Assembly (NCBI GenBank): GCA_031289425.1
Contig: JAITPM010000121.1
Location: 1-48,588 of the forward strand
DNA from: Fusobacteriaceae bacterium
Lineage (GTDB): Bacteria > Fusobacteriota > Fusobacteriia > Fusobacteriales > Fusobacteriaceae
Reading direction: 5' to 3'
DNA: 48,588 nt
Shown here: piece after piece, positions 1-48,588 of the stretch
Numbering within the stretch: the stretch's first letter is position 1
Layout of the letters: each line of letters opens with the position of its first letter
Program-made: the position numbers and the translations under genes
The notes under the pieces: model-generated
The model's input: the letters and a program-made list of their open reading frames with translations, nothing else
Databases searched by the model: none
What the model was told of the DNA's origin: nothing

Positions 1-272
1 ACATAGTCAGCATGTCCTGGGCAATCAACATGGGCATAATGTCTTGCTTCTGTTTCATATTCTATATGAGCAGTATTAATTGTTATTCCTCTTTCTTTTT
101 CTTCTGGAGCCGCATCTATACTGTCAAAATCTACTTTTTTATTATGAGCAGGATATTTCTCAGATAATACCTTAGATATTGCTGCTGTTAGAGTAGTCTT
201 ACCGTGGTCAACGTGACCTATTGTTCCTATGTTTACATGGGGTTTGGTTCTTTCATATTTTGCTTTTGCCAT
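1..272 (-). CDS. tuf: Elongation factor Tu, N-terminal part (cut by window edge)
   Basis: EF-Tu brings aminoacyl-tRNA to the ribosome as a GTP complex. Only the first 90 codons lie in the window; the rest continues beyond base 1. The minus-strand translation starts [20 protein letters not shown]. It holds the P-loop GHVDHGKT, the switch [10 protein letters not shown] segment and the [10 protein letters not shown]3 motif, all diagnostic of EF-Tu. The ATG at 270-272 follows a good ribosome site (complement of cctcc, near 282-286). It is the last gene of the str operon, 70 bases after fusA. That gap may hold an extra promoter, which would suit the high demand for EF-Tu. The identity is certain. 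Confidence 0.97.
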
Positions 273-293
273 TTAAAATGTACCTCCTAAAAA

Positions 294-321
294 ATTTTAT
301 ATTTTTAAAATGATTAGACAA
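294..321 (-). promoter_or_regulatory. Possible internal promoter for tuf
   Basis: On the minus strand, TTGTCT (316-321) and TAAAAT (294-299) are separated by 16 bases, just upstream of tuf in the fusA-tuf gap. The match is only moderate and the surroundings are AT-rich, so chance is possible. A separate tuf promoter would be biologically sensible. Confidence 0.3.
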
Positions 322-342
322 CTAAATTATAAATATTAATTA

Positions 343-2421
343 TTATCCTCTTATTGCTTGAATTTCCTTTTGAATAGAAGCAGGAACTTGTACATAATCA
401 GAAAACTCCATAGAATAAGTAGCTCTTCCTTGGGATCTTGATCTCAAATCAGTGGCATACCCAAACATTTCAGATAATGGAACTTTTGCATTGATTATTT
501 TGGCTCCATTTCTATCAGTCATACCTAAAATAGTTCCTCTTCTTGAACTTAAATCTCCTATTAGGTCTCCCATGTATTCTTCAGGAGTAGTTACTTCTAC
601 TTTGAATACAGGCTCCAGAATAATTGGGTTGGATTTAGCGGCTGCTTGTTTCACTGCCATTGATCCGGCTATTTTGAATGCCATTTCAGAGGAATCGACT
701 TCATGGTATGAACCATCATAGAGAGTGACCTTTAAGTCAACTACAGGATATCCGGCTACTACTCCACTTTCTAATGCATCTTTAGCTCCCTTTTCTACCG
801 CTGGAATATATTCTCTTGGAATAACTCCACCTGTTATCTTATTTACAAATTCAAATCCTTTTCCGGGATTTGGTTCAAGAATAATTTTAACATGTCCATA
901 TTGTCCTCTACCGCCCGATTGTTTTGCATACTTGACTTCGTGGTCAGTAGTTCCGGATATAGTTTCTCTGTATGCGACCTGAGGTTTACCAACAGTGGAA
1001 TCTACGCTAAATTCTCTTTTCATTCTGTCTATTATTATTTCCAAATGAAGTTCACCCATTCCAGAAATAATTGTTTGTCCTGTTTCTTCATCAGATTTTA
1101 CTTTGAATGTAGGGTCTTCTTCAGCAAGTTTTGAAAGGGCAATTCCCATCTTCTCTTGGTCAGCTTTAGTCTTTGGTTCCACTGCAACTGAAATAACCGG
1201 TTCTGGGAATATCATTTTTTCTAATACTATAGGAGAGGCGTCGCTACATAGAGTGTCACCAGTAGTTGTATCCTTCAATCCTACAGCAGCAGCTATATCT
1301 CCACAATATACTACATCTATTTCTTCTCTTTTATTAGCGTGCATTTGAAGAATTCTTCCGATTCTTTCTTTTTTATTTTTAGTAGAATTTAGTACATACG
1401 AACCCTTTTCTACCACTCCTGAATAAACTCTAAAAAATGTAAGTTTTCCTACATATGGATCTGTCATAACTTTAAATGCTAACGCAGCAAAAGGAGCCTC
1501 ATCAGACATTTCTCTATCCACTTCTTTATCAGGATCTTTTATATCGCTGCCTTTTACCATAGCTACATCTGTAGGTGATGGCATAAAGTCTACGATAGCA
1601 TCAAGTAATTCTTGTATACCTTTATTTTTCATAGCAGTTCCACAAATTACAGGAACTATTATATTATCAATAGTTGCTTTTCTTATGGCACCTCTGATCT
1701 CTTCTTCTGTCAGTTCTTCTCCATTAAAAAACTTTTCCATCAATGCATCATCAGTTTCGACAATAGCTTCTATCATATATTGTCTTGCATCAGTAGCTTT
1801 TTCTAGTAATTCAGGTCTTATATCTCGTACATCAAATTTTCGACCTTGATCTGAATCTGCTGCCCAAACATTTTCTTTCATTTCTATCAAATTTACAATA
1901 CCAACGAAATTATCTTCTGCACCTATAGGCAATTGGATTGGTACAGGAGTAGATCCTAGTTTTTCTCTGATATCAGTGACGCACATATCAAAATCAGCCC
2001 CGATTCTATCCATTTTGTTAAAAAAGGCAATTCTCGGCACATGATATTTGTCTGCTTGTCTCCATACAGTTTCTGATTGAGGTTGAACTCCATCCACTGC
2101 TGAGAACACAGCTACAGCTCCGTCAAGAACTCTCAAAGACCTTTCAACTTCAACAGTAAAATCCACGTGGCCTGGTGTGTCTATTATATTTATTCTATGC
2201 TCTTTCCAGATACAGGTAGTAGCAGCTGAAGTTATAGTTATTCCTCTTTCCTTTTCTTGATCCATCCAATCCATTGTAGCTTGGCCATCATGAACTTCAC
2301 CAATTTTATGCTCTTTTCCAGTATAAAACAGTATTCTTTCTGTAGTACTCGTTTTTCCTGCATCTATATGGGCCATTATTCCGACGTTTCTAGTTTTTTC
2401 TAAAGAAACCTTCCTAGCCAT
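343..2421 (-). CDS. fusA: Elongation factor G
   Basis: EF-G is the cytosolic GTPase that drives translocation of tRNA and mRNA on the ribosome. The 692-residue length is normal for the family. The G domain shows the P-loop AHIDAGKT at residues 17-24, RGITIT near 59-64, DTPGH at 81-85 and NKMD at 135-138. Domains II to V follow, with the domain IV stretch around GRGQYGHV intact. The ATG at 2419-2421 has a strong ribosome site (complement of ctcctcc) a few bases upstream. It lies between rpsG and tuf, 36 bases after rpsG, in the classic str order. Nothing is odd about it. Confidence 0.98.
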
Positions 2422-2457
2422 TAAATATTTCTCCTCCTCAAAATTTATAAGCTCTGA

Positions 2458-2928
2458 CTATATCTTATAATGTGCGAAAGCTCTATTTGCTTCTGCCATT
2501 TTGTATGTATCATCTTTTTTCTTTATTGTAGAACCTTCATTATTAGCAGCTGCGATTAACTCTGCGGCCAATTTTTCGATCATACCATATTCTTTTCTTT
2601 GTCTAGTATAGATAGTTAACCATCTAATTGATAAAGTTTGTTGTCTCTCAGGTCTTACTTCTACTGGTACTTGATAAGTAGCTCCACCTATTCTTCTAGA
2701 ACGTACTTCTATTTGCGGTCTTATATTTTCAAGAGCTTGTTTAAAAATATCATATCCTTCTTGTCCAGTTTTAGTTTTTATCAAATCCATCGCTGAATAA
2801 AAGATTCCCTCTGCTATTGATTTTTTTCCTTTTAGCATAATCGAATTAATAACTTTAGTGACTATTTTATCGCTGTATCTTGAATCTGGTAATACATCTC
2901 TCTTTACTGCTGCTCTTCTTCTTGACAT
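2458..2928 (-). CDS. rpsG: 30S ribosomal protein S7
   Basis: S7 is a primary 16S rRNA-binding protein that organises the head of the small subunit and contacts tRNA at the E site. The 156-residue product starts [20 protein letters not shown], and the family signature [20 protein letters not shown] is visible near the N terminus. The C-terminal end [13 protein letters not shown] is also typical. The ATG at 2926-2928 has the ribosome site complement cacctcctt upstream. It sits 24 bases after rpsL and 36 bases before fusA. In other bacteria S7 represses translation of its own operon; whether it does so here cannot be read from the sequence. Confidence 0.98.
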
Positions 2929-2952
2929 TTAGTTATTCCACCTCCTTAATAA

Positions 2953-3327
2953 TTATTTTTTTTCTTTTTTAGCTCCGTATTTTGATCTGCTTTGTTGTCT
3001 TTTAGCAACACCTGCAGTATCTAGAGCGCCTCTGATTATCTTATATCTAATTCCTGGTAAATCTTTTGTTCTTCCACCTCTTACTAGAACGATTGAGTGT
3101 TCTTGTAAGTTATGTCCTTCGCCTGGAATATAACAAGTAACTTCTAGGCCATTTGTCAATTTTACTCTAGCAACTTTTCTTAATGCTGAATTTGGTTTTT
3201 TCGGTGTAGTTGTGTATACTCTTACACAAACTCCTCTTCTTTGTGGATTACCTTGTAATGCAGGAGATTTTTTCTTATCAAGCAATACTTCTCTTCCACT
3301 CTTTAATAACTGACTTAAAGTAGGCAT
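2953..3327 (-). CDS. rpsL: 30S ribosomal protein S12
   Basis: S12 lies at the decoding centre of the 30S subunit and affects accuracy. The product is 124 residues, the usual length, starting [20 protein letters not shown]. The PKKPNSA and GRTKDLPG segments keep the lysines at the two sites where streptomycin-resistance changes usually arise, so the gene looks wild type there. A longer frame runs to 3411, but it would place the start inside the operon promoter; the ATG at 3325-3327, with a purine-rich ribosome site just upstream, is the real start. It is the first gene of the str operon. Confidence 0.98.
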
Positions 3328-3382
3328 TTTACCCTCCCTTCTCTTAATAATGAAACTTCCAACTATATTTTTTAACTTAATT

Positions 3383-3411
3383 ATTATAATAGAAATAATA
3401 GCAAATGTCAA
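3383..3411 (-). promoter_or_regulatory. Consensus promoter of the str operon
   Basis: Minus-strand TTGACA (3406-3411) and TATAAT (3383-3388) are separated by exactly 17 bases. Both hexamers are perfect. The expected start site lies about 45 bases before rpsL. A promoter this strong fits a ribosomal protein and elongation factor operon. Confidence 0.9.
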
Positions 3412-3573
3412 GCATTTTATATTGATATCCGGATTTATCTTTATTTGTTACTATGTAAATTTCCCTAAATTGCTGCATTTATAACATCATACCCTATTTA
3501 ATAATAATTTTTATTATTTATTGCTTAGTTATTATTTATATTTGTTTAGATATTTAATTAATAATTTATAGTT

Positions 3574-3626
3574 CTTATCATAAATAGTGATGTGTTGTAT
3601 GGATAATATTTTATTTTTATGATAAG
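3574..3626. repeat. Perfect 11-base inverted repeat upstream of livJ
   Basis: CTTATCATAAA at 3574-3584 is exactly repeated in inverse as TTTATGATAAG at 3616-3626. The arms are 42 bases apart, start to start. They lie 36 bases or more upstream of the livJ -35 box. The pair could be two operator sites for a looping or cooperative regulator. A hairpin is less likely because the loop is 31 bases and the position precedes the transcript. Confidence 0.5.
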
Positions 3627-3661
3627 ATATAAGGAAAATTGATTAACTTTTAAACTTTTAC

Positions 3662-3690
3662 TTGAATAAAATAAAAAAACATGCTATATT
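3662..3690 (+). promoter_or_regulatory. Probable promoter of the liv operon
   Basis: TTGAAT (3662-3667) and TATATT (3685-3690) are separated by 17 bases. The start site would give a leader of about 70 bases before livJ, including a small hairpin at 3707-3724 followed by five T residues. Confidence 0.6.
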
Positions 3691-3768
3691 TCTAGTAAGA
3701 TTGTCTCAGATAAGCGGACATCTGTTTTTATAAATTAATATATTTAATTAAATAGGGGGTTTTCCAAA

Positions 3769-4923
3769 ATGAAAAAAATAATTTTATCAACAGTAGCAAT
3801 CTTAACAGTAATAGCAACTTTAGTTACATCAAGTGAAAAAATACTAGCAGCAGATGATACCATAAAAATAGGTGTTTTTGAACCGCTTACCGGCGAAAAT
3901 GGCGGCGGAGGTTCTCAAGAAGTTGATGGAATAAAATATGCAAACAAAGTATATCCAGAAGTTCTTGGTAAGAAAGTCGAATTGGTAATAGTAGATAATA
4001 AATCAGACAAAGCAGAAGCATCTATAGCAGCGACAAGATTGGTAGAAAAAGACAAAGTGGTAGCAATAATAGGTTCATACGGATCTGGAGTTTCTATAGC
4101 AGCAGGAGATATTTTTAAAAACGCTAAAGTGCCTGCAATGGGAGCTTCTTGTACAAACCCTATGGTTACAGAGGGAAATGAATTTTATTTCAGAGCATGT
4201 TTCTTAGATCCATTTCAAGGAACAGTATTAGCTAATTACGCCTTTGGACAAGGAGTAAAGAAAGCAGCCGTAATAACTCAAATGGGCGATGACTATTCGA
4301 CAGGACTTGGAAGCTTTTTCTCTAGAGAATTTGAAAAACTTGGTGGACAAGTAGTATCAAAAAGCGAATTCCAAACTAATGAACAAGATTTTAATTCCAT
4401 TCTAACAAATGCTAAGGCAGCAGGAGCAGAAGTTATTTTCGCACCTTCTTCTATAGCTACAGCCGGATTAATAATAAAACAAGCAAGAGCACTTGGGATT
4501 ACTGGATTAATAATGGGTGGAGATACTTGGGAAAATGAATCTATAATAGCAGTTGCAGGCACTGCAGCCGAAGGTGTGGTTATTTCCACTTTCTTTGATG
4601 AAAATAACTCGGCAGCTACAGCAGAAGCTAAAAAGTTTGTACCTGGATTTAAAGAATTTTTAAATGGAAAAGATCAAGTAATACCTGCTGTTTCTGCATT
4701 GGGATACGATTCTTACATAGTTATATTGGACGCTATAAAAAGAGCCGGTTCTACTGATGGCGAGGCAATAAGAAAGGCTTTGGTTGAGACAAAGAATTTA
4801 GAAGGTGTCACAGGCTCATTCCAATTTGATGAGAATGGTGATGCTCAAAAAGATTTCGCTGTAATAAAAGTTATAAAAGATGGAAAATTCCAATATCTAA
4901 GTAGTCAAAGTATTGCGAAATAA
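3769..4923 (+). CDS. livJ: Branched-chain amino acid ABC transporter, substrate-binding protein
   Basis: This is the periplasmic receptor that captures leucine, isoleucine and valine, or related amino acids, and delivers them to LivHM. The 384-residue product begins with a signal peptide (MKK, a hydrophobic stretch, then a likely cut near ILAADD, about residue 27). No lipobox cysteine is present, so a soluble periplasmic protein is expected. The mature protein has the type I periplasmic-binding fold typical of the family, with an early IKIGVFEPLTG strand and the segment AIIGSYGSGVSIAA. The ATG has a GGGGG ribosome site 9 bases upstream. It heads livJHMGF. The exact substrate cannot be read from sequence, since relatives bind various amino acids. 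Confidence 0.92.
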   Translation: MKKIILSTVAILTVIATLVTSSEKILAADDTIKIGVFEPLTGENGGGGSQEVDGIKYANKVYPEVLGKKVELVIVDNKSDKAEASIAATRLVEKDKVVAIIGSYGSGVSIAAGDIFKNAKVPAMGASCTNPMVTEGNEFYFRACFLDPFQGTVLANYAFGQGVKKAAVITQMGDDYSTGLGSFFSREFEKLGGQVVSKSEFQTNEQDFNSILTNAKAAGAEVIFAPSSIATAGLIIKQARALGITGLIMGGDTWENESIIAVAGTAAEGVVISTFFDENNSAATAEAKKFVPGFKEFLNGKDQVIPAVSALGYDSYIVILDAIKRAGSTDGEAIRKALVETKNLEGVTGSFQFDENGDAQKDFAVIKVIKDGKFQYLSSQSIAK

Positions 4924-4994
4924 TTATTTAAATTTTAAATAGCAATTTATTTAGAGAACAAGTTTAATTAATAAAAAGAAAAGAATTCAAATAG

Positions 4995-5031
4995 CTGCCT
5001 TATTTTATAAATTATTTGAAAAGTAAGGCAG
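4995..5031 (+). promoter_or_regulatory. Stem-loop between livJ and livH
   Basis: CTGCCTTA (4995-5002) pairs exactly with TAAGGCAG (5024-5031), and inner T/A pairs extend the stem. The T-rich stretch after it is short and broken (tacttttcg), so it is probably a leaky terminator or a stem protecting the 3' end of the mRNA. Either would make the binding protein more abundant than the membrane parts. Confidence 0.6.
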
Positions 5032-5073
5032 TACTTTTCGTTATAATAGAAATATTTTAGGAGGACAACCTGT

Positions 5074-5967
5074 ATGAGCGCAGATATTTATATACAACAT
5101 CTGATAAATGGTCTCTCTATTGGAAGCTTGTATGCACTTATAGCGATAGGGTATACAATGGTTTATGGAATATTACTTTTGATCAATTTTGCCCATGGCG
5201 ACGTTTTTATGATGGCAGGGTATTTTATGATGTTTGCAATGGTAACTTTTGGATTACCTTCATATCTATCAATACCACTTGTTATGTTAATGACGGTAGT
5301 TTTGGGAATGGTGTTGGAGCGTACGGCCTACAAGCCACTTAGAGATGCACCTAGAATGTCAATTATGATTTCTGCAATAGGAGCTTCTTATTTACTTGAA
5401 AATTTAGCTACTTATTTGTTTTCTGGCGTTCCCAAAGGATATCCAGAGATGCCGTTATTGACCAGAGTAATAAAATTTGGAAATGTATCATTTCAAGTTG
5501 TAACTATTATTATTCCGATTTTGACTATATTATTGTTATTGGGGCTTATGTTTTTAGTTCATCATACTAAAATAGGTATGGCTATGAGAGCTGTATCAAA
5601 GGATTATGAGACCGCAAGGCTTATGGGGATAAAAATCAATTGGGTAATATCATCTACATTTGGAATAGGCTCTTTTTTGGCCGCAATAGGTTCTTTTTTA
5701 TGGGGTGCAAAATATCCAAGCATATATCCTTTGATGGGTATGATGCCGGGATTAAAATGCTTTATAGCAGCAGTTTTTGGTGGGATAGGAAGCATTCCTG
5801 GAGCAGTATTGGGTGGCTTGATTTTAGGTGTTTCTGAATCTCTATTGGTAGCTCTTTTCCCTAGTATGACAGGGTATAGAGATGCTTTTGCTTTCACATT
5901 GCTTATAATAATGTTGATAGTAAAGCCTACAGGACTGATTGGGGAAAAAACTACAGACAAGGTGTGA
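5074..5967 (+). CDS. livH: Branched-chain amino acid ABC transporter, permease LivH
   Basis: LivH is one of two inner-membrane subunits forming the channel of the importer. The 297-residue product is very hydrophobic, with about eight likely membrane segments. It has the family N terminus in which LINGLSIGSLYALIAIGYTM and a following NFAHGDVFM element are conserved. The AVFGGIGSIPGAVLGG segment near residues 236-251 is the conserved cytoplasmic loop that meets the ATPases. Its AGGAGG ribosome site is strong, as expected after the intervening stem-loop. It overlaps the extended livM frame, so translation is tightly coupled. The assignment is secure at family level. Confidence 0.93.
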   Translation: MSADIYIQHLINGLSIGSLYALIAIGYTMVYGILLLINFAHGDVFMMAGYFMMFAMVTFGLPSYLSIPLVMLMTVVLGMVLERTAYKPLRDAPRMSIMISAIGASYLLENLATYLFSGVPKGYPEMPLLTRVIKFGNVSFQVVTIIIPILTILLLLGLMFLVHHTKIGMAMRAVSKDYETARLMGIKINWVISSTFGIGSFLAAIGSFLWGAKYPSIYPLMGMMPGLKCFIAAVFGGIGSIPGAVLGGLILGVSESLLVALFPSMTGYRDAFAFTLLIIMLIVKPTGLIGEKTTDKV

Positions 5968-5972
5968 TATAT

Positions 5973-7064
5973 ATGAATAAAAAAACAAAAATTATATGCT
6001 CTATTCTTTTAACCGCATTAATATCCGGTCTATTATTTGCAGTAGATAAAAATTATATAGGAGATGCCTATATAAAAAGAATATTGAATCTATCGGCTAT
6101 TTACGCAATAGTAAGCGTATCTATGAATTTAGTAAATGGATTTACAGGATTATTTTCTCTGGGACAAGCCGGATTTATGGCAATAGGAGCCTTCAGTGTA
6201 GCTGTATTTACCGTACCCAAAGCCAATATAAAATCCATATTCTATATTGAGCCTATGGCACCATGGTTGGTGGAAATGAGGCTGCCTTTTATAGTTGCTT
6301 TGCTTATAGGAGGAATCATTGCATCAATATTGGCTCTGATAATAGGATATCCTGTACTCAGATTAAAAAGTGATTATCTGGCAATAGCTACCTTAGGATT
6401 TTCAGAAATAATAAGAATAGTGCTTACGAATATGCCTAGAATAACAAATGGAGCATTAGGAATAAAGAAAATTCCGCCCATTACATCTCTATTTACGACA
6501 TTTGGAATTGCTACCATATGTATAGGGTTAATGGTGCTTTTGATAAATTCTTCTTATGGTAGAGCTTTCAAGGCTATTAGGGAAGATAATATAGCAGCAG
6601 AATCTATGGGGATTAATTTAACTTTTCATAAAGAATTATCTTTTGCTGTAAGTGCATTTTTTAGTGCTATAGCTGGAGGACTGTATGTATCATTATTGAC
6701 GACGGTTGACCCTAAGCAATTTTATTTTACTCTCACATATAATTTTTTACTGATAGTGGTATTAGGTGGAATGGGAAGTGTTACAGGAACCGTACTAGCT
6801 TCTTTTATAATAACATATGGACTGGAATGGTTGAGATTCTTCGATAGTCCATTGGAAATAGCAGGGGTAGCAATACCTATATTTAGACCTGGTTTGAGAA
6901 TGGTTATTTTTTCTATTTTGCTCATGTTGATAGTTTTATTTTTTAGAAAGGGACTCATGGGAACCAATGAATTTTCATGGGATAAAATATATGATTTCTT
7001 TAAATATAAGAAATATTTGAACATTTTCAGAAGAAAATCATCTAAAATGACAGGTGATAACTAA
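5973..7064 (+). CDS. livM: Branched-chain amino acid ABC transporter, permease LivM
   Basis: LivM is the second channel subunit and pairs with LivH. The product is 363 residues with about nine hydrophobic segments. The NGFTGLFSLGQAGFMAIGAF element near residues 54-73 is typical of LivM, and the later GGMGSVTGTVLASF loop is the coupling site for LivG/LivF. A GTG at 5964 overlapping the livH stop would add three residues. I chose the ATG at 5973 because AGGTG at 5960-5964 then sits 8 bases upstream as a ribosome site. Its stop overlaps the livG start in a TAATG arrangement. The C-terminal tail of about 30 residues is lysine-rich. Confidence 0.92.
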   Translation: MNKKTKIICSILLTALISGLLFAVDKNYIGDAYIKRILNLSAIYAIVSVSMNLVNGFTGLFSLGQAGFMAIGAFSVAVFTVPKANIKSIFYIEPMAPWLVEMRLPFIVALLIGGIIASILALIIGYPVLRLKSDYLAIATLGFSEIIRIVLTNMPRITNGALGIKKIPPITSLFTTFGIATICIGLMVLLINSSYGRAFKAIREDNIAAESMGINLTFHKELSFAVSAFFSAIAGGLYVSLLTTVDPKQFYFTLTYNFLLIVVLGGMGSVTGTVLASFIITYGLEWLRFFDSPLEIAGVAIPIFRPGLRMVIFSILLMLIVLFFRKGLMGTNEFSWDKIYDFFKYKKYLNIFRRKSSKMTGDN

Positions 7065-7876
7065 TGAATAAAAACGTATTGAAAATTACTGAACTTACTA
7101 TGAGATTTGGTGGAGTTGTAGCTGTAGATAATCTATCCCTTGATGTATATGAGGGAGAGATCGTAGCTCTAATAGGACCAAATGGAGCAGGGAAAACCAC
7201 TGCATTCAATGTGATAACAGGAGTATATACCCCAACTGAAGGAGCAATCTATTTTAATGATAAATGTATAGGCTTTAATTTAGGAAATGACAGCAATAAC
7301 AAAAAAAGTATGATAAAATTTACTCCCGATAAGATAACAAAATTCGGAATAGCAAGGACATTTCAAAATATCAGATTATTCGGAAAACTTACAGTTTTTG
7401 AAAATATCTTGATTGCAACACATATGAGGTCAAAGGCTAATTTTCTATCTGCTATTTTCAGATTAAACTACAAAGAAGAGGCAGAAAACAGGAAAAAAAC
7501 TATGGAACTTCTGGAAATTGTAGGATTGGCTGATTTGAAAAACGAAATAGCGAGCTCACTTCCCTATGGTAAGCAACGTCATCTGGAGATAGCAAGAGCA
7601 TTGGCTACAGGGCCATCATTACTTCTTTTGGATGAACCGGCAGCGGGAATGAACCCTCAGGAAACTAATGAACTTACAGAATTTATCAGAAAAATAAAAA
7701 AAGATTTTAAGCTGACTGTTTTTATGATAGAACATCATATGAATCTGGTAATGGAAATTTCTGATAGAATTTATGTATTGGATTTCGGTAAATTAATAGC
7801 TTCGGGTACACCTCATGAGATACAGAACGATAAAAGAGTAATAGAAGCATATCTGGGGGTGCCAAATGAACAATAA
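7064..7876 (+). CDS. livG: Branched-chain amino acid ABC transporter, ATPase LivG
   Basis: LivG is one of the two cytoplasmic ATPases that power import. The 270-residue product has the Walker A motif GPNGAGKT at residues 38-45. It carries the LivG-type signature SLPYGKQRHLEIARAL instead of a plain LSGGQ, then Walker B LLLLDEPAAGMNP and the switch histidine in MIEHHM. The insertion between Walker A and the signature (about residues 70-130) is normal for LivG and includes the GIARTFQNIRLF stretch. It starts one base inside the livM stop and its end overlaps livF by 11 bases, so all four membrane and ATPase genes are translationally linked. Confidence 0.95.
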   Translation: MNKNVLKITELTMRFGGVVAVDNLSLDVYEGEIVALIGPNGAGKTTAFNVITGVYTPTEGAIYFNDKCIGFNLGNDSNNKKSMIKFTPDKITKFGIARTFQNIRLFGKLTVFENILIATHMRSKANFLSAIFRLNYKEEAENRKKTMELLEIVGLADLKNEIASSLPYGKQRHLEIARALATGPSLLLLDEPAAGMNPQETNELTEFIRKIKKDFKLTVFMIEHHMNLVMEISDRIYVLDFGKLIASGTPHEIQNDKRVIEAYLGVPNEQ

Positions 7877-8585
7877 AGAATTTCTTAAGATAGAAAATTT
7901 AAGTATATCATATGGGGGAATAAAAGCCGTTAAAAATATTAGTTTTTCTGTTGAATTGGGAAAAATAGTAACTTTAGTAGGTTCAAATGGGGCTGGTAAA
8001 AGCTCTACTTTGCGTGCTATAGCCGGTCTTGTAAAGGGGTCGGGAAATATTTCTTTTAATGGTATAGAATTATTGGGAAAGCCTACTGATGAGATAGTTT
8101 CTATGGGAATAACTCTAGTTCCGGAGGGAAGAAGAGTATTTCCAAACCTTACAGTATTGGAAAATCTAAAAATCGGCGCATATTTGAGGTCAGGTTCTTT
8201 GGATGAGGATTTGAAATGGATATATTCGCTATTTCCTAGGTTGGAAGAACGTACATGGCAGATGGCAGGGACTCTGTCAGGTGGAGAACAACAGATGCTT
8301 GCCATAGGAAGAGCACTTATGTCAAGACCGAAGCTAATCATGATGGATGAGCCTTCATTGGGTCTAGCTCCTATTATTGTACAAGGTGTGTTTGATATTA
8401 TTAAAAAGATAAATGAGCAAGGAGTAACGATTTTGCTGATAGAACAAAATGCTAATATGGCGTTAAAAGCAGCAGATATGGGTTATGTAATGGAAACTGG
8501 TGAGATAACTATTGTAGGTACCGGTGCTGAATTACTTGAAAATGAGAATGTTAAGGCTGCTTATTTGGGGAAAACAAAAAAATAA
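7866..8585 (+). CDS. livF: Branched-chain amino acid ABC transporter, ATPase LivF
   Basis: LivF is the partner ATPase of LivG. The 239-residue product has Walker A GSNGAGKS at residues 39-46, the LivF-type VPEGRRVFPNLTVLENL Q-loop region, the signature LSGGEQQMLAIGRAL near residue 138, Walker B LIMMDEPSLGLAP and LLIEQNA with the glutamine found in LivF. It overlaps livG by 11 bases and is the last gene of the operon, followed 15 bases later by a strong terminator. Nothing is missing, so the transporter should work if all five parts are made. Confidence 0.95.
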   Translation: MNNKEFLKIENLSISYGGIKAVKNISFSVELGKIVTLVGSNGAGKSSTLRAIAGLVKGSGNISFNGIELLGKPTDEIVSMGITLVPEGRRVFPNLTVLENLKIGAYLRSGSLDEDLKWIYSLFPRLEERTWQMAGTLSGGEQQMLAIGRALMSRPKLIMMDEPSLGLAPIIVQGVFDIIKKINEQGVTILLIEQNANMALKAADMGYVMETGEITIVGTGAELLENENVKAAYLGKTKK

Positions 8586-8600
8586 ATAATAAAAATAAAT

Positions 8601-8635
8601 AAGGTATTTGCGAAATGCTAAATACCTTAATTTTT
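8601..8635. terminator. Bidirectional terminator between livF and recQ
   Basis: AAGGTATTT (8601-8609) pairs with AAATACCTT (8620-8628), followed by TTTTT on the plus strand. The other side is also T-rich when read from the minus strand. It serves the convergent livF and recQ. Confidence 0.85.
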
Positions 8636-8637
8636 AT

Positions 8638-10497
8638 CTATTGCTTTTTATCTTTAACAAAGCCACTAATAACCTCAATAAACGCATCTCCATATCTCTC
8701 CAGCTTCTGAGCTCCTACACCGGATACTTCGAGCAGCTCGTCTCTACTTACAGGCATCTTACGGCACATATCTTTTAAGGTAGCATCAGAAAATACAATA
8801 AAAGCAGGAACTCTGGCTTCATCTGCCAATTTGCGTCTTTCTTGGCGAAGAAGTTCAAATAATCTATCTGATACAGGAATAGACTTTGAAGCATCTGTTT
8901 TTTTAGTGGATTTATCTTTTTTAATTTCAGGCTCTACATGCTTTGGCATTTTTATAATAATTGACTCATGTCCCTTTATAATCTCATAGGATTTATCATT
9001 TAAATTAACAACAGGATATTTGTCATCAGTTAGTTCTAAAAACCCGTCTTGGCATAAATAATCAATAATATCAATAATTCTCCTTTTGGGCACATCTTTC
9101 ATAATACCGTATGTAGAGAGTTTATCAAATTTGGCATTTTTAATTTTTTCGTTATTACTTCCCTTCAACACATCTGCAATCATATTTTTTCCATAAGGCC
9201 AGCCTAATTTATTGATTCTGTATACACATGATATTATCTTTTGTGAATCAATAGAAATATTCACCTCTTCGAATGTAGTATTACAATTACCACAATTACC
9301 GCAAAACAAATCTTTCTGTTCTCCAAAATATTTTAATATATATCCTCGAAGACATTCAGTAGTAGAAGCATAAAAAGTCATTTCCTTTAAAAGTTGCAAA
9401 TCTTTTTTTATCAGTTCATCTCGTTGTTCCCACTTTAATTCATTATTCTCAGAATGGCTTTTTTCAATAAGAAATTTATTCATTTGCACATCTCTCGCCC
9501 CATATAATAAAATACAATCAGCAGTACTTCCATCTCTCCCTGCTCTTCCTGCTTCCTGATAATAACTTTCCAGATTTTTAGGCATGTTATAGTGTATGAC
9601 ATAATTCACATTAGATTTATCAATTCCCATGCCAAAAGCATTCGTAGCAACCATAACCGGTTTTTTATCAAAACTGAAATCATCTTGATTTACACTACGT
9701 TCTTTATCGCTCAATCCCGCATGGTAACGAGTTGCCTTATAACCGTAATCTATAAGAAAATCACACACTTCTTCCACAGATTTCCTTGTGGAACAGTATA
9801 TAATACCACTTTGATCCCTTCGCTCCGAAAGGATTTTCATAAGTTCTTTTATCTTATCAGAAGGCTTTCTCACTTCAAAAAACAAGTTTTTTCTATCAAA
9901 ACCTGTAACACAGACATAAGGATTTTTTAATTCTAGAATAGAAACAATATCATCTCTGACTTTGGATGTAGCTGTAGCGGTAAAAGCAGATACTATAGGT
10001 CTCTTTGGTAAACAATCTATAAAATCTTTGATTTTTAGATATGAAGGGCGAAAATCTTGTCCCCATTGAGATACACAATGAGCCTCATCAATAGTGACCA
10101 TATCAATATCGACTTGTTTAAAAAGATTTATAAAAGACTCTTTATCCAGACGTTCTGGAGCTACATAAATAATTTTGCAGTTGTTTTTTGCAATCTGTGA
10201 TGCAGTTTTCTTATACTCACTAGCAGTCATTCCGCTATGGACATATACGGCATCAATACCTGCTAGTACCAAACTTTCTATTTGGTCTTTCATTAATGAG
10301 ATAAGCGGAGAAATAACTAAAGTCACACCATCAAGCATCAAAGCAGGTACTTGATAACAAATAGATTTACCGGCTCCGGTGGGCATTACGCCCAATGTAT
10401 CATTATTTGATAGTATGGTATCAATTACATTTTTTTGACCCTCCCTAAAATTGTCATAACCGAAATACTTTTTAAGAATTTCTACACTAGTTTTCAC
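8638..10497 (-). CDS. recQ: ATP-dependent DNA helicase RecQ
   Basis: RecQ unwinds DNA 3' to 5' in recombination and repair of stalled forks. The 619-residue product has the superfamily 2 helicase core: Walker A PTGAGKS at residues 39-45, DEAH at 137-140, and a late QEAGRAGRDG motif VI. The RQC zinc region follows with cysteines in the CLRGYILKYFG to FCGNCGNC segment. The C-terminal HRDC domain begins near VSDRLFELLRQER. The frame could open at a TTG at 10509, but GGAGG at 10503-10507 lies inside that extension. GTG at 10495-10497, 5 bases after it, is therefore the better start. The gene is alone on its transcript. Confidence 0.95.
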   Translation of the reverse strand: MKTSVEILKKYFGYDNFREGQKNVIDTILSNNDTLGVMPTGAGKSICYQVPALMLDGVTLVISPLISLMKDQIESLVLAGIDAVYVHSGMTASEYKKTASQIAKNNCKIIYVAPERLDKESFINLFKQVDIDMVTIDEAHCVSQWGQDFRPSYLKIKDFIDCLPKRPIVSAFTATATSKVRDDIVSILELKNPYVCVTGFDRKNLFFEVRKPSDKIKELMKILSERRDQSGIIYCSTRKSVEEVCDFLIDYGYKATRYHAGLSDKERSVNQDDFSFDKKPVMVATNAFGMGIDKSNVNYVIHYNMPKNLESYYQEAGRAGRDGSTADCILLYGARDVQMNKFLIEKSHSENNELKWEQRDELIKKDLQLLKEMTFYASTTECLRGYILKYFGEQKDLFCGNCGNCNTTFEEVNISIDSQKIISCVYRINKLGWPYGKNMIADVLKGSNNEKIKNAKFDKLSTYGIMKDVPKRRIIDIIDYLCQDGFLELTDDKYPVVNLNDKSYEIIKGHESIIIKMPKHVEPEIKKDKSTKKTDASKSIPVSDRLFELLRQERRKLADEARVPAFIVFSDATLKDMCRKMPVSRDELLEVSGVGAQKLERYGDAFIEVISGFVKDKKQ

Positions 10498-10535
10498 ATT
10501 TGCCTCCAATCCCCATTATATTTTTTATTTGATTT

Positions 10536-10544
10536 ATTATATCA
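10536..10544 (-). promoter_or_regulatory. Extended -10 promoter of recQ
   Basis: The minus strand reads TGA directly before a perfect TATAAT (10536-10541), an extended -10 element. No good -35 box is seen at 17 bases. The leader would be about 30 bases. Confidence 0.5.
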
Positions 10545-10667
10545 TGTTTAAAGATTAAAATATAAATTTTTATTTTCTTGCATAACAGGGTATAAAACAT
10601 ACTTTATTTGATATTGAAGGTAAAATTTATGAAAGTTTATAAATTAGACAAATAAAATAAATAAAAA

Positions 10668-10696
10668 GTGACATATCCTGATTTGTGTGTTATAAT
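10668..10696 (+). promoter_or_regulatory. Promoter of the secretion/pilus-like operon
   Basis: GTGACA (10668-10673) and TATAAT (10691-10696) are separated by 17 bases. This is one mismatch from consensus, and it sits 31 bases before the first gene. The operon is probably transcribed by the main sigma factor. Confidence 0.8.
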
Positions 10697-10726
10697 AATA
10701 ACAATAATAAAATAACGGGGTCTAAA

Positions 10727-11281
10727 ATGGGTAATAGAAACGGAAGTATATCTTTGGAAATACTGGTAGCTGCTTTAATTGTTTCGTTTTTTGCATTTTT
10801 TGGAAATATAAGAATAAAAAATGCAAGGACAGTCGGTCAAGTAAATAATGCGAAAATCCTTATAGCAGATACATATAAAAAATATGCCACTATTTCATTT
10901 GATAAAAATGTTATTCACAGGGTTATTATTGATTATAATATTAAAATAATAGAAATTTTTGATAATATAGATAAAAAAATAGAAGAAATAGTATTGCCAA
11001 AGGAAATAAAATACGCCACTATTTATGGAGGGATAATTCAGGATAAAATGAATGCCAAAATAACGGAACAAGGAAATATAACTCCGATTTTTAGTATTTA
11101 TATATTCGATAATAAAGATATTGCAAAATATAGAATATCACTATATGGATTTGATACTTTAAAGCATCTGAGGATAAATATATATAAAAATAAAAGCGAT
11201 AAAACTGCAAATTATGCAAATATAATAAAATTTCATGATAGTTTTACAGAAGAAAGCAACAAATTATGGGAAAAAGAATAG
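10727..11281 (+). CDS. Prepilin-like protein (first gene of secretion/pilus operon)
   Basis: This 184-residue protein has a type IV prepilin-like start: a short leader MGNRNG, then SISLE and a hydrophobic helix LVAALIVSFFAFFG. The glutamate at mature position 5 (residue 11) is the hallmark of pilins. Position +1 is serine, where phenylalanine or methionine is usual. The rest is lysine-rich with predicted beta strands and resembles no family I can name; by position it could play the role of minor pseudopilin GspH. The frame extends back to 10685, inside the promoter. ATG at 10727, 6 bases after GGGG, is the start. The small exported gene and gspE follow on the same transcript. Confidence 0.75.
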   Translation: MGNRNGSISLEILVAALIVSFFAFFGNIRIKNARTVGQVNNAKILIADTYKKYATISFDKNVIHRVIIDYNIKIIEIFDNIDKKIEEIVLPKEIKYATIYGGIIQDKMNAKITEQGNITPIFSIYIFDNKDIAKYRISLYGFDTLKHLRINIYKNKSDKTANYANIIKFHDSFTEESNKLWEKE

Positions 11282-11305
11282 GGTTTATAGGAGATTTGGG
11301 TTATT

Positions 11306-11488
11306 ATGTTAAAAAGGGTATTAGTTATTTTTCTGTTCATGTTTCTTTTTTTAATTCCTAGTTTTTTGAAATCAGAAAATTATCAGATAAAAGTAATATT
11401 AAATTATAAAGGTAAAAAAACAATAAAATATTATTTTTTTTCTGATTATAAACTTAAAAATCAATTTAAAATTATCAAAGAAGGGTAA
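11306..11488 (+). CDS. Small exported or membrane-anchored protein, 60 residues
   Basis: The product is not recognised. It starts MLKRVLVIFLFMFLFLIPSF, which is either a signal peptide or a single membrane anchor, and continues with about 38 lysine- and tyrosine-rich residues that alternate like beta strands. No cysteine is present, so it is not a lipoprotein. It sits 24 bases after the first prepilin gene and 2 bases before gspE, in the same direction. That spacing suggests it is a real gene and a part of the machine, perhaps a small GspC-like or accessory envelope piece; this is inference from position only. An AGGAGA ribosome site lies somewhat far (about 13 bases) upstream. Confidence 0.55.
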   Translation: MLKRVLVIFLFMFLFLIPSFLKSENYQIKVILNYKGKKTIKYYFFSDYKLKNQFKIIKEG

Positions 11489-11490
11489 GA

Positions 11491-13116
11491 ATGAAAAATA
11501 TAATAAAGGAAATTGTATTTGATGAAACTATCTTGAATGTTATATATGATAATAATGGTTTTGAAAATAAGATAAAATTTTTATATGATAAAAGTTTTTT
11601 CAAAAATTCTGTTATTAGTGATTTAAAAGAGCAAAATTTTTATAACAAAAATTTTTTTCCATGTGAAATAAAAGGAAATCACATAAAATTAATAATTTTT
11701 GAAAATATAAATAGAGATACAATTGAATTACTTCATAAAAAAAATATAAACAATATAACGTATTTTTATGCCAATAAAGAACAGTTTTTAAAAAGCTTGA
11801 AGGAATACAATGAAATAGAAAAAAAAATCAAAATAATAGATAGCAATAATATAGGAGATATATTTGAAATTCATACAAAAGAAAATATTTACGAAATAGG
11901 AGATGAGGCAAGAAACGATTCCTATCAAGATATAAGTAACAATCTCTTTGTGGATAGCCCTATGATAATAAAGGGAGTCAGCGCTATTATTCATCAGGGA
12001 ATAGAAAAAAATGCAAGTGATATCCATATCGAAGCATTAGAAAAATATGTAAGAATTAGATATCGCATTGACGGGATTTTAATCGAAAGCAATAGAATAT
12101 CAATAAATTTATTACCGGGGATAATTTCAAGATTAAAAATCATGGCAAGTTTAAATATAACAGAGAGAAGATTACCACAAGATGGGAGTTTTCAACTTAT
12201 TAAGGATAAAGAAAAAATGGACTTTAGAATTTCTATTGTACCGACCATAAATGGGGAGAAGGCAGTTATCCGTATTCTGGATAATAGAATAATAAATGTT
12301 AATCTGGAGGATTTGAACCTAAATGAGAATAATTACAATTTATTAAAAAATGAAATAAAGAAAACCAAAGGAATTATTTTAATTTGTGGTCCTACAGGTT
12401 CCGGAAAAACCAGTTCCCTCTATGCTATCCTAAAAACGATTAATGATGGGAAATTAAATATTTCGACGGTAGAAGACCCTGTAGAATATAAATTAGATGG
12501 GATTAATCAGGTCCAATGTCAAAGCGAAATCGGAAGAGATTTTGCAACAATATTAAGAGCATATTTACGACAAGATCCGGATGTGCTGATGATTGGTGAA
12601 ATACGTGATTATGAGACTGCAGAAATAGCAATAAAATCGGCATTAACAGGTCATTTAGTATTATCTACTATTCATACGAATGATTCTATAGGAGCTATAT
12701 ATAGGTTGTTAAATATAGGCATATTACCGTATATGCTATCTGCGTCTATTAATCTTATAATATCCCAAAGGCTTGTCAGAAGACTATGCGTTCACTGCAA
12801 GATACAGGATGAAGATTTTATGGGAAAACTAGTATTATTGAATGGAAATGATGTAATCAATTCTACAGAAAAGCATATTTTTTATAAGGGAAATGGATGT
12901 GAAAAGTGCAATTTTACCGGGTATATGGGTAGACTGGGAATATTTGAAATATTACCTATTACTGACTCAATAAAAGATGCAATAGATAAAAAAATGTCTC
13001 TAAAAGAATTGGAAATTACAGCAAAAAATAATGGGTTAAAATATCTCTATGAAGATGGAATAGAAAAAGCCAGGGAAGGTTTGACATCATTAGATGAGAT
13101 AATAAAACACAGTTAA
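11491..13116 (+). CDS. gspE: Type II secretion / type IV pilus assembly ATPase (GspE/PilB family)
   Basis: This hexameric cytoplasmic ATPase drives pseudopilus or pilus assembly. The 541-residue product has Walker A GPTGSGKT at residues 300-307, an Asp box EDPVEY at 328-333, Walker B DPDVLMIGEIRD at 362-373 and a His box TGHLVLSTIHTND at 386-398. A zinc-binding pair of cysteine doublets (C433, C436, C470, C473) marks the assembly class (GspE/PilB) and not the retraction class (PilT). The N2 domain begins near ASDIHIEA, residue 175. The first 150 residues are divergent and lysine-rich. No PilT-like second ATPase occurs in the window, which favours a secretion or non-retracting pseudopilus role. 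Confidence 0.93.
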   Translation: MKNIIKEIVFDETILNVIYDNNGFENKIKFLYDKSFFKNSVISDLKEQNFYNKNFFPCEIKGNHIKLIIFENINRDTIELLHKKNINNITYFYANKEQFLKSLKEYNEIEKKIKIIDSNNIGDIFEIHTKENIYEIGDEARNDSYQDISNNLFVDSPMIIKGVSAIIHQGIEKNASDIHIEALEKYVRIRYRIDGILIESNRISINLLPGIISRLKIMASLNITERRLPQDGSFQLIKDKEKMDFRISIVPTINGEKAVIRILDNRIINVNLEDLNLNENNYNLLKNEIKKTKGIILICGPTGSGKTSSLYAILKTINDGKLNISTVEDPVEYKLDGINQVQCQSEIGRDFATILRAYLRQDPDVLMIGEIRDYETAEIAIKSALTGHLVLSTIHTNDSIGAIYRLLNIGILPYMLSASINLIISQRLVRRLCVHCKIQDEDFMGKLVLLNGNDVINSTEKHIFYKGNGCEKCNFTGYMGRLGIFEILPITDSIKDAIDKKMSLKELEITAKNNGLKYLYEDGIEKAREGLTSLDEIIKHS

Positions 13117-13131
13117 TTATGGGAGAGACAA

Positions 13132-14325
13132 GTGAGTATTTATAATTATACTGCTTTTGATACAAAAGGAAAGCAAAAACATGGTAAAAAAGAAGCAATT
13201 GATATAAATGATTTGAAAAAAATTTTAAGGTCAGAAAATTTGATATTGTTGAATGGGAAATTAGAAAAACATATATTTTTATTTAAGCAAAAAATTGATA
13301 AAAGAAAAATATTGTTTTTTACCAGAGAGGTAAAAATAATGTTAGAAAGTGGGATTGATATAATCCGGGTTCTCGCAATCGAAGAAGAAGAGATAGAGAA
13401 TTTAAAATTTAAAGAAATAATAAGAGATATAAAAAATGAGATTTTATCCGGGAAATCTATAGGGGATTCTTTTAAAAAACATGAAAATATATTTGATGAA
13501 ACTTACATCAATTACCTAAAAATCGGGGAGTCTTCGGGAACTCTCACTGAAAACATAGATAGAATATGCCAATACATAGAAATAGACTTGGAATTATCAG
13601 CTAAAATAAAAGAAGCAATGTTTTATCCTACAATAATTTTTATATTTTCTATTTTAGTAATATTTTTTTTAGTTGGGTTTGTACTTCCGAATTTTGTAGA
13701 AATGTTTATAGATAGTGGGACAGAATTACCATTACTTACTCGTGTGTTATTATTTTTTAGTGACCATATATTAAAAATTTTTATGATTTTACTATCAGTA
13801 ATATTATGTTTACGTTATTTAAGACAGCAGATATTTAAGAATCCGGAAAAAAAATATGAATATCAAAGAAAAATTTTTAATATTATTATTTTTGGAAATA
13901 TTTTTAAAAAAAACATAATCTCAAAATTATCAAAGAATTTTGCATTATTATTAAATTCCGGAATGGTGATAACATCTGTGATAGAAAATATCTCTAACAA
14001 CATTGACAATGTTTATATTGAGAAAAAATTATATAAAATGAAAATTCTAATATTATCAGGAAACGAAATCGGTAATTCTATAACCGAGTTAGGAATATTT
14101 CCAAAAAACTATATAACTATGATAAAAATTGGAGAAGAATCCGGAAAATTAGTTGAAATTTTCGAAAAAATTTCTGAAATCTCTCAAGAAGAGATGGAGC
14201 GTGAAATAAAAAGAATGCTTATTTTCATAGAGCCACTTATGATAATGATTCTTGGGATAGCTATAGGAATAGTTGTAGTTGCCATATATTTACCTATTTT
14301 TAGTATGAGTGATCTAATAGGGTAG
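13132..14325 (+). CDS. gspF: Inner-membrane platform protein (GspF/PilC family)
   Basis: GspF is the polytopic membrane platform on which GspE pushes pilin subunits into the fibre. The 397-residue product opens with YNYTAFDTKGKQKHGKKEA, the family N terminus. It has two copies of the GspF domain: one around FFTREVKIMLESGIDIIRVL, the other around LSKNFALLLNSGMVITSVI. Each ends in a KIGEESG-like motif (YLKIGESSGTL and MIKIGEESGKL). Three long hydrophobic segments fit the known topology. The start is GTG at 13132 with GGGAGAG about 7 bases upstream; the gene follows gspE by 15 bases. A 64-base gap separates it from the major pseudopilin. Confidence 0.93.
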   Translation: MSIYNYTAFDTKGKQKHGKKEAIDINDLKKILRSENLILLNGKLEKHIFLFKQKIDKRKILFFTREVKIMLESGIDIIRVLAIEEEEIENLKFKEIIRDIKNEILSGKSIGDSFKKHENIFDETYINYLKIGESSGTLTENIDRICQYIEIDLELSAKIKEAMFYPTIIFIFSILVIFFLVGFVLPNFVEMFIDSGTELPLLTRVLLFFSDHILKIFMILLSVILCLRYLRQQIFKNPEKKYEYQRKIFNIIIFGNIFKKNIISKLSKNFALLLNSGMVITSVIENISNNIDNVYIEKKLYKMKILILSGNEIGNSITELGIFPKNYITMIKIGEESGKLVEIFEKISEISQEEMEREIKRMLIFIEPLMIMILGIAIGIVVVAIYLPIFSMSDLIG

Positions 14326-14336
14326 ATTCCTTTGTT

Positions 14337-14364
14337 TTTACTTTAACATATTACATATTATAAC
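14337..14364 (+). promoter_or_regulatory. Possible internal promoter for the major pseudopilin
   Basis: TTTACT (14337-14342) and TATAAC (14359-14364) are separated by 16 bases in the longest gap of the first half of the operon. An extra promoter would suit the most abundant subunit, but the match is modest. Confidence 0.35.
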
Positions 14365-14389
14365 TATTAAATTAAATGGGAGGACAAAC

Positions 14390-14917
14390 ATGTCAAAGAA
14401 CAGAGAAAGAAAAAAAGAGTCAGGTTTTACATTAGTTGAGTTGGTAGTAGCGATAGCAATTATTGGAATCTTATCAACACTTATAACTCCAAAGGTTAGG
14501 GAGCAATTAGCAAAGGGAAGAGATATGAGAGGAATATCATTACTTGGTGCAATGAGAACAGCATCAGAATTGTATTATATTGAAAAAGGTACAGCTCCAC
14601 TTGATGATATCACAAATGGAGATAATCCTGTCAATATAAAAGCCGCTATAGATAATATATTGGAATACCTGGATCCAAAGGCGGAAACCATGTTAAAAAC
14701 CGGAAAAATAGAAATAGGAGGCACTAGAAAAGAAGTAACCGGTGGCGGTGGAGTCGAAGAAGCAAGTAAAGAAATAACCTTTGGTGGAGAAATAGGATTT
14801 ACATTTATCAATCCTGATTCAGCAGCTACAAATAATGGTGATGGTGTATATATTTGGTTTTCTTCTGATGTCGGCAAAGAATATGATTCCAGTGGTAAAA
14901 AATGGTCAAGTTATTAA
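14390..14917 (+). CDS. gspG: Major pseudopilin (GspG/PilA-like)
   Basis: This is the probable main subunit of the pseudopilus or pilus. The 175-residue precursor has a 12-residue basic leader ending in Gly, then the textbook FTLVE start with the glutamate at mature +5 and a hydrophobic helix VVAIAIIGILSTLITP. The following KVREQLAKGRDMRG to LYYIEKG region resembles the GspG alpha-spacer helix. The C-terminal half contains a glycine-rich stretch (GGGGVEEA) and ends NNGDGVYIWFSSDVG to WSSY, like the calcium-loop end of GspG, although binding residues cannot be assigned by eye. GGGAGG lies 8 bases before the ATG. Its 3' end overlaps the peptidase gene by 16 bases. Confidence 0.88.
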   Translation: MSKNRERKKESGFTLVELVVAIAIIGILSTLITPKVREQLAKGRDMRGISLLGAMRTASELYYIEKGTAPLDDITNGDNPVNIKAAIDNILEYLDPKAETMLKTGKIEIGGTRKEVTGGGGVEEASKEITFGGEIGFTFINPDSAATNNGDGVYIWFSSDVGKEYDSSGKKWSSY

Positions 14918-15384
14918 ATAATTTATCTTATTTAAATATTTGGTTAATTATGATATTATGTATAATTATTTTTTTACAAGATATAAAAAATATGATAATT
15001 CCCAATAGATATAATATTTTACTTTTGTTATTTGCTATATTTCATCGTGGATTTATGATAAAAAATATCGAAAATGGAATAATTGGTGCTGGTATTTATA
15101 CACTACCCTTAATATTTATCTATGGATATGTTTCCGATATTCTAAAAAAAGATGCAATTGGTTTTGGAGATATCAAGTTGATGATAAGTTTTGGATATAT
15201 ATTAAAATATAGATATATAATGGAAGTATATTTTTATTATCTTATTGCTTTTGTTCTGGGAGGAATTTTTTCAATATTAATAATAATTATTTATAAAAAT
15301 ACCAAAAAAGAAATTCCTTTTGCACCATTTTTAATAACAACTTTTCTATATTTCTTTATAAGGGAGACGTTTTTCTATGTATAA
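14902..15384 (+). CDS. pilD: Short prepilin peptidase (A24 family, no methylase domain)
   Basis: This inner-membrane aspartic protease cuts the leaders of prepilins. The 160-residue product is highly hydrophobic with about five or six membrane segments. It shows both catalytic motifs: the first aspartate in LQDIKNMIIPNR (Asp27) and the second in GFGDIKLM (Asp90). Standard PilD/GspO proteins are about 250 to 290 residues, with an N-terminal half that methylates the mature pilin and carries paired cysteines. That half is absent here, so methylation is either missing or done by another protein. It overlaps gspG by 16 bases and the next gene by 8, so expression is coupled. Confidence 0.88.
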   Translation: MVKLLNNLSYLNIWLIMILCIIIFLQDIKNMIIPNRYNILLLLFAIFHRGFMIKNIENGIIGAGIYTLPLIFIYGYVSDILKKDAIGFGDIKLMISFGYILKYRYIMEVYFYYLIAFVLGGIFSILIIIIYKNTKKEIPFAPFLITTFLYFFIRETFFYV

Positions 15385-15850
15385 AAGATATCCTAAAAAG
15401 AGAGCAATGTCTTTCATAGAAATAATAGTGGCTATGGGCATATTTTTAATTGCAATTATTCCTATTATTGAATTCAATAATAAACTTTTTACTATGAATA
15501 GAAGTATACTTCAAATGGAAATAGAAGAAATGATATTTAATAATGTCGTATCATTAGTCAAATCGAAAGATTTTGATATTATTTCTAATAAAAAAGGTGA
15601 AAATAAATATCAATTCATATTAGAAGACGATCAAGTCTCACTATATCCTATAGATGAGCTGGTAGATGGGGTTCAAAGTAAAAATTTGGCGTTATTAGGC
15701 AGTGAATTCATAATAATCATCGAAGATTTACAGATAGAAAATATAAATAAATTTGATAAATTAAAGATAATAAAGTTTATTTTGCAAGGAAAAAAGAAAA
15801 AATATTCATGTATGAAGTTTATAACTTATTATGATAAATATAATTGGTAG
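15377..15850 (+). CDS. Minor pseudopilin, GspI-like position
   Basis: The 157-residue product has a basic leader MYKRYPKKRA followed by MSFIE and a hydrophobic helix IIVAMGIFLIAIIPIIEF. Glutamate sits at mature +5. The residue before the cut is alanine where nearly all prepilins have glycine, so cleavage may be slow or may tolerate Ala. The sequence MSFIEIIVAMGIF is like the start of GspI or PilV minor pilins, and the gene order (after G, before a J-like gene) also fits GspI. The rest is not recognisable by eye. GGGAG lies 10 bases upstream of the ATG. Confidence 0.72.
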   Translation: MYKRYPKKRAMSFIEIIVAMGIFLIAIIPIIEFNNKLFTMNRSILQMEIEEMIFNNVVSLVKSKDFDIISNKKGENKYQFILEDDQVSLYPIDELVDGVQSKNLALLGSEFIIIIEDLQIENINKFDKLKIIKFILQGKKKKYSCMKFITYYDKYNW

Positions 15851-15896
15851 TAAAAATAGTGATAAAGAGGCTTTATTTCTTATTGGGGGAGTGATT

Positions 15897-16493
15897 ATGC
15901 ATTTTGAGAAAAACAGTGGAATGACATTGATCGAAGTAATGACAGTAATTGGACTTATGGGCATATTAATTATGCTCATACATCCTACCCTTTATACTTT
16001 TTATAAAAGTAGAATAACATTTGGAAAGATAAATTCATACGATTTGAAAAATGCCAGATTGATAGATATCATAGAAGAAGCTATAAATAATTCTTTTAAA
16101 GGAGAAGAATCATTTTCCGGAAAAGAATATCTGAAAAACGGAAAAGGAATATATATAGTTGATAAAACTGCAATCAAAATATTAGATGATGATTTTTTTA
16201 AAAACAATGAAAAAAGTGGAAATTTTTTATTTTTAGAAATGCCTATAATGAAAAATAAAATAATAACTAATAGATATTTAGCATTTAAAATCATAGGGGG
16301 CAATCTATCCATGATACAATACTCTATCTCTGAAAATAAAATAAAGCAAACAAGAGAAGAAGTCATATTGGATAATATAACCGGAAATTTTTCAATTGAT
16401 GAAAATGTTATAAAAATTTTACTTATACATAAAGAATTTGATACAGAAAAATACATAGAAGGCATTGGAGAAATAGGGAGAAATTATGAATAA
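15897..16493 (+). CDS. Minor pseudopilin, GspJ-like position
   Basis: The 198-residue precursor has the leader MHFEKNSG and a mature start MTLIEVMTVIGLMGILIMLI, with glutamate at +5, a clear pseudopilin signature. Length and place fit GspJ or PilW. The open frame reaches back to 15831, but GGGGGAG at 15885-15891 lies 5 bases before the ATG at 15897, which also puts the leader at the correct length. The next gene overlaps its end by 8 bases. The globular part is lysine- and isoleucine-rich and cannot be matched further by eye. Confidence 0.75.
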   Translation: MHFEKNSGMTLIEVMTVIGLMGILIMLIHPTLYTFYKSRITFGKINSYDLKNARLIDIIEEAINNSFKGEESFSGKEYLKNGKGIYIVDKTAIKILDDDFFKNNEKSGNFLFLEMPIMKNKIITNRYLAFKIIGGNLSMIQYSISENKIKQTREEVILDNITGNFSIDENVIKILLIHKEFDTEKYIEGIGEIGRNYE

Positions 16494-17073
16494 AAATGGG
16501 TTTATAATTGTAATTGTAGTTTTTTTAATTACTTTTATGATGGGAATATTTTTAATAAACTACAAAATTATAAATGGAAAAAGTGTAAGATTAAAGAGTA
16601 AAATTGATGGTTATATGGAAAGAGAAGAAATGAATAATATTGAAACTATTATTTTTCATGAAATGTATTCTATAGAAGATAGAATAAAAAATGATATTTA
16701 TAAAGAGGCAATAGAGCATTTTATAAAAAATAAAGAAGATATAATTTTGTGGGAAATAATTCTTCCGGTTGATAACAATGATTATAGTCTTGGTGGATAT
16801 AAAATAAAAAGTATTTTATCACAAAAAAAAGAAATTTTTTCGGATACAAGCCTTATTACTCCTCAAAATTCTATAATAACTGTATTAAATAAAGGAAAAG
16901 GTGGTGAATTTACTATCAATTTAGAAAAGTTAATTAAATCATACTATAGCGATATAACCAATCAAATGACATTTAAGATATCTATTATACTTGAATATAA
17001 TATAGGAAATACTGATATTACATTACCGGATATTAAATCCATAAATGAGATGGTTATAGATGGATATAATTAA
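16486..17073 (+). CDS. Minor pseudopilin-like protein lacking Glu5 (GspK/PilX-like)
   Basis: The 195-residue product begins MNKNG, then FIIVIVVFLITFMMGIFLIN. It looks like a prepilin leader and helix, but there is no glutamate at mature +5. Lack of that glutamate is a known trait of the tip pseudopilin GspK, and PilX-type proteins also occupy this operon position. At 195 residues it is much shorter than GspK (about 300), so the large inserted domain of GspK would be missing. A plain membrane-anchored protein is the alternative. It overlaps the previous gene by 8 bases and the next by 14 bases. Confidence 0.6.
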   Translation: MNKNGFIIVIVVFLITFMMGIFLINYKIINGKSVRLKSKIDGYMEREEMNNIETIIFHEMYSIEDRIKNDIYKEAIEHFIKNKEDIILWEIILPVDNNDYSLGGYKIKSILSQKKEIFSDTSLITPQNSIITVLNKGKGGEFTINLEKLIKSYYSDITNQMTFKISIILEYNIGNTDITLPDIKSINEMVIDGYN

Positions 17074-18334
17074 AAAAATATTAAATGGAAATAAATACAA
17101 AATAGTTTTATTGGATGACATAGAGAGCACAGGCGAAATAAATAATCAAAAGAATAAAAAAGATAAAAACTATATATTATTATTAGAAAACGAGTATTTT
17201 GAAATTATAAAAATAGATATTGAAACTGATTTGGATATAGATGAAAGAGAGCTGGTAATAGAATCAGAAATAGAAAATAAAATTTTGAATTATAATTCGA
17301 TTGATTATATTGAAAAAGAAATTATTATAGCAGAAAATACAGAAAACATAATGCTTATAATTATCTTACTCAAAATAGAAAAAGCAATAGAACTAATAGC
17401 TCTGTCGAAAGAGAAAAATATTGATATTATAGGAATAATTCCTGTATTTATGTATAAGTATCTACTTAAAAATTTTGATGATAATAGTATTTTTATAGAT
17501 ATCGGTATAACAAGAACTCTTTTAGCTGTATATTTAGATAAAAAAATTTTTAATATTGATATGTTCTCAATAGAAAAAAATGAAATTTATAATAGCACAA
17601 CAGAATTTTCTACATTTTTGGAAAGAATAAACCTTTTGTCGGAAAATATAGATGATAAAAAAGAATCAATAAAAAAAATTGAGATTTTAGAAAAAGATGA
17701 AGAAATAATTTCGAAATTAGCAAAAGAATCGTTACTTGATTATGATATATCAATTAAAAATTTTCAAGGGGAACTCTTTTTAAATAAACAAAATATTGAG
17801 AATATTAATTTTATACCTCATGATTACAAAGAACAGATAAAAAATAAGAAAATAAAAAAATTTATAGTTTTATCAGGAAGTATTCTTATAATCGCAGAAT
17901 TATTCGTTTTTTTTATTTTAAATTATTATGAAAACAATATTTTAAAAAATAAAAATGAGAATGAAAATCAATTGGCAGTTTTAATAAGAACAATAAATGA
18001 AAAAAGAAGTGAAATCGAAGGAATAGAAAATTACGAAGAAAAAATAGCTAATTTAGAGAATAAACTCACAAATAAAAAATTATATTTTACAGAAATATTA
18101 AAAAATATTCAGATTGAAAATACTAAATATATACATATTACATTTATAGAATATTCAGATAAAGGAAATATTCAAATAATAGGAACCGCAATTGATGATG
18201 GAGATATATATACATTTCAAGATAATATATCAAAAAATCATAGCTTTGTATCAATTATTCAAGATTACATAAGAGAAAAAGATGGAATCTATGAATTTAA
18301 AATGGATATAGGAGTAAAAATTGGAAATGATTAA
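17060..18334 (+). CDS. GspL-like (PilM-PilN fusion) assembly protein
   Basis: The 424-residue product combines an actin-like cytoplasmic domain with a membrane-anchored part. The segment SIFIDIGITRTLLAVYLDKK (143-162) resembles the phosphate loop of PilM/GspL folds. A single membrane helix lies at about 267-289, preceded by NFIPHDYKEQIKNKKIKK, which resembles the N-terminal PilN motif. A periplasmic coiled coil (about 291-340) and a small globular end follow. This is the architecture of GspL, which holds GspE at the membrane. The protein is very rich in Ile, Lys, Glu and Asn. It overlaps its neighbours on both sides (14 bases each). Family assignment rests on architecture and position. Confidence 0.7.
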   Translation: MDIIKKILNGNKYKIVLLDDIESTGEINNQKNKKDKNYILLLENEYFEIIKIDIETDLDIDERELVIESEIENKILNYNSIDYIEKEIIIAENTENIMLIIILLKIEKAIELIALSKEKNIDIIGIIPVFMYKYLLKNFDDNSIFIDIGITRTLLAVYLDKKIFNIDMFSIEKNEIYNSTTEFSTFLERINLLSENIDDKKESIKKIEILEKDEEIISKLAKESLLDYDISIKNFQGELFLNKQNIENINFIPHDYKEQIKNKKIKKFIVLSGSILIIAELFVFFILNYYENNILKNKNENENQLAVLIRTINEKRSEIEGIENYEEKIANLENKLTNKKLYFTEILKNIQIENTKYIHITFIEYSDKGNIQIIGTAIDDGDIYTFQDNISKNHSFVSIIQDYIREKDGIYEFKMDIGVKIGND

Positions 18335-19193
18335 AAAATTTGATAAATTAAAAAACATTTATAAAGAAAATATAAAAAATATATTTGTTATTGTCTCAAT
18401 GCTCGCACTAATCTTTGTTTTTATGTACAAATTTATAATTTCACCTATTAATAATATAAAGGATATAAAAAATCAAATAAAAAATACTGAAAAAAAAATA
18501 CTTAATCAATCCAATGAATTAGAAAAAGTTAATATGATATATAATAAAAGATTAGAAGAAAATATAAGGGATACAAAAATATATGAGGATCTCTTGAAAA
18601 AATATAAGGAAATTTCTTTTGAAAATATAGGTATATTTACCCAGTATATAGAAAAAATTGCTACATTTAACAAAATAGAAATTGTATCTATAGGTGGTCT
18701 TGAAAATTATCAGGATAAAAATGAATTAAACTTTAATAGATTTGGATGTCCTTATGAATTGAAAGGAACAACAGAAAATATAAATAGATTTTTATATTCG
18801 CTAGAACATTCATTATATTTTTTATCTATTTTGGATGCTCCAATAACTATAGAAATCAATAATAATATTGTTAAACTTATATTTAAAATTTCAGTCAATA
18901 TTATTAATGATGCAAATGATTCAGATGAAAAAATAAGTATAGGGAATGATGAAGATGAAAATTATTTTGAAAAGAAAAATATAAAAACAACAACAACACA
19001 AATGTTTTTATTAAATTATAAAATAGAAAATATAAAAACTTATGATGTAATAGGTATAAATAATAAAAAATATGTAGTTATAAAATTTATAAACAATAGA
19101 AAAAAAATATATTTAGAAAATGAAATCATAACAATTGATAATTTAAAATATAAAATAAAAATAAAAGCAGATAATGTTTATCTGGAAATATAA
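18321..19193 (+). CDS. GspM/PilO-like assembly protein
   Basis: The 290-residue product has a short cytoplasmic tail, one membrane helix (about 21-42), a coiled coil (about 45-95) and a ferredoxin-like periplasmic region (about 100-195). This is the plan of PilO and GspM, partners of PilN/GspL. The last 90 residues, after an acidic linker with NDSDEKISIGNDEDE, form an extra small beta-rich unit that might be a PilP- or GspC-like domain; this is speculative. A TTG at 18321, 6 bases after GGAG, or the ATG at 18327 can serve as start; the two differ by two residues. The gene overlaps the GspL-like gene and is followed by the secretin after a short gap. Confidence 0.68.
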   Translation: MEMIKKFDKLKNIYKENIKNIFVIVSMLALIFVFMYKFIISPINNIKDIKNQIKNTEKKILNQSNELEKVNMIYNKRLEENIRDTKIYEDLLKKYKEISFENIGIFTQYIEKIATFNKIEIVSIGGLENYQDKNELNFNRFGCPYELKGTTENINRFLYSLEHSLYFLSILDAPITIEINNNIVKLIFKISVNIINDANDSDEKISIGNDEDENYFEKKNIKTTTTQMFLLNYKIENIKTYDVIGINNKKYVVIKFINNRKKIYLENEIITIDNLKYKIKIKADNVYLEI

Positions 19194-19247
19194 AATTTTA
19201 TAAAGTTTAATAAATATTATTAAATATTGTAATATATGGGAGTTAAA

Positions 19248-20906
19248 ATGAAAAAATACATTGTTTTTTTAATGATTTTTATTAATTTTTTTTATAGTTA
19301 TGCTAAAAATAAATTCTACGACATAAAATTAGAAAGTGATTTTTATTTAGAAGAAGTTTCTCTTACCGATGCTCTTTCTGTGTTATCAAAGGAATATCAT
19401 ATCTCAATAATTGCAGATGAAAGTGCAAAAAATTTGATTTTGGATATCAATTTTTCTAAGGGAACAACAGTAGATGAAATTATAAATTCAATTGTATCAA
19501 CCAATAACCTAAAACAAAAAGAGGTGGGGAATTCTATAATTTTATCTAAAAAAATAAAAACGATAGATGGAGAAGTGACTTTTGCAGGAAAAGTATTAAT
19601 AAATGGATACAATAATGGAATCGAAGGTGTAAAAGTAACGATTTTAAAAAGTTTTCTAAGTCCCATATATACTATGCATGGTGGAAATTTTGTTATAAAT
19701 GATATAAGTCCGGGGATTTATATCGTAAAATTTGAAAAAGATGGTTATCTGCCCCTTGGAGAAATAATAAATTTGGAAAGTAGTTCAATAAATATGACTT
19801 TTAATCTGGAAAAAAATAATTCTATAAAAATAAATAAACAACCTGAAGATAAAGTAATTACAAAATCTGAGGCAACAATTATTGATGGAGAAAAATATTA
19901 TACTGAACGAATAAAATTATTTAAAATGCCACCAGAAGAAATAAAAGAAATTTTGGAGAGTACATATGTCGGATTATTAAGAGTTACTCCCGTAACTAAA
20001 ATATCTAGTGTAATTTTATTTGGAAAAAAAGAGGTTGTAGATGCGGCTAAAAAAATTATAAAAGATTTAGATAGTGATTTGAAACAAGTTAGGGTAAGTT
20101 CTCAAATATTAGATGTATCAGATAATTTGTTTGAAGAATTAGGTTTTGACTGGGTATATAGTAATAATGGAGAAATATCAGATGCTAAGGGGGTCAATGG
20201 GTCTCTATTAAAAAATGCTGTAATAGATGGGATAGGATCAAATTTTTCATCCGGAATAGGGTTAATAAGACAGTTTAATGGTGGAAAAGATGTGCTCAGT
20301 ATTGGTATGCATATTCTGGAGTCCAATCAAGATTTGGTCATCAGTGCAATACCATCTATTCTCATTGCAGATGGTGAAGAGGGAGAATTTAAAATTGCAG
20401 AAGAAGTAATTGTCGGAGAAGAAAAAGATGAGAATAGTGAAACGAGTAAAACTACTTATACTCCATTATTTAGAGAGGCTGGAATTATTCTAAAAGTACA
20501 GCCGTTTATACAGGACAATGATTCTATCGTATTAAAAGTAAAAATCGAAGTAAGTAATTTTAAATTAAAAAAGGCCGAATCTACTGAAGAGACAGGAACG
20601 TATAATGCAGAAGGCGGCTCAAAGATTGGAAGATCTATAGAGACTACAGTAAAAATAAAAAATGGTGAAACAATTTTTATTGGCGGATTGAAAAGGGCTA
20701 TTGTGCATAATTTGGAAAGTAAGGTACCGATTTTAGGAAATATCCCGATTTTAGGAAATTTGTTTAAAAAAAGATCCATAAAAAATGAAGCTACAGATAT
20801 CTATATAAAATTAAAAGTAGATATTCCGGAAAATTCAAACGAAGAATTTGATAATATGGAGATTCATAAAAATTATAATAAAATAAAAAATAAAAGAATA
20901 TATTGA
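19248..20906 (+). CDS. gspD: Outer-membrane secretin (GspD/PilQ family) with an inserted domain
   Basis: Secretins form the outer-membrane gate for pseudopilus or pilus systems. The 552-residue product has a signal peptide (1-19). An STN-like N0 domain follows (about 33-102, EEVSLTDALSVLSKEYHISI). Next is a beta-sandwich segment like a carboxypeptidase-regulatory domain (about 108-190, with GNFVINDISPGIYIVKFEKD). One N-type ring domain (about 217-285) precedes the secretin core (about 285-535). The core keeps VPILGNIPILGNLFKKR near the end, the family signature. Fewer N domains than in standard GspD are present. The ATG at 19248 is chosen because the upstream ATG at 19236 overlaps the GGGAG ribosome site. 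It is the last gene of the operon. Confidence 0.9.
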   Translation: MKKYIVFLMIFINFFYSYAKNKFYDIKLESDFYLEEVSLTDALSVLSKEYHISIIADESAKNLILDINFSKGTTVDEIINSIVSTNNLKQKEVGNSIILSKKIKTIDGEVTFAGKVLINGYNNGIEGVKVTILKSFLSPIYTMHGGNFVINDISPGIYIVKFEKDGYLPLGEIINLESSSINMTFNLEKNNSIKINKQPEDKVITKSEATIIDGEKYYTERIKLFKMPPEEIKEILESTYVGLLRVTPVTKISSVILFGKKEVVDAAKKIIKDLDSDLKQVRVSSQILDVSDNLFEELGFDWVYSNNGEISDAKGVNGSLLKNAVIDGIGSNFSSGIGLIRQFNGGKDVLSIGMHILESNQDLVISAIPSILIADGEEGEFKIAEEVIVGEEKDENSETSKTTYTPLFREAGIILKVQPFIQDNDSIVLKVKIEVSNFKLKKAESTEETGTYNAEGGSKIGRSIETTVKIKNGETIFIGGLKRAIVHNLESKVPILGNIPILGNLFKKRSIKNEATDIYIKLKVDIPENSNEEFDNMEIHKNYNKIKNKRIY

Positions 20907-20987
20907 TTAGAATATAAAACTTTAAAAAGAGAAAATTAAGTATTTTAGGTATATTGGGCGGGTATAAAAAAAATTATAAAAAAAGAT

Positions 20988-21016
20988 TTGACAGAATAAA
21001 ATAGGAATGGTATAAT
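20988..21016 (+). promoter_or_regulatory. Consensus promoter of the tRNA operon
   Basis: TTGACA (20988-20993) and TATAAT (21011-21016) are separated by exactly 17 bases, a perfect sigma-70 type promoter. It lies 24 bases before the first tRNA. Confidence 0.92.
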
Positions 21017-21040
21017 TTACAACGTCCAATATAGAAATTT

Positions 21041-21117
21041 CGGAATATAGCGCAGTCCGGTAGCGCACCTGCCTTGGGAGCAGGGGGCCGCAAGTTCGAA
21101 TCTTGCTATTCCGACCA
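21041..21117 (+). tRNA. tRNA-Pro (anticodon TGG)
   Basis: The acceptor CGGAATA pairs with TATTCCG, with A73 and an encoded CCA. The anticodon stem CCTGC/GCAGG holds loop CTTGGGA with anticodon TGG. The T arm shows GTTCGAATC. Confidence 0.97.
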
Positions 21118-21120
21118 TTT

Positions 21121-21196
21121 GCGGGAATAACTCAGTTGGTAGAGTGTCAGCCTTCCAAGCTGAATGTCGCGAGTCCGAATCTCGTTTCCCGCTCCA
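21121..21196 (+). tRNA. tRNA-Gly (anticodon TCC)
   Basis: The anticodon stem TCAGC/GCTGA holds loop CTTCCAA with anticodon TCC. The acceptor GCGGGAA pairs with TTCCCGC, then T73 and an encoded CCA. Confidence 0.97.
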
Positions 21197-21217
21197 TTTT
21201 TTATAAGAGAATTTTAC

Positions 21218-21294
21218 GGTGACTGTAGTTCAGTCGGTAGAGCGCCAGTTTGTGGATCTGGTTGTCGCGAGTTCAAGTCTCGTCAGTCACCCCA
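21218..21294 (+). tRNA. tRNA-His (anticodon GTG)
   Basis: Loop TTGTGGA gives anticodon GTG. The acceptor GTGACTG (21219-21225) pairs with CAGTCAC (21284-21290). An extra G at 21218 faces C73 at 21291, the identity mark of bacterial tRNA-His. CCA is encoded at 21292-21294. Confidence 0.97.
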
Positions 21295-21297
21295 AGG

Positions 21298-21373
21298 GCG
21301 TCATTAGCTCAGTTGGTAGAGCACACGACTTTTAATCGTGTTGTCGTAGGTTCAATCCCTACATGACGCACCA
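21298..21373 (+). tRNA. tRNA-Lys (anticodon TTT)
   Basis: The acceptor GCGTCAT pairs with ATGACGC, with A73 and an encoded CCA. The stem CACGA/TCGTG holds loop CTTTTAA with anticodon TTT. The T arm GGTTCAATCC is standard. Confidence 0.97.
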
Positions 21374-21377
21374 AAAT

Positions 21378-21462
21378 GCCTGAGTGGTGAAATTGGCATA
21401 CACGCTAGACTTAGGATCTAGTGCCGAGAGGCGTAAGAGTTCGAGTCTCTTCTCAGGCACCA
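21378..21462 (+). tRNA. tRNA-Leu (anticodon TAG)
   Basis: A class II tRNA with a long variable arm (TGCCGAGAGGCGT region). The acceptor GCCTGAG pairs with CTCAGGC, with A73 and an encoded CCA. The stem CTAGA/TCTAG holds loop CTTAGGA with anticodon TAG. Confidence 0.97.
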
Positions 21463-21501
21463 ATTTATATAAATTATATTTGGACATAAAAAGAAATTTA
21501 T

Positions 21502-21538
21502 AAAAACCCTTACAGCTCCACATTTGTAAGGGTTTTTT
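21502..21538 (+). terminator. Terminator of the tRNA operon
   Basis: A stem of about 12 base pairs (AAACCCTTACA with TGTAAGGGTTT) with a 10-base loop runs into six T residues. It follows the last tRNA by 40 bases. Confidence 0.92.
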
Positions 21539-21664
21539 ACTAAATAAAGTTAATAATAATCTAAAAACATTGCCAAATTTTTGAATATATCTATTTAACT
21601 ATCAAAGAGCCGAGATTAGAAATGAGTAAAATTTGCAAAATTATAAAATTTGAATTTGAATAAT

Positions 21665-21706
21665 AAAAAGCCATCTAAATTGATATCAAAATGGCTTTTT
21701 ATTTTT
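21665..21706. terminator. Terminator of ispE-spoVG (possibly bidirectional)
   Basis: AAAAAGCCAT (21665-21674) pairs with ATGGCTTTTT (21691-21700). It is flanked by T-rich DNA on the plus side and, read from the minus strand, ends in the run of T complementary to 21665-21669. It lies directly after the spoVG stop on the minus strand. Confidence 0.85.
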
Positions 21707-21708
21707 TA

Positions 21709-22023
21709 TCATTCTGTTTGGGGAACAATAACGGCTGCAACAGGTATGTTATTCATAGAGGCTAATAATATTTCATGATATTTTGCTATAACAATTTCAG
21801 TTATACTCTTCCTCAGCTCTTGAACAATTGGATGGGCAATATCTTTGTATTCTCCATCGGGCATCTTTCTTGAGGGCATAGCCACAAACATCCCTTTTCG
21901 ACCATCAATAATTTTCAGTCCGTGAATAACAAAACATCCTTCGAATGTTATGTCAGCATAAGCTTTCAGCTTAAGCTCTTTCTCATTTTTTACTGTTCTT
22001 AATCGTACATCTGTAATTCTCAT
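21709..22023 (-). CDS. spoVG: SpoVG family RNA/DNA-binding regulator
   Basis: SpoVG is a small site-specific nucleic acid-binding regulator, first known from Bacillus sporulation but present in many non-sporeformers, where it tunes envelope, virulence or metabolic genes. The 104-residue product starts MRITDVRLRTV and keeps the family core GLKIIDGRKGMFVAMPSRK, followed by DIAHPIVQELRKSI. The frame extends back to 22074, but the ATG at 22021-22023 has AGGT 7 bases upstream and gives the normal N terminus. It follows ispE by 35 bases, an order also seen in Bacillus-type genomes. Its targets here are unknown. Confidence 0.95.
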   Translation of the reverse strand: MRITDVRLRTVKNEKELKLKAYADITFEGCFVIHGLKIIDGRKGMFVAMPSRKMPDGEYKDIAHPIVQELRKSITEIVIAKYHEILLASMNNIPVAAVIVPQTE

Positions 22024-22058
22024 CACATGCACCTTCCCTTGTATAAGTATGAAATCTT

Positions 22059-22931
22059 TTATAAAAAATTGCAAAGAAACACTTCACAATTGATTAACTG
22101 TTTTCGGAGTGGTTCTAGATTTTCTTCTTTGGTATGCTCTGAGACAAAAGTAAAATATGCACTTCCACTTCCTGACATAAAAAATTGATAATCTTTGATT
22201 TCACCCAAAGTTTTTCTAAAAGATATAATGTTATTATCTGTTAATAATAATCCCTGTTCCAAATGGTTCTTAGTAGAATTTTTAATTTTTTCAATATCGT
22301 TATTCTCAAGTCCATCAATAATAGATAAAATATTTGAATTATTTTTATTAGTTATTTTCGATATATTTTCATAAGCATTTTTGGTTGATACACCAAAGTT
22401 TGGTTTTACTATAATAATTTTGCATAGTAAATTATTAATTATTGGGGTTAAAATTTCTCCAATGCCCCCTACCCTAGATGCTTTGTTAAGTATAAAAAAA
22501 GGTAAATCTGCACCTATTTTTAATCCAATATCTAATAATTCTTTTTCCGAAAAAAAATTATCATAATATTTGTTTAAAACTTTTAATAGTACAGCACCAT
22601 CAGAACTTCCTCCACCTAAACCCGCTTCATGTGGAATTATTTTTTCCAAATAAACATTTATTTTTTTATGGTTGAAATTGCTCGCATTGTAAAAGGCTTC
22701 ATAAACTTTAAAAAGGATATTGTTTTTGTCAGTAGGGATATTTTGTTTATTTGTTTTTATTGTTAAATCACCATCAATATCAAATATATTGACTGTAATA
22801 TTATCAACTAAATCTATTGGAACCATAACCATATCAAGTAGATGATAACCTGATAAAAGAGTACCAACAATATTTATACCGATATTAATTTTGGCATTTG
22901 CCTTTAGTAAATATTCAACCAAATGTAACAC
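22059..22931 (-). CDS. ispE: 4-diphosphocytidyl-2-C-methyl-D-erythritol kinase
   Basis: IspE phosphorylates CDP-methylerythritol in the MEP route to isoprenoids, including the lipid carrier that UppP (39960) recycles. The 290-residue product is a GHMP kinase. The substrate-binding lysine lies in KANAKINIG (10-18), and the ATP-binding glycine-rich loop HEAGLGGGSSDGA lies near 101-113. A C-terminal MSGSGSAYF motif 3 is also present. The frame starts at GTG (22929-22931), which sits close to GGGA; a TTG three codons later is also possible. The gene is cotranscribed with spoVG. Nothing is missing. Confidence 0.94.
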   Translation of the reverse strand: MLHLVEYLLKANAKINIGINIVGTLLSGYHLLDMVMVPIDLVDNITVNIFDIDGDLTIKTNKQNIPTDKNNILFKVYEAFYNASNFNHKKINVYLEKIIPHEAGLGGGSSDGAVLLKVLNKYYDNFFSEKELLDIGLKIGADLPFFILNKASRVGGIGEILTPIINNLLCKIIIVKPNFGVSTKNAYENISKITNKNNSNILSIIDGLENNDIEKIKNSTKNHLEQGLLLTDNNIISFRKTLGEIKDYQFFMSGSGSAYFTFVSEHTKEENLEPLRKQLINCEVFLCNFL

Positions 22932-22962
22932 ATCCCGAAAATTAAAATAAAATATTTTATAT

Positions 22963-22991
22963 ATTGTATCACTAAAAAGATACTTTTACAA
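22963..22991 (-). promoter_or_regulatory. Promoter of ispE-spoVG
   Basis: On the minus strand TTGTAA (22986-22991) and TACAAT (22963-22968) are separated by 17 bases, 32 bases before the ispE start. The spacer contains GTATC and its inverse GATAC. Confidence 0.65.
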
Positions 22992-23017
22992 CATGTTTTT
23001 AGCAATTATATTTATTT

Positions 23018-24007
23018 TTAATCTTGATATCCATGTGGATGATTTTGATGCCAGTTCCATGCAGTCTCAATTATTTTTTCTAATGAATTATATTTTGGAA
23101 TCCAATTTAGCTCTTTTATTGAACGATTGGAATTAGCAATTAATTTCGCAGGATCTCCATCTCTTCTACTAGAAATCTCAGAGAGAATAGCGTGTCCAGT
23201 TACGTTACGAGCTATGTCTAATACTTCTTTTACGGAAAAACCTTCTCCATTGCCCAAGTTAAATATGTCACTCGGGTTACCAGCATTCAATCTTTTTAGT
23301 GCCAAGATGTGAGCATCAGCTAGATCCATTACATGAATATAGTCTCTGATACAGGTGCCGTCCATTGTAGGATAGTCATCTCCATATATATTTATTTTTT
23401 CTCTTTTTCCTAATGCAACTTCCAAAATTATTGGAATTAAATGTGTTTCTGGATCATGATCCTCACCTATTTCACCAGAGGGATGAGCACCGGCTACGTT
23501 GAAATATCTTAATGCAGTATATTTAATTCCATAGGCTTTATCGCACCATTTTAGCATTTTTTCTACAGATAGTTTACTTTCTCCATATGGGTTTGTCGGA
23601 AAAGTTCTATCATTTTCAAGGATAGGAATATTTTCTGGTTCTCCATAGGTAGCCGCAGTAGAAGAAAATACAATTTTATTTACTTTATAAGATTTCATAT
23701 GTTTTAATAAACATAATGTTCCATAAAAATTATTTTCGAAATATTTTAATGGTTCTTTAACACTTTCTCCCACTAAAGAAAAAGCTGCAAAATCAATAAC
23801 ACCATCAATCTTATTTTCGTTGAAAACTCTTTTCATAAACTCATCGTCTTTTAAATCACCGAGTTCTAATTTTGCTTTTTCATGTACAGCATCCACATGA
23901 CCGGTTATTAAATTATCAAGTACGACGACATCGTCACCGGCATCTATTAATGCACGTACAACATGACTGCCTATATAACCTGCACCTCCACAAACTAGTA
24001 TTGACAT
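23018..24007 (-). CDS. galE: UDP-glucose 4-epimerase
   Basis: GalE interconverts UDP-galactose and UDP-glucose, the last step of the Leloir pathway, and also supplies UDP-galactose for surface glycans. The 329-residue product is a short-chain dehydrogenase/reductase. It has the NAD-binding CGGAGYIGSH near the N terminus, SSTAATYGEPENIP with the catalytic serine/threonine region, and the YxxxK pair in NPYGESKLS. The C-terminal DRRDGDP-like segment appears as SSRRDGDPAKL. The ATG at 24005-24007 has a strong ribosome site (complement of gacctcc). It is the third gene of the galKTE operon, 21 bases after galT. Confidence 0.95.
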   Translation of the reverse strand: MSILVCGGAGYIGSHVVRALIDAGDDVVVLDNLITGHVDAVHEKAKLELGDLKDDEFMKRVFNENKIDGVIDFAAFSLVGESVKEPLKYFENNFYGTLCLLKHMKSYKVNKIVFSSTAATYGEPENIPILENDRTFPTNPYGESKLSVEKMLKWCDKAYGIKYTALRYFNVAGAHPSGEIGEDHDPETHLIPIILEVALGKREKINIYGDDYPTMDGTCIRDYIHVMDLADAHILALKRLNAGNPSDIFNLGNGEGFSVKEVLDIARNVTGHAILSEISSRRDGDPAKLIANSNRSIKELNWIPKYNSLEKIIETAWNWHQNHPHGYQD

Positions 24008-24028
24008 TTGACCTCCTAATATTTTTAT

Positions 24029-25558
24029 TTATATTTCGTTTATAGAATCAATAAATTTTAAAAAACCATTTTTACCATTTTTATCTCTTTTATACACGCC
24101 GGCATAAGTTAGAACTTTCAAAATTGTTTTTCCAACTTCAGATTTTAAGATATCATGAATATTTTCTTCAGTAATATTATTATTAGAATTAATAATTTCT
24201 TCTGCCCAATTGAGATGTTTTGAAACTTTTTTATTTTCTATTATTTTTTCTTTCCAATTTTCAACTACCATATAAGATTCCAATATTTCTAATTCTTCCT
24301 TCAATCTTCCAGGAAGCACAGCCAAGCCCATTACTTCTATTAGACCTATATTTTCTTTTTTTATATTGTGAACTTCATCATGAGGATGAAAAATTCCTAA
24401 AGGAAATTTTTCCGTAGTCCGATTATTGCGTAGCACCAAATCTAGTTCGAAACCAGATTCTGTTTTCCTCGCAATCGGAGTAATAGTGTTATGAGGAAGA
24501 TCATCAGAAAAAGCTAATATATCTAGGCTTTTATCGCTATGTGTTCTCCAGGACAATAAAATTTTATTAGCTAAACTTATCAGCTTTTTTCTATCAGGAC
24601 TTTTCAATCGTATTACTGACATAGGCCATTTTAATATTCCGGCTTCGATATTTTCATAATTTTTAAAAACTATCTGTTTTTCTATTTTAGCTTTTGCCAT
24701 TGGAAATAAATGATTACCGCCTTGGTAATGGTTATGATTTAGAATAGATCCACCAACAATTGGCAAATCGGCATTTGAACCTAAAAAATAATGAGGATAG
24801 ATTTCTACAAATCTTGTGATTCTATCAAAAGTATCAATATCAATTTTCATAGGACTATGTTTGATAGAAAAAACGATGATATGTTCGTTATAATAAATAT
24901 ATGGCGAATATTGAATAAACCAATCTTCATTTTTATCAGAGCTTATATCAACTGGAATCACTCTATGATTTTCTCTGGATGGATGGTCTACCCTGCCACT
25001 ATAACCTACATTTTCATAACACAAAAGACATTTCGGGTAAGATTTTTGTATTGCATTTTTTTCTCTTTCGATATCTTTTGGATCTTTTTCAGGTTTTGAA
25101 AGATTTATTGTTATCTCAAGTGATGAATAATCCGTATCCACTGTCCAATAAACATTTTTATTTATTCTTTCTGTCCTAATATAATTTGTTTTTTGTGAGA
25201 AATTGTAATACCATTTGGTAGCTTCTTTTTTGTTTGCTATATTGCAAATATCATAAAATTTATTTATGACAATAGATGGGAGTGGAGTTAAGATACCCAT
25301 TATTTTTGTATCGAATAAATCCCGCATTCCCTGCGAATCTTCTATCAAATTCATCTTAACAGCATAATCACACAAAGAATCCAGAATAGTTTGAGGAGAA
25401 TCCGGTATATCAAATGATAAATGATTTGGTTCTATCCATTCATCTAGCTCAAATAGTTTTAACAATTGATTTATTATAAAAATTTTATCAAATTCTTCTA
25501 TTAAATTATTTTTAAGACCATAATGTATTATAACTTTGATGTAATAATAAATATCCAT
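24029..25558 (-). CDS. galT: UDP-glucose--hexose-1-phosphate uridylyltransferase, long type
   Basis: GalT swaps UMP between UDP-glucose and galactose-1-phosphate. At 509 residues this is the long form found in Bacillus, Lactobacillus and relatives, not the 350-residue enterobacterial form. The active-site histidine region reads GGSILNHNHYQGGNH, near residues 268-282, where the long family has HxHYQ. The N-terminal 100 residues are the helical extension of this class. Its ATG overlaps the galK stop by one base, so the two are translationally coupled. The organism is Gram-negative by other evidence, so a Firmicutes-type galT fits Fusobacteriota gene content. Confidence 0.93.
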   Translation of the reverse strand: MDIYYYIKVIIHYGLKNNLIEEFDKIFIINQLLKLFELDEWIEPNHLSFDIPDSPQTILDSLCDYAVKMNLIEDSQGMRDLFDTKIMGILTPLPSIVINKFYDICNIANKKEATKWYYNFSQKTNYIRTERINKNVYWTVDTDYSSLEITINLSKPEKDPKDIEREKNAIQKSYPKCLLCYENVGYSGRVDHPSRENHRVIPVDISSDKNEDWFIQYSPYIYYNEHIIVFSIKHSPMKIDIDTFDRITRFVEIYPHYFLGSNADLPIVGGSILNHNHYQGGNHLFPMAKAKIEKQIVFKNYENIEAGILKWPMSVIRLKSPDRKKLISLANKILLSWRTHSDKSLDILAFSDDLPHNTITPIARKTESGFELDLVLRNNRTTEKFPLGIFHPHDEVHNIKKENIGLIEVMGLAVLPGRLKEELEILESYMVVENWKEKIIENKKVSKHLNWAEEIINSNNNITEENIHDILKSEVGKTILKVLTYAGVYKRDKNGKNGFLKFIDSINEI

Positions 25559-26733
25559 TAATAATCACCTATTTTCCTAGCACCATCACCTATTTTTGCA
25601 ATATAAAAAGCAGCTTTTAGTTTAGTTTTGGCAAGGTATTCATCAGAAACAGTTTTAATAAATTCTTCGATATATTCATTTTTGACAATATTTACAGTAC
25701 ATCCACCAAATCCGGCACCAGTCATTCTTGCTCCTATTGTTCCTTTAGATTTCCAAGCAACATTTACCATTGTATCAAGCTCAAAACCGGTGACGTCATA
25801 GTCATCTCTGAGAGATATATGAGATTTATTCATAAGTTCTCCAAATTTTGATATATTTCCTTTTTTCAATAAAATCACAGCCTCTTTTGTTCTCTGATTT
25901 TCTGAAACAGCATGTTTTGCACGTAACAATTGTTCTTTATCAGTGATAAATTTTTTTACTTGGTCGAATTCTTTCTCATTCAGTTCTCCTAAATAAGATA
26001 TCTTTACACCGTTGTCATTTAATACTTTTACTGCATCTTCGCAAGATTTGCGCCTTTCATTATATTTAGAATCAGTAAGGCCTCTCTTTTTATTGGTATT
26101 TCCAATTATAATAGATGCATCATCAAGTTTTATCGGAGCATATTGATATTCCAAAGTATTGCAATCTATTAATATTGCATTATCTTTTTTACCCATTCCG
26201 ATAGCAAATTGATCCATTATTCCACATTGCACACCAACATATGTGTTTTCAGCTATTTGAGACATTTTTATCATATCAATCATATCAATGTTCAAATGAT
26301 AGAGGTCGTTTAAAATAACGGCAGTCAAAAGTTCAACAGATGCGGATGAAGATAATCCGGCACCATTGGGAATGCTTCCAAACATTAACATATCAAAACC
26401 CTTATCAAACTCATATCCATGGTCATGAAAAACTTTAATAATACCTTTTTCATAAGCTATCCATCCCTCATTTTCTTGCTTTTGAATTTTATTAATGTGG
26501 AATTCTTTGAAAGGGGAATTTTTTATGTTCAAAGAAAATATTCTACATTTGTTATCATTGCGAATTCTAATAATACCATAAGTTCCAAAATCTAGTGCAC
26601 ATGGGAAAGCGCAGCCCCCATTATAATCTGTATGTTCACCAATTAAGTTTACTCTTCCCGGTGAAAAAAATACTTGTTTTGTTCCGCCTTTACCAAAAAA
26701 TATATCAAATTCTTTTAATAAATTTTTTATCAT
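25558..26733 (-). CDS. galK: Galactokinase
   Basis: GalK makes galactose-1-phosphate from alpha-galactose and ATP. The 391-residue product is a GHMP kinase of normal size. It has the GalK signature PGRVNLIGEHTDYNGG near residues 26-41, the ATP loop PNGAGLSSSASVE (about 121-133), and the C-terminal GARMTGAGFGGCTVN motif 3. It is first in the galK-galT-galE operon. GGAG lies about 6 bases before the ATG on the minus strand. No galactose mutarotase, permease or regulator gene is beside it, so uptake must be encoded elsewhere. Confidence 0.96.
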   Translation of the reverse strand: MIKNLLKEFDIFFGKGGTKQVFFSPGRVNLIGEHTDYNGGCAFPCALDFGTYGIIRIRNDNKCRIFSLNIKNSPFKEFHINKIQKQENEGWIAYEKGIIKVFHDHGYEFDKGFDMLMFGSIPNGAGLSSSASVELLTAVILNDLYHLNIDMIDMIKMSQIAENTYVGVQCGIMDQFAIGMGKKDNAILIDCNTLEYQYAPIKLDDASIIIGNTNKKRGLTDSKYNERRKSCEDAVKVLNDNGVKISYLGELNEKEFDQVKKFITDKEQLLRAKHAVSENQRTKEAVILLKKGNISKFGELMNKSHISLRDDYDVTGFELDTMVNVAWKSKGTIGARMTGAGFGGCTVNIVKNEYIEEFIKTVSDEYLAKTKLKAAFYIAKIGDGARKIGDY

Positions 26734-26769
26734 ATAAATACTCCATAAAACTTTATGTTATACATTCAA

Positions 26770-26798
26770 ATTATAATACTAAACTATCAAATTCACAA
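26770..26798 (-). promoter_or_regulatory. Promoter of galKTE
   Basis: On the minus strand TTGTGA (26793-26798) and a perfect TATAAT (26770-26775) are separated by 17 bases. No obvious operator palindrome overlaps it. Confidence 0.7.
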
Positions 26799-26832
26799 CT
26801 AAATTTTAGCATATCAATTTTTTATAAAATTA

Positions 26833-26841
26833 TGGTATAAT
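26833..26841 (+). promoter_or_regulatory. Extended -10 promoter of the repeat lipoprotein gene
   Basis: TGG at 26833-26835 directly precedes a perfect TATAAT (26836-26841), an extended -10 element, with no good -35 box. It is divergent from the galK promoter. Confidence 0.6.
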
Positions 26842-26878
26842 AGTGTAAAATAATTTTTATTAATTAGGGAGATTGATT

Positions 26879-29056
26879 ATGATACATCAAGAAAAAATAA
26901 ATAAAAAAATTTTTTATTTTTTAATATGTATATTCTTTTTTGGTGGATGTTTTTTTAAGAGACCTAATTTGGAAGAAAGAAAAGAAAATGAATCAGTTTT
27001 GATGTATAATGTGGATAAAAACATTCTATATAGCGGAGCATATGAAAAAATCTCAACAGACGATGACGGTAAAAATTATATTGAGATAAAGACAAGATAT
27101 AAAGCGGGTAAAATACATGGAGCATATACAAAATATTTTACTAATGGAAAAAAAGAATATAAATTAAAATATTCCAAGGGATTAAAAACCGGAGCTTGGA
27201 AAAGCTATTATTTCGATGGAAGTTTGAAAGGCAAGGGGAAATACGAAAATGATAAATTAAATGGAGAATTCATTATCTATTATAATAAAAAAGAAATATT
27301 ACTCAAAGGAAGTTTTAAAAATGGCAAAAAAAATGAAAAGTGGGAATGGTATTATAAAGGAAATATTTTGAGTCATGAAGATTTTTATATAGATGATTTG
27401 TTGTCTGGCGAAAGTATCTCGTACTATGAAAATGGAAATATAAAAGAAAAAGGGATTTCTTTATCAGGTTTAAAAAGTGGAGAATGGCTATGGTTTTATA
27501 ATAATGGTAATATACTTTCTCATGGCCGATACTCCAATGGGGAGAGAGAAGGAGAATGGGAGCATAATTATCCTTCAGGACGTATTAAAACTATCGAAAA
27601 ATATGAACATGGGAAATTAAATGGAAATATTGAAAGTTATTATTCTAATGGAAATCTAATACTGGATGGAGATTATTTTTTTGATAAAAAAATAGGGTTA
27701 TGGCAATATTTTTATGATGACGGATCATTAAAAGTTAATGAAAATTATGATAAAAATGGAATTTTGAATGGAGAAGTAACTCTATTTTACGAAAATGGAG
27801 AAACTGTTAGGCTGCAGGGAGATTATAAAGATGGTAAACGTAATGGCAAATGGAAATGGTATGCAAAAAACGGGAAATTGAGAAGAGAAGCAAATTATCT
27901 GAATGAAAACCTAGATGGAGAATATAAAACTTATTATGATGATGAAAAAGTAGAAATTTTTGGTACATATGTTTTAGGAATGAAAAATGGTAAGTGGACA
28001 AAATATTTTCCGAATGGAAAAATAAACCAAGTCGAAAATTATATAGATGGATTACTGGATGGACTTTATCAGAGTTTTTATGATAATGGGAAAATACAAA
28101 GGGAATTGATATATAAAAACAAAGAAATAGATGGATCTGTAAAAACTTATTATCAAAATGGTACTTTACAAGAGGAGAAATCATATCAAAATGGTAAATT
28201 AAATGGTAGCTATAAAGTATATTATGAGAGCGGTAAATTAAAAGAAGAGGGTATTTATATTGGGGGTATACATAATGATAGTTGGAAATATTATTACCCT
28301 GATGGAAATCTGGAAAAAGAAATACTATATTCGAAAAATGGTGAAATAAACGACTCAATAAAAGAATATTATGAGGATGGAAAACCACGAAGTGTCGTTA
28401 ACTATATAAAAAGTAAAAAAAATGGAGAATTTATTGAGTGGTATTCCAATGGAAATATAAAAAAAGAAGGAAATTATGATGCGCATTCCAGATTAAATGG
28501 GACATTAAATGAATATTACGAGAATGGAAAACTAAAACTTCAGATTAATTATTCCGCTGGAGAAAAAGATGGTATATGGAGAGGAAATTATTTGGAAGGC
28601 GATATTTATGTTGTCGGAGAATTTAAAGAAAATAAATTAATTGATGATTGGAAATTTTATAATAATGAAAAAGAAATAAAAGAATTAGAAATAAAAAAAT
28701 TAGAAATAAAAAAAATAAAAGATATAAAAAATATGGAAAATAAAATAAAATATAATTTTTCTGATTTTACTTATAAAAAAAATCAATTGACAAAAGCCAT
28801 TGATAAAAATGGAATACACAATGAATTTTTTTATGGAGGAATATTAAAAGAAACTGGGAATTATAAAAACGGGCAAAAAGATGGAGAATGGAGATATTAT
28901 ACAGTGGAAGGATTTTTAAATATTTTAGGAAATTATTCTGATAATAAAAAAAGTGGGAAATGGAAAATTTATTCAGATAATGGACAATTAAAAGAAGAAA
29001 TATATTATGAAGACAATAAAATAAGAACAAAGAAAAATAATTTGTTCTATGAATGA
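26879..29056 (+). CDS. Large lipoprotein with about 25 MORN/YwqK-like repeats
   Basis: The 725-residue product has a lipoprotein signal (hydrophobic stretch ending FGGC, Cys24), so it is probably tethered to a membrane on the periplasmic or surface side. The rest is about 25 tandem units of 22-24 residues built on Y-Y-x-N-G-x-x-K-x-x-x-x-Y-x-x-G-x-x-x-G, the MORN-2 or YwqK family pattern. There are 22 units, then a charged helical linker (around residues 600-625, ELEIKKLEIKK), then 3 more. Such repeats build elongated beta-hairpin ribbons. The YwqK name is linked to antitoxins, but no toxin gene is adjacent and a surface scaffold is more likely here. ATG at 26879 follows GGGAG by 8 bases; a TTG at 26873 is less likely. 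Confidence 0.85.
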   Translation: MIHQEKINKKIFYFLICIFFFGGCFFKRPNLEERKENESVLMYNVDKNILYSGAYEKISTDDDGKNYIEIKTRYKAGKIHGAYTKYFTNGKKEYKLKYSKGLKTGAWKSYYFDGSLKGKGKYENDKLNGEFIIYYNKKEILLKGSFKNGKKNEKWEWYYKGNILSHEDFYIDDLLSGESISYYENGNIKEKGISLSGLKSGEWLWFYNNGNILSHGRYSNGEREGEWEHNYPSGRIKTIEKYEHGKLNGNIESYYSNGNLILDGDYFFDKKIGLWQYFYDDGSLKVNENYDKNGILNGEVTLFYENGETVRLQGDYKDGKRNGKWKWYAKNGKLRREANYLNENLDGEYKTYYDDEKVEIFGTYVLGMKNGKWTKYFPNGKINQVENYIDGLLDGLYQSFYDNGKIQRELIYKNKEIDGSVKTYYQNGTLQEEKSYQNGKLNGSYKVYYESGKLKEEGIYIGGIHNDSWKYYYPDGNLEKEILYSKNGEINDSIKEYYEDGKPRSVVNYIKSKKNGEFIEWYSNGNIKKEGNYDAHSRLNGTLNEYYENGKLKLQINYSAGEKDGIWRGNYLEGDIYVVGEFKENKLIDDWKFYNNEKEIKELEIKKLEIKKIKDIKNMENKIKYNFSDFTYKKNQLTKAIDKNGIHNEFFYGGILKETGNYKNGQKDGEWRYYTVEGFLNILGNYSDNKKSGKWKIYSDNGQLKEEIYYEDNKIRTKKNNLFYE

Positions 29057-29074
29057 TATTATGATATTAAAAAT

Positions 29075-29107
29075 AAAAAAGACATACTATAAAAAGATGC
29101 CTTTTTT
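29075..29107. terminator. Terminator between the repeat lipoprotein gene and rpmB
   Basis: AAAAAAG plus CAT (29075-29084) pairs with ATG plus CTTTTTT (29097-29107) with one A-C mismatch. It lies between convergent genes and can act in both directions. Confidence 0.55.
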
Positions 29108-29121
29108 ATTATAATACCAAA

Positions 29122-29379
29122 TTATTTTGCAAGTAATCTGGAAATTCTTGGGCTTAAAGTGGTTACGTTTTCTTTTAAATATTGCATAATTTCTGCGTCA
29201 TTAGAACTTCTTAATTTTTTTAAAGTTCTAGCGCAAACTTTCACTTTTAATGGAGTTCCATTCACAATAATAGTCGCAACTTGAAGATTTGGTTTCCAAA
29301 CTCTTTTAGTAAGTCTATGAGAATGAGAAATAAGGTTCCCACTAATAAGACCAGTTCCAGTTATTTCACATCTTTGCAT
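29122..29379 (-). CDS. rpmB: 50S ribosomal protein L28
   Basis: L28 is a small protein of the large ribosomal subunit. The 85-residue product starts [20 protein letters not shown], continues with the family core [12 protein letters not shown], and includes [12 protein letters not shown]. It is somewhat longer than the common 62-78 residues through its C-terminal end. The zinc-binding CxxC pairs seen in some L28 proteins are not complete: Cys4 and one later Cys are present. The frame extends to 29412, but ATG at 29377-29379 has AGGTG upstream and gives the normal N terminus. It is a single-gene unit. Confidence 0.93.
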
Positions 29380-29415
29380 ATATAACACCTCTTTTTTATA
29401 TATATCCAGCACGTA

Positions 29416-29444
29416 ATTATATCATTATTTCAAAAAAAATTCAA
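29416..29444 (-). promoter_or_regulatory. Promoter of rpmB
   Basis: On the minus strand TTGAAT (29439-29444) and TATAAT (29416-29421) are separated by 17 bases, 36 bases before the start codon. Confidence 0.75.
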
Positions 29445-29542
29445 ATTATTTTTAAAAAATAAAAAAGTAAGCCAAAATATTTAAAATAAAATAAAAAAAG
29501 GAGAGTCAAAACACGGATAAAAATAAAGAAAAATATAAATTT

Positions 29543-29571
29543 TTGATATTTTTCTACAGATGTGCTAAAAT
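29543..29571 (+). promoter_or_regulatory. Promoter of the two amidohydrolase genes
   Basis: TTGATA (29543-29548) and TAAAAT (29566-29571) are separated by 17 bases. Transcription would start inside the 14-base tandem repeats that follow. Confidence 0.7.
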
Positions 29572-29620
29572 AAAGTACTTAAACTAAAATATTTGAACCA
29601 AAATACTTAAATTAAAGTAC
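29572..29620 (+). repeat. 14-base tandem repeats in the leader of the amidohydrolase genes
   Basis: Three full units and a half follow the -10 box without gaps: AAAGTACTTAAACT, AAAATATTTGAACC, AAAATACTTAAATT, then AAAGTAC. The shared core is AAARTAYTTRAAYY. They cover the predicted transcription start and the 5' leader. Confidence 0.8.
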
Positions 29621-29641
29621 ATTTTTAGATTTGGAGGAAAA

Positions 29642-30829
29642 ATGAATATAAAAGAATTGGCTGAAAAATATAATGATTATATAATAAAAAAAAGACGAGA
29701 ATTTCACCAAAACCCGGAACTTTCGTTTGATGAAAAGTGGACAACAGAAAACCTGATAAATGAATTACAAAACATAGGAATAGAAACTATTGTATATGAT
29801 GATTTATTTGGAGTAATCGGAATAATAAAAGGTGGAAAAAAAACTGGGAAAACCGTGATGTTACGGGCAGATATTGATGCATTGCCTATAGTAGAGAATA
29901 CAGGATTACCATTTGCTTCTCAAAATATCGGTAAAATGCATGCTTGTGGGCATGATGCTCACATGTCAATGTTATTAGGAGCAGCTAAAATTCTTTATGA
30001 GATTAAGGATGAACTTTCAGGAGATGTAAAGCTCTTATTTCAATCTGGAGAAGAAAGTGCTCATGGAGCAGATTTTTATGTAAAAAAAGGTGTATTAGAA
30101 GGTGTGGATGCTATATTTGGAATGCATATTTGGGGGACTTTAGAAGCGCCATTTATAAATTATGAACCTGGTGGTAGAATGGCCTCTTGTGATATATTTA
30201 AAATAATAATAGATGGTAAGAGTGCACATGGTTCTGCGCCACATCAAGGAAATGACGCTATAATTGCTGCAGCATCAACAGTTATGAATATACAAACTAT
30301 GATTAGCAGATTTAATGACCCTCTAAATTCATTGGTAATATCTGTAGGTACGATGAAAGGTGGGCAAAGATTTAATATTATAGCAAATCATATGGAAATG
30401 GAAGGAACAGTAAGAACATTTTCTAATGAAATAAGATTTAAAATAGAAGAAAAAATGAGAAAAATAGTTGAAGATTCAGCCGATATACTCGGGTGCAAAG
30501 GAAAACTGGAATATAATTATTTCTTGGAACCGGTTATAAATAATCACGACGACCTGACAACAATAGCTCAAAATGCAGCTATAAAGTTATACGGAAATGA
30601 AATATTGAAAGATATGCCAAAACTAATGGGGTCGGAAGATTTTGCATATTATATGAAAGAAATACCGGGAATTTATGGTTTTATAGGTGCGCTGAATGAG
30701 AAAGTAGGAGCATGTTATAGCAATCATAACGATAAATTTACTGTAGATGAAAACGCACTTCATATGGGCGCAGCTTTGTACGCACAATTTGCTTATGATT
30801 TTTTGGCTGAGAAAGGGGGTAACAAATAA
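29642..30829 (+). CDS. M20D family amidohydrolase / carboxypeptidase, copy 1
   Basis: This cytosolic metallohydrolase probably removes an acyl or aminoacyl group from an N-acylated amino acid (hippurate hydrolase, indole-acetyl amino acid hydrolase or AbgB group). The 395-residue product has the M20D metal site: HACGHDAH (100-107, ligands Cys102 and His104), the glutamate pair E137-E138 in QSGEES, His162 in GMHIW and a late NHND histidine. A dimerisation domain lies at about 185-295 (KSAHGSAPHQG). Canonical relatives read QPAEE where this reads QSGEE. GGAGG lies 5 bases before the ATG. It overlaps copy 2 by one base. The true substrate is unknown. Confidence 0.9.
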   Translation: MNIKELAEKYNDYIIKKRREFHQNPELSFDEKWTTENLINELQNIGIETIVYDDLFGVIGIIKGGKKTGKTVMLRADIDALPIVENTGLPFASQNIGKMHACGHDAHMSMLLGAAKILYEIKDELSGDVKLLFQSGEESAHGADFYVKKGVLEGVDAIFGMHIWGTLEAPFINYEPGGRMASCDIFKIIIDGKSAHGSAPHQGNDAIIAAASTVMNIQTMISRFNDPLNSLVISVGTMKGGQRFNIIANHMEMEGTVRTFSNEIRFKIEEKMRKIVEDSADILGCKGKLEYNYFLEPVINNHDDLTTIAQNAAIKLYGNEILKDMPKLMGSEDFAYYMKEIPGIYGFIGALNEKVGACYSNHNDKFTVDENALHMGAALYAQFAYDFLAEKGGNK

Positions 30830-32016
30830 TGTTTATAAAAGAAATTTCAGAAAAAAATAGAAATTACACTATAGAACGTAGAAGATTCTACCACAGTTAT
30901 CCTGAATTGACATTGCAAGAAGTGGAAACGGCTAAATCAATTATTAAAGATTTGAATGAATTAGGAATTGAAAGTACTTCGCTTGAAAATGGGTATTACG
31001 GCTGTGTAGGGATTATAAGAGGAGGAAAGCCTGGTAAAACAGTAGCATTACGTGCGGACATAGATGGATTACCAGTAAAAGAGGAAACAGGGTTAGATTT
31101 TACTTCCAAAAATGAGGGCAAAATGCATGCTTGCGGGCATGATGCACATATAGCCATGCTTTTGGGTGCTGCAAAGGTGTTAAACGAAATCAAAGATAAA
31201 CTTTGTGGAAATGTAAAATTAATTTTTCAACCGGCTGAAGAGTTAGCGGTAGGAGCTAAAGAAGTAATTAGGCAAGGATTTTTGGACGACGTGAATGCTT
31301 GTTATGGAATACATATTTGGTCAAATATAGATGCTCCCAAAATTAATATGGAATACGGGGAGAGGATGGGTTCATTGGATTTGTGCACCATTACGATAAA
31401 TGGATATGGAGCACATGGTTCTGCACCGCATTTGGGCAAGGATGCAATTGTCGCTGCCAGTGCTGTATTAATGGGGATACAATCCATTGTGAGTAGAGTG
31501 AATAATCCTCTGAATCCACTGGTAATCACTATTGGAAAGGTGGATGGTGGTAAAATGTACAATATACTGGCAGATAAAGTCGTAATGGATGTAGGAGTGA
31601 GAGTTTTTAATAAAAAGCTTAGAATGGAAGTAGAAGGGTATATGAGACACGTAATTGAAAATGTATCCAAAGCCTATGGTTGTGAAGGAATTCTTGAATA
31701 TAACTACGTTACTGGTTCAGTAATAAATAGTGAAAAACATCTTGTAGATATCGCTAGAAATGCAGTAATAAAATTGTATGGGGAAGATGCTCTTATATCA
31801 ATGGAAAAAGTAACCGGTGCTGAAGATTTTTCATTTTATCAAGAAAAAGTACCGGGAGTGTATGGCTTTATAGGAGCTAGAAGCGAAGAAGTTCCCGGAT
31901 CTGAATTTAACAATCATCATGAATGTTTTACAGTTGATGAAAGGTCACTGGAACGTGGGGTAGCGGTAGCAGCACAATTTGCTTATGATTTTTTAAATGA
32001 AGATGAAGGTAAATAA
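30829..32016 (+). CDS. M20D family amidohydrolase / carboxypeptidase, copy 2
   Basis: A second 395-residue M20D enzyme starts one base inside the stop of copy 1 (TAATG), so both are made together. It keeps the same landmarks at the same residue numbers: HACGHDAH 100-107, E137-E138 in QPAEEL (the canonical form), a HIW histidine and a late NHHE histidine. The two proteins share length and architecture but differ widely in sequence, pointing to an old tandem duplication with possible change of substrate. Activity on N-acyl amino acids or short peptides is expected from the family. An alternative is a hetero-oligomer of the two, as in AbgA-AbgB, but both copies look catalytically complete. Confidence 0.9.
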   Translation: MFIKEISEKNRNYTIERRRFYHSYPELTLQEVETAKSIIKDLNELGIESTSLENGYYGCVGIIRGGKPGKTVALRADIDGLPVKEETGLDFTSKNEGKMHACGHDAHIAMLLGAAKVLNEIKDKLCGNVKLIFQPAEELAVGAKEVIRQGFLDDVNACYGIHIWSNIDAPKINMEYGERMGSLDLCTITINGYGAHGSAPHLGKDAIVAASAVLMGIQSIVSRVNNPLNPLVITIGKVDGGKMYNILADKVVMDVGVRVFNKKLRMEVEGYMRHVIENVSKAYGCEGILEYNYVTGSVINSEKHLVDIARNAVIKLYGEDALISMEKVTGAEDFSFYQEKVPGVYGFIGARSEEVPGSEFNNHHECFTVDERSLERGVAVAAQFAYDFLNEDEGK

Positions 32017-32030
32017 AGAATATTTTTTTG

Positions 32031-32065
32031 ATGAATCTTGATAAAATAATGAATCTTGATAAAAT
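32031..32065 (+). repeat. Two direct copies of a 17-base sequence
   Basis: ATGAATCTTGATAAAAT occurs at 32031-32047 and again, identically, at 32049-32065 with one base between. It lies just after the second amidohydrolase gene and immediately before its terminator. Confidence 0.85.
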
Positions 32066-32066
32066 T

Positions 32067-32100
32067 ATAGTAGACAGCATTTTGTCTACTATTTTATTTT
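32067..32100 (+). terminator. Terminator of the amidohydrolase operon
   Basis: ATAGTAGACA (32067-32076) pairs perfectly with TGTCTACTAT (32083-32092), 6-base loop, followed by a T-rich run ATTTTATTTTTTT. Confidence 0.9.
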
Positions 32101-32165
32101 TTTCTTTAATTTTATAATAAATTTTATTATCGTAAATTTTATTATAAAATGCAAACATAAAAAAC

Positions 32166-32194
32166 TTGATTTTAAAGCTAAAAAGATATAAAAT
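32166..32194 (+). promoter_or_regulatory. Probable promoter of ligA
   Basis: TTGATT (32166-32171) and TAAAAT (32189-32194) are separated by 17 bases, 44 bases before the start codon. Confidence 0.55.
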
Positions 32195-32238
32195 TAAATA
32201 AAATTGATATTTAGAAAAGAATAATATGGAGATAGAAG

Positions 32239-34311
32239 ATGGAGAGCTTAGATACAATAAAAGAAAAAATAATAAATTTGCAAGATGAAATAAAAAAATA
32301 TAGTTATTATTATTATTCTAAAAACGAATCTTTGGTATCAGACGTAGAATTTGATAAAAAACTAAAAGAATTGGAAGAATTAGAAAATAAATACCCGGAA
32401 TTTAAGGCTGAAAATTCGCCTACTATTACAATTGGGTCAAGTTTGAAAGATACAAAATTTAGAAAAATTACTCATAAAAGACCAATGTTAAGTTTAACCA
32501 ATAGCTATAATATTCATGACGTCATTGATTTTTCTGAGAGAATTAATAAATTATTAAATTATAAAAACGATAAATTATGTTATGCCCTAGAATTAAAACT
32601 GGATGGAGCCAGCATAAGCTTGCAATATGAAGATGGGAAATTGATAACTGGAGTTACAAGGGGTGATGGTATAGAAGGTGAAGATGTTACAGAAAATATT
32701 TATGCTATAAAATCAATTCCCAAGATCTTAAAAGAAAAAATCACTATGGAAGTAAGAGGAGAAATTATTTTTCCAAAATCCAAATTTATAAAATTAAATG
32801 AAAAAAGATTAGCAGAGGGAGAGGATGTATTTGCAAATCCAAGAAATGCTGCAAGTGGAACTTTGAGACAAATAGATGCACAAGTAGTAGCAGAAAGAGA
32901 ATTGGATGCATACTTTTATTTCCTTGTAGATGCCAAAAAATTTAATATAGAGACACATAGCGAGAGTATATCTTATTTGGAAAAATTAGGATTTCAGACT
33001 ACAGGGGTATGTGAGCTTTTGACATCTATGAACGATATGGAAAAAAGAATATTATATTGGGAAAACGCAAGGGAAGCATTAGATTATGAGACTGATGGAA
33101 TGGTAATAAAACTGGACAATATGAATCTATGGGAGGAGATAGGGTATACGACAAAGTCTCCACGTTGGGCAATAGCATACAAGTTTCAAGCAAAACAAAT
33201 ATCTACTGTTTTGATGGGGATTACATGGCAAGTCGGAAGAACAGGAAAAATAACTCCGGTTGCTGAATTAGAGGAGGTGGAATTATCAGGAAGTAAAATA
33301 AAAAGGGCAAGCCTACACAATACGGATGAGATATTAAGAAAAGATATTAAAATAGGCGACAGAGTATTCATAGAAAAAGCAGCAGAAATCATACCTCAAG
33401 TAGTAAGTCCAATAAAAGAACTTAGAAATGGAAGCGAATCAGTAATTGATGCTCCGATAAATTGTCCATCATGTGGGCAAGTGTTGGAAAGAGAAGAAGG
33501 TCTTGTAGATTTAAAATGTGTAAATCCTATCTGTCCGGCTATTATTCAAGGAACGATAGAATATTTCGTATCCAGAGATGCAATGAATATCAGTGGTTTA
33601 GGAAGTAAAATCGTAGAAAAATTCTTAAAGTTGGGATATATAAAAGATGTTACAGATATTTATAATTTAAAAAATCATAGGGAAGAGCTAGTAGAACTTG
33701 ATAAAATGGGAGAAAAAAGTATAACGAACCTTTTAGAAGCTATAGAAAACAGTAAAAAAAGATCATATTCCAAGACATTATATGCATTGGGGATACAATA
33801 TGTTGGAAAATTTGTAGCAAATCTTTTGGCTAAAAAGAGTAAAAATATTGATAATTTGGCACAGATGTCTGTGGAAGAATTATTGACTATAGATGAAGTC
33901 GGAAATAAAATAGCAAGTTCTGTTTACGAGTTTTTTAACACAGAAAAAAGTTTAATAATAGTCGAAAAATTAAAAAAAATAGGAATAAATTTCTCCTATG
34001 CAGGTTTTGAAATCAATGAAGAAAATTATTCAGAAGAAAATGAAACAAATAAACATAAAGAAGACGACATTTTTATTGGTAAGAAGTTCCTATTTACCGG
34101 TAAAATGACAAGGTTTAAAAGAGAAGATATAAAAGATATAGTCGAATCCTTAGGTGGAGAAAATCTATCTGGTGTAAGCAAAAAATTAGATTATTTGATA
34201 GTTGGAGATGATGCCGGGAGCAAGCTTGAAAAGGCACGTGCACTTGGGACAGTAACAATCTTATCGGAAGAAGAATTTATTAACCTTTGTGGTGATAAAA
34301 TAAAAATATAA
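32239..34311 (+). CDS. ligA: NAD-dependent DNA ligase
   Basis: LigA seals nicks during replication and repair using NAD. The 690-residue product has all domains: an Ia helical domain at the N terminus, and the adenylation domain with the active lysine Lys120 in ELKLDGAS. An OB fold follows. The zinc finger carries four cysteines (CPSCG and CVNPICP, near residues 412-433), then tandem helix-hairpin-helix motifs and a C-terminal BRCT domain from about residue 612 (GKKFLFTGKM). GGAG lies 7 bases before the ATG. The gene precedes secA but the gap of 97 bases holds a separate promoter. Confidence 0.97.
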   Translation: MESLDTIKEKIINLQDEIKKYSYYYYSKNESLVSDVEFDKKLKELEELENKYPEFKAENSPTITIGSSLKDTKFRKITHKRPMLSLTNSYNIHDVIDFSERINKLLNYKNDKLCYALELKLDGASISLQYEDGKLITGVTRGDGIEGEDVTENIYAIKSIPKILKEKITMEVRGEIIFPKSKFIKLNEKRLAEGEDVFANPRNAASGTLRQIDAQVVAERELDAYFYFLVDAKKFNIETHSESISYLEKLGFQTTGVCELLTSMNDMEKRILYWENAREALDYETDGMVIKLDNMNLWEEIGYTTKSPRWAIAYKFQAKQISTVLMGITWQVGRTGKITPVAELEEVELSGSKIKRASLHNTDEILRKDIKIGDRVFIEKAAEIIPQVVSPIKELRNGSESVIDAPINCPSCGQVLEREEGLVDLKCVNPICPAIIQGTIEYFVSRDAMNISGLGSKIVEKFLKLGYIKDVTDIYNLKNHREELVELDKMGEKSITNLLEAIENSKKRSYSKTLYALGIQYVGKFVANLLAKKSKNIDNLAQMSVEELLTIDEVGNKIASSVYEFFNTEKSLIIVEKLKKIGINFSYAGFEINEENYSEENETNKHKEDDIFIGKKFLFTGKMTRFKREDIKDIVESLGGENLSGVSKKLDYLIVGDDAGSKLEKARALGTVTILSEEEFINLCGDKIKI

Positions 34312-34327
34312 ATTAGCATTTAAATAT

Positions 34328-34356
34328 TTGACTATATTGCGGTTTTATGGTAGCAT
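34328..34356 (+). promoter_or_regulatory. Probable promoter of secA
   Basis: TTGACT (34328-34333) and TAGCAT (34351-34356) are separated by 17 bases. TGG directly before the -10 also makes it an extended -10. Confidence 0.6.
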
Positions 34357-34408
34357 ATATCATGATGAAGTTGATATTTTAAAGAAAAATTTAAAGCGAG
34401 GAATGTAG

Positions 34409-37078
34409 ATGTTTGGGATATTCAAATTAATATTTGGAACAAAAAATGATAGAGAAATTAAAAGACTAAGAAAGATGGTTGAGGACATTAATAAACTAGA
34501 GCCAGAAATAAAAGCATTATCCGATAGAGAACTAAAAGATAAAACGATTGAATTTAAAGAAAGATTATCCAAGGGAGAAACATTGGATAATATCTTAGTA
34601 GATGCCTTTGCAGTTGTTAGGGAAGCATCCACAAGAGTGCTTGGTTTGACACATTTTGATGAACAATTAATGGGAGGAATTGTTCTCCATGAAGGAAAAA
34701 TAACAGAGATGAAGACCGGAGAAGGAAAAACATTAGTTGCGACGTGTCCGGTATATTTAAATGCTCTGGAAGGTAAAGGAGTCCATGTAATTACAGTCAA
34801 TGATTATTTGGCCAAAAGAGATAGAGATGAAATGGGAAGGATATATGAATTTTTGGGACTTTCTGCCGGAGTTATTTTAAATGAGATCTCTAAAAAAGAA
34901 AAGAAAAAAGCATATATGTCCGATGTGACTTATGGTACCAATTCTGAGTTTGGATTTGATTATTTGAGAGATAATATGGTAGATTCTCTTGAAGAAAAAG
35001 TGCAAAGGAAACTCAATTATTGTATAGTGGATGAGGTCGATTCTATATTGATTGATGAGGCCAGAACGCCACTTATTATATCTGGAGCTTCTTCTGATGT
35101 AATAGAAATGTATAAAATATTTAGACAAGTAGCTAATATATTAGTTAGAAGTACTGAAACAGAAAAAATAAAGGATGTAAAGACTAAAAGAATGATTCCT
35201 ATTACAGACGATAGATGGGAAGATTATGAAATAGATGAAAAATCTAAAAATGTCGTATTAACTGAAAAAGGAGTTAAAAAAGTAGAGAAATTATTGAAAT
35301 TAGATAATTTATATTCTGCTGAACATATTGAACTGACTCATTATTTGACACAGGCTTTGAGAGCTAAAGAATTATTTACAAAAGATAAAGATTATCTTAT
35401 AAGAGATGGACAAGTAATTATAATAGATGAATTCACTGGAAGAGCCTTAAATGGTAGAAGATATTCTGATGGACTTCATCAAGCTTTAGAAGCGAAAGAA
35501 GAAGTTAAAGTAGCTGGAGAGAATCAGACTTTAGCGTCTATTACATTGCAAAATTATTTTAGAATGTATAAAAAATTGGCAGGTATGACCGGAACAGCTG
35601 AAACAGAAGCTTCGGAATTTATGCATACATATGGACTTGAGGTCGTAGTAGTGCCAACGCATATGCCAATGATAAGAAAAGACAATTTGGATCTTGTCTA
35701 TAAAACTAAAAAAGAAAAAATAGATGCAATTGTGGATAAAATAAAAGAATTAAATAACAATGGGCAACCAGTGCTTGTTGGTACAATTTCTATAAAAAGT
35801 TCTGAAGAATTATCAGAACGATTAAAAGAAAAAAAGATAATTCATAGTGTGCTAAATGCAAAATTTCATGCCAAAGAAGCTGAAATAGTCGCTCAAGCCG
35901 GTAGATACAAATCAGTTACAATAGCTACAAATATGGCTGGAAGAGGAACAGATATAATGTTAGGTGGAAACCCTGATTTTCTGGCAATAAAAGAATGTGG
36001 GACAAGAGAATCAGATAACTTTAAAGAGTCCAAGGCAAAATATATAAAACAATGCGAAGAGGAAAAACAAAAAGTATTAGAATCAGGTGGATTATTTATA
36101 TTAGGAACTGAAAGACATGAATCCAGACGTATAGATAATCAACTTAGAGGAAGATCGGGAAGACAAGGAGATCCTGGAGTATCAGAATTTTATTTATCAC
36201 TAGAAGATGATTTGATGAGATTATTTGGATCTGACAGAGCCAAAAAGGCAATGGAAATGTTAAAATACCCAGAAGGGGAACCTATTATGCATTCCATGGT
36301 AGATAGAAGAATAGCTTCTGCACAAACTCAAATAGAGTCTCTTAACTTTGGAAGAAGAAAAAATCTACTAGAATTTGATGATGTTATGAACAAGCAAAGA
36401 AATGCTATATATGCCAGTCGAAATGAAGCTTTAGGAATAGATAATTTGGAAGAAAAGATAATTGGTATGCTTCTTGATACTGTCCAAAGCCAAGTGAGTG
36501 AAAGATTCCAAAGTGAATTCAAAGAAGATTGGGATATAAAGGGATTATCAGAATATTTATTTGAAAAATATGGATATGAAATAGAGGATTTGGATGAATA
36601 TAAATCCCATAGTGTGGAAGAATACAGTAAAAAAATATACGAAAGATTATTAGCAATTTATAAAGAAAAAGAAGCAAGTTTAGGATTTGAACTAATGAGA
36701 AAATTGGAAAAATATATACTCTTAGATGTTGTGGATGGAAGATGGAGAGAACACTTGAAATCTTTGGATGGATTGCGAGAAGGAATATATTTAAGAGCAT
36801 ATGGACAGAAGGATCCGGTAGTAGAATATAAATTGCTTTCAGGCGAATTATATGAACAAATGTTGATAACTATAAAGGAACAAACTACATCATTTTTATT
36901 TAAGGTAATAATTAAAAACCCGGAAGAGGATCTTGAACCTAAAGAAGAAGAAATAGATAATATCAAGTACATAGGTGGAAATGAATCGGAAATAGAAGAA
37001 ACTCCAAGCAAAAATTCGCTTTGTCCTTGCGGGAGCGGGAAAAAATATAAAAATTGTTGTGGACGGTTAAAAAATTAG
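34409..37078 (+). CDS. secA: Preprotein translocase ATPase SecA
   Basis: SecA pushes unfolded preproteins through SecYEG. The 889-residue product has Walker A MKTGEGKT (about 101-108), [19 protein letters not shown], the late [14 protein letters not shown] helicase motif, and [11 protein letters not shown]. The C terminus ends in the zinc and SecB-binding tail [14 protein letters not shown] flexible, acidic stretch ([13 protein letters not shown]) links it to the core. Its length is near the family mean. GAGGAATG upstream provides the ribosome site. It is the export motor for the many signal-peptide proteins in this window. Confidence 0.97.
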
Positions 37079-37179
37079 TATTCTTGTAAAAACCATAAAG
37101 ATATTATTTACTGAATAAGATTATCCATTATCACAGGTTATAATTTTAATTTAAACATGAAGATTTTTAAGGAGGAAAA

Positions 37180-37923
37180 ATGAAAAAATTATTGTTATTA
37201 TTATTACTAGCAATATCCGCAATTTCTTTTGGAGGAATTTTTAAAAGAGGTATTGATTCTGCTGATTTTAAATATGCATTGACACATGAATCTGCTAAAA
37301 ATTGGGATAAAACAATTGACGAAATAATCAGAAAAGAGGCCTATATTGAAGATTGGTATGGGGACGACAATGTAATTATTTACCTTAGAAAAACTGGTAT
37401 AATGAAAGAAAAAGATTTCCAATTTTTACAAAGTTTGACTAATAAAGAAGAATATGAAATTACTGGTGATGAATATGATGATTTCGTTGACTTGGTCGAT
37501 AAATACAGAAAAAAAGTCGCTAGAACATTTAGTGTAAAAAATGAAAATATAAAAAATCCGGTAGGATTAGTTAGAAAAATAGTTCTGGAAGCTTCTACTG
37601 GTAATTTTATAAATCCATCATCACAAATAAAATTGGTTGCAACTCCTCAAGAATGGGATGAATTAGTAAGTTTATCAAAAATCAGAGATTTTTCCAATAA
37701 AGATACTAAAAGATTGAGAAAAATATTAAATGATGTGTTGAAAAAAGATAATTTATTTGATGCAGAAGCATGGTATAATAGAGAAGTATCAGCTAGAGTT
37801 AAAAAAATAATTGAATTAAATTCTGGCTTAGTGGGAAAAAGAGAAAGAAATAATATAAATGCAAAGGCGTTGTACATAGCATATCCTGACTATTTATCAA
37901 GAATTGATAAATGGGGTAAATAA
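37180..37923 (+). CDS. Exported protein of unknown function
   Basis: This 247-residue product is not recognised. It has a clear signal peptide (MKK then LLLLLLLAISAISFG), with a likely cut near residue 18, and no cysteine near it. The mature part is soluble, charged and mostly helical, rich in Lys, Asp and Glu, with motif-like stretches such as DWYGDDNVIIYLRKTG and VATPQEWDELVSLSKI. AAGGAGG lies 6 bases before the ATG. It has no partner, being followed by its own terminator, and is not clearly cotranscribed with secA. A periplasmic or secreted role is likely; no catalytic motif was seen. Confidence 0.8.
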   Translation: MKKLLLLLLLAISAISFGGIFKRGIDSADFKYALTHESAKNWDKTIDEIIRKEAYIEDWYGDDNVIIYLRKTGIMKEKDFQFLQSLTNKEEYEITGDEYDDFVDLVDKYRKKVARTFSVKNENIKNPVGLVRKIVLEASTGNFINPSSQIKLVATPQEWDELVSLSKIRDFSNKDTKRLRKILNDVLKKDNLFDAEAWYNREVSARVKKIIELNSGLVGKRERNNINAKALYIAYPDYLSRIDKWGK

Positions 37924-37933
37924 TTAATAAGAT

Positions 37934-37962
37934 AAATGGCATCTTAAAAGATGCCATTTTTA
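37934..37962 (+). terminator. Terminator after the exported protein gene
   Basis: AATGGCATCT pairs with AGATGCCATT around a 4-base loop, then TTTTTAT. It is a strong hairpin 11 bases after the stop codon. Confidence 0.93.
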
Positions 37963-37983
37963 TACAACTGGGAATAAATATAT

Positions 37984-38011
37984 TTGAATTTTTATATATA
38001 AATGATATAAT
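37984..38011 (+). promoter_or_regulatory. Promoter of the PHP gene
   Basis: TTGAAT (37984-37989) and TATAAT (38006-38011) are 16 bases apart, with TGA immediately before the -10 (extended -10). Confidence 0.7.
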
Positions 38012-38058
38012 ATAGCAAACTTAATCTTTGCCGTATAAATCAAAATAGAAGGAGTAAA

Positions 38059-38883
38059 ATGGAAATAGATTTGCATATTCATACAACAGAATCTGATGGG
38101 ACATATACCCCGGAAAAAGTTGTAAAAATGGCTAAAAAATACAACTTGAAAGCTATATCTATTACAGATCATGATACGATAGATGGACTATTAGAGGGTA
38201 AGATGACTGCCGTAGAAATGGGTATTGAATTTGTAAATGGGATAGAGATATCGACTAACATAAATAATAGAGATATACATATTTTAGGATATTTTTTGAA
38301 TATAGAAGATGCGAATTTTTTATCAGAATTAAACGAGTTAAAAATTCAACGGAACATAAGAAATGAAAAAATACTAAAAAAATTGGAATTATTTGGCATT
38401 GAAATAGAAAGAGAAAAGCTTATTAAAATGGCACCCGGAAAAATATTGAGCCGTGTTCATATAGCGAATTATCTGGTAGAGTATGGGTTTGCCTCATCTA
38501 ATGATGAAGCATTTGGGACTTATATTGGAGATAAAGGTTGTGCTCATGTTCCTAAAGAAAACTTTTATCCGCAAAGAGCTGTTAAAATGATATATGATAA
38601 CAGAGGGTTGGCATCTCTCGCACATCCCAATTTGATCAGTAAAGATTTTGGAGTTGTAGAAAATTTAATCAAAGAATTAAAAAACTATGGTCTAGGAGCA
38701 ATCGAAACTGAATATCCTTCTTTTACTGCAAAAGAAAAAAGAAAATATAGAAAAATTGCAGAAAAATATTCATTATTGATGACTGGCGGTTCAGATTTTC
38801 ATGGGGAAAACAAAATGGGAATCAACATAGGGAGTACCGGACTTGATGAAAAACATTTTTTATTATTAAAAGATAAAACTTAA
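38059..38883 (+). CDS. PHP domain metal-dependent phosphoesterase (RNase AM / TrpH type)
   Basis: Members of this family trim 5' ends of RNA or hydrolyse nucleoside 3',5'-bisphosphates. The 274-residue product has the PHP motif I as DLHIHTTESDGTYTP near the N terminus (metal ligands His6, His8, Asp13) and motif II ITDHDTIDG. Motif III lies at LASLAHPNLI, and motif IV with TGGSDFHGE is near the C terminus. These four metal-binding motifs are complete, so it should be active. GGAG lies 5 bases before the ATG. Distinction between RNase AM and histidinol phosphatase-like members rests on length and the HTTESDGTYTP start, which favours the former. Its own promoter precedes it. Confidence 0.88.
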   Translation: MEIDLHIHTTESDGTYTPEKVVKMAKKYNLKAISITDHDTIDGLLEGKMTAVEMGIEFVNGIEISTNINNRDIHILGYFLNIEDANFLSELNELKIQRNIRNEKILKKLELFGIEIEREKLIKMAPGKILSRVHIANYLVEYGFASSNDEAFGTYIGDKGCAHVPKENFYPQRAVKMIYDNRGLASLAHPNLISKDFGVVENLIKELKNYGLGAIETEYPSFTAKEKRKYRKIAEKYSLLMTGGSDFHGENKMGINIGSTGLDEKHFLLLKDKT

Positions 38884-38901
38884 TATATAGCAATTGAAAC
38901 A

Positions 38902-38930
38902 TTGACATACTCAGGACAAATTAATAAGAT
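38902..38930 (+). promoter_or_regulatory. Promoter of hldD
   Basis: A perfect TTGACA (38902-38907) and TAAGAT (38925-38930) are separated by 17 bases, 16 bases before the start codon. This supports the short form of HldD. Confidence 0.55.
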
Positions 38931-38946
38931 AACATATGGAGGAGTT

Positions 38947-39945
38947 ATGATTATAGTAACTGGTGCTGCCGGTATGATTGGAAGCGCCTTTGTTTGGAGA
39001 TTAAATCAGGAAGGAATAAAAGATATTTTACTTGTCGATAAATTGAGAACTGATGATAAGTGGCTGAATATAAGAAAGAGGCAGTATGCTGATTGGGTGG
39101 ACAAAGATAATTTATTTGTATGGCTCGAAAATGAAGCGAATGCTGCCAGGATAACCGGTATTGTGCATATGGGAGCCTGTTCTGCAACCACAGAAACAGA
39201 CGGAGATTTCTTAATGGAAAACAATTATGGTTATTCAAAAAAATTGTGGGAATTTGCATCAAAAAGAAATATAAATTATGTCTATGCTTCTTCGGCCGCT
39301 ACTTATGGGTTGGGAGAATTGGGGTATAATGATGATGTGACTCCAGATGAATTGCAAAAATTGAGACCATTAAACAAATATGGATATTCTAAAAAAATAT
39401 TTGATGATTGGGTTTTAAAACAAAAAAATACACCTAAACAATGGGCTGGATTAAAATTTTTTAATGTATATGGACCGCAGGAATATCATAAGGGAAGAAT
39501 GGCATCCATGGTATTTCATACATTTAATCAGTATAAAAAAATCGGGAAAGTAAAACTTTTCAAATCACATAAAGAAAAATATGAAGATGGAGGACAACTG
39601 AGAGATTTTGTATATGTAAAAGATGTAGTTGATGTAATTTATTTTTTGCTTACAAAAGAAACTACATCTGGCATTTATAATATAGGAACAGGAAAAGCTA
39701 GGAGTTTTTTAGATCTTTCCATGAGTGCAATTAGATTTGCTTCAGGAAATGAAACATTAAAAGTTGAAGATGTAGTTGAATTTATTCCTATGCCGGATGA
39801 CTTGATGGAAAAATATCAATATTTTACTGAGGCTTCAATGGAAAAAATAAAAAAAATAGGATATAATAAAGAATTTTATGATTTAGAAAGTGGAATAAAA
39901 GATTATGTAACAAACTATCTTTCACAAGAAGATCCATATTTATAG
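38947..39945 (+). CDS. hldD: ADP-L-glycero-D-manno-heptose 6-epimerase
   Basis: HldD makes the activated heptose used in the inner core of LPS, so it implies an LPS-bearing outer membrane. The 332-residue product is an SDR-type epimerase: NADP-binding VTGAAGMIGSAFVWRL at the N terminus, HMGACSATTETDGDF, YASSAATYG and the catalytic pair in NKYGYSKKIFDDWV. GPQEYHKGRMASM is also typical of HldD and separates it from GalE. The frame extends to 38902, but the ATG at 38947 is preceded by GGAGGAG and begins the fold properly. It is followed by uppP 14 bases later. Confidence 0.94.
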   Translation: MIIVTGAAGMIGSAFVWRLNQEGIKDILLVDKLRTDDKWLNIRKRQYADWVDKDNLFVWLENEANAARITGIVHMGACSATTETDGDFLMENNYGYSKKLWEFASKRNINYVYASSAATYGLGELGYNDDVTPDELQKLRPLNKYGYSKKIFDDWVLKQKNTPKQWAGLKFFNVYGPQEYHKGRMASMVFHTFNQYKKIGKVKLFKSHKEKYEDGGQLRDFVYVKDVVDVIYFLLTKETTSGIYNIGTGKARSFLDLSMSAIRFASGNETLKVEDVVEFIPMPDDLMEKYQYFTEASMEKIKKIGYNKEFYDLESGIKDYVTNYLSQEDPYL

Positions 39946-39959
39946 GGGGAAACTAATTA

Positions 39960-40778
39960 ATGAATCCATATTTAATAATAATCATACTTTCAGTTGTGGA
40001 AGGGATTACGGAATTTTTGCCTATTAGTAGTACTGGTCACATGATTTTGGTAGAAAGATTTATAAATAGCAGTTATTTTTCAAAAACCTTTATGGATAGC
40101 TTTTTGGTGATAGTGCAATTGGGGGCAATACTGGCAGTGTTAATATATTTTTGGAATGAAATTACACCATTTATCAGAGATAAAACTTTATTAATAAAAA
40201 GATTTATTTTATATTTGAAACTTGCTGTTGCGATGATACCGGCAGTAATAATTGGGTTGGCTTTTGAAGATATAATTTCAGCTTATTTTATGGATAATGT
40301 TTATATTGTAGCTGCTACACTTATATTTTATGGTGTTTTATTTATTATCATTGAAAAAATTTTTAAAAACAGATATTCTAAAATAAATGAAATAGGTAAT
40401 TTGTCCTTTATAAAAGCTTTCTTAATAGGAATATTTCAATGCTTGGCTATGGTTCCGGGAACATCAAGGTCAGGGGCAACAATAATTGGCGGATTACTTT
40501 TGGGTCTTTCCAAAAGTTTGGCTGCAGAATTTTCTTTTTTATTGGCTATTCCAACCATGTTTGGAGCAACGTTTTTAAAACTTATCAAAAACGGAGTCGG
40601 TTTTACCGGTATAGAATGGGTGTTTATGGGAATAGGGGTTACAATTTCCTTTATAATAGCTTATATAGCAATAAAATGGTTCATGGACTACATAAAGAGA
40701 AAAAGTTTTGAAGTATTTGGAATTTATAGGATTATCCTAGGGGTTTTAGTATTTGGTATTATGTTTATTTCTAGATAA
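39960..40778 (+). CDS. uppP: Undecaprenyl-diphosphatase
   Basis: UppP (BacA) removes a phosphate from undecaprenyl diphosphate so that the lipid carrier can be reused for peptidoglycan and O-glycan export. The 272-residue product is an integral membrane protein with about eight segments. It shows both catalytic motifs: EGITEFLPISSTGHM (about residues 14-28) with the conserved glutamates, and PGTSRSGATI (about 166-175) with the arginine. AGGGGG lies 12 bases before the ATG. It follows hldD closely and probably shares its transcript, linking LPS and wall synthesis. Confidence 0.96.
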   Translation: MNPYLIIIILSVVEGITEFLPISSTGHMILVERFINSSYFSKTFMDSFLVIVQLGAILAVLIYFWNEITPFIRDKTLLIKRFILYLKLAVAMIPAVIIGLAFEDIISAYFMDNVYIVAATLIFYGVLFIIIEKIFKNRYSKINEIGNLSFIKAFLIGIFQCLAMVPGTSRSGATIIGGLLLGLSKSLAAEFSFLLAIPTMFGATFLKLIKNGVGFTGIEWVFMGIGVTISFIIAYIAIKWFMDYIKRKSFEVFGIYRIILGVLVFGIMFISR

Positions 40779-40835
40779 AAATAATAATATTGCAGGAGAA
40801 AAGAATAAACTTTGAAGTTTTATGGGAGGTAGATT

Positions 40836-41120
40836 ATGTTAAAGAAAATTTTGCTATCCGTAGTACTTATTCTGGCAATTACAAATTGTGCATATTTGGA
40901 ATACCCTGCGTCTACGAACGTTTCATATGAGACAAGATATATCTATAAAAGAGATAATAGTTGGTTTAGAAGAACACGTAGGCCTCCAAGACCACCGAAA
41001 CCTCCAAGAGCAGCCAGACCACCGAGAGGAGCTGCCAGAAGAGAATATAGACGAGATTCGAGGCCGCCAATGGCAGGAAGACCTGGATTTAGAGCACCTG
41101 CTATGCGTGGTAGGAGATAA
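40836..41120 (+). CDS. Small lipoprotein with an Arg/Pro-rich tail
   Basis: The 94-residue product is not recognised. It has a lipoprotein-like signal peptide with cysteine at residue 18 (ITNC; Asn before Cys is less usual). The tail from residue 44 to 94 contains 18 arginines and 12 prolines, with repeated PPRPP, PPKPP and ARPPRG pieces. It would be strongly positive and extended. The tail-coding DNA is clearly more GC-rich than its surroundings, a consequence of Arg and Pro codons. GGGAGG lies 7 bases before the ATG. A role in binding LPS, nucleic acid or wall polymers is possible but unproven. It stands between uppP and tmk, same strand. Confidence 0.75.
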   Translation: MLKKILLSVVLILAITNCAYLEYPASTNVSYETRYIYKRDNSWFRRTRRPPRPPKPPRAARPPRGAARREYRRDSRPPMAGRPGFRAPAMRGRR

Positions 41121-41188
41121 GATAAAATAAAATTTTACAAGGCAATACCATAAAATTTATACAAACATATACAAATATAGGAGTCGAT

Positions 41189-41860
41189 ATGGGCAAAATA
41201 ATCGTAATTGAAGGGACAGATTCCAGCGGGAAAGAAACACAAACAAATAGATTATTTGAAAAATTAAAATTTATAAATAAAAAAGTTAGAAAAGTATCAT
41301 TTCCAAATTATGATAGCCCTGCTTGTGAGCCTGTAAAAATGTATCTCTCTGGTAAATTTGGAGAAAACCCTTTAAATATAAACCCTTATCCTATTTCTGC
41401 AATGTATGCGATAGATAGGTATGCTTCTTACAAAACAGATTGGGAAGAGTTCTATAATGATGACGGGATAATAATCACGGACAGGTACGTGACTTCTAAT
41501 ATGATACATCAGGGTGCAAAGATCCGAGATAAAGTAGAAAAATTAAAATATTTAAATTGGTTGGAAGATTTAGAATATGATAAAATATTAATACCTCGAC
41601 CAAATATTGTTATATTTTTAAATATGCCAATTTTTATGGCCTTAAAATTAATGGAAAATAGAAAGAATAAAATCAACGGAGAGGATGGTAAAGATATACA
41701 TGAAAAAAATGTAAAATATTTAGAAAATTCCTATGAAAATGCCTGTGAAATTTCTAAAATATATAACTGGAAAGAAATAAAATGTGTAAATAATGATAAA
41801 TTAAAAAGTATTGTAGAAATAGAGAATGAAATTTTTCAGGTTCTAGAAGATATTTTATAA
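41189..41860 (+). CDS. tmk: Thymidylate kinase
   Basis: Tmk phosphorylates dTMP to dTDP for DNA synthesis. The 223-residue product begins MGKIIVIEGTDSSGKETQTN, whose EGTDSSGKETQ P-loop (9-19) is the hallmark of the family. The DRY motif appears in IITDRYVTSNMIHQG, and a lid region with basic residues occurs around MENRKNKINGEDGKD. It is of the class in which the lid and not the P-loop carries the extra arginine. It is longer than the E. coli enzyme by about 10 residues. AGGAG lies 7 bases before the ATG. Confidence 0.94.
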   Translation: MGKIIVIEGTDSSGKETQTNRLFEKLKFINKKVRKVSFPNYDSPACEPVKMYLSGKFGENPLNINPYPISAMYAIDRYASYKTDWEEFYNDDGIIITDRYVTSNMIHQGAKIRDKVEKLKYLNWLEDLEYDKILIPRPNIVIFLNMPIFMALKLMENRKNKINGEDGKDIHEKNVKYLENSYENACEISKIYNWKEIKCVNNDKLKSIVEIENEIFQVLEDIL

Positions 41861-41946
41861 TTTTTAAACTAAAAGAGTTATAAAATATATAAAAAATTAA
41901 AAATTTTTATTAAATATATTTGTATATGTAATCGAGCGGAGGGTAA

Positions 41947-42972
41947 ATGCAAATTTTAATATCTTTATTAGTTTTAGGAATACTGGTGTTTGTGCACGAG
42001 CTAGGACATTTTGTAACAGCAAAATTATCCAAGATGCCTGTTTCTGAATTTTCGATAGGAATGGGGCCAAGTGTATATTCATATACTGGAGAAAAAACTG
42101 TCTACTCATTTAGAGCTATACCGGTTGGGGGATTCGTAAATATAGAGGGAATGGAAGTAGATAGCGAATTAGAGGATGGTTTTAATAATAAAAAGCCGAT
42201 TTTAAAATTTATAGTTTTATTTGCTGGTGTTTTTATGAATTTTTTATTTGCATTTATTTTGATTTTTGGAAGCACTATGGTAGCGGGTAATTATGTACAA
42301 AACACTGCTCCAGTAGTTGGTGAAGTGATTGAAAACAGTAAAATAAAAAATATAATTTTACCAAAAGATAAAATTATTAAGATTAATAATATTCCTATAA
42401 AAGAGTGGACAGATATTAGTGCTACTATAAATTCAGAGGCCAAAGCTAATATTTTAAGGTTAAATGTAGAATTAGAAAGAGGCAGAGAAAAGAAAATAGT
42501 AAATTTGGATGTAATGAAAGATCCTAGTTCTGATAGATTTGTGATAGGGATAGTTCCGGAATTTTTCAAGGTCAAGATTGGATTGAAGGATGGGTTCATA
42601 AAAAGTGTAAATTTAACAGGCAAAATGTTTAAAGATATATTTAAGGGATTGGGAGCGCTAATTTCCGGAAAAGTAAAAAAAGATGATATTAGCGGACCAA
42701 TAGGAATAATAAAAGTGTTAGGAAGTGCGTCTAAAGAGGGAATGGGAATCCTTGCATATCTTACAGCAATGCTTTCAATAAATTTAGGTATATTGAATTT
42801 ACTCCCAATACCGGCAATGGACGGTGGAAGGATATTGTTTGTGTTATGGGAGATAATTGGAATAAAGATAAGTAAAAAAACTGAGGAAAGAGTTCATTAT
42901 GTAGGAATGATAATGTTATTTGCTCTGATGTTTTTTATAACTGTAAATGATGTATTCAATTTATTAAAATAA
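41947..42972 (+). CDS. rseP: Site-2 intramembrane metalloprotease RseP
   Basis: RseP cuts membrane-anchored regulators and remnant signal peptides inside the inner membrane. The 341-residue product has the zinc site HELGH at residues 17-21 in its first membrane segment and the second catalytic motif NLLPIPAMDGGRILF near the C terminus. About four membrane segments are expected. Only one PDZ domain (about 115-190) separates the two catalytic parts, whereas E. coli RseP has two; the single-PDZ form is common in other phyla. GGAGGG lies 4 bases before the ATG. No anti-sigma gene is adjacent. Confidence 0.94.
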   Translation: MQILISLLVLGILVFVHELGHFVTAKLSKMPVSEFSIGMGPSVYSYTGEKTVYSFRAIPVGGFVNIEGMEVDSELEDGFNNKKPILKFIVLFAGVFMNFLFAFILIFGSTMVAGNYVQNTAPVVGEVIENSKIKNIILPKDKIIKINNIPIKEWTDISATINSEAKANILRLNVELERGREKKIVNLDVMKDPSSDRFVIGIVPEFFKVKIGLKDGFIKSVNLTGKMFKDIFKGLGALISGKVKKDDISGPIGIIKVLGSASKEGMGILAYLTAMLSINLGILNLLPIPAMDGGRILFVLWEIIGIKISKKTEERVHYVGMIMLFALMFFITVNDVFNLLK

Positions 42973-43067
42973 TGTATCCGGTAAAGGCGCCTGAAATGTA
43001 AAAAATTGGGAATTAAAAAATATCCGTGTAAGTTTTATGAAAAAATGTACTAAAACTAAAAAATATC

Positions 43068-43096
43068 TTGAAAGAATCTTAAATTTTGTATATAAT
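43068..43096 (+). promoter_or_regulatory. Promoter of the NtrC-type regulator gene
   Basis: TTGAAA (43068-43073) and a perfect TATAAT (43091-43096) are separated by 17 bases. The leader is about 85 bases. Confidence 0.75.
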
Positions 43097-43186
43097 ATAT
43101 ATTGAAACAATACATAATTTTTAAAATCTAAAAAAATGTAAAAAAAGTAAACACAGAAATGAAATATTATAACTAGGTGATGTGGA

Positions 43187-44569
43187 ATGAAAAATGCAAT
43201 TTTAGCTATTTCCGATAAAAAAGAAGTGCTCAGACAGATCAGAAAAGAATTGGGGGAACAATATGAGGTAATTACATTTAATAACCTTTTAGATGCTATG
43301 GATATGTTAAGAGAGAGTGAATTTGATGTTATATTGCTTGATGAACACTTAACTTGGTTTAATTTTATAGAGGCTAAGAGAAAACTAAATGGTATGGGAG
43401 AATTTATAATTGTAGGATTACTTGATCAAGACAATGAAGCTAAAATCTCAGAATTAAAAGAGGCCGGAATATATAACTATATGCTAAAGCCATTGACACT
43501 AAATGACATGAATAGAGTTATGTTTTCAGCTTTGATAAATCTTGAGTTAAAGAGAGAAAAAAGAAAGTTGGAAGAAAAATTATCAAAATTGGATGAAGAA
43601 ACAGAAGTAGTTGGACAATCATCAAGAATAAAAGAAAGCAGAATGCAGATGGAAAAACTGGCTGCTACAGAAGTGCCGGTATTGATCATTGGTGAGAATG
43701 GTACAGGAAAAACATATGTAGCTAGCGGAATCCATAAAAAAAGCGAAAGAAGAAAGAATGATTATATAGAAGTTAGTTGTTCTTCATTTGCACTGGAAGC
43801 TTTTGAAAGGGAATTATTTGGATACGAAAAAGGTGCCTTTCAAGGTGCTACAGTAAGTAGGAGAGGATTATTAGAAGAAAGCAGCGGCGGTACAGTTTTT
43901 TTGGATGAGATAGCAGATGTGGATATAAAAACTCAAAGTAAACTCTTACAAGCTATTGAATATGGTGAAATAAAACGAGTTGGTGGGACAAAACCAAGAA
44001 AAATAGACGTTAGATTTATTTTATCCACAAGTAAAGATCTCAAAGAGGAAGTAGAAAAAGGAAAATTTAGAAAAGACTTGTATAATAGAATTATAGCATT
44101 TTCTATTGATGTACCTACACTAAGAGAGAGAAAAGAAGATATACCTCTATTAGCTAGCTATTTCTTGAATAAAATAGTTAGAGAATTGCATAAGGATACT
44201 CCTGTTATTTCAGGAGAGGCAATGAAGTATATAATGGAATATTCGTTTCCCGGTAATATTAGGGAACTTAGGAATATGATAGAAAGAATGGTAATTTTAT
44301 CTACCGATAAAATATTGGATGTGGATGATTTACCTATAGAAGTCAAAATGAAGTCTGACACTGTAGAAAATAAAATTGTTATAGGAGTTGGACCGCTAAA
44401 AGAAATATTAGAAAAAGAAATTTTTGGTTTAGATGAAGTAGAAAGAGTCGTAATTGCGATAGCGTTACAAAAAACGAGATGGAATAAACAAGAAACTTCA
44501 AAGTTGCTTGGAATAGGAAGAACTACATTATATGAAAAAATAAGAAAATATGGACTAGATTTTAAATAA
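43187..44569 (+). CDS. NtrC-family response regulator with altered GAFTGA loop
   Basis: The 460-residue protein has a receiver domain (1-120), an AAA+ domain (140-375) and a Fis-type helix-turn-helix (430-460). The receiver keeps the phospho-acceptor Asp52 and Lys101, but its acid pocket reads ISD instead of DD. The AAA+ part keeps Walker A GENGTGKT (169-176), Walker B GTVFLDEI (235-242) and the arginine-finger RKDLYNRI. The loop that touches sigma-54 reads GAFQGA (216-221), not GAFTGA. In known activators loss of that threonine usually stops sigma-54 activation, so this protein may act with another sigma factor, like TyrR. No histidine kinase is adjacent. It is followed by the chaperone gene 32 bases downstream. 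Confidence 0.92.
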   Translation: MKNAILAISDKKEVLRQIRKELGEQYEVITFNNLLDAMDMLRESEFDVILLDEHLTWFNFIEAKRKLNGMGEFIIVGLLDQDNEAKISELKEAGIYNYMLKPLTLNDMNRVMFSALINLELKREKRKLEEKLSKLDEETEVVGQSSRIKESRMQMEKLAATEVPVLIIGENGTGKTYVASGIHKKSERRKNDYIEVSCSSFALEAFERELFGYEKGAFQGATVSRRGLLEESSGGTVFLDEIADVDIKTQSKLLQAIEYGEIKRVGGTKPRKIDVRFILSTSKDLKEEVEKGKFRKDLYNRIIAFSIDVPTLRERKEDIPLLASYFLNKIVRELHKDTPVISGEAMKYIMEYSFPGNIRELRNMIERMVILSTDKILDVDDLPIEVKMKSDTVENKIVIGVGPLKEILEKEIFGLDEVERVVIAIALQKTRWNKQETSKLLGIGRTTLYEKIRKYGLDFK

Positions 44570-44601
44570 AAATAATATATAAAATGAGGTAATGGAGAAT
44601 T

Positions 44602-46338
44602 ATGAAAACTTTTAAAAAATATATTAAACCAATAATATGGGTTGTTACAATATTATTAGTATTATCAGGATTAGGATCATTGCTTGATGTAAGAAGTACA
44701 TTTAGTAATACAGGAAAATATGCTTTTAAACTCAATGGTAAAAAAATAGATATGATAGATTTTGAGAGAATACGCTCTAATTATGCGAACCAATTAAATT
44801 CGAGTGGATTTCAAAATGTGGATAGTAATATAATTAGCTTGTTAGCTTTCGATGAAGTGATAAATAAAAATTTGGGCTTGGATATGGCGAACAAAGCTAA
44901 TATTAAAATCAGCAAAAGTGAAATAGATCAAATATACAAAGAAAGAGAAGATTTGATTGTGAATCAGGGTGGAGTATTTAAAGAATGGTTGACAATAAAC
45001 GGATATGCGACAAAGGATGAATATAGAGAAGAAATAGAAAATGATTTAAAATTGGAAAAATTTCTTCAAAAATTAAGGGAAGATACAGCAGATCCTACAG
45101 ACGAACAAATAAAAAAATTCTATGAAGAAGACCCAAATCTAAAATTTTCTGGAGAAACATTAGAAAAATTTAGAGAAGCCATCGTAACAAATATAAAACA
45201 AACTGAGGCAATGACAAATTATTTTATACTGCTCGAAAAGGCAAAAAAATCTGTAAAACTTACGGATATTAATAGTAACTATGAAGGTTTTGTCGAAAAA
45301 GAAGCTATGAATGAAGATGGATATTCTATATCCAATGTTGCACTTGCAAAATTTGCATTAAGGTTTTGGCCTTATGTCAATGGAGATAAAGATAAAGCCG
45401 ATGAACAAGCGAGAGAAATATACAAAAAACAAATAAATTTAGTAAAAATTGCCAAGGAGAATGGAATAACAGTAAATGAAAATTTACCTTTGGATGGACA
45501 AATGGCTGAATATCAGATTGGGTATTTTAATAAAATAAAATCTGAGATAAATCCAACAGACGCTCAATTAGAAGAATATTTTAAAACTAACAAAGCATCA
45601 TATGATACGCAAGCGAGTGCTGATGCAGAAATATCGGTTCTCGATATCGACTTTTCTGAAGAAGATAAACAAAATACAAAAAAGAAAGCTTCAGAATTAT
45701 TAAAAAAAGTAACAGTTGATAATTTTAAAGAAATGGCAAAAGAAAATTCCCAAGATGGAACGGCATCAGTTGGTGGAGAATTGGGATGGTTTAATAGGGA
45801 GCAAATGGAGATACCATTTTCAGATGCTGTATTTTCTGGCGAACCGGGGAAAATTTTCCCGAATATAGTATCAACTAAATATGGAGAACATATTATCTAT
45901 GTGGAAGAAATAAATAAAGAAGAAAATAAGGCTAGGGCTAGTCATATTATATTACTTCCTACGTTATCTGCCAAAACATTAGATAATGCAAAAAAAGAAA
46001 TTGATGATATGATAAAAAAGATTTCTGATGGTGATGCAGAATTATTAAAACTAAAAGAAATAAATCCAAGAGTTAATAGCGGGGTGTTTACTGGAATTAC
46101 AACTGATGGATACATTACTAATGCACCTTCAGCAGGTAATTTAAAAGAATTGTCCGACGAAATTTATAAGGCTGATCTAAATAATGTTTCATATAAAATA
46201 ATAGGAAATAGGTGTTTCATATTTAAAAAAATAAATGAAATCAAATTCAAAGATGGAAACTTCGATGAATTGAAAGAAAAAATAAAATATGATTATATAA
46301 ATATCGAGGCACAAAAAGAATTAGAAAAATTATTTTAA
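44602..46338 (+). CDS. SurA/PpiD-like periplasmic peptidyl-prolyl isomerase
   Basis: This is a membrane-anchored chaperone for exported proteins. The 578-residue product has a single N-terminal membrane helix (about 11-28) that probably acts as an anchor, as in PpiD, and no lipobox. The helical chaperone region with SurA_N-like content runs to about residue 330. A parvulin domain follows (338-437, with NSQDGTASVGGELGWFNREQM and the GEHIIYVEE end). A partial second parvulin-like unit starts at ARASHIILLP (444). It is in the same direction as the regulator gene and ends at a terminator. The role in outer-membrane or secretin biogenesis is inferred. Confidence 0.88.
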   Translation: MKTFKKYIKPIIWVVTILLVLSGLGSLLDVRSTFSNTGKYAFKLNGKKIDMIDFERIRSNYANQLNSSGFQNVDSNIISLLAFDEVINKNLGLDMANKANIKISKSEIDQIYKEREDLIVNQGGVFKEWLTINGYATKDEYREEIENDLKLEKFLQKLREDTADPTDEQIKKFYEEDPNLKFSGETLEKFREAIVTNIKQTEAMTNYFILLEKAKKSVKLTDINSNYEGFVEKEAMNEDGYSISNVALAKFALRFWPYVNGDKDKADEQAREIYKKQINLVKIAKENGITVNENLPLDGQMAEYQIGYFNKIKSEINPTDAQLEEYFKTNKASYDTQASADAEISVLDIDFSEEDKQNTKKKASELLKKVTVDNFKEMAKENSQDGTASVGGELGWFNREQMEIPFSDAVFSGEPGKIFPNIVSTKYGEHIIYVEEINKEENKARASHIILLPTLSAKTLDNAKKEIDDMIKKISDGDAELLKLKEINPRVNSGVFTGITTDGYITNAPSAGNLKELSDEIYKADLNNVSYKIIGNRCFIFKKINEIKFKDGNFDELKEKIKYDYINIEAQKELEKLF

Positions 46339-46352
46339 CACCAATGTGCAAC

Positions 46353-46387
46353 AAAAGAGCAGCCTAGAAAGAATAGGCTCTCTTTTT
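46353..46387 (+). terminator. Terminator after the PpiD-like gene
   Basis: AAAGAG plus GCCTA (46354-46366) pairs with TAGGC plus CTCTTTTT (46374-46387) with a small internal mismatch, followed by a T run. Confidence 0.85.
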
Positions 46388-46412
46388 ACGTAAAAAAAAT
46401 TAATTTTAGCGA

Positions 46413-46441
46413 TTGATATTTTGTATAAAATATAATATACT
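46413..46441 (+). promoter_or_regulatory. Probable promoter of dnaG-rpoD
   Basis: TTGATA (46413-46418) and TATACT (46436-46441) are separated by 17 bases. The leader is about 65 bases. Confidence 0.55.
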
Positions 46442-46510
46442 ATAGAGTAATATACTTTATTTTATAATGGTCTATTTTAGTATGGGTATTTAATTATTTA
46501 GGGAGATGTT

Positions 46511-48316
46511 GTGAGAATTAGAAATGAAGACATAGATTTGTTGCTATCAAAATTGCATATAGAAGATATAGTTGGAGAATTTGTGGAATTAAAGAAAACC
46601 GGTGCTAACTATAAAGGTTTGTGCCCAAATCCTGAGCATAATGATACCAATCCATCTTTTATAGTTAATCCCAACAAAAATATATGTCACTGTTTTGTTT
46701 GTGGATTTGGTGGAAATCCCATAAGTTTTTATTCAAAATACAAAAAAATAACGTTTTCTGAAGCTGCTGTGGAATTAGCTCAAAAATATAATATTTCTGT
46801 TAAAACTATTGATTCAAATTTCAAGCAAGATGCGAAATATGATAGATATTATAATATAATGGAAGATGCTTATGAATTTTATAAGAATAACATATTTGAA
46901 AACCATTCACAACCGGCATTGGAATATTTATCTAAGAGAGAGATGAACCCCAAGATTATAAGGGAAAACGGTATTGGATATGCACCAACAACTGGCTGGG
47001 GTATTCTTAATGATTATTTGCTATCTATGGGATACACAAAAGAAGAATTGCTGGAATTGGGTCTTATAAGAGAAAATGATAAGGGTAGCTATGATTTTTT
47101 TAGAGGAAGAATTATATTCCCAATATATTCTACGGCTGGAAAGGTAATTGCATTCGGTGGAAGAACTATTGAAATCGGGGAAAATATTCCTAAATATATA
47201 AATTCGCAGGATACACCGATTTTTAAAAAAGGTAAAAACTTATATGGCATTGAGCGTGGAAATATTATAAAAAAGAAGAAATATGCTATATTAATGGAAG
47301 GATATATGGATGTATTATCTGCTACAATATACGGATTTGATGTAGCAGTAGCGCCTTTGGGCACAGCTCTTACAGAAGAGCAGGCAAAATTATTAAAAAA
47401 TTATACATCAAATGTACTTATTTCGTTTGATTCAGATCCTCCCGGGCAGATGGCTACAGAGAAAGCGGGTTTTATTTTAAAAAATCTCGGATTTATAGTG
47501 AGAGTAATAAAATTTGAGGGAGCAAAAGACCCTGATGAGTTTTTAAAACTCTATGGAAGAGAAGCTTTTTTAGATGTAGTAAGAAATTCTCTGGAAATTT
47601 ATGATTTTTTATATGAGTATTATGCGAAAGATTATGATTTGTCGGATCATATTTCAAAACAAAATTTTGTAAAAAAATTTAAAGAGTTTTTTAAAAATGT
47701 AGAAGATAGATTAGAGAAGAGTTTATATATAGACAAATTATCTAAATCTTTGGGAATAGATAAAAACGTTTTAATCGAAGAATTAGTCGTATCCAATGCA
47801 AAGGATATAAAACCTTTTGCGAATGAGTATAAAAGTGAAATAACGAATTTTAATGAGAATAAAATTGTTACAAAATTGGAAAAAGAGACAATTGTAGAGA
47901 TATTGAGAGATGTAAATAATTATAAATATTTCAAATTAAAAGAAATAAAAGGAACACTCAGTAAAAAAATATTTTATTATTTAGAAGATTGTAATTTTAA
48001 TGAACCTATAAAAGTATGTATGGATTTGAAAAATCTTGGAGATATGAGTGAAGAAGAAGAAAAAATTTTAGACGAAATAATTTGTTTATCTATTGATACA
48101 GTTAATAATGAAAAAGAACGAACCACAAAATTAGCGGACATTTTTAGAGCATGGGTTATAGAAGAGATAGAAAACTATAAAAAGAATATAACTAATTTGA
48201 CAGACAAAGTCAAAATCGGAAGATTAGAGATAGAAATAATAGAATGTAATGATTTTGCGAATATGTTAAATATTTATAAGAAATATGAAGAAATAGTATT
48301 TTTTCATATTAGTTGA
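46511..48316 (+). CDS. dnaG: DNA primase
   Basis: DnaG makes RNA primers for replication. The 601-residue product has an N-terminal zinc domain (about 33-70, Cys38, His43, Cys61, Cys64). The TOPRIM core shows EGYMDV near residue 264 and the acidic pair in ISFDSDPPG, and a C-terminal helicase-binding region follows. The zinc domain reads CPNPEH, so there are four residues between the first cysteine and the histidine, where the usual CPFH has two. GTG at 46511, with GGGAG 5 bases upstream, is the likely start; no nearby ATG fits. It is directly followed by rpoD (14 bases), the macromolecular-synthesis order known from many bacteria. Confidence 0.95.
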   Translation: MRIRNEDIDLLLSKLHIEDIVGEFVELKKTGANYKGLCPNPEHNDTNPSFIVNPNKNICHCFVCGFGGNPISFYSKYKKITFSEAAVELAQKYNISVKTIDSNFKQDAKYDRYYNIMEDAYEFYKNNIFENHSQPALEYLSKREMNPKIIRENGIGYAPTTGWGILNDYLLSMGYTKEELLELGLIRENDKGSYDFFRGRIIFPIYSTAGKVIAFGGRTIEIGENIPKYINSQDTPIFKKGKNLYGIERGNIIKKKKYAILMEGYMDVLSATIYGFDVAVAPLGTALTEEQAKLLKNYTSNVLISFDSDPPGQMATEKAGFILKNLGFIVRVIKFEGAKDPDEFLKLYGREAFLDVVRNSLEIYDFLYEYYAKDYDLSDHISKQNFVKKFKEFFKNVEDRLEKSLYIDKLSKSLGIDKNVLIEELVVSNAKDIKPFANEYKSEITNFNENKIVTKLEKETIVEILRDVNNYKYFKLKEIKGTLSKKIFYYLEDCNFNEPIKVCMDLKNLGDMSEEEEKILDEIICLSIDTVNNEKERTTKLADIFRAWVIEEIENYKKNITNLTDKVKIGRLEIEIIECNDFANMLNIYKKYEEIVFFHIS

Positions 48317-48330
48317 GGAGGATTTGTATA

Positions 48331-48588
48331 ATGAGAGAACTAATGAAAAATCCGGAAATTTATGACGCCATAAGAGATATAGTAGCGCAGGCTTCAAAAT
48401 ACAAATATATAACATATGAGGAAATTAATGAAAAATTAATGGGTTTTGATATACCTTCAGAAAAAATAGAAGAACTTTTAAATAGTATAGAGGAACAAGG
48501 AATTGAGGTATTACATGAAAAAAATCTAAAGAAACGTATAGAAAAAGAGAGTAAAGAAGAAAGTGACAAGGAAGGAAAAACAAAAAAA
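48331..48588 (+). CDS. rpoD: RNA polymerase primary sigma factor, N-terminal part (cut by window edge)
   Basis: The first 86 codons of the primary sigma factor lie in the window and run off its end. The translation begins MRELMKNPEIYDAIRDIVAQ and includes YITYEEINEKLMGFDIPSEKIEELLNSIEEQGIEVL, which matches sigma region 1.1, the part that regulates DNA entry into the polymerase. A lysine- and glutamate-rich linker follows. GGAGG lies 8 bases before the ATG. The place right after dnaG supports the call. The consensus promoters across this window are its expected targets. Confidence 0.88.
   Translation, partial: MRELMKNPEIYDAIRDIVAQASKYKYITYEEINEKLMGFDIPSEKIEELLNSIEEQGIEVLHEKNLKKRIEKESKEESDKEGKTKK

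What the first reader, a model, noticed from the sequence alone, without database searches (positions are those of the whole stretch)
10668..20906. Compact twelve-gene secretion/pilus operon of mixed type II and type IV character
One promoter precedes twelve co-directional genes: five prepilin-like proteins, a 60-residue exported protein, GspE, GspF, a prepilin peptidase, a GspL-like PilM-PilN fusion, a PilO/GspM-like protein and a secretin. There is no PilT retraction ATPase, no clear GspC and no pilotin. The parts are very divergent, lysine- and isoleucine-rich, and short. The machine could be a reduced type II system with its own exported substrate, a pseudopilus for DNA uptake, or a fusobacterial variant not covered by standard classifiers. 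What it exports is not shown.
Basis: partly seen in the sequence, partly recalled or inferred. Interest (0 to 1): 0.7.

Follow-up and report, generated by a model that had tools for sequence, protein, structure and literature searches.

The report
Streamlined fusobacterial type IV pilus operon
The twelve genes encode a retractable hair-like machine (a type IVa pilus), most likely used to take up DNA; it looks like a hybrid with a protein-secretion system because four of its standard parts have been shortened and fused into two, which may be why these parts have been reported as missing in Fusobacterium.

Summary
In detail: 12 co-directional genes (10727-20906 +), five prepilins, a 60-aa exported protein, PilB, PilC, prepilin peptidase, PilM-PilN, PilO and secretin. 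The 'mixed T2SS/T4P' reading is not. The locus is a derived type IVa pilus (T4aP). Close relatives (Propionigenium maris and six other genera) carry separate pilM-pilN-pilO-pilP-pilQ; P. maris PilB passes the curated T4aP cut-off, and the retraction ATPase 'missing' here lies elsewhere in the same genome (412.8 bits; cut-off 319.1) beside comEA. In the Fusobacterium-type clade (window genus, F. mortiferum, F. gastrosuis and others) PilM and PilN fused once (the PilN start motif survives inside the fusion), PilM lost its nucleotide-binding ends, and PilO gained a C-terminal domain that probably is PilP. No GspC or GspL family match exists in the genome. The T2SS look is therefore secondary: a re-made GspL-like protein. 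A 2026 review lists PilM, PilO and PilP as absent in F. nucleatum; the relatives suggest they are fused or eroded instead. PilM-PilN fusion itself has a precedent (C. difficile). Function, from comEA/comEC/dprA content and published F. nucleatum pilQ/comEC knock-outs: DNA uptake (inferred). New variant of a known kind.

The parts
10668..10696 (+). promoter-like site GTGACA-17-TATAAT with TG extension, upstream of the operon
   Evidence: (11 of 12 matches); consensus match only
10727..11281 (+). minor prepilin (MGNRNG|SISLE...), 184 aa; its relative lies upstream of pilT-pilB in P. maris
11306..11488 (+). 60-aa protein with Sec-type signal peptide, conserved at this place in Fusobacterium-type operons (17 sequences), function unknown
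11491..13116 (+). PilB extension ATPase (T2SSE 421.9 bits; best solved relatives are T4P PilB)
13132..14325 (+). PilC inner-membrane platform protein (T2SSF, two domains)
14390..14917 (+). major prepilin (N_methyl 35.7 bits), ...KESG|FTLVE
14902..15384 (+). prepilin peptidase, 160 aa, A24 peptidase domain only; the N-terminal methylase domain of sister PilD is absent
15377..15850 (+). minor prepilin (RA|MSFIE)
15894..16493 (+). minor prepilin (SG|MTLIE)
16486..17073 (+). minor prepilin without Glu5 (NG|FIIVI), GspK/PilX-like tip subunit
17060..18334 (+). PilM-PilN fusion, 424 aa
17804..17818 (+). INFIP: the former N-terminal motif of PilN (sisters: M..INFLTPEY), now internal, at the fusion junction
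18321..19193 (+). PilO (residues 1-194) with C-terminal extension
19002..19190 (+). six-stranded C-terminal domain of the PilO protein, probable fused PilP core
19236..20906 (+). PilQ-type secretin: signal peptide, N0, carboxypeptidase-regulatory-like domain (19587-19778), N domain, secretin domain (20316-20825)

Best explanation
The locus is a derived type IVa pilus (T4aP) operon, and most likely the DNA-uptake pilus of this fusobacterium. PilB powers assembly of the pilins on PilC; the unlinked PilT (in a pilT-hemN-comEA-hslO cluster) powers retraction through the secretin, and DNA is handed to ComEA, ComEC and DprA. Its unusual look comes from a reduction in the Fusobacterium-type clade: separate PilM and PilN became one GspL-like protein whose PilM half lost both nucleotide-binding ends; PilO acquired a C-terminal domain that most likely is the former PilP core, so that one protein joins the inner-membrane platform to the N0 domain of the secretin; PilD lost its methylase domain; PilB lost the c-di-GMP-binding N-terminus. 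Shown by computation: gene content and order, PilM-PilN fusion, homology of PilM, PilN and PilO to the separate sister proteins, PilT in the genome, absence of T2SSC/T2SSL matches. Inferred: PilO-PilP fusion (sequence evidence moderate), loss of ATP binding, operation of the machine, and the DNA-uptake function.
For: Sister operons in seven genera have separate contiguous pilM-N-O-P-Q; their PilM and PilN pass Pfam cut-offs, P. maris PilB passes the T4aP PilB cut-off (680.7 vs 675.65) while GspE does not (622.2 vs 630.25). Profiles started from the separate sister proteins find the window fusion: PilM 1.2e-43, PilN 2.4e-43, PilO 8e-47. AlphaFold/Foldseek: fusion to PilM (5eou, 1.7e-9) ahead of GspL (1yf5, 4e-6), periplasmic part to GspL/PilN; PilO model to T4aP PilO 3jc8 and 2rjz. 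The fused state needs one change on a secretin tree, nested among separate states. Own PilT 412.8 bits vs cut-off 319.1; ComEA-like HhH protein next to it; comEC and dprA present. No T2SSC or T2SSL match in the genome. Published: F. nucleatum cluster of 11 genes plus unlinked pilT (PMC1924603), pilQ and comEC needed for transformation (Sanders 2023, as cited in PMC12940168).
Against: The secretin scores higher with GspD than PilQ models (132.5 vs 104.8 bits) and PilC slightly higher with GspF. The link of the window's PilO C-terminal domain to PilP is weak by sequence alone (single-pair hhalign E 0.024; shuffled null reached in 1/150, natural slices in 3/75); only with bridging g6 sequences is it clear (0/150, 0/75), and a profile search of solved structures found no PilP. 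The g4 group (F. gastrosuis type) lacks that domain. DNA uptake was shown in F. nucleatum, not here; comEC and dprA occur in most bacteria, and a same-genus genome without the operon (G051) keeps them.
Confidence: 0.85

Rival explanations
1. A reduced type II secretion system that exports folded proteins, for example the 60-aa protein, with the pseudopilus as a piston.
For: Secretin and PilC score slightly higher with GspD and GspF models; the PilM-PilN fusion looks like GspL; several tip-like minor prepilins including a GspK-like one.
Against: No T2SSC or T2SSL family member in the genome; PilT present; sister operons have separate PilM and PilN and a T4aP PilB above cut-off. The 60-aa protein is equally small (58-75 aa) in all relatives and always tied to the operon, which fits a component at least as well as a substrate.
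Confidence: 0.05
2. A T4aP used mainly for adhesion or twitching rather than DNA uptake.
For: PilT-powered T4aP commonly do this; the review PMC12940168 discusses polar pili and adherence.
Against: comEA lies beside pilT; F. nucleatum pilQ is reported as needed for transformation, no surface pilus expression had been shown, and the review states that Fusobacterium does not display twitching.
Confidence: 0.15
3. A decaying, non-functional locus in which the platform genes are eroding.
For: PilM is shortened and further eroded in g6; one same-genus genome lost the operon and keeps only a secretin fragment next to an integrase; one g5 genome (G028) carries broken copies.
Against: All 12 window frames are open; the fused genes are kept in the same order in four genera, with invariant residues at the junction; the ATPase P-loop, peptidase aspartates and prepilin motifs are intact in the sequence.
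Confidence: 0.07

Closest known systems
Fusobacterium nucleatum type IV pilus / natural competence locus (Desvaux 2005; FNP_2389-2399 in PMC1924603; Sanders 2023)
   Same: same order pulE-pulF-pulG-A24 peptidase-...-pulD, similar protein sizes, unlinked pilT with hemN-comEA-hslO
   Different: the locus was described as lacking PilM, PilO and PilP; in relatives the genes in that place are shown here to be a PilM-PilN fusion and PilO; PilB here keeps a longer N-terminus. F. nucleatum itself was not tested.
T4aP pilMNOPQ platform (P. aeruginosa, M. xanthus, T. thermophilus)
   Same: PilM, PilN, PilO and PilQ homologues in the same order, with PilB, PilC, PilD, PilT
   Different: PilM-PilN fused and PilM shortened; PilP probably fused to PilO; no separate PilP; peptidase without methylase domain
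Type II secretion GspL/GspM/GspC
   Same: single-chain PilM-like plus PilN-like protein resembles GspL; PilO resembles GspM
   Different: derived from separate PilM and PilN within Fusobacteriota; no GspC match; PilT present
Clostridioides difficile PilM-PilN fusion (PMC6916266, citing Melville and Craig 2013)
   Same: PilM and PilN joined in one protein
   Different: monoderm, without secretin or PilP; whether the two fusions share an origin was not tested directly, but separate genes in sister fusobacteria argue against it

Membership tests
Type IVa pilus | extension ATPase PilB of T4aP type | tested here: inconclusive
   best NCBIfam model of the window protein is type IV-A PilB (500.1) but below cut-off 675.65; sister P. 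maris PilB 680.7 passes
Type IVa pilus | retraction ATPase PilT in the genome | tested here: met
   TIGR01420 412.8 bits vs cut-off 319.1, L068:7766-8791
Type IVa pilus | PilM, PilN, PilO assembly complex | tested here: met
   homology to separate sister PilM, PilN and PilO at 1e-43 to 1e-47; folds; the Pfam PilM profile alone misses the fusion
Type IVa pilus | PilP linker to the secretin | tested here: inconclusive
   C-terminal domain on PilO resembles the PilP core: g6 member 19.2 bits, E 1e-4; window-type sequences alone only suggestive
Type IVa pilus | secretin PilQ | tested here: met
   secretin domain 123.3 bits, N0 region matches PilQ 4ar0; GspD models score higher than PilQ models
Type IVa pilus | class III prepilins with prepilin peptidase | tested here: met
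   N_methyl and A24 matches; five prepilin motifs
Type IVa pilus | retractable surface filament | not testable with these tools
   needs microscopy
Type II secretion system | GspC | tested here: not met
   no PF11356 match in the genome; E. coli and Caulobacter controls ring
Type II secretion system | GspL family protein | tested here: not met
   no PF05134 match in the genome; resemblance is by fold only
Type II secretion system | no dedicated PilT in the genome | tested here: not met
   PilT present and no other secretin or PilB for it to serve
Type II secretion system | secreted folded substrates | not testable with these tools
   needs secretome analysis
Gram-negative natural transformation machinery | T4P plus ComEA, ComEC and DprA | tested here: met
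   comEA-like HhH protein adjacent to pilT (best model comEA, 33.6 vs cut-off 152.35); comEC split over two contig ends; dprA 260 bits

The most novel reading that the evidence does not exclude
In the Fusobacterium-type clade the four-protein T4aP platform PilM-N-O-P was collapsed into two proteins, PilM-PilN and PilO-PilP, with loss of PilM's nucleotide site and, in parallel, of PilB's regulatory N-terminus: an independent re-invention of a GspL-like platform that works for DNA uptake without a nucleotide-binding PilM.
Probability: 0.55. Interest if true: 0.55.

Novelty: new variant of a known kind. Interest (0 to 1): 0.45.

Why it matters
F. nucleatum, a much-studied oral and tumour-associated bacterium, is described as transforming without PilM, PilO and PilP. 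If its operon matches that of its relatives F. gastrosuis and F. mortiferum, PilM, PilN and PilO are there but fused or eroded beyond curated profiles, so models of a 'minimalist' pilus need correcting. The clade also offers a natural series, from separate to fused to nearly lost PilM, to test what PilM and its ATP binding do in pilus assembly, and it shows how a T2SS-like layout can arise from a pilus.

Tried and rejected
A genome-contig scan with the single PilB sequence found no relatives because the chosen peptides were variable; the secretin alignment worked. Sequence-profile searches of solved structures with the PilM-PilN alignment, the PilO C-terminal domain and the sister PilP gave only chance matches. 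A first hhalign comparison with three PilP sequences was empty; with 14 sequences it became informative. Whole-model Foldseek of the PilO protein did not report a PilP match for the C-terminal domain; no cropped model could be run. The ATPase at G000:C72 was considered as a second pilus motor and rejected: its neighbours are conjugation genes. Papers on PilM-PilN fusion in fusobacteria or on a carboxypeptidase-regulatory-like domain in pilus secretins were looked for and not found in the held library; the original Desvaux 2005 and Sanders 2023 papers are not held.

Full report
What is there. The window (a 48.6-kb contig of a 2.45-Mb genome; nearest named relatives are Fusobacteriaceae) holds twelve co-directional genes at 10727-20906 between a RecQ-like helicase gene (minus strand) and a tRNA cluster. 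Profile searches identify PilB/GspE (T2SSE 421.9 bits), PilC/GspF (167.6), a prepilin (N_methyl), an A24 prepilin peptidase and a secretin (123.3 bits); the 17060-18334 and 18321-19193 proteins hit no pilus family. Against NCBIfam every curated T4P and T2SS equivalog is missed: PilB 500 of 675 needed, GspE 478 of 630, GspF 268 of 424, GspD 132 of 351, PilQ 105 of 284. This is the source of the 'mixed' impression.

Relatives resolve it. In 98 Fusobacteriota genomes PilB-type ATPases (T2SSE relatives) occur in 95. In Propionigenium maris (G053) and in g8, g9, g11, g14, g15 and g29 the machine has five separate genes pilM-pilN-pilO-pilP-pilQ. PilM of g9 and g13 passes the Pfam PilM_2 cut-off (57-59 vs 27 bits) and PilN the PilN cut-off (24.7 and 32.2 vs 22.8), and P. 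maris PilB passes the curated type IV-A PilB cut-off (680.7 vs 675.65) but not GspE's (622.2 vs 630.25). The class of the machine is therefore T4aP.

PilM-PilN fusion. Profiles started from the separate sister proteins and iterated find the 424-aa window protein as both PilM (1.2e-43) and PilN (2.4e-43). In the alignment, the sister PilN start 'M..INFLTPEY' lines up with 'NINFIPHDY' inside the fusion, and F251... P253 are nearly invariant and invariant in 14 fused proteins. The PilM half has lost the N-terminal 'G.IDIG' segment and the C-terminal 'GG..L..G' segment that in PilM contribute to the nucleotide site, and in g6 nearly all of PilM is gone (the functional reading rests on established actin-fold knowledge). 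The AlphaFold model (pLDDT 84) matches PilM (5eou, 1.7e-9; 2ych) better than GspL (1yf5, 4e-6), and its periplasmic domain matches GspL and PilN. The Pfam PilM profile finds no match in the window's genome, which can explain why surveys call PilM absent. A secretin tree puts all 19 fused-type operons in one group nested among 14 separate-type ones (one change, 91/99; rooting is by midpoint, but distant families fall outside). A PilM-PilN fusion also occurs in another family, G063 (532 aa), and is reported for C. difficile (PMC6916266). That PilM and PilN together correspond to GspL is textbook (PMC4471445).

PilO and a probable PilP. PilO homology is firm (8e-47; fold match to T4aP PilO). Fused-type PilO of g1, g5 and g6 carries about 70 extra C-terminal residues, absent from separate sister PilO, predicted as a six-stranded domain after a disordered linker. 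Separate sister PilP genes lie between pilO and pilQ, and no separate gene does so in fused-type operons. [quoted passage not shown] Profile-profile comparison of the extension with the PilP core scores above all 150 column-shuffled and all 75 natural controls when g6 is included, and above 149 of 150 and 72 of 75 without it. I take the fusion as probable (about 0.7), not proven. The g4 group has a short unrelated tail instead. In T. thermophilus, too, an unrelated protein (PilW) takes the PilP place (PMC3724824), so this position is evolutionarily loose.

Other reductions. The peptidase lacks the A24_N methylase domain present in sisters. PilB of P. maris has a c-di-GMP-binding N-terminal domain (41.5 vs 38 bits) not found in the window PilB; residues before the ASDIH-type motif fall from 207-217 in separate-type PilB to 166-192 (window genus and part of g5) and 42-68 in most others. 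The N-terminal domain of PilB/GspE is the known contact of GspL/PilM (PMC8389850), so the joint shortening of PilB and PilM is suggestive; it was not tested statistically. The secretin carries a carboxypeptidase-regulatory-like domain between N0 and the next N domain, in the window and in g9, and the region aligns across 21 relatives.

PilT and competence. The genome encodes PilT (412.8 bits vs 319.1) in a pilT-hemN-comEA-hslO cluster (hemN and hslO named from sequence and by analogy), as in the F. nucleatum comM-pilT-hemN-comEA-hslO operon (PMC11705814), and has comEC and dprA. It has no T2SSC or T2SSL match, one secretin and one PilB. Published work, read through papers that cite it, reports that pilQ and comEC deletions abolish transformation in F. 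nucleatum, while PilM, PilO and PilP are described as absent (PMC12940168), and that no pilus had been seen on the surface (PMC11705814). The F. nucleatum cluster (FNP_2389-2399) has the same order of E, F, G, peptidase and D and sizes close to g4 (PMC1924603). I could not test F. nucleatum directly.

Verdict. A T4aP with a rebuilt inner-membrane platform, most likely for DNA uptake. It works like a T4aP; by membership it meets the PilT, PilM-N-O, secretin, prepilin and peptidase criteria, with PilP and the PilB cut-off inconclusive, and fails three T2SS criteria. New variant of a known kind; interest 0.45.

Noticed in passing
L189:11315-14023 (genome G051, same genus): The only secretin left is a 245-aa C-terminal PilQ fragment next to a phage-type integrase, followed by conjugation genes (VirB4/TraG-like); no pilB or pilC in this 99%-complete genome. 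It looks like an integrative element inserted at pilQ with loss of the operon, while pilT, comEC and dprA remain.
   Followed up: partly
window 11306-11488: The 60-aa signal-peptide protein has 17 relatives, all in fused-type operons, and sits where P. maris has pilT (prepilin-pilT-pilB). No family match; it is a candidate new pilus component rather than an exported substrate.
   Followed up: partly
window 19587-19778: Secretin with a carboxypeptidase-regulatory-like domain between N0 and the next N domain, also in relatives; no paper found describing it in a pilus secretin.
   Followed up: partly
window 14902-15384: Prepilin peptidase without methylase domain, unlike sister genera, so mature pilins are predicted to be unmethylated.
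   Followed up: partly
L192:1606-3204 (G063, another family): Second PilM-PilN fusion (532 aa, with a longer PilM), probably independent of the Fusobacterium one.
   Followed up: partly
L089 and L064 (genus g12): Compact pilB-pilA-pilD-pilQ locus (preceded by a PilT-like gene in L089); pilC lies on another contig and no PilM-N-O gene was found beside it.
   Followed up: partly
L080 (G028): Degenerate copy of the operon: short pilB, and split pilMN and pilQ.
   Followed up: no
downstream of pilQ in L072, L086, L087: A pfkB-family kinase gene (followed in L072 and L086 by ispF/YgbB) lies downstream of pilQ in relatives but not in the window, where a five-tRNA cluster with a perfect promoter match (20988-21016) lies instead.
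   Followed up: partly
L003 (G000 contig C72): TrbB/VirB11-like ATPase beside TraG-like genes: a conjugation cluster in the window's genome.
   Followed up: no
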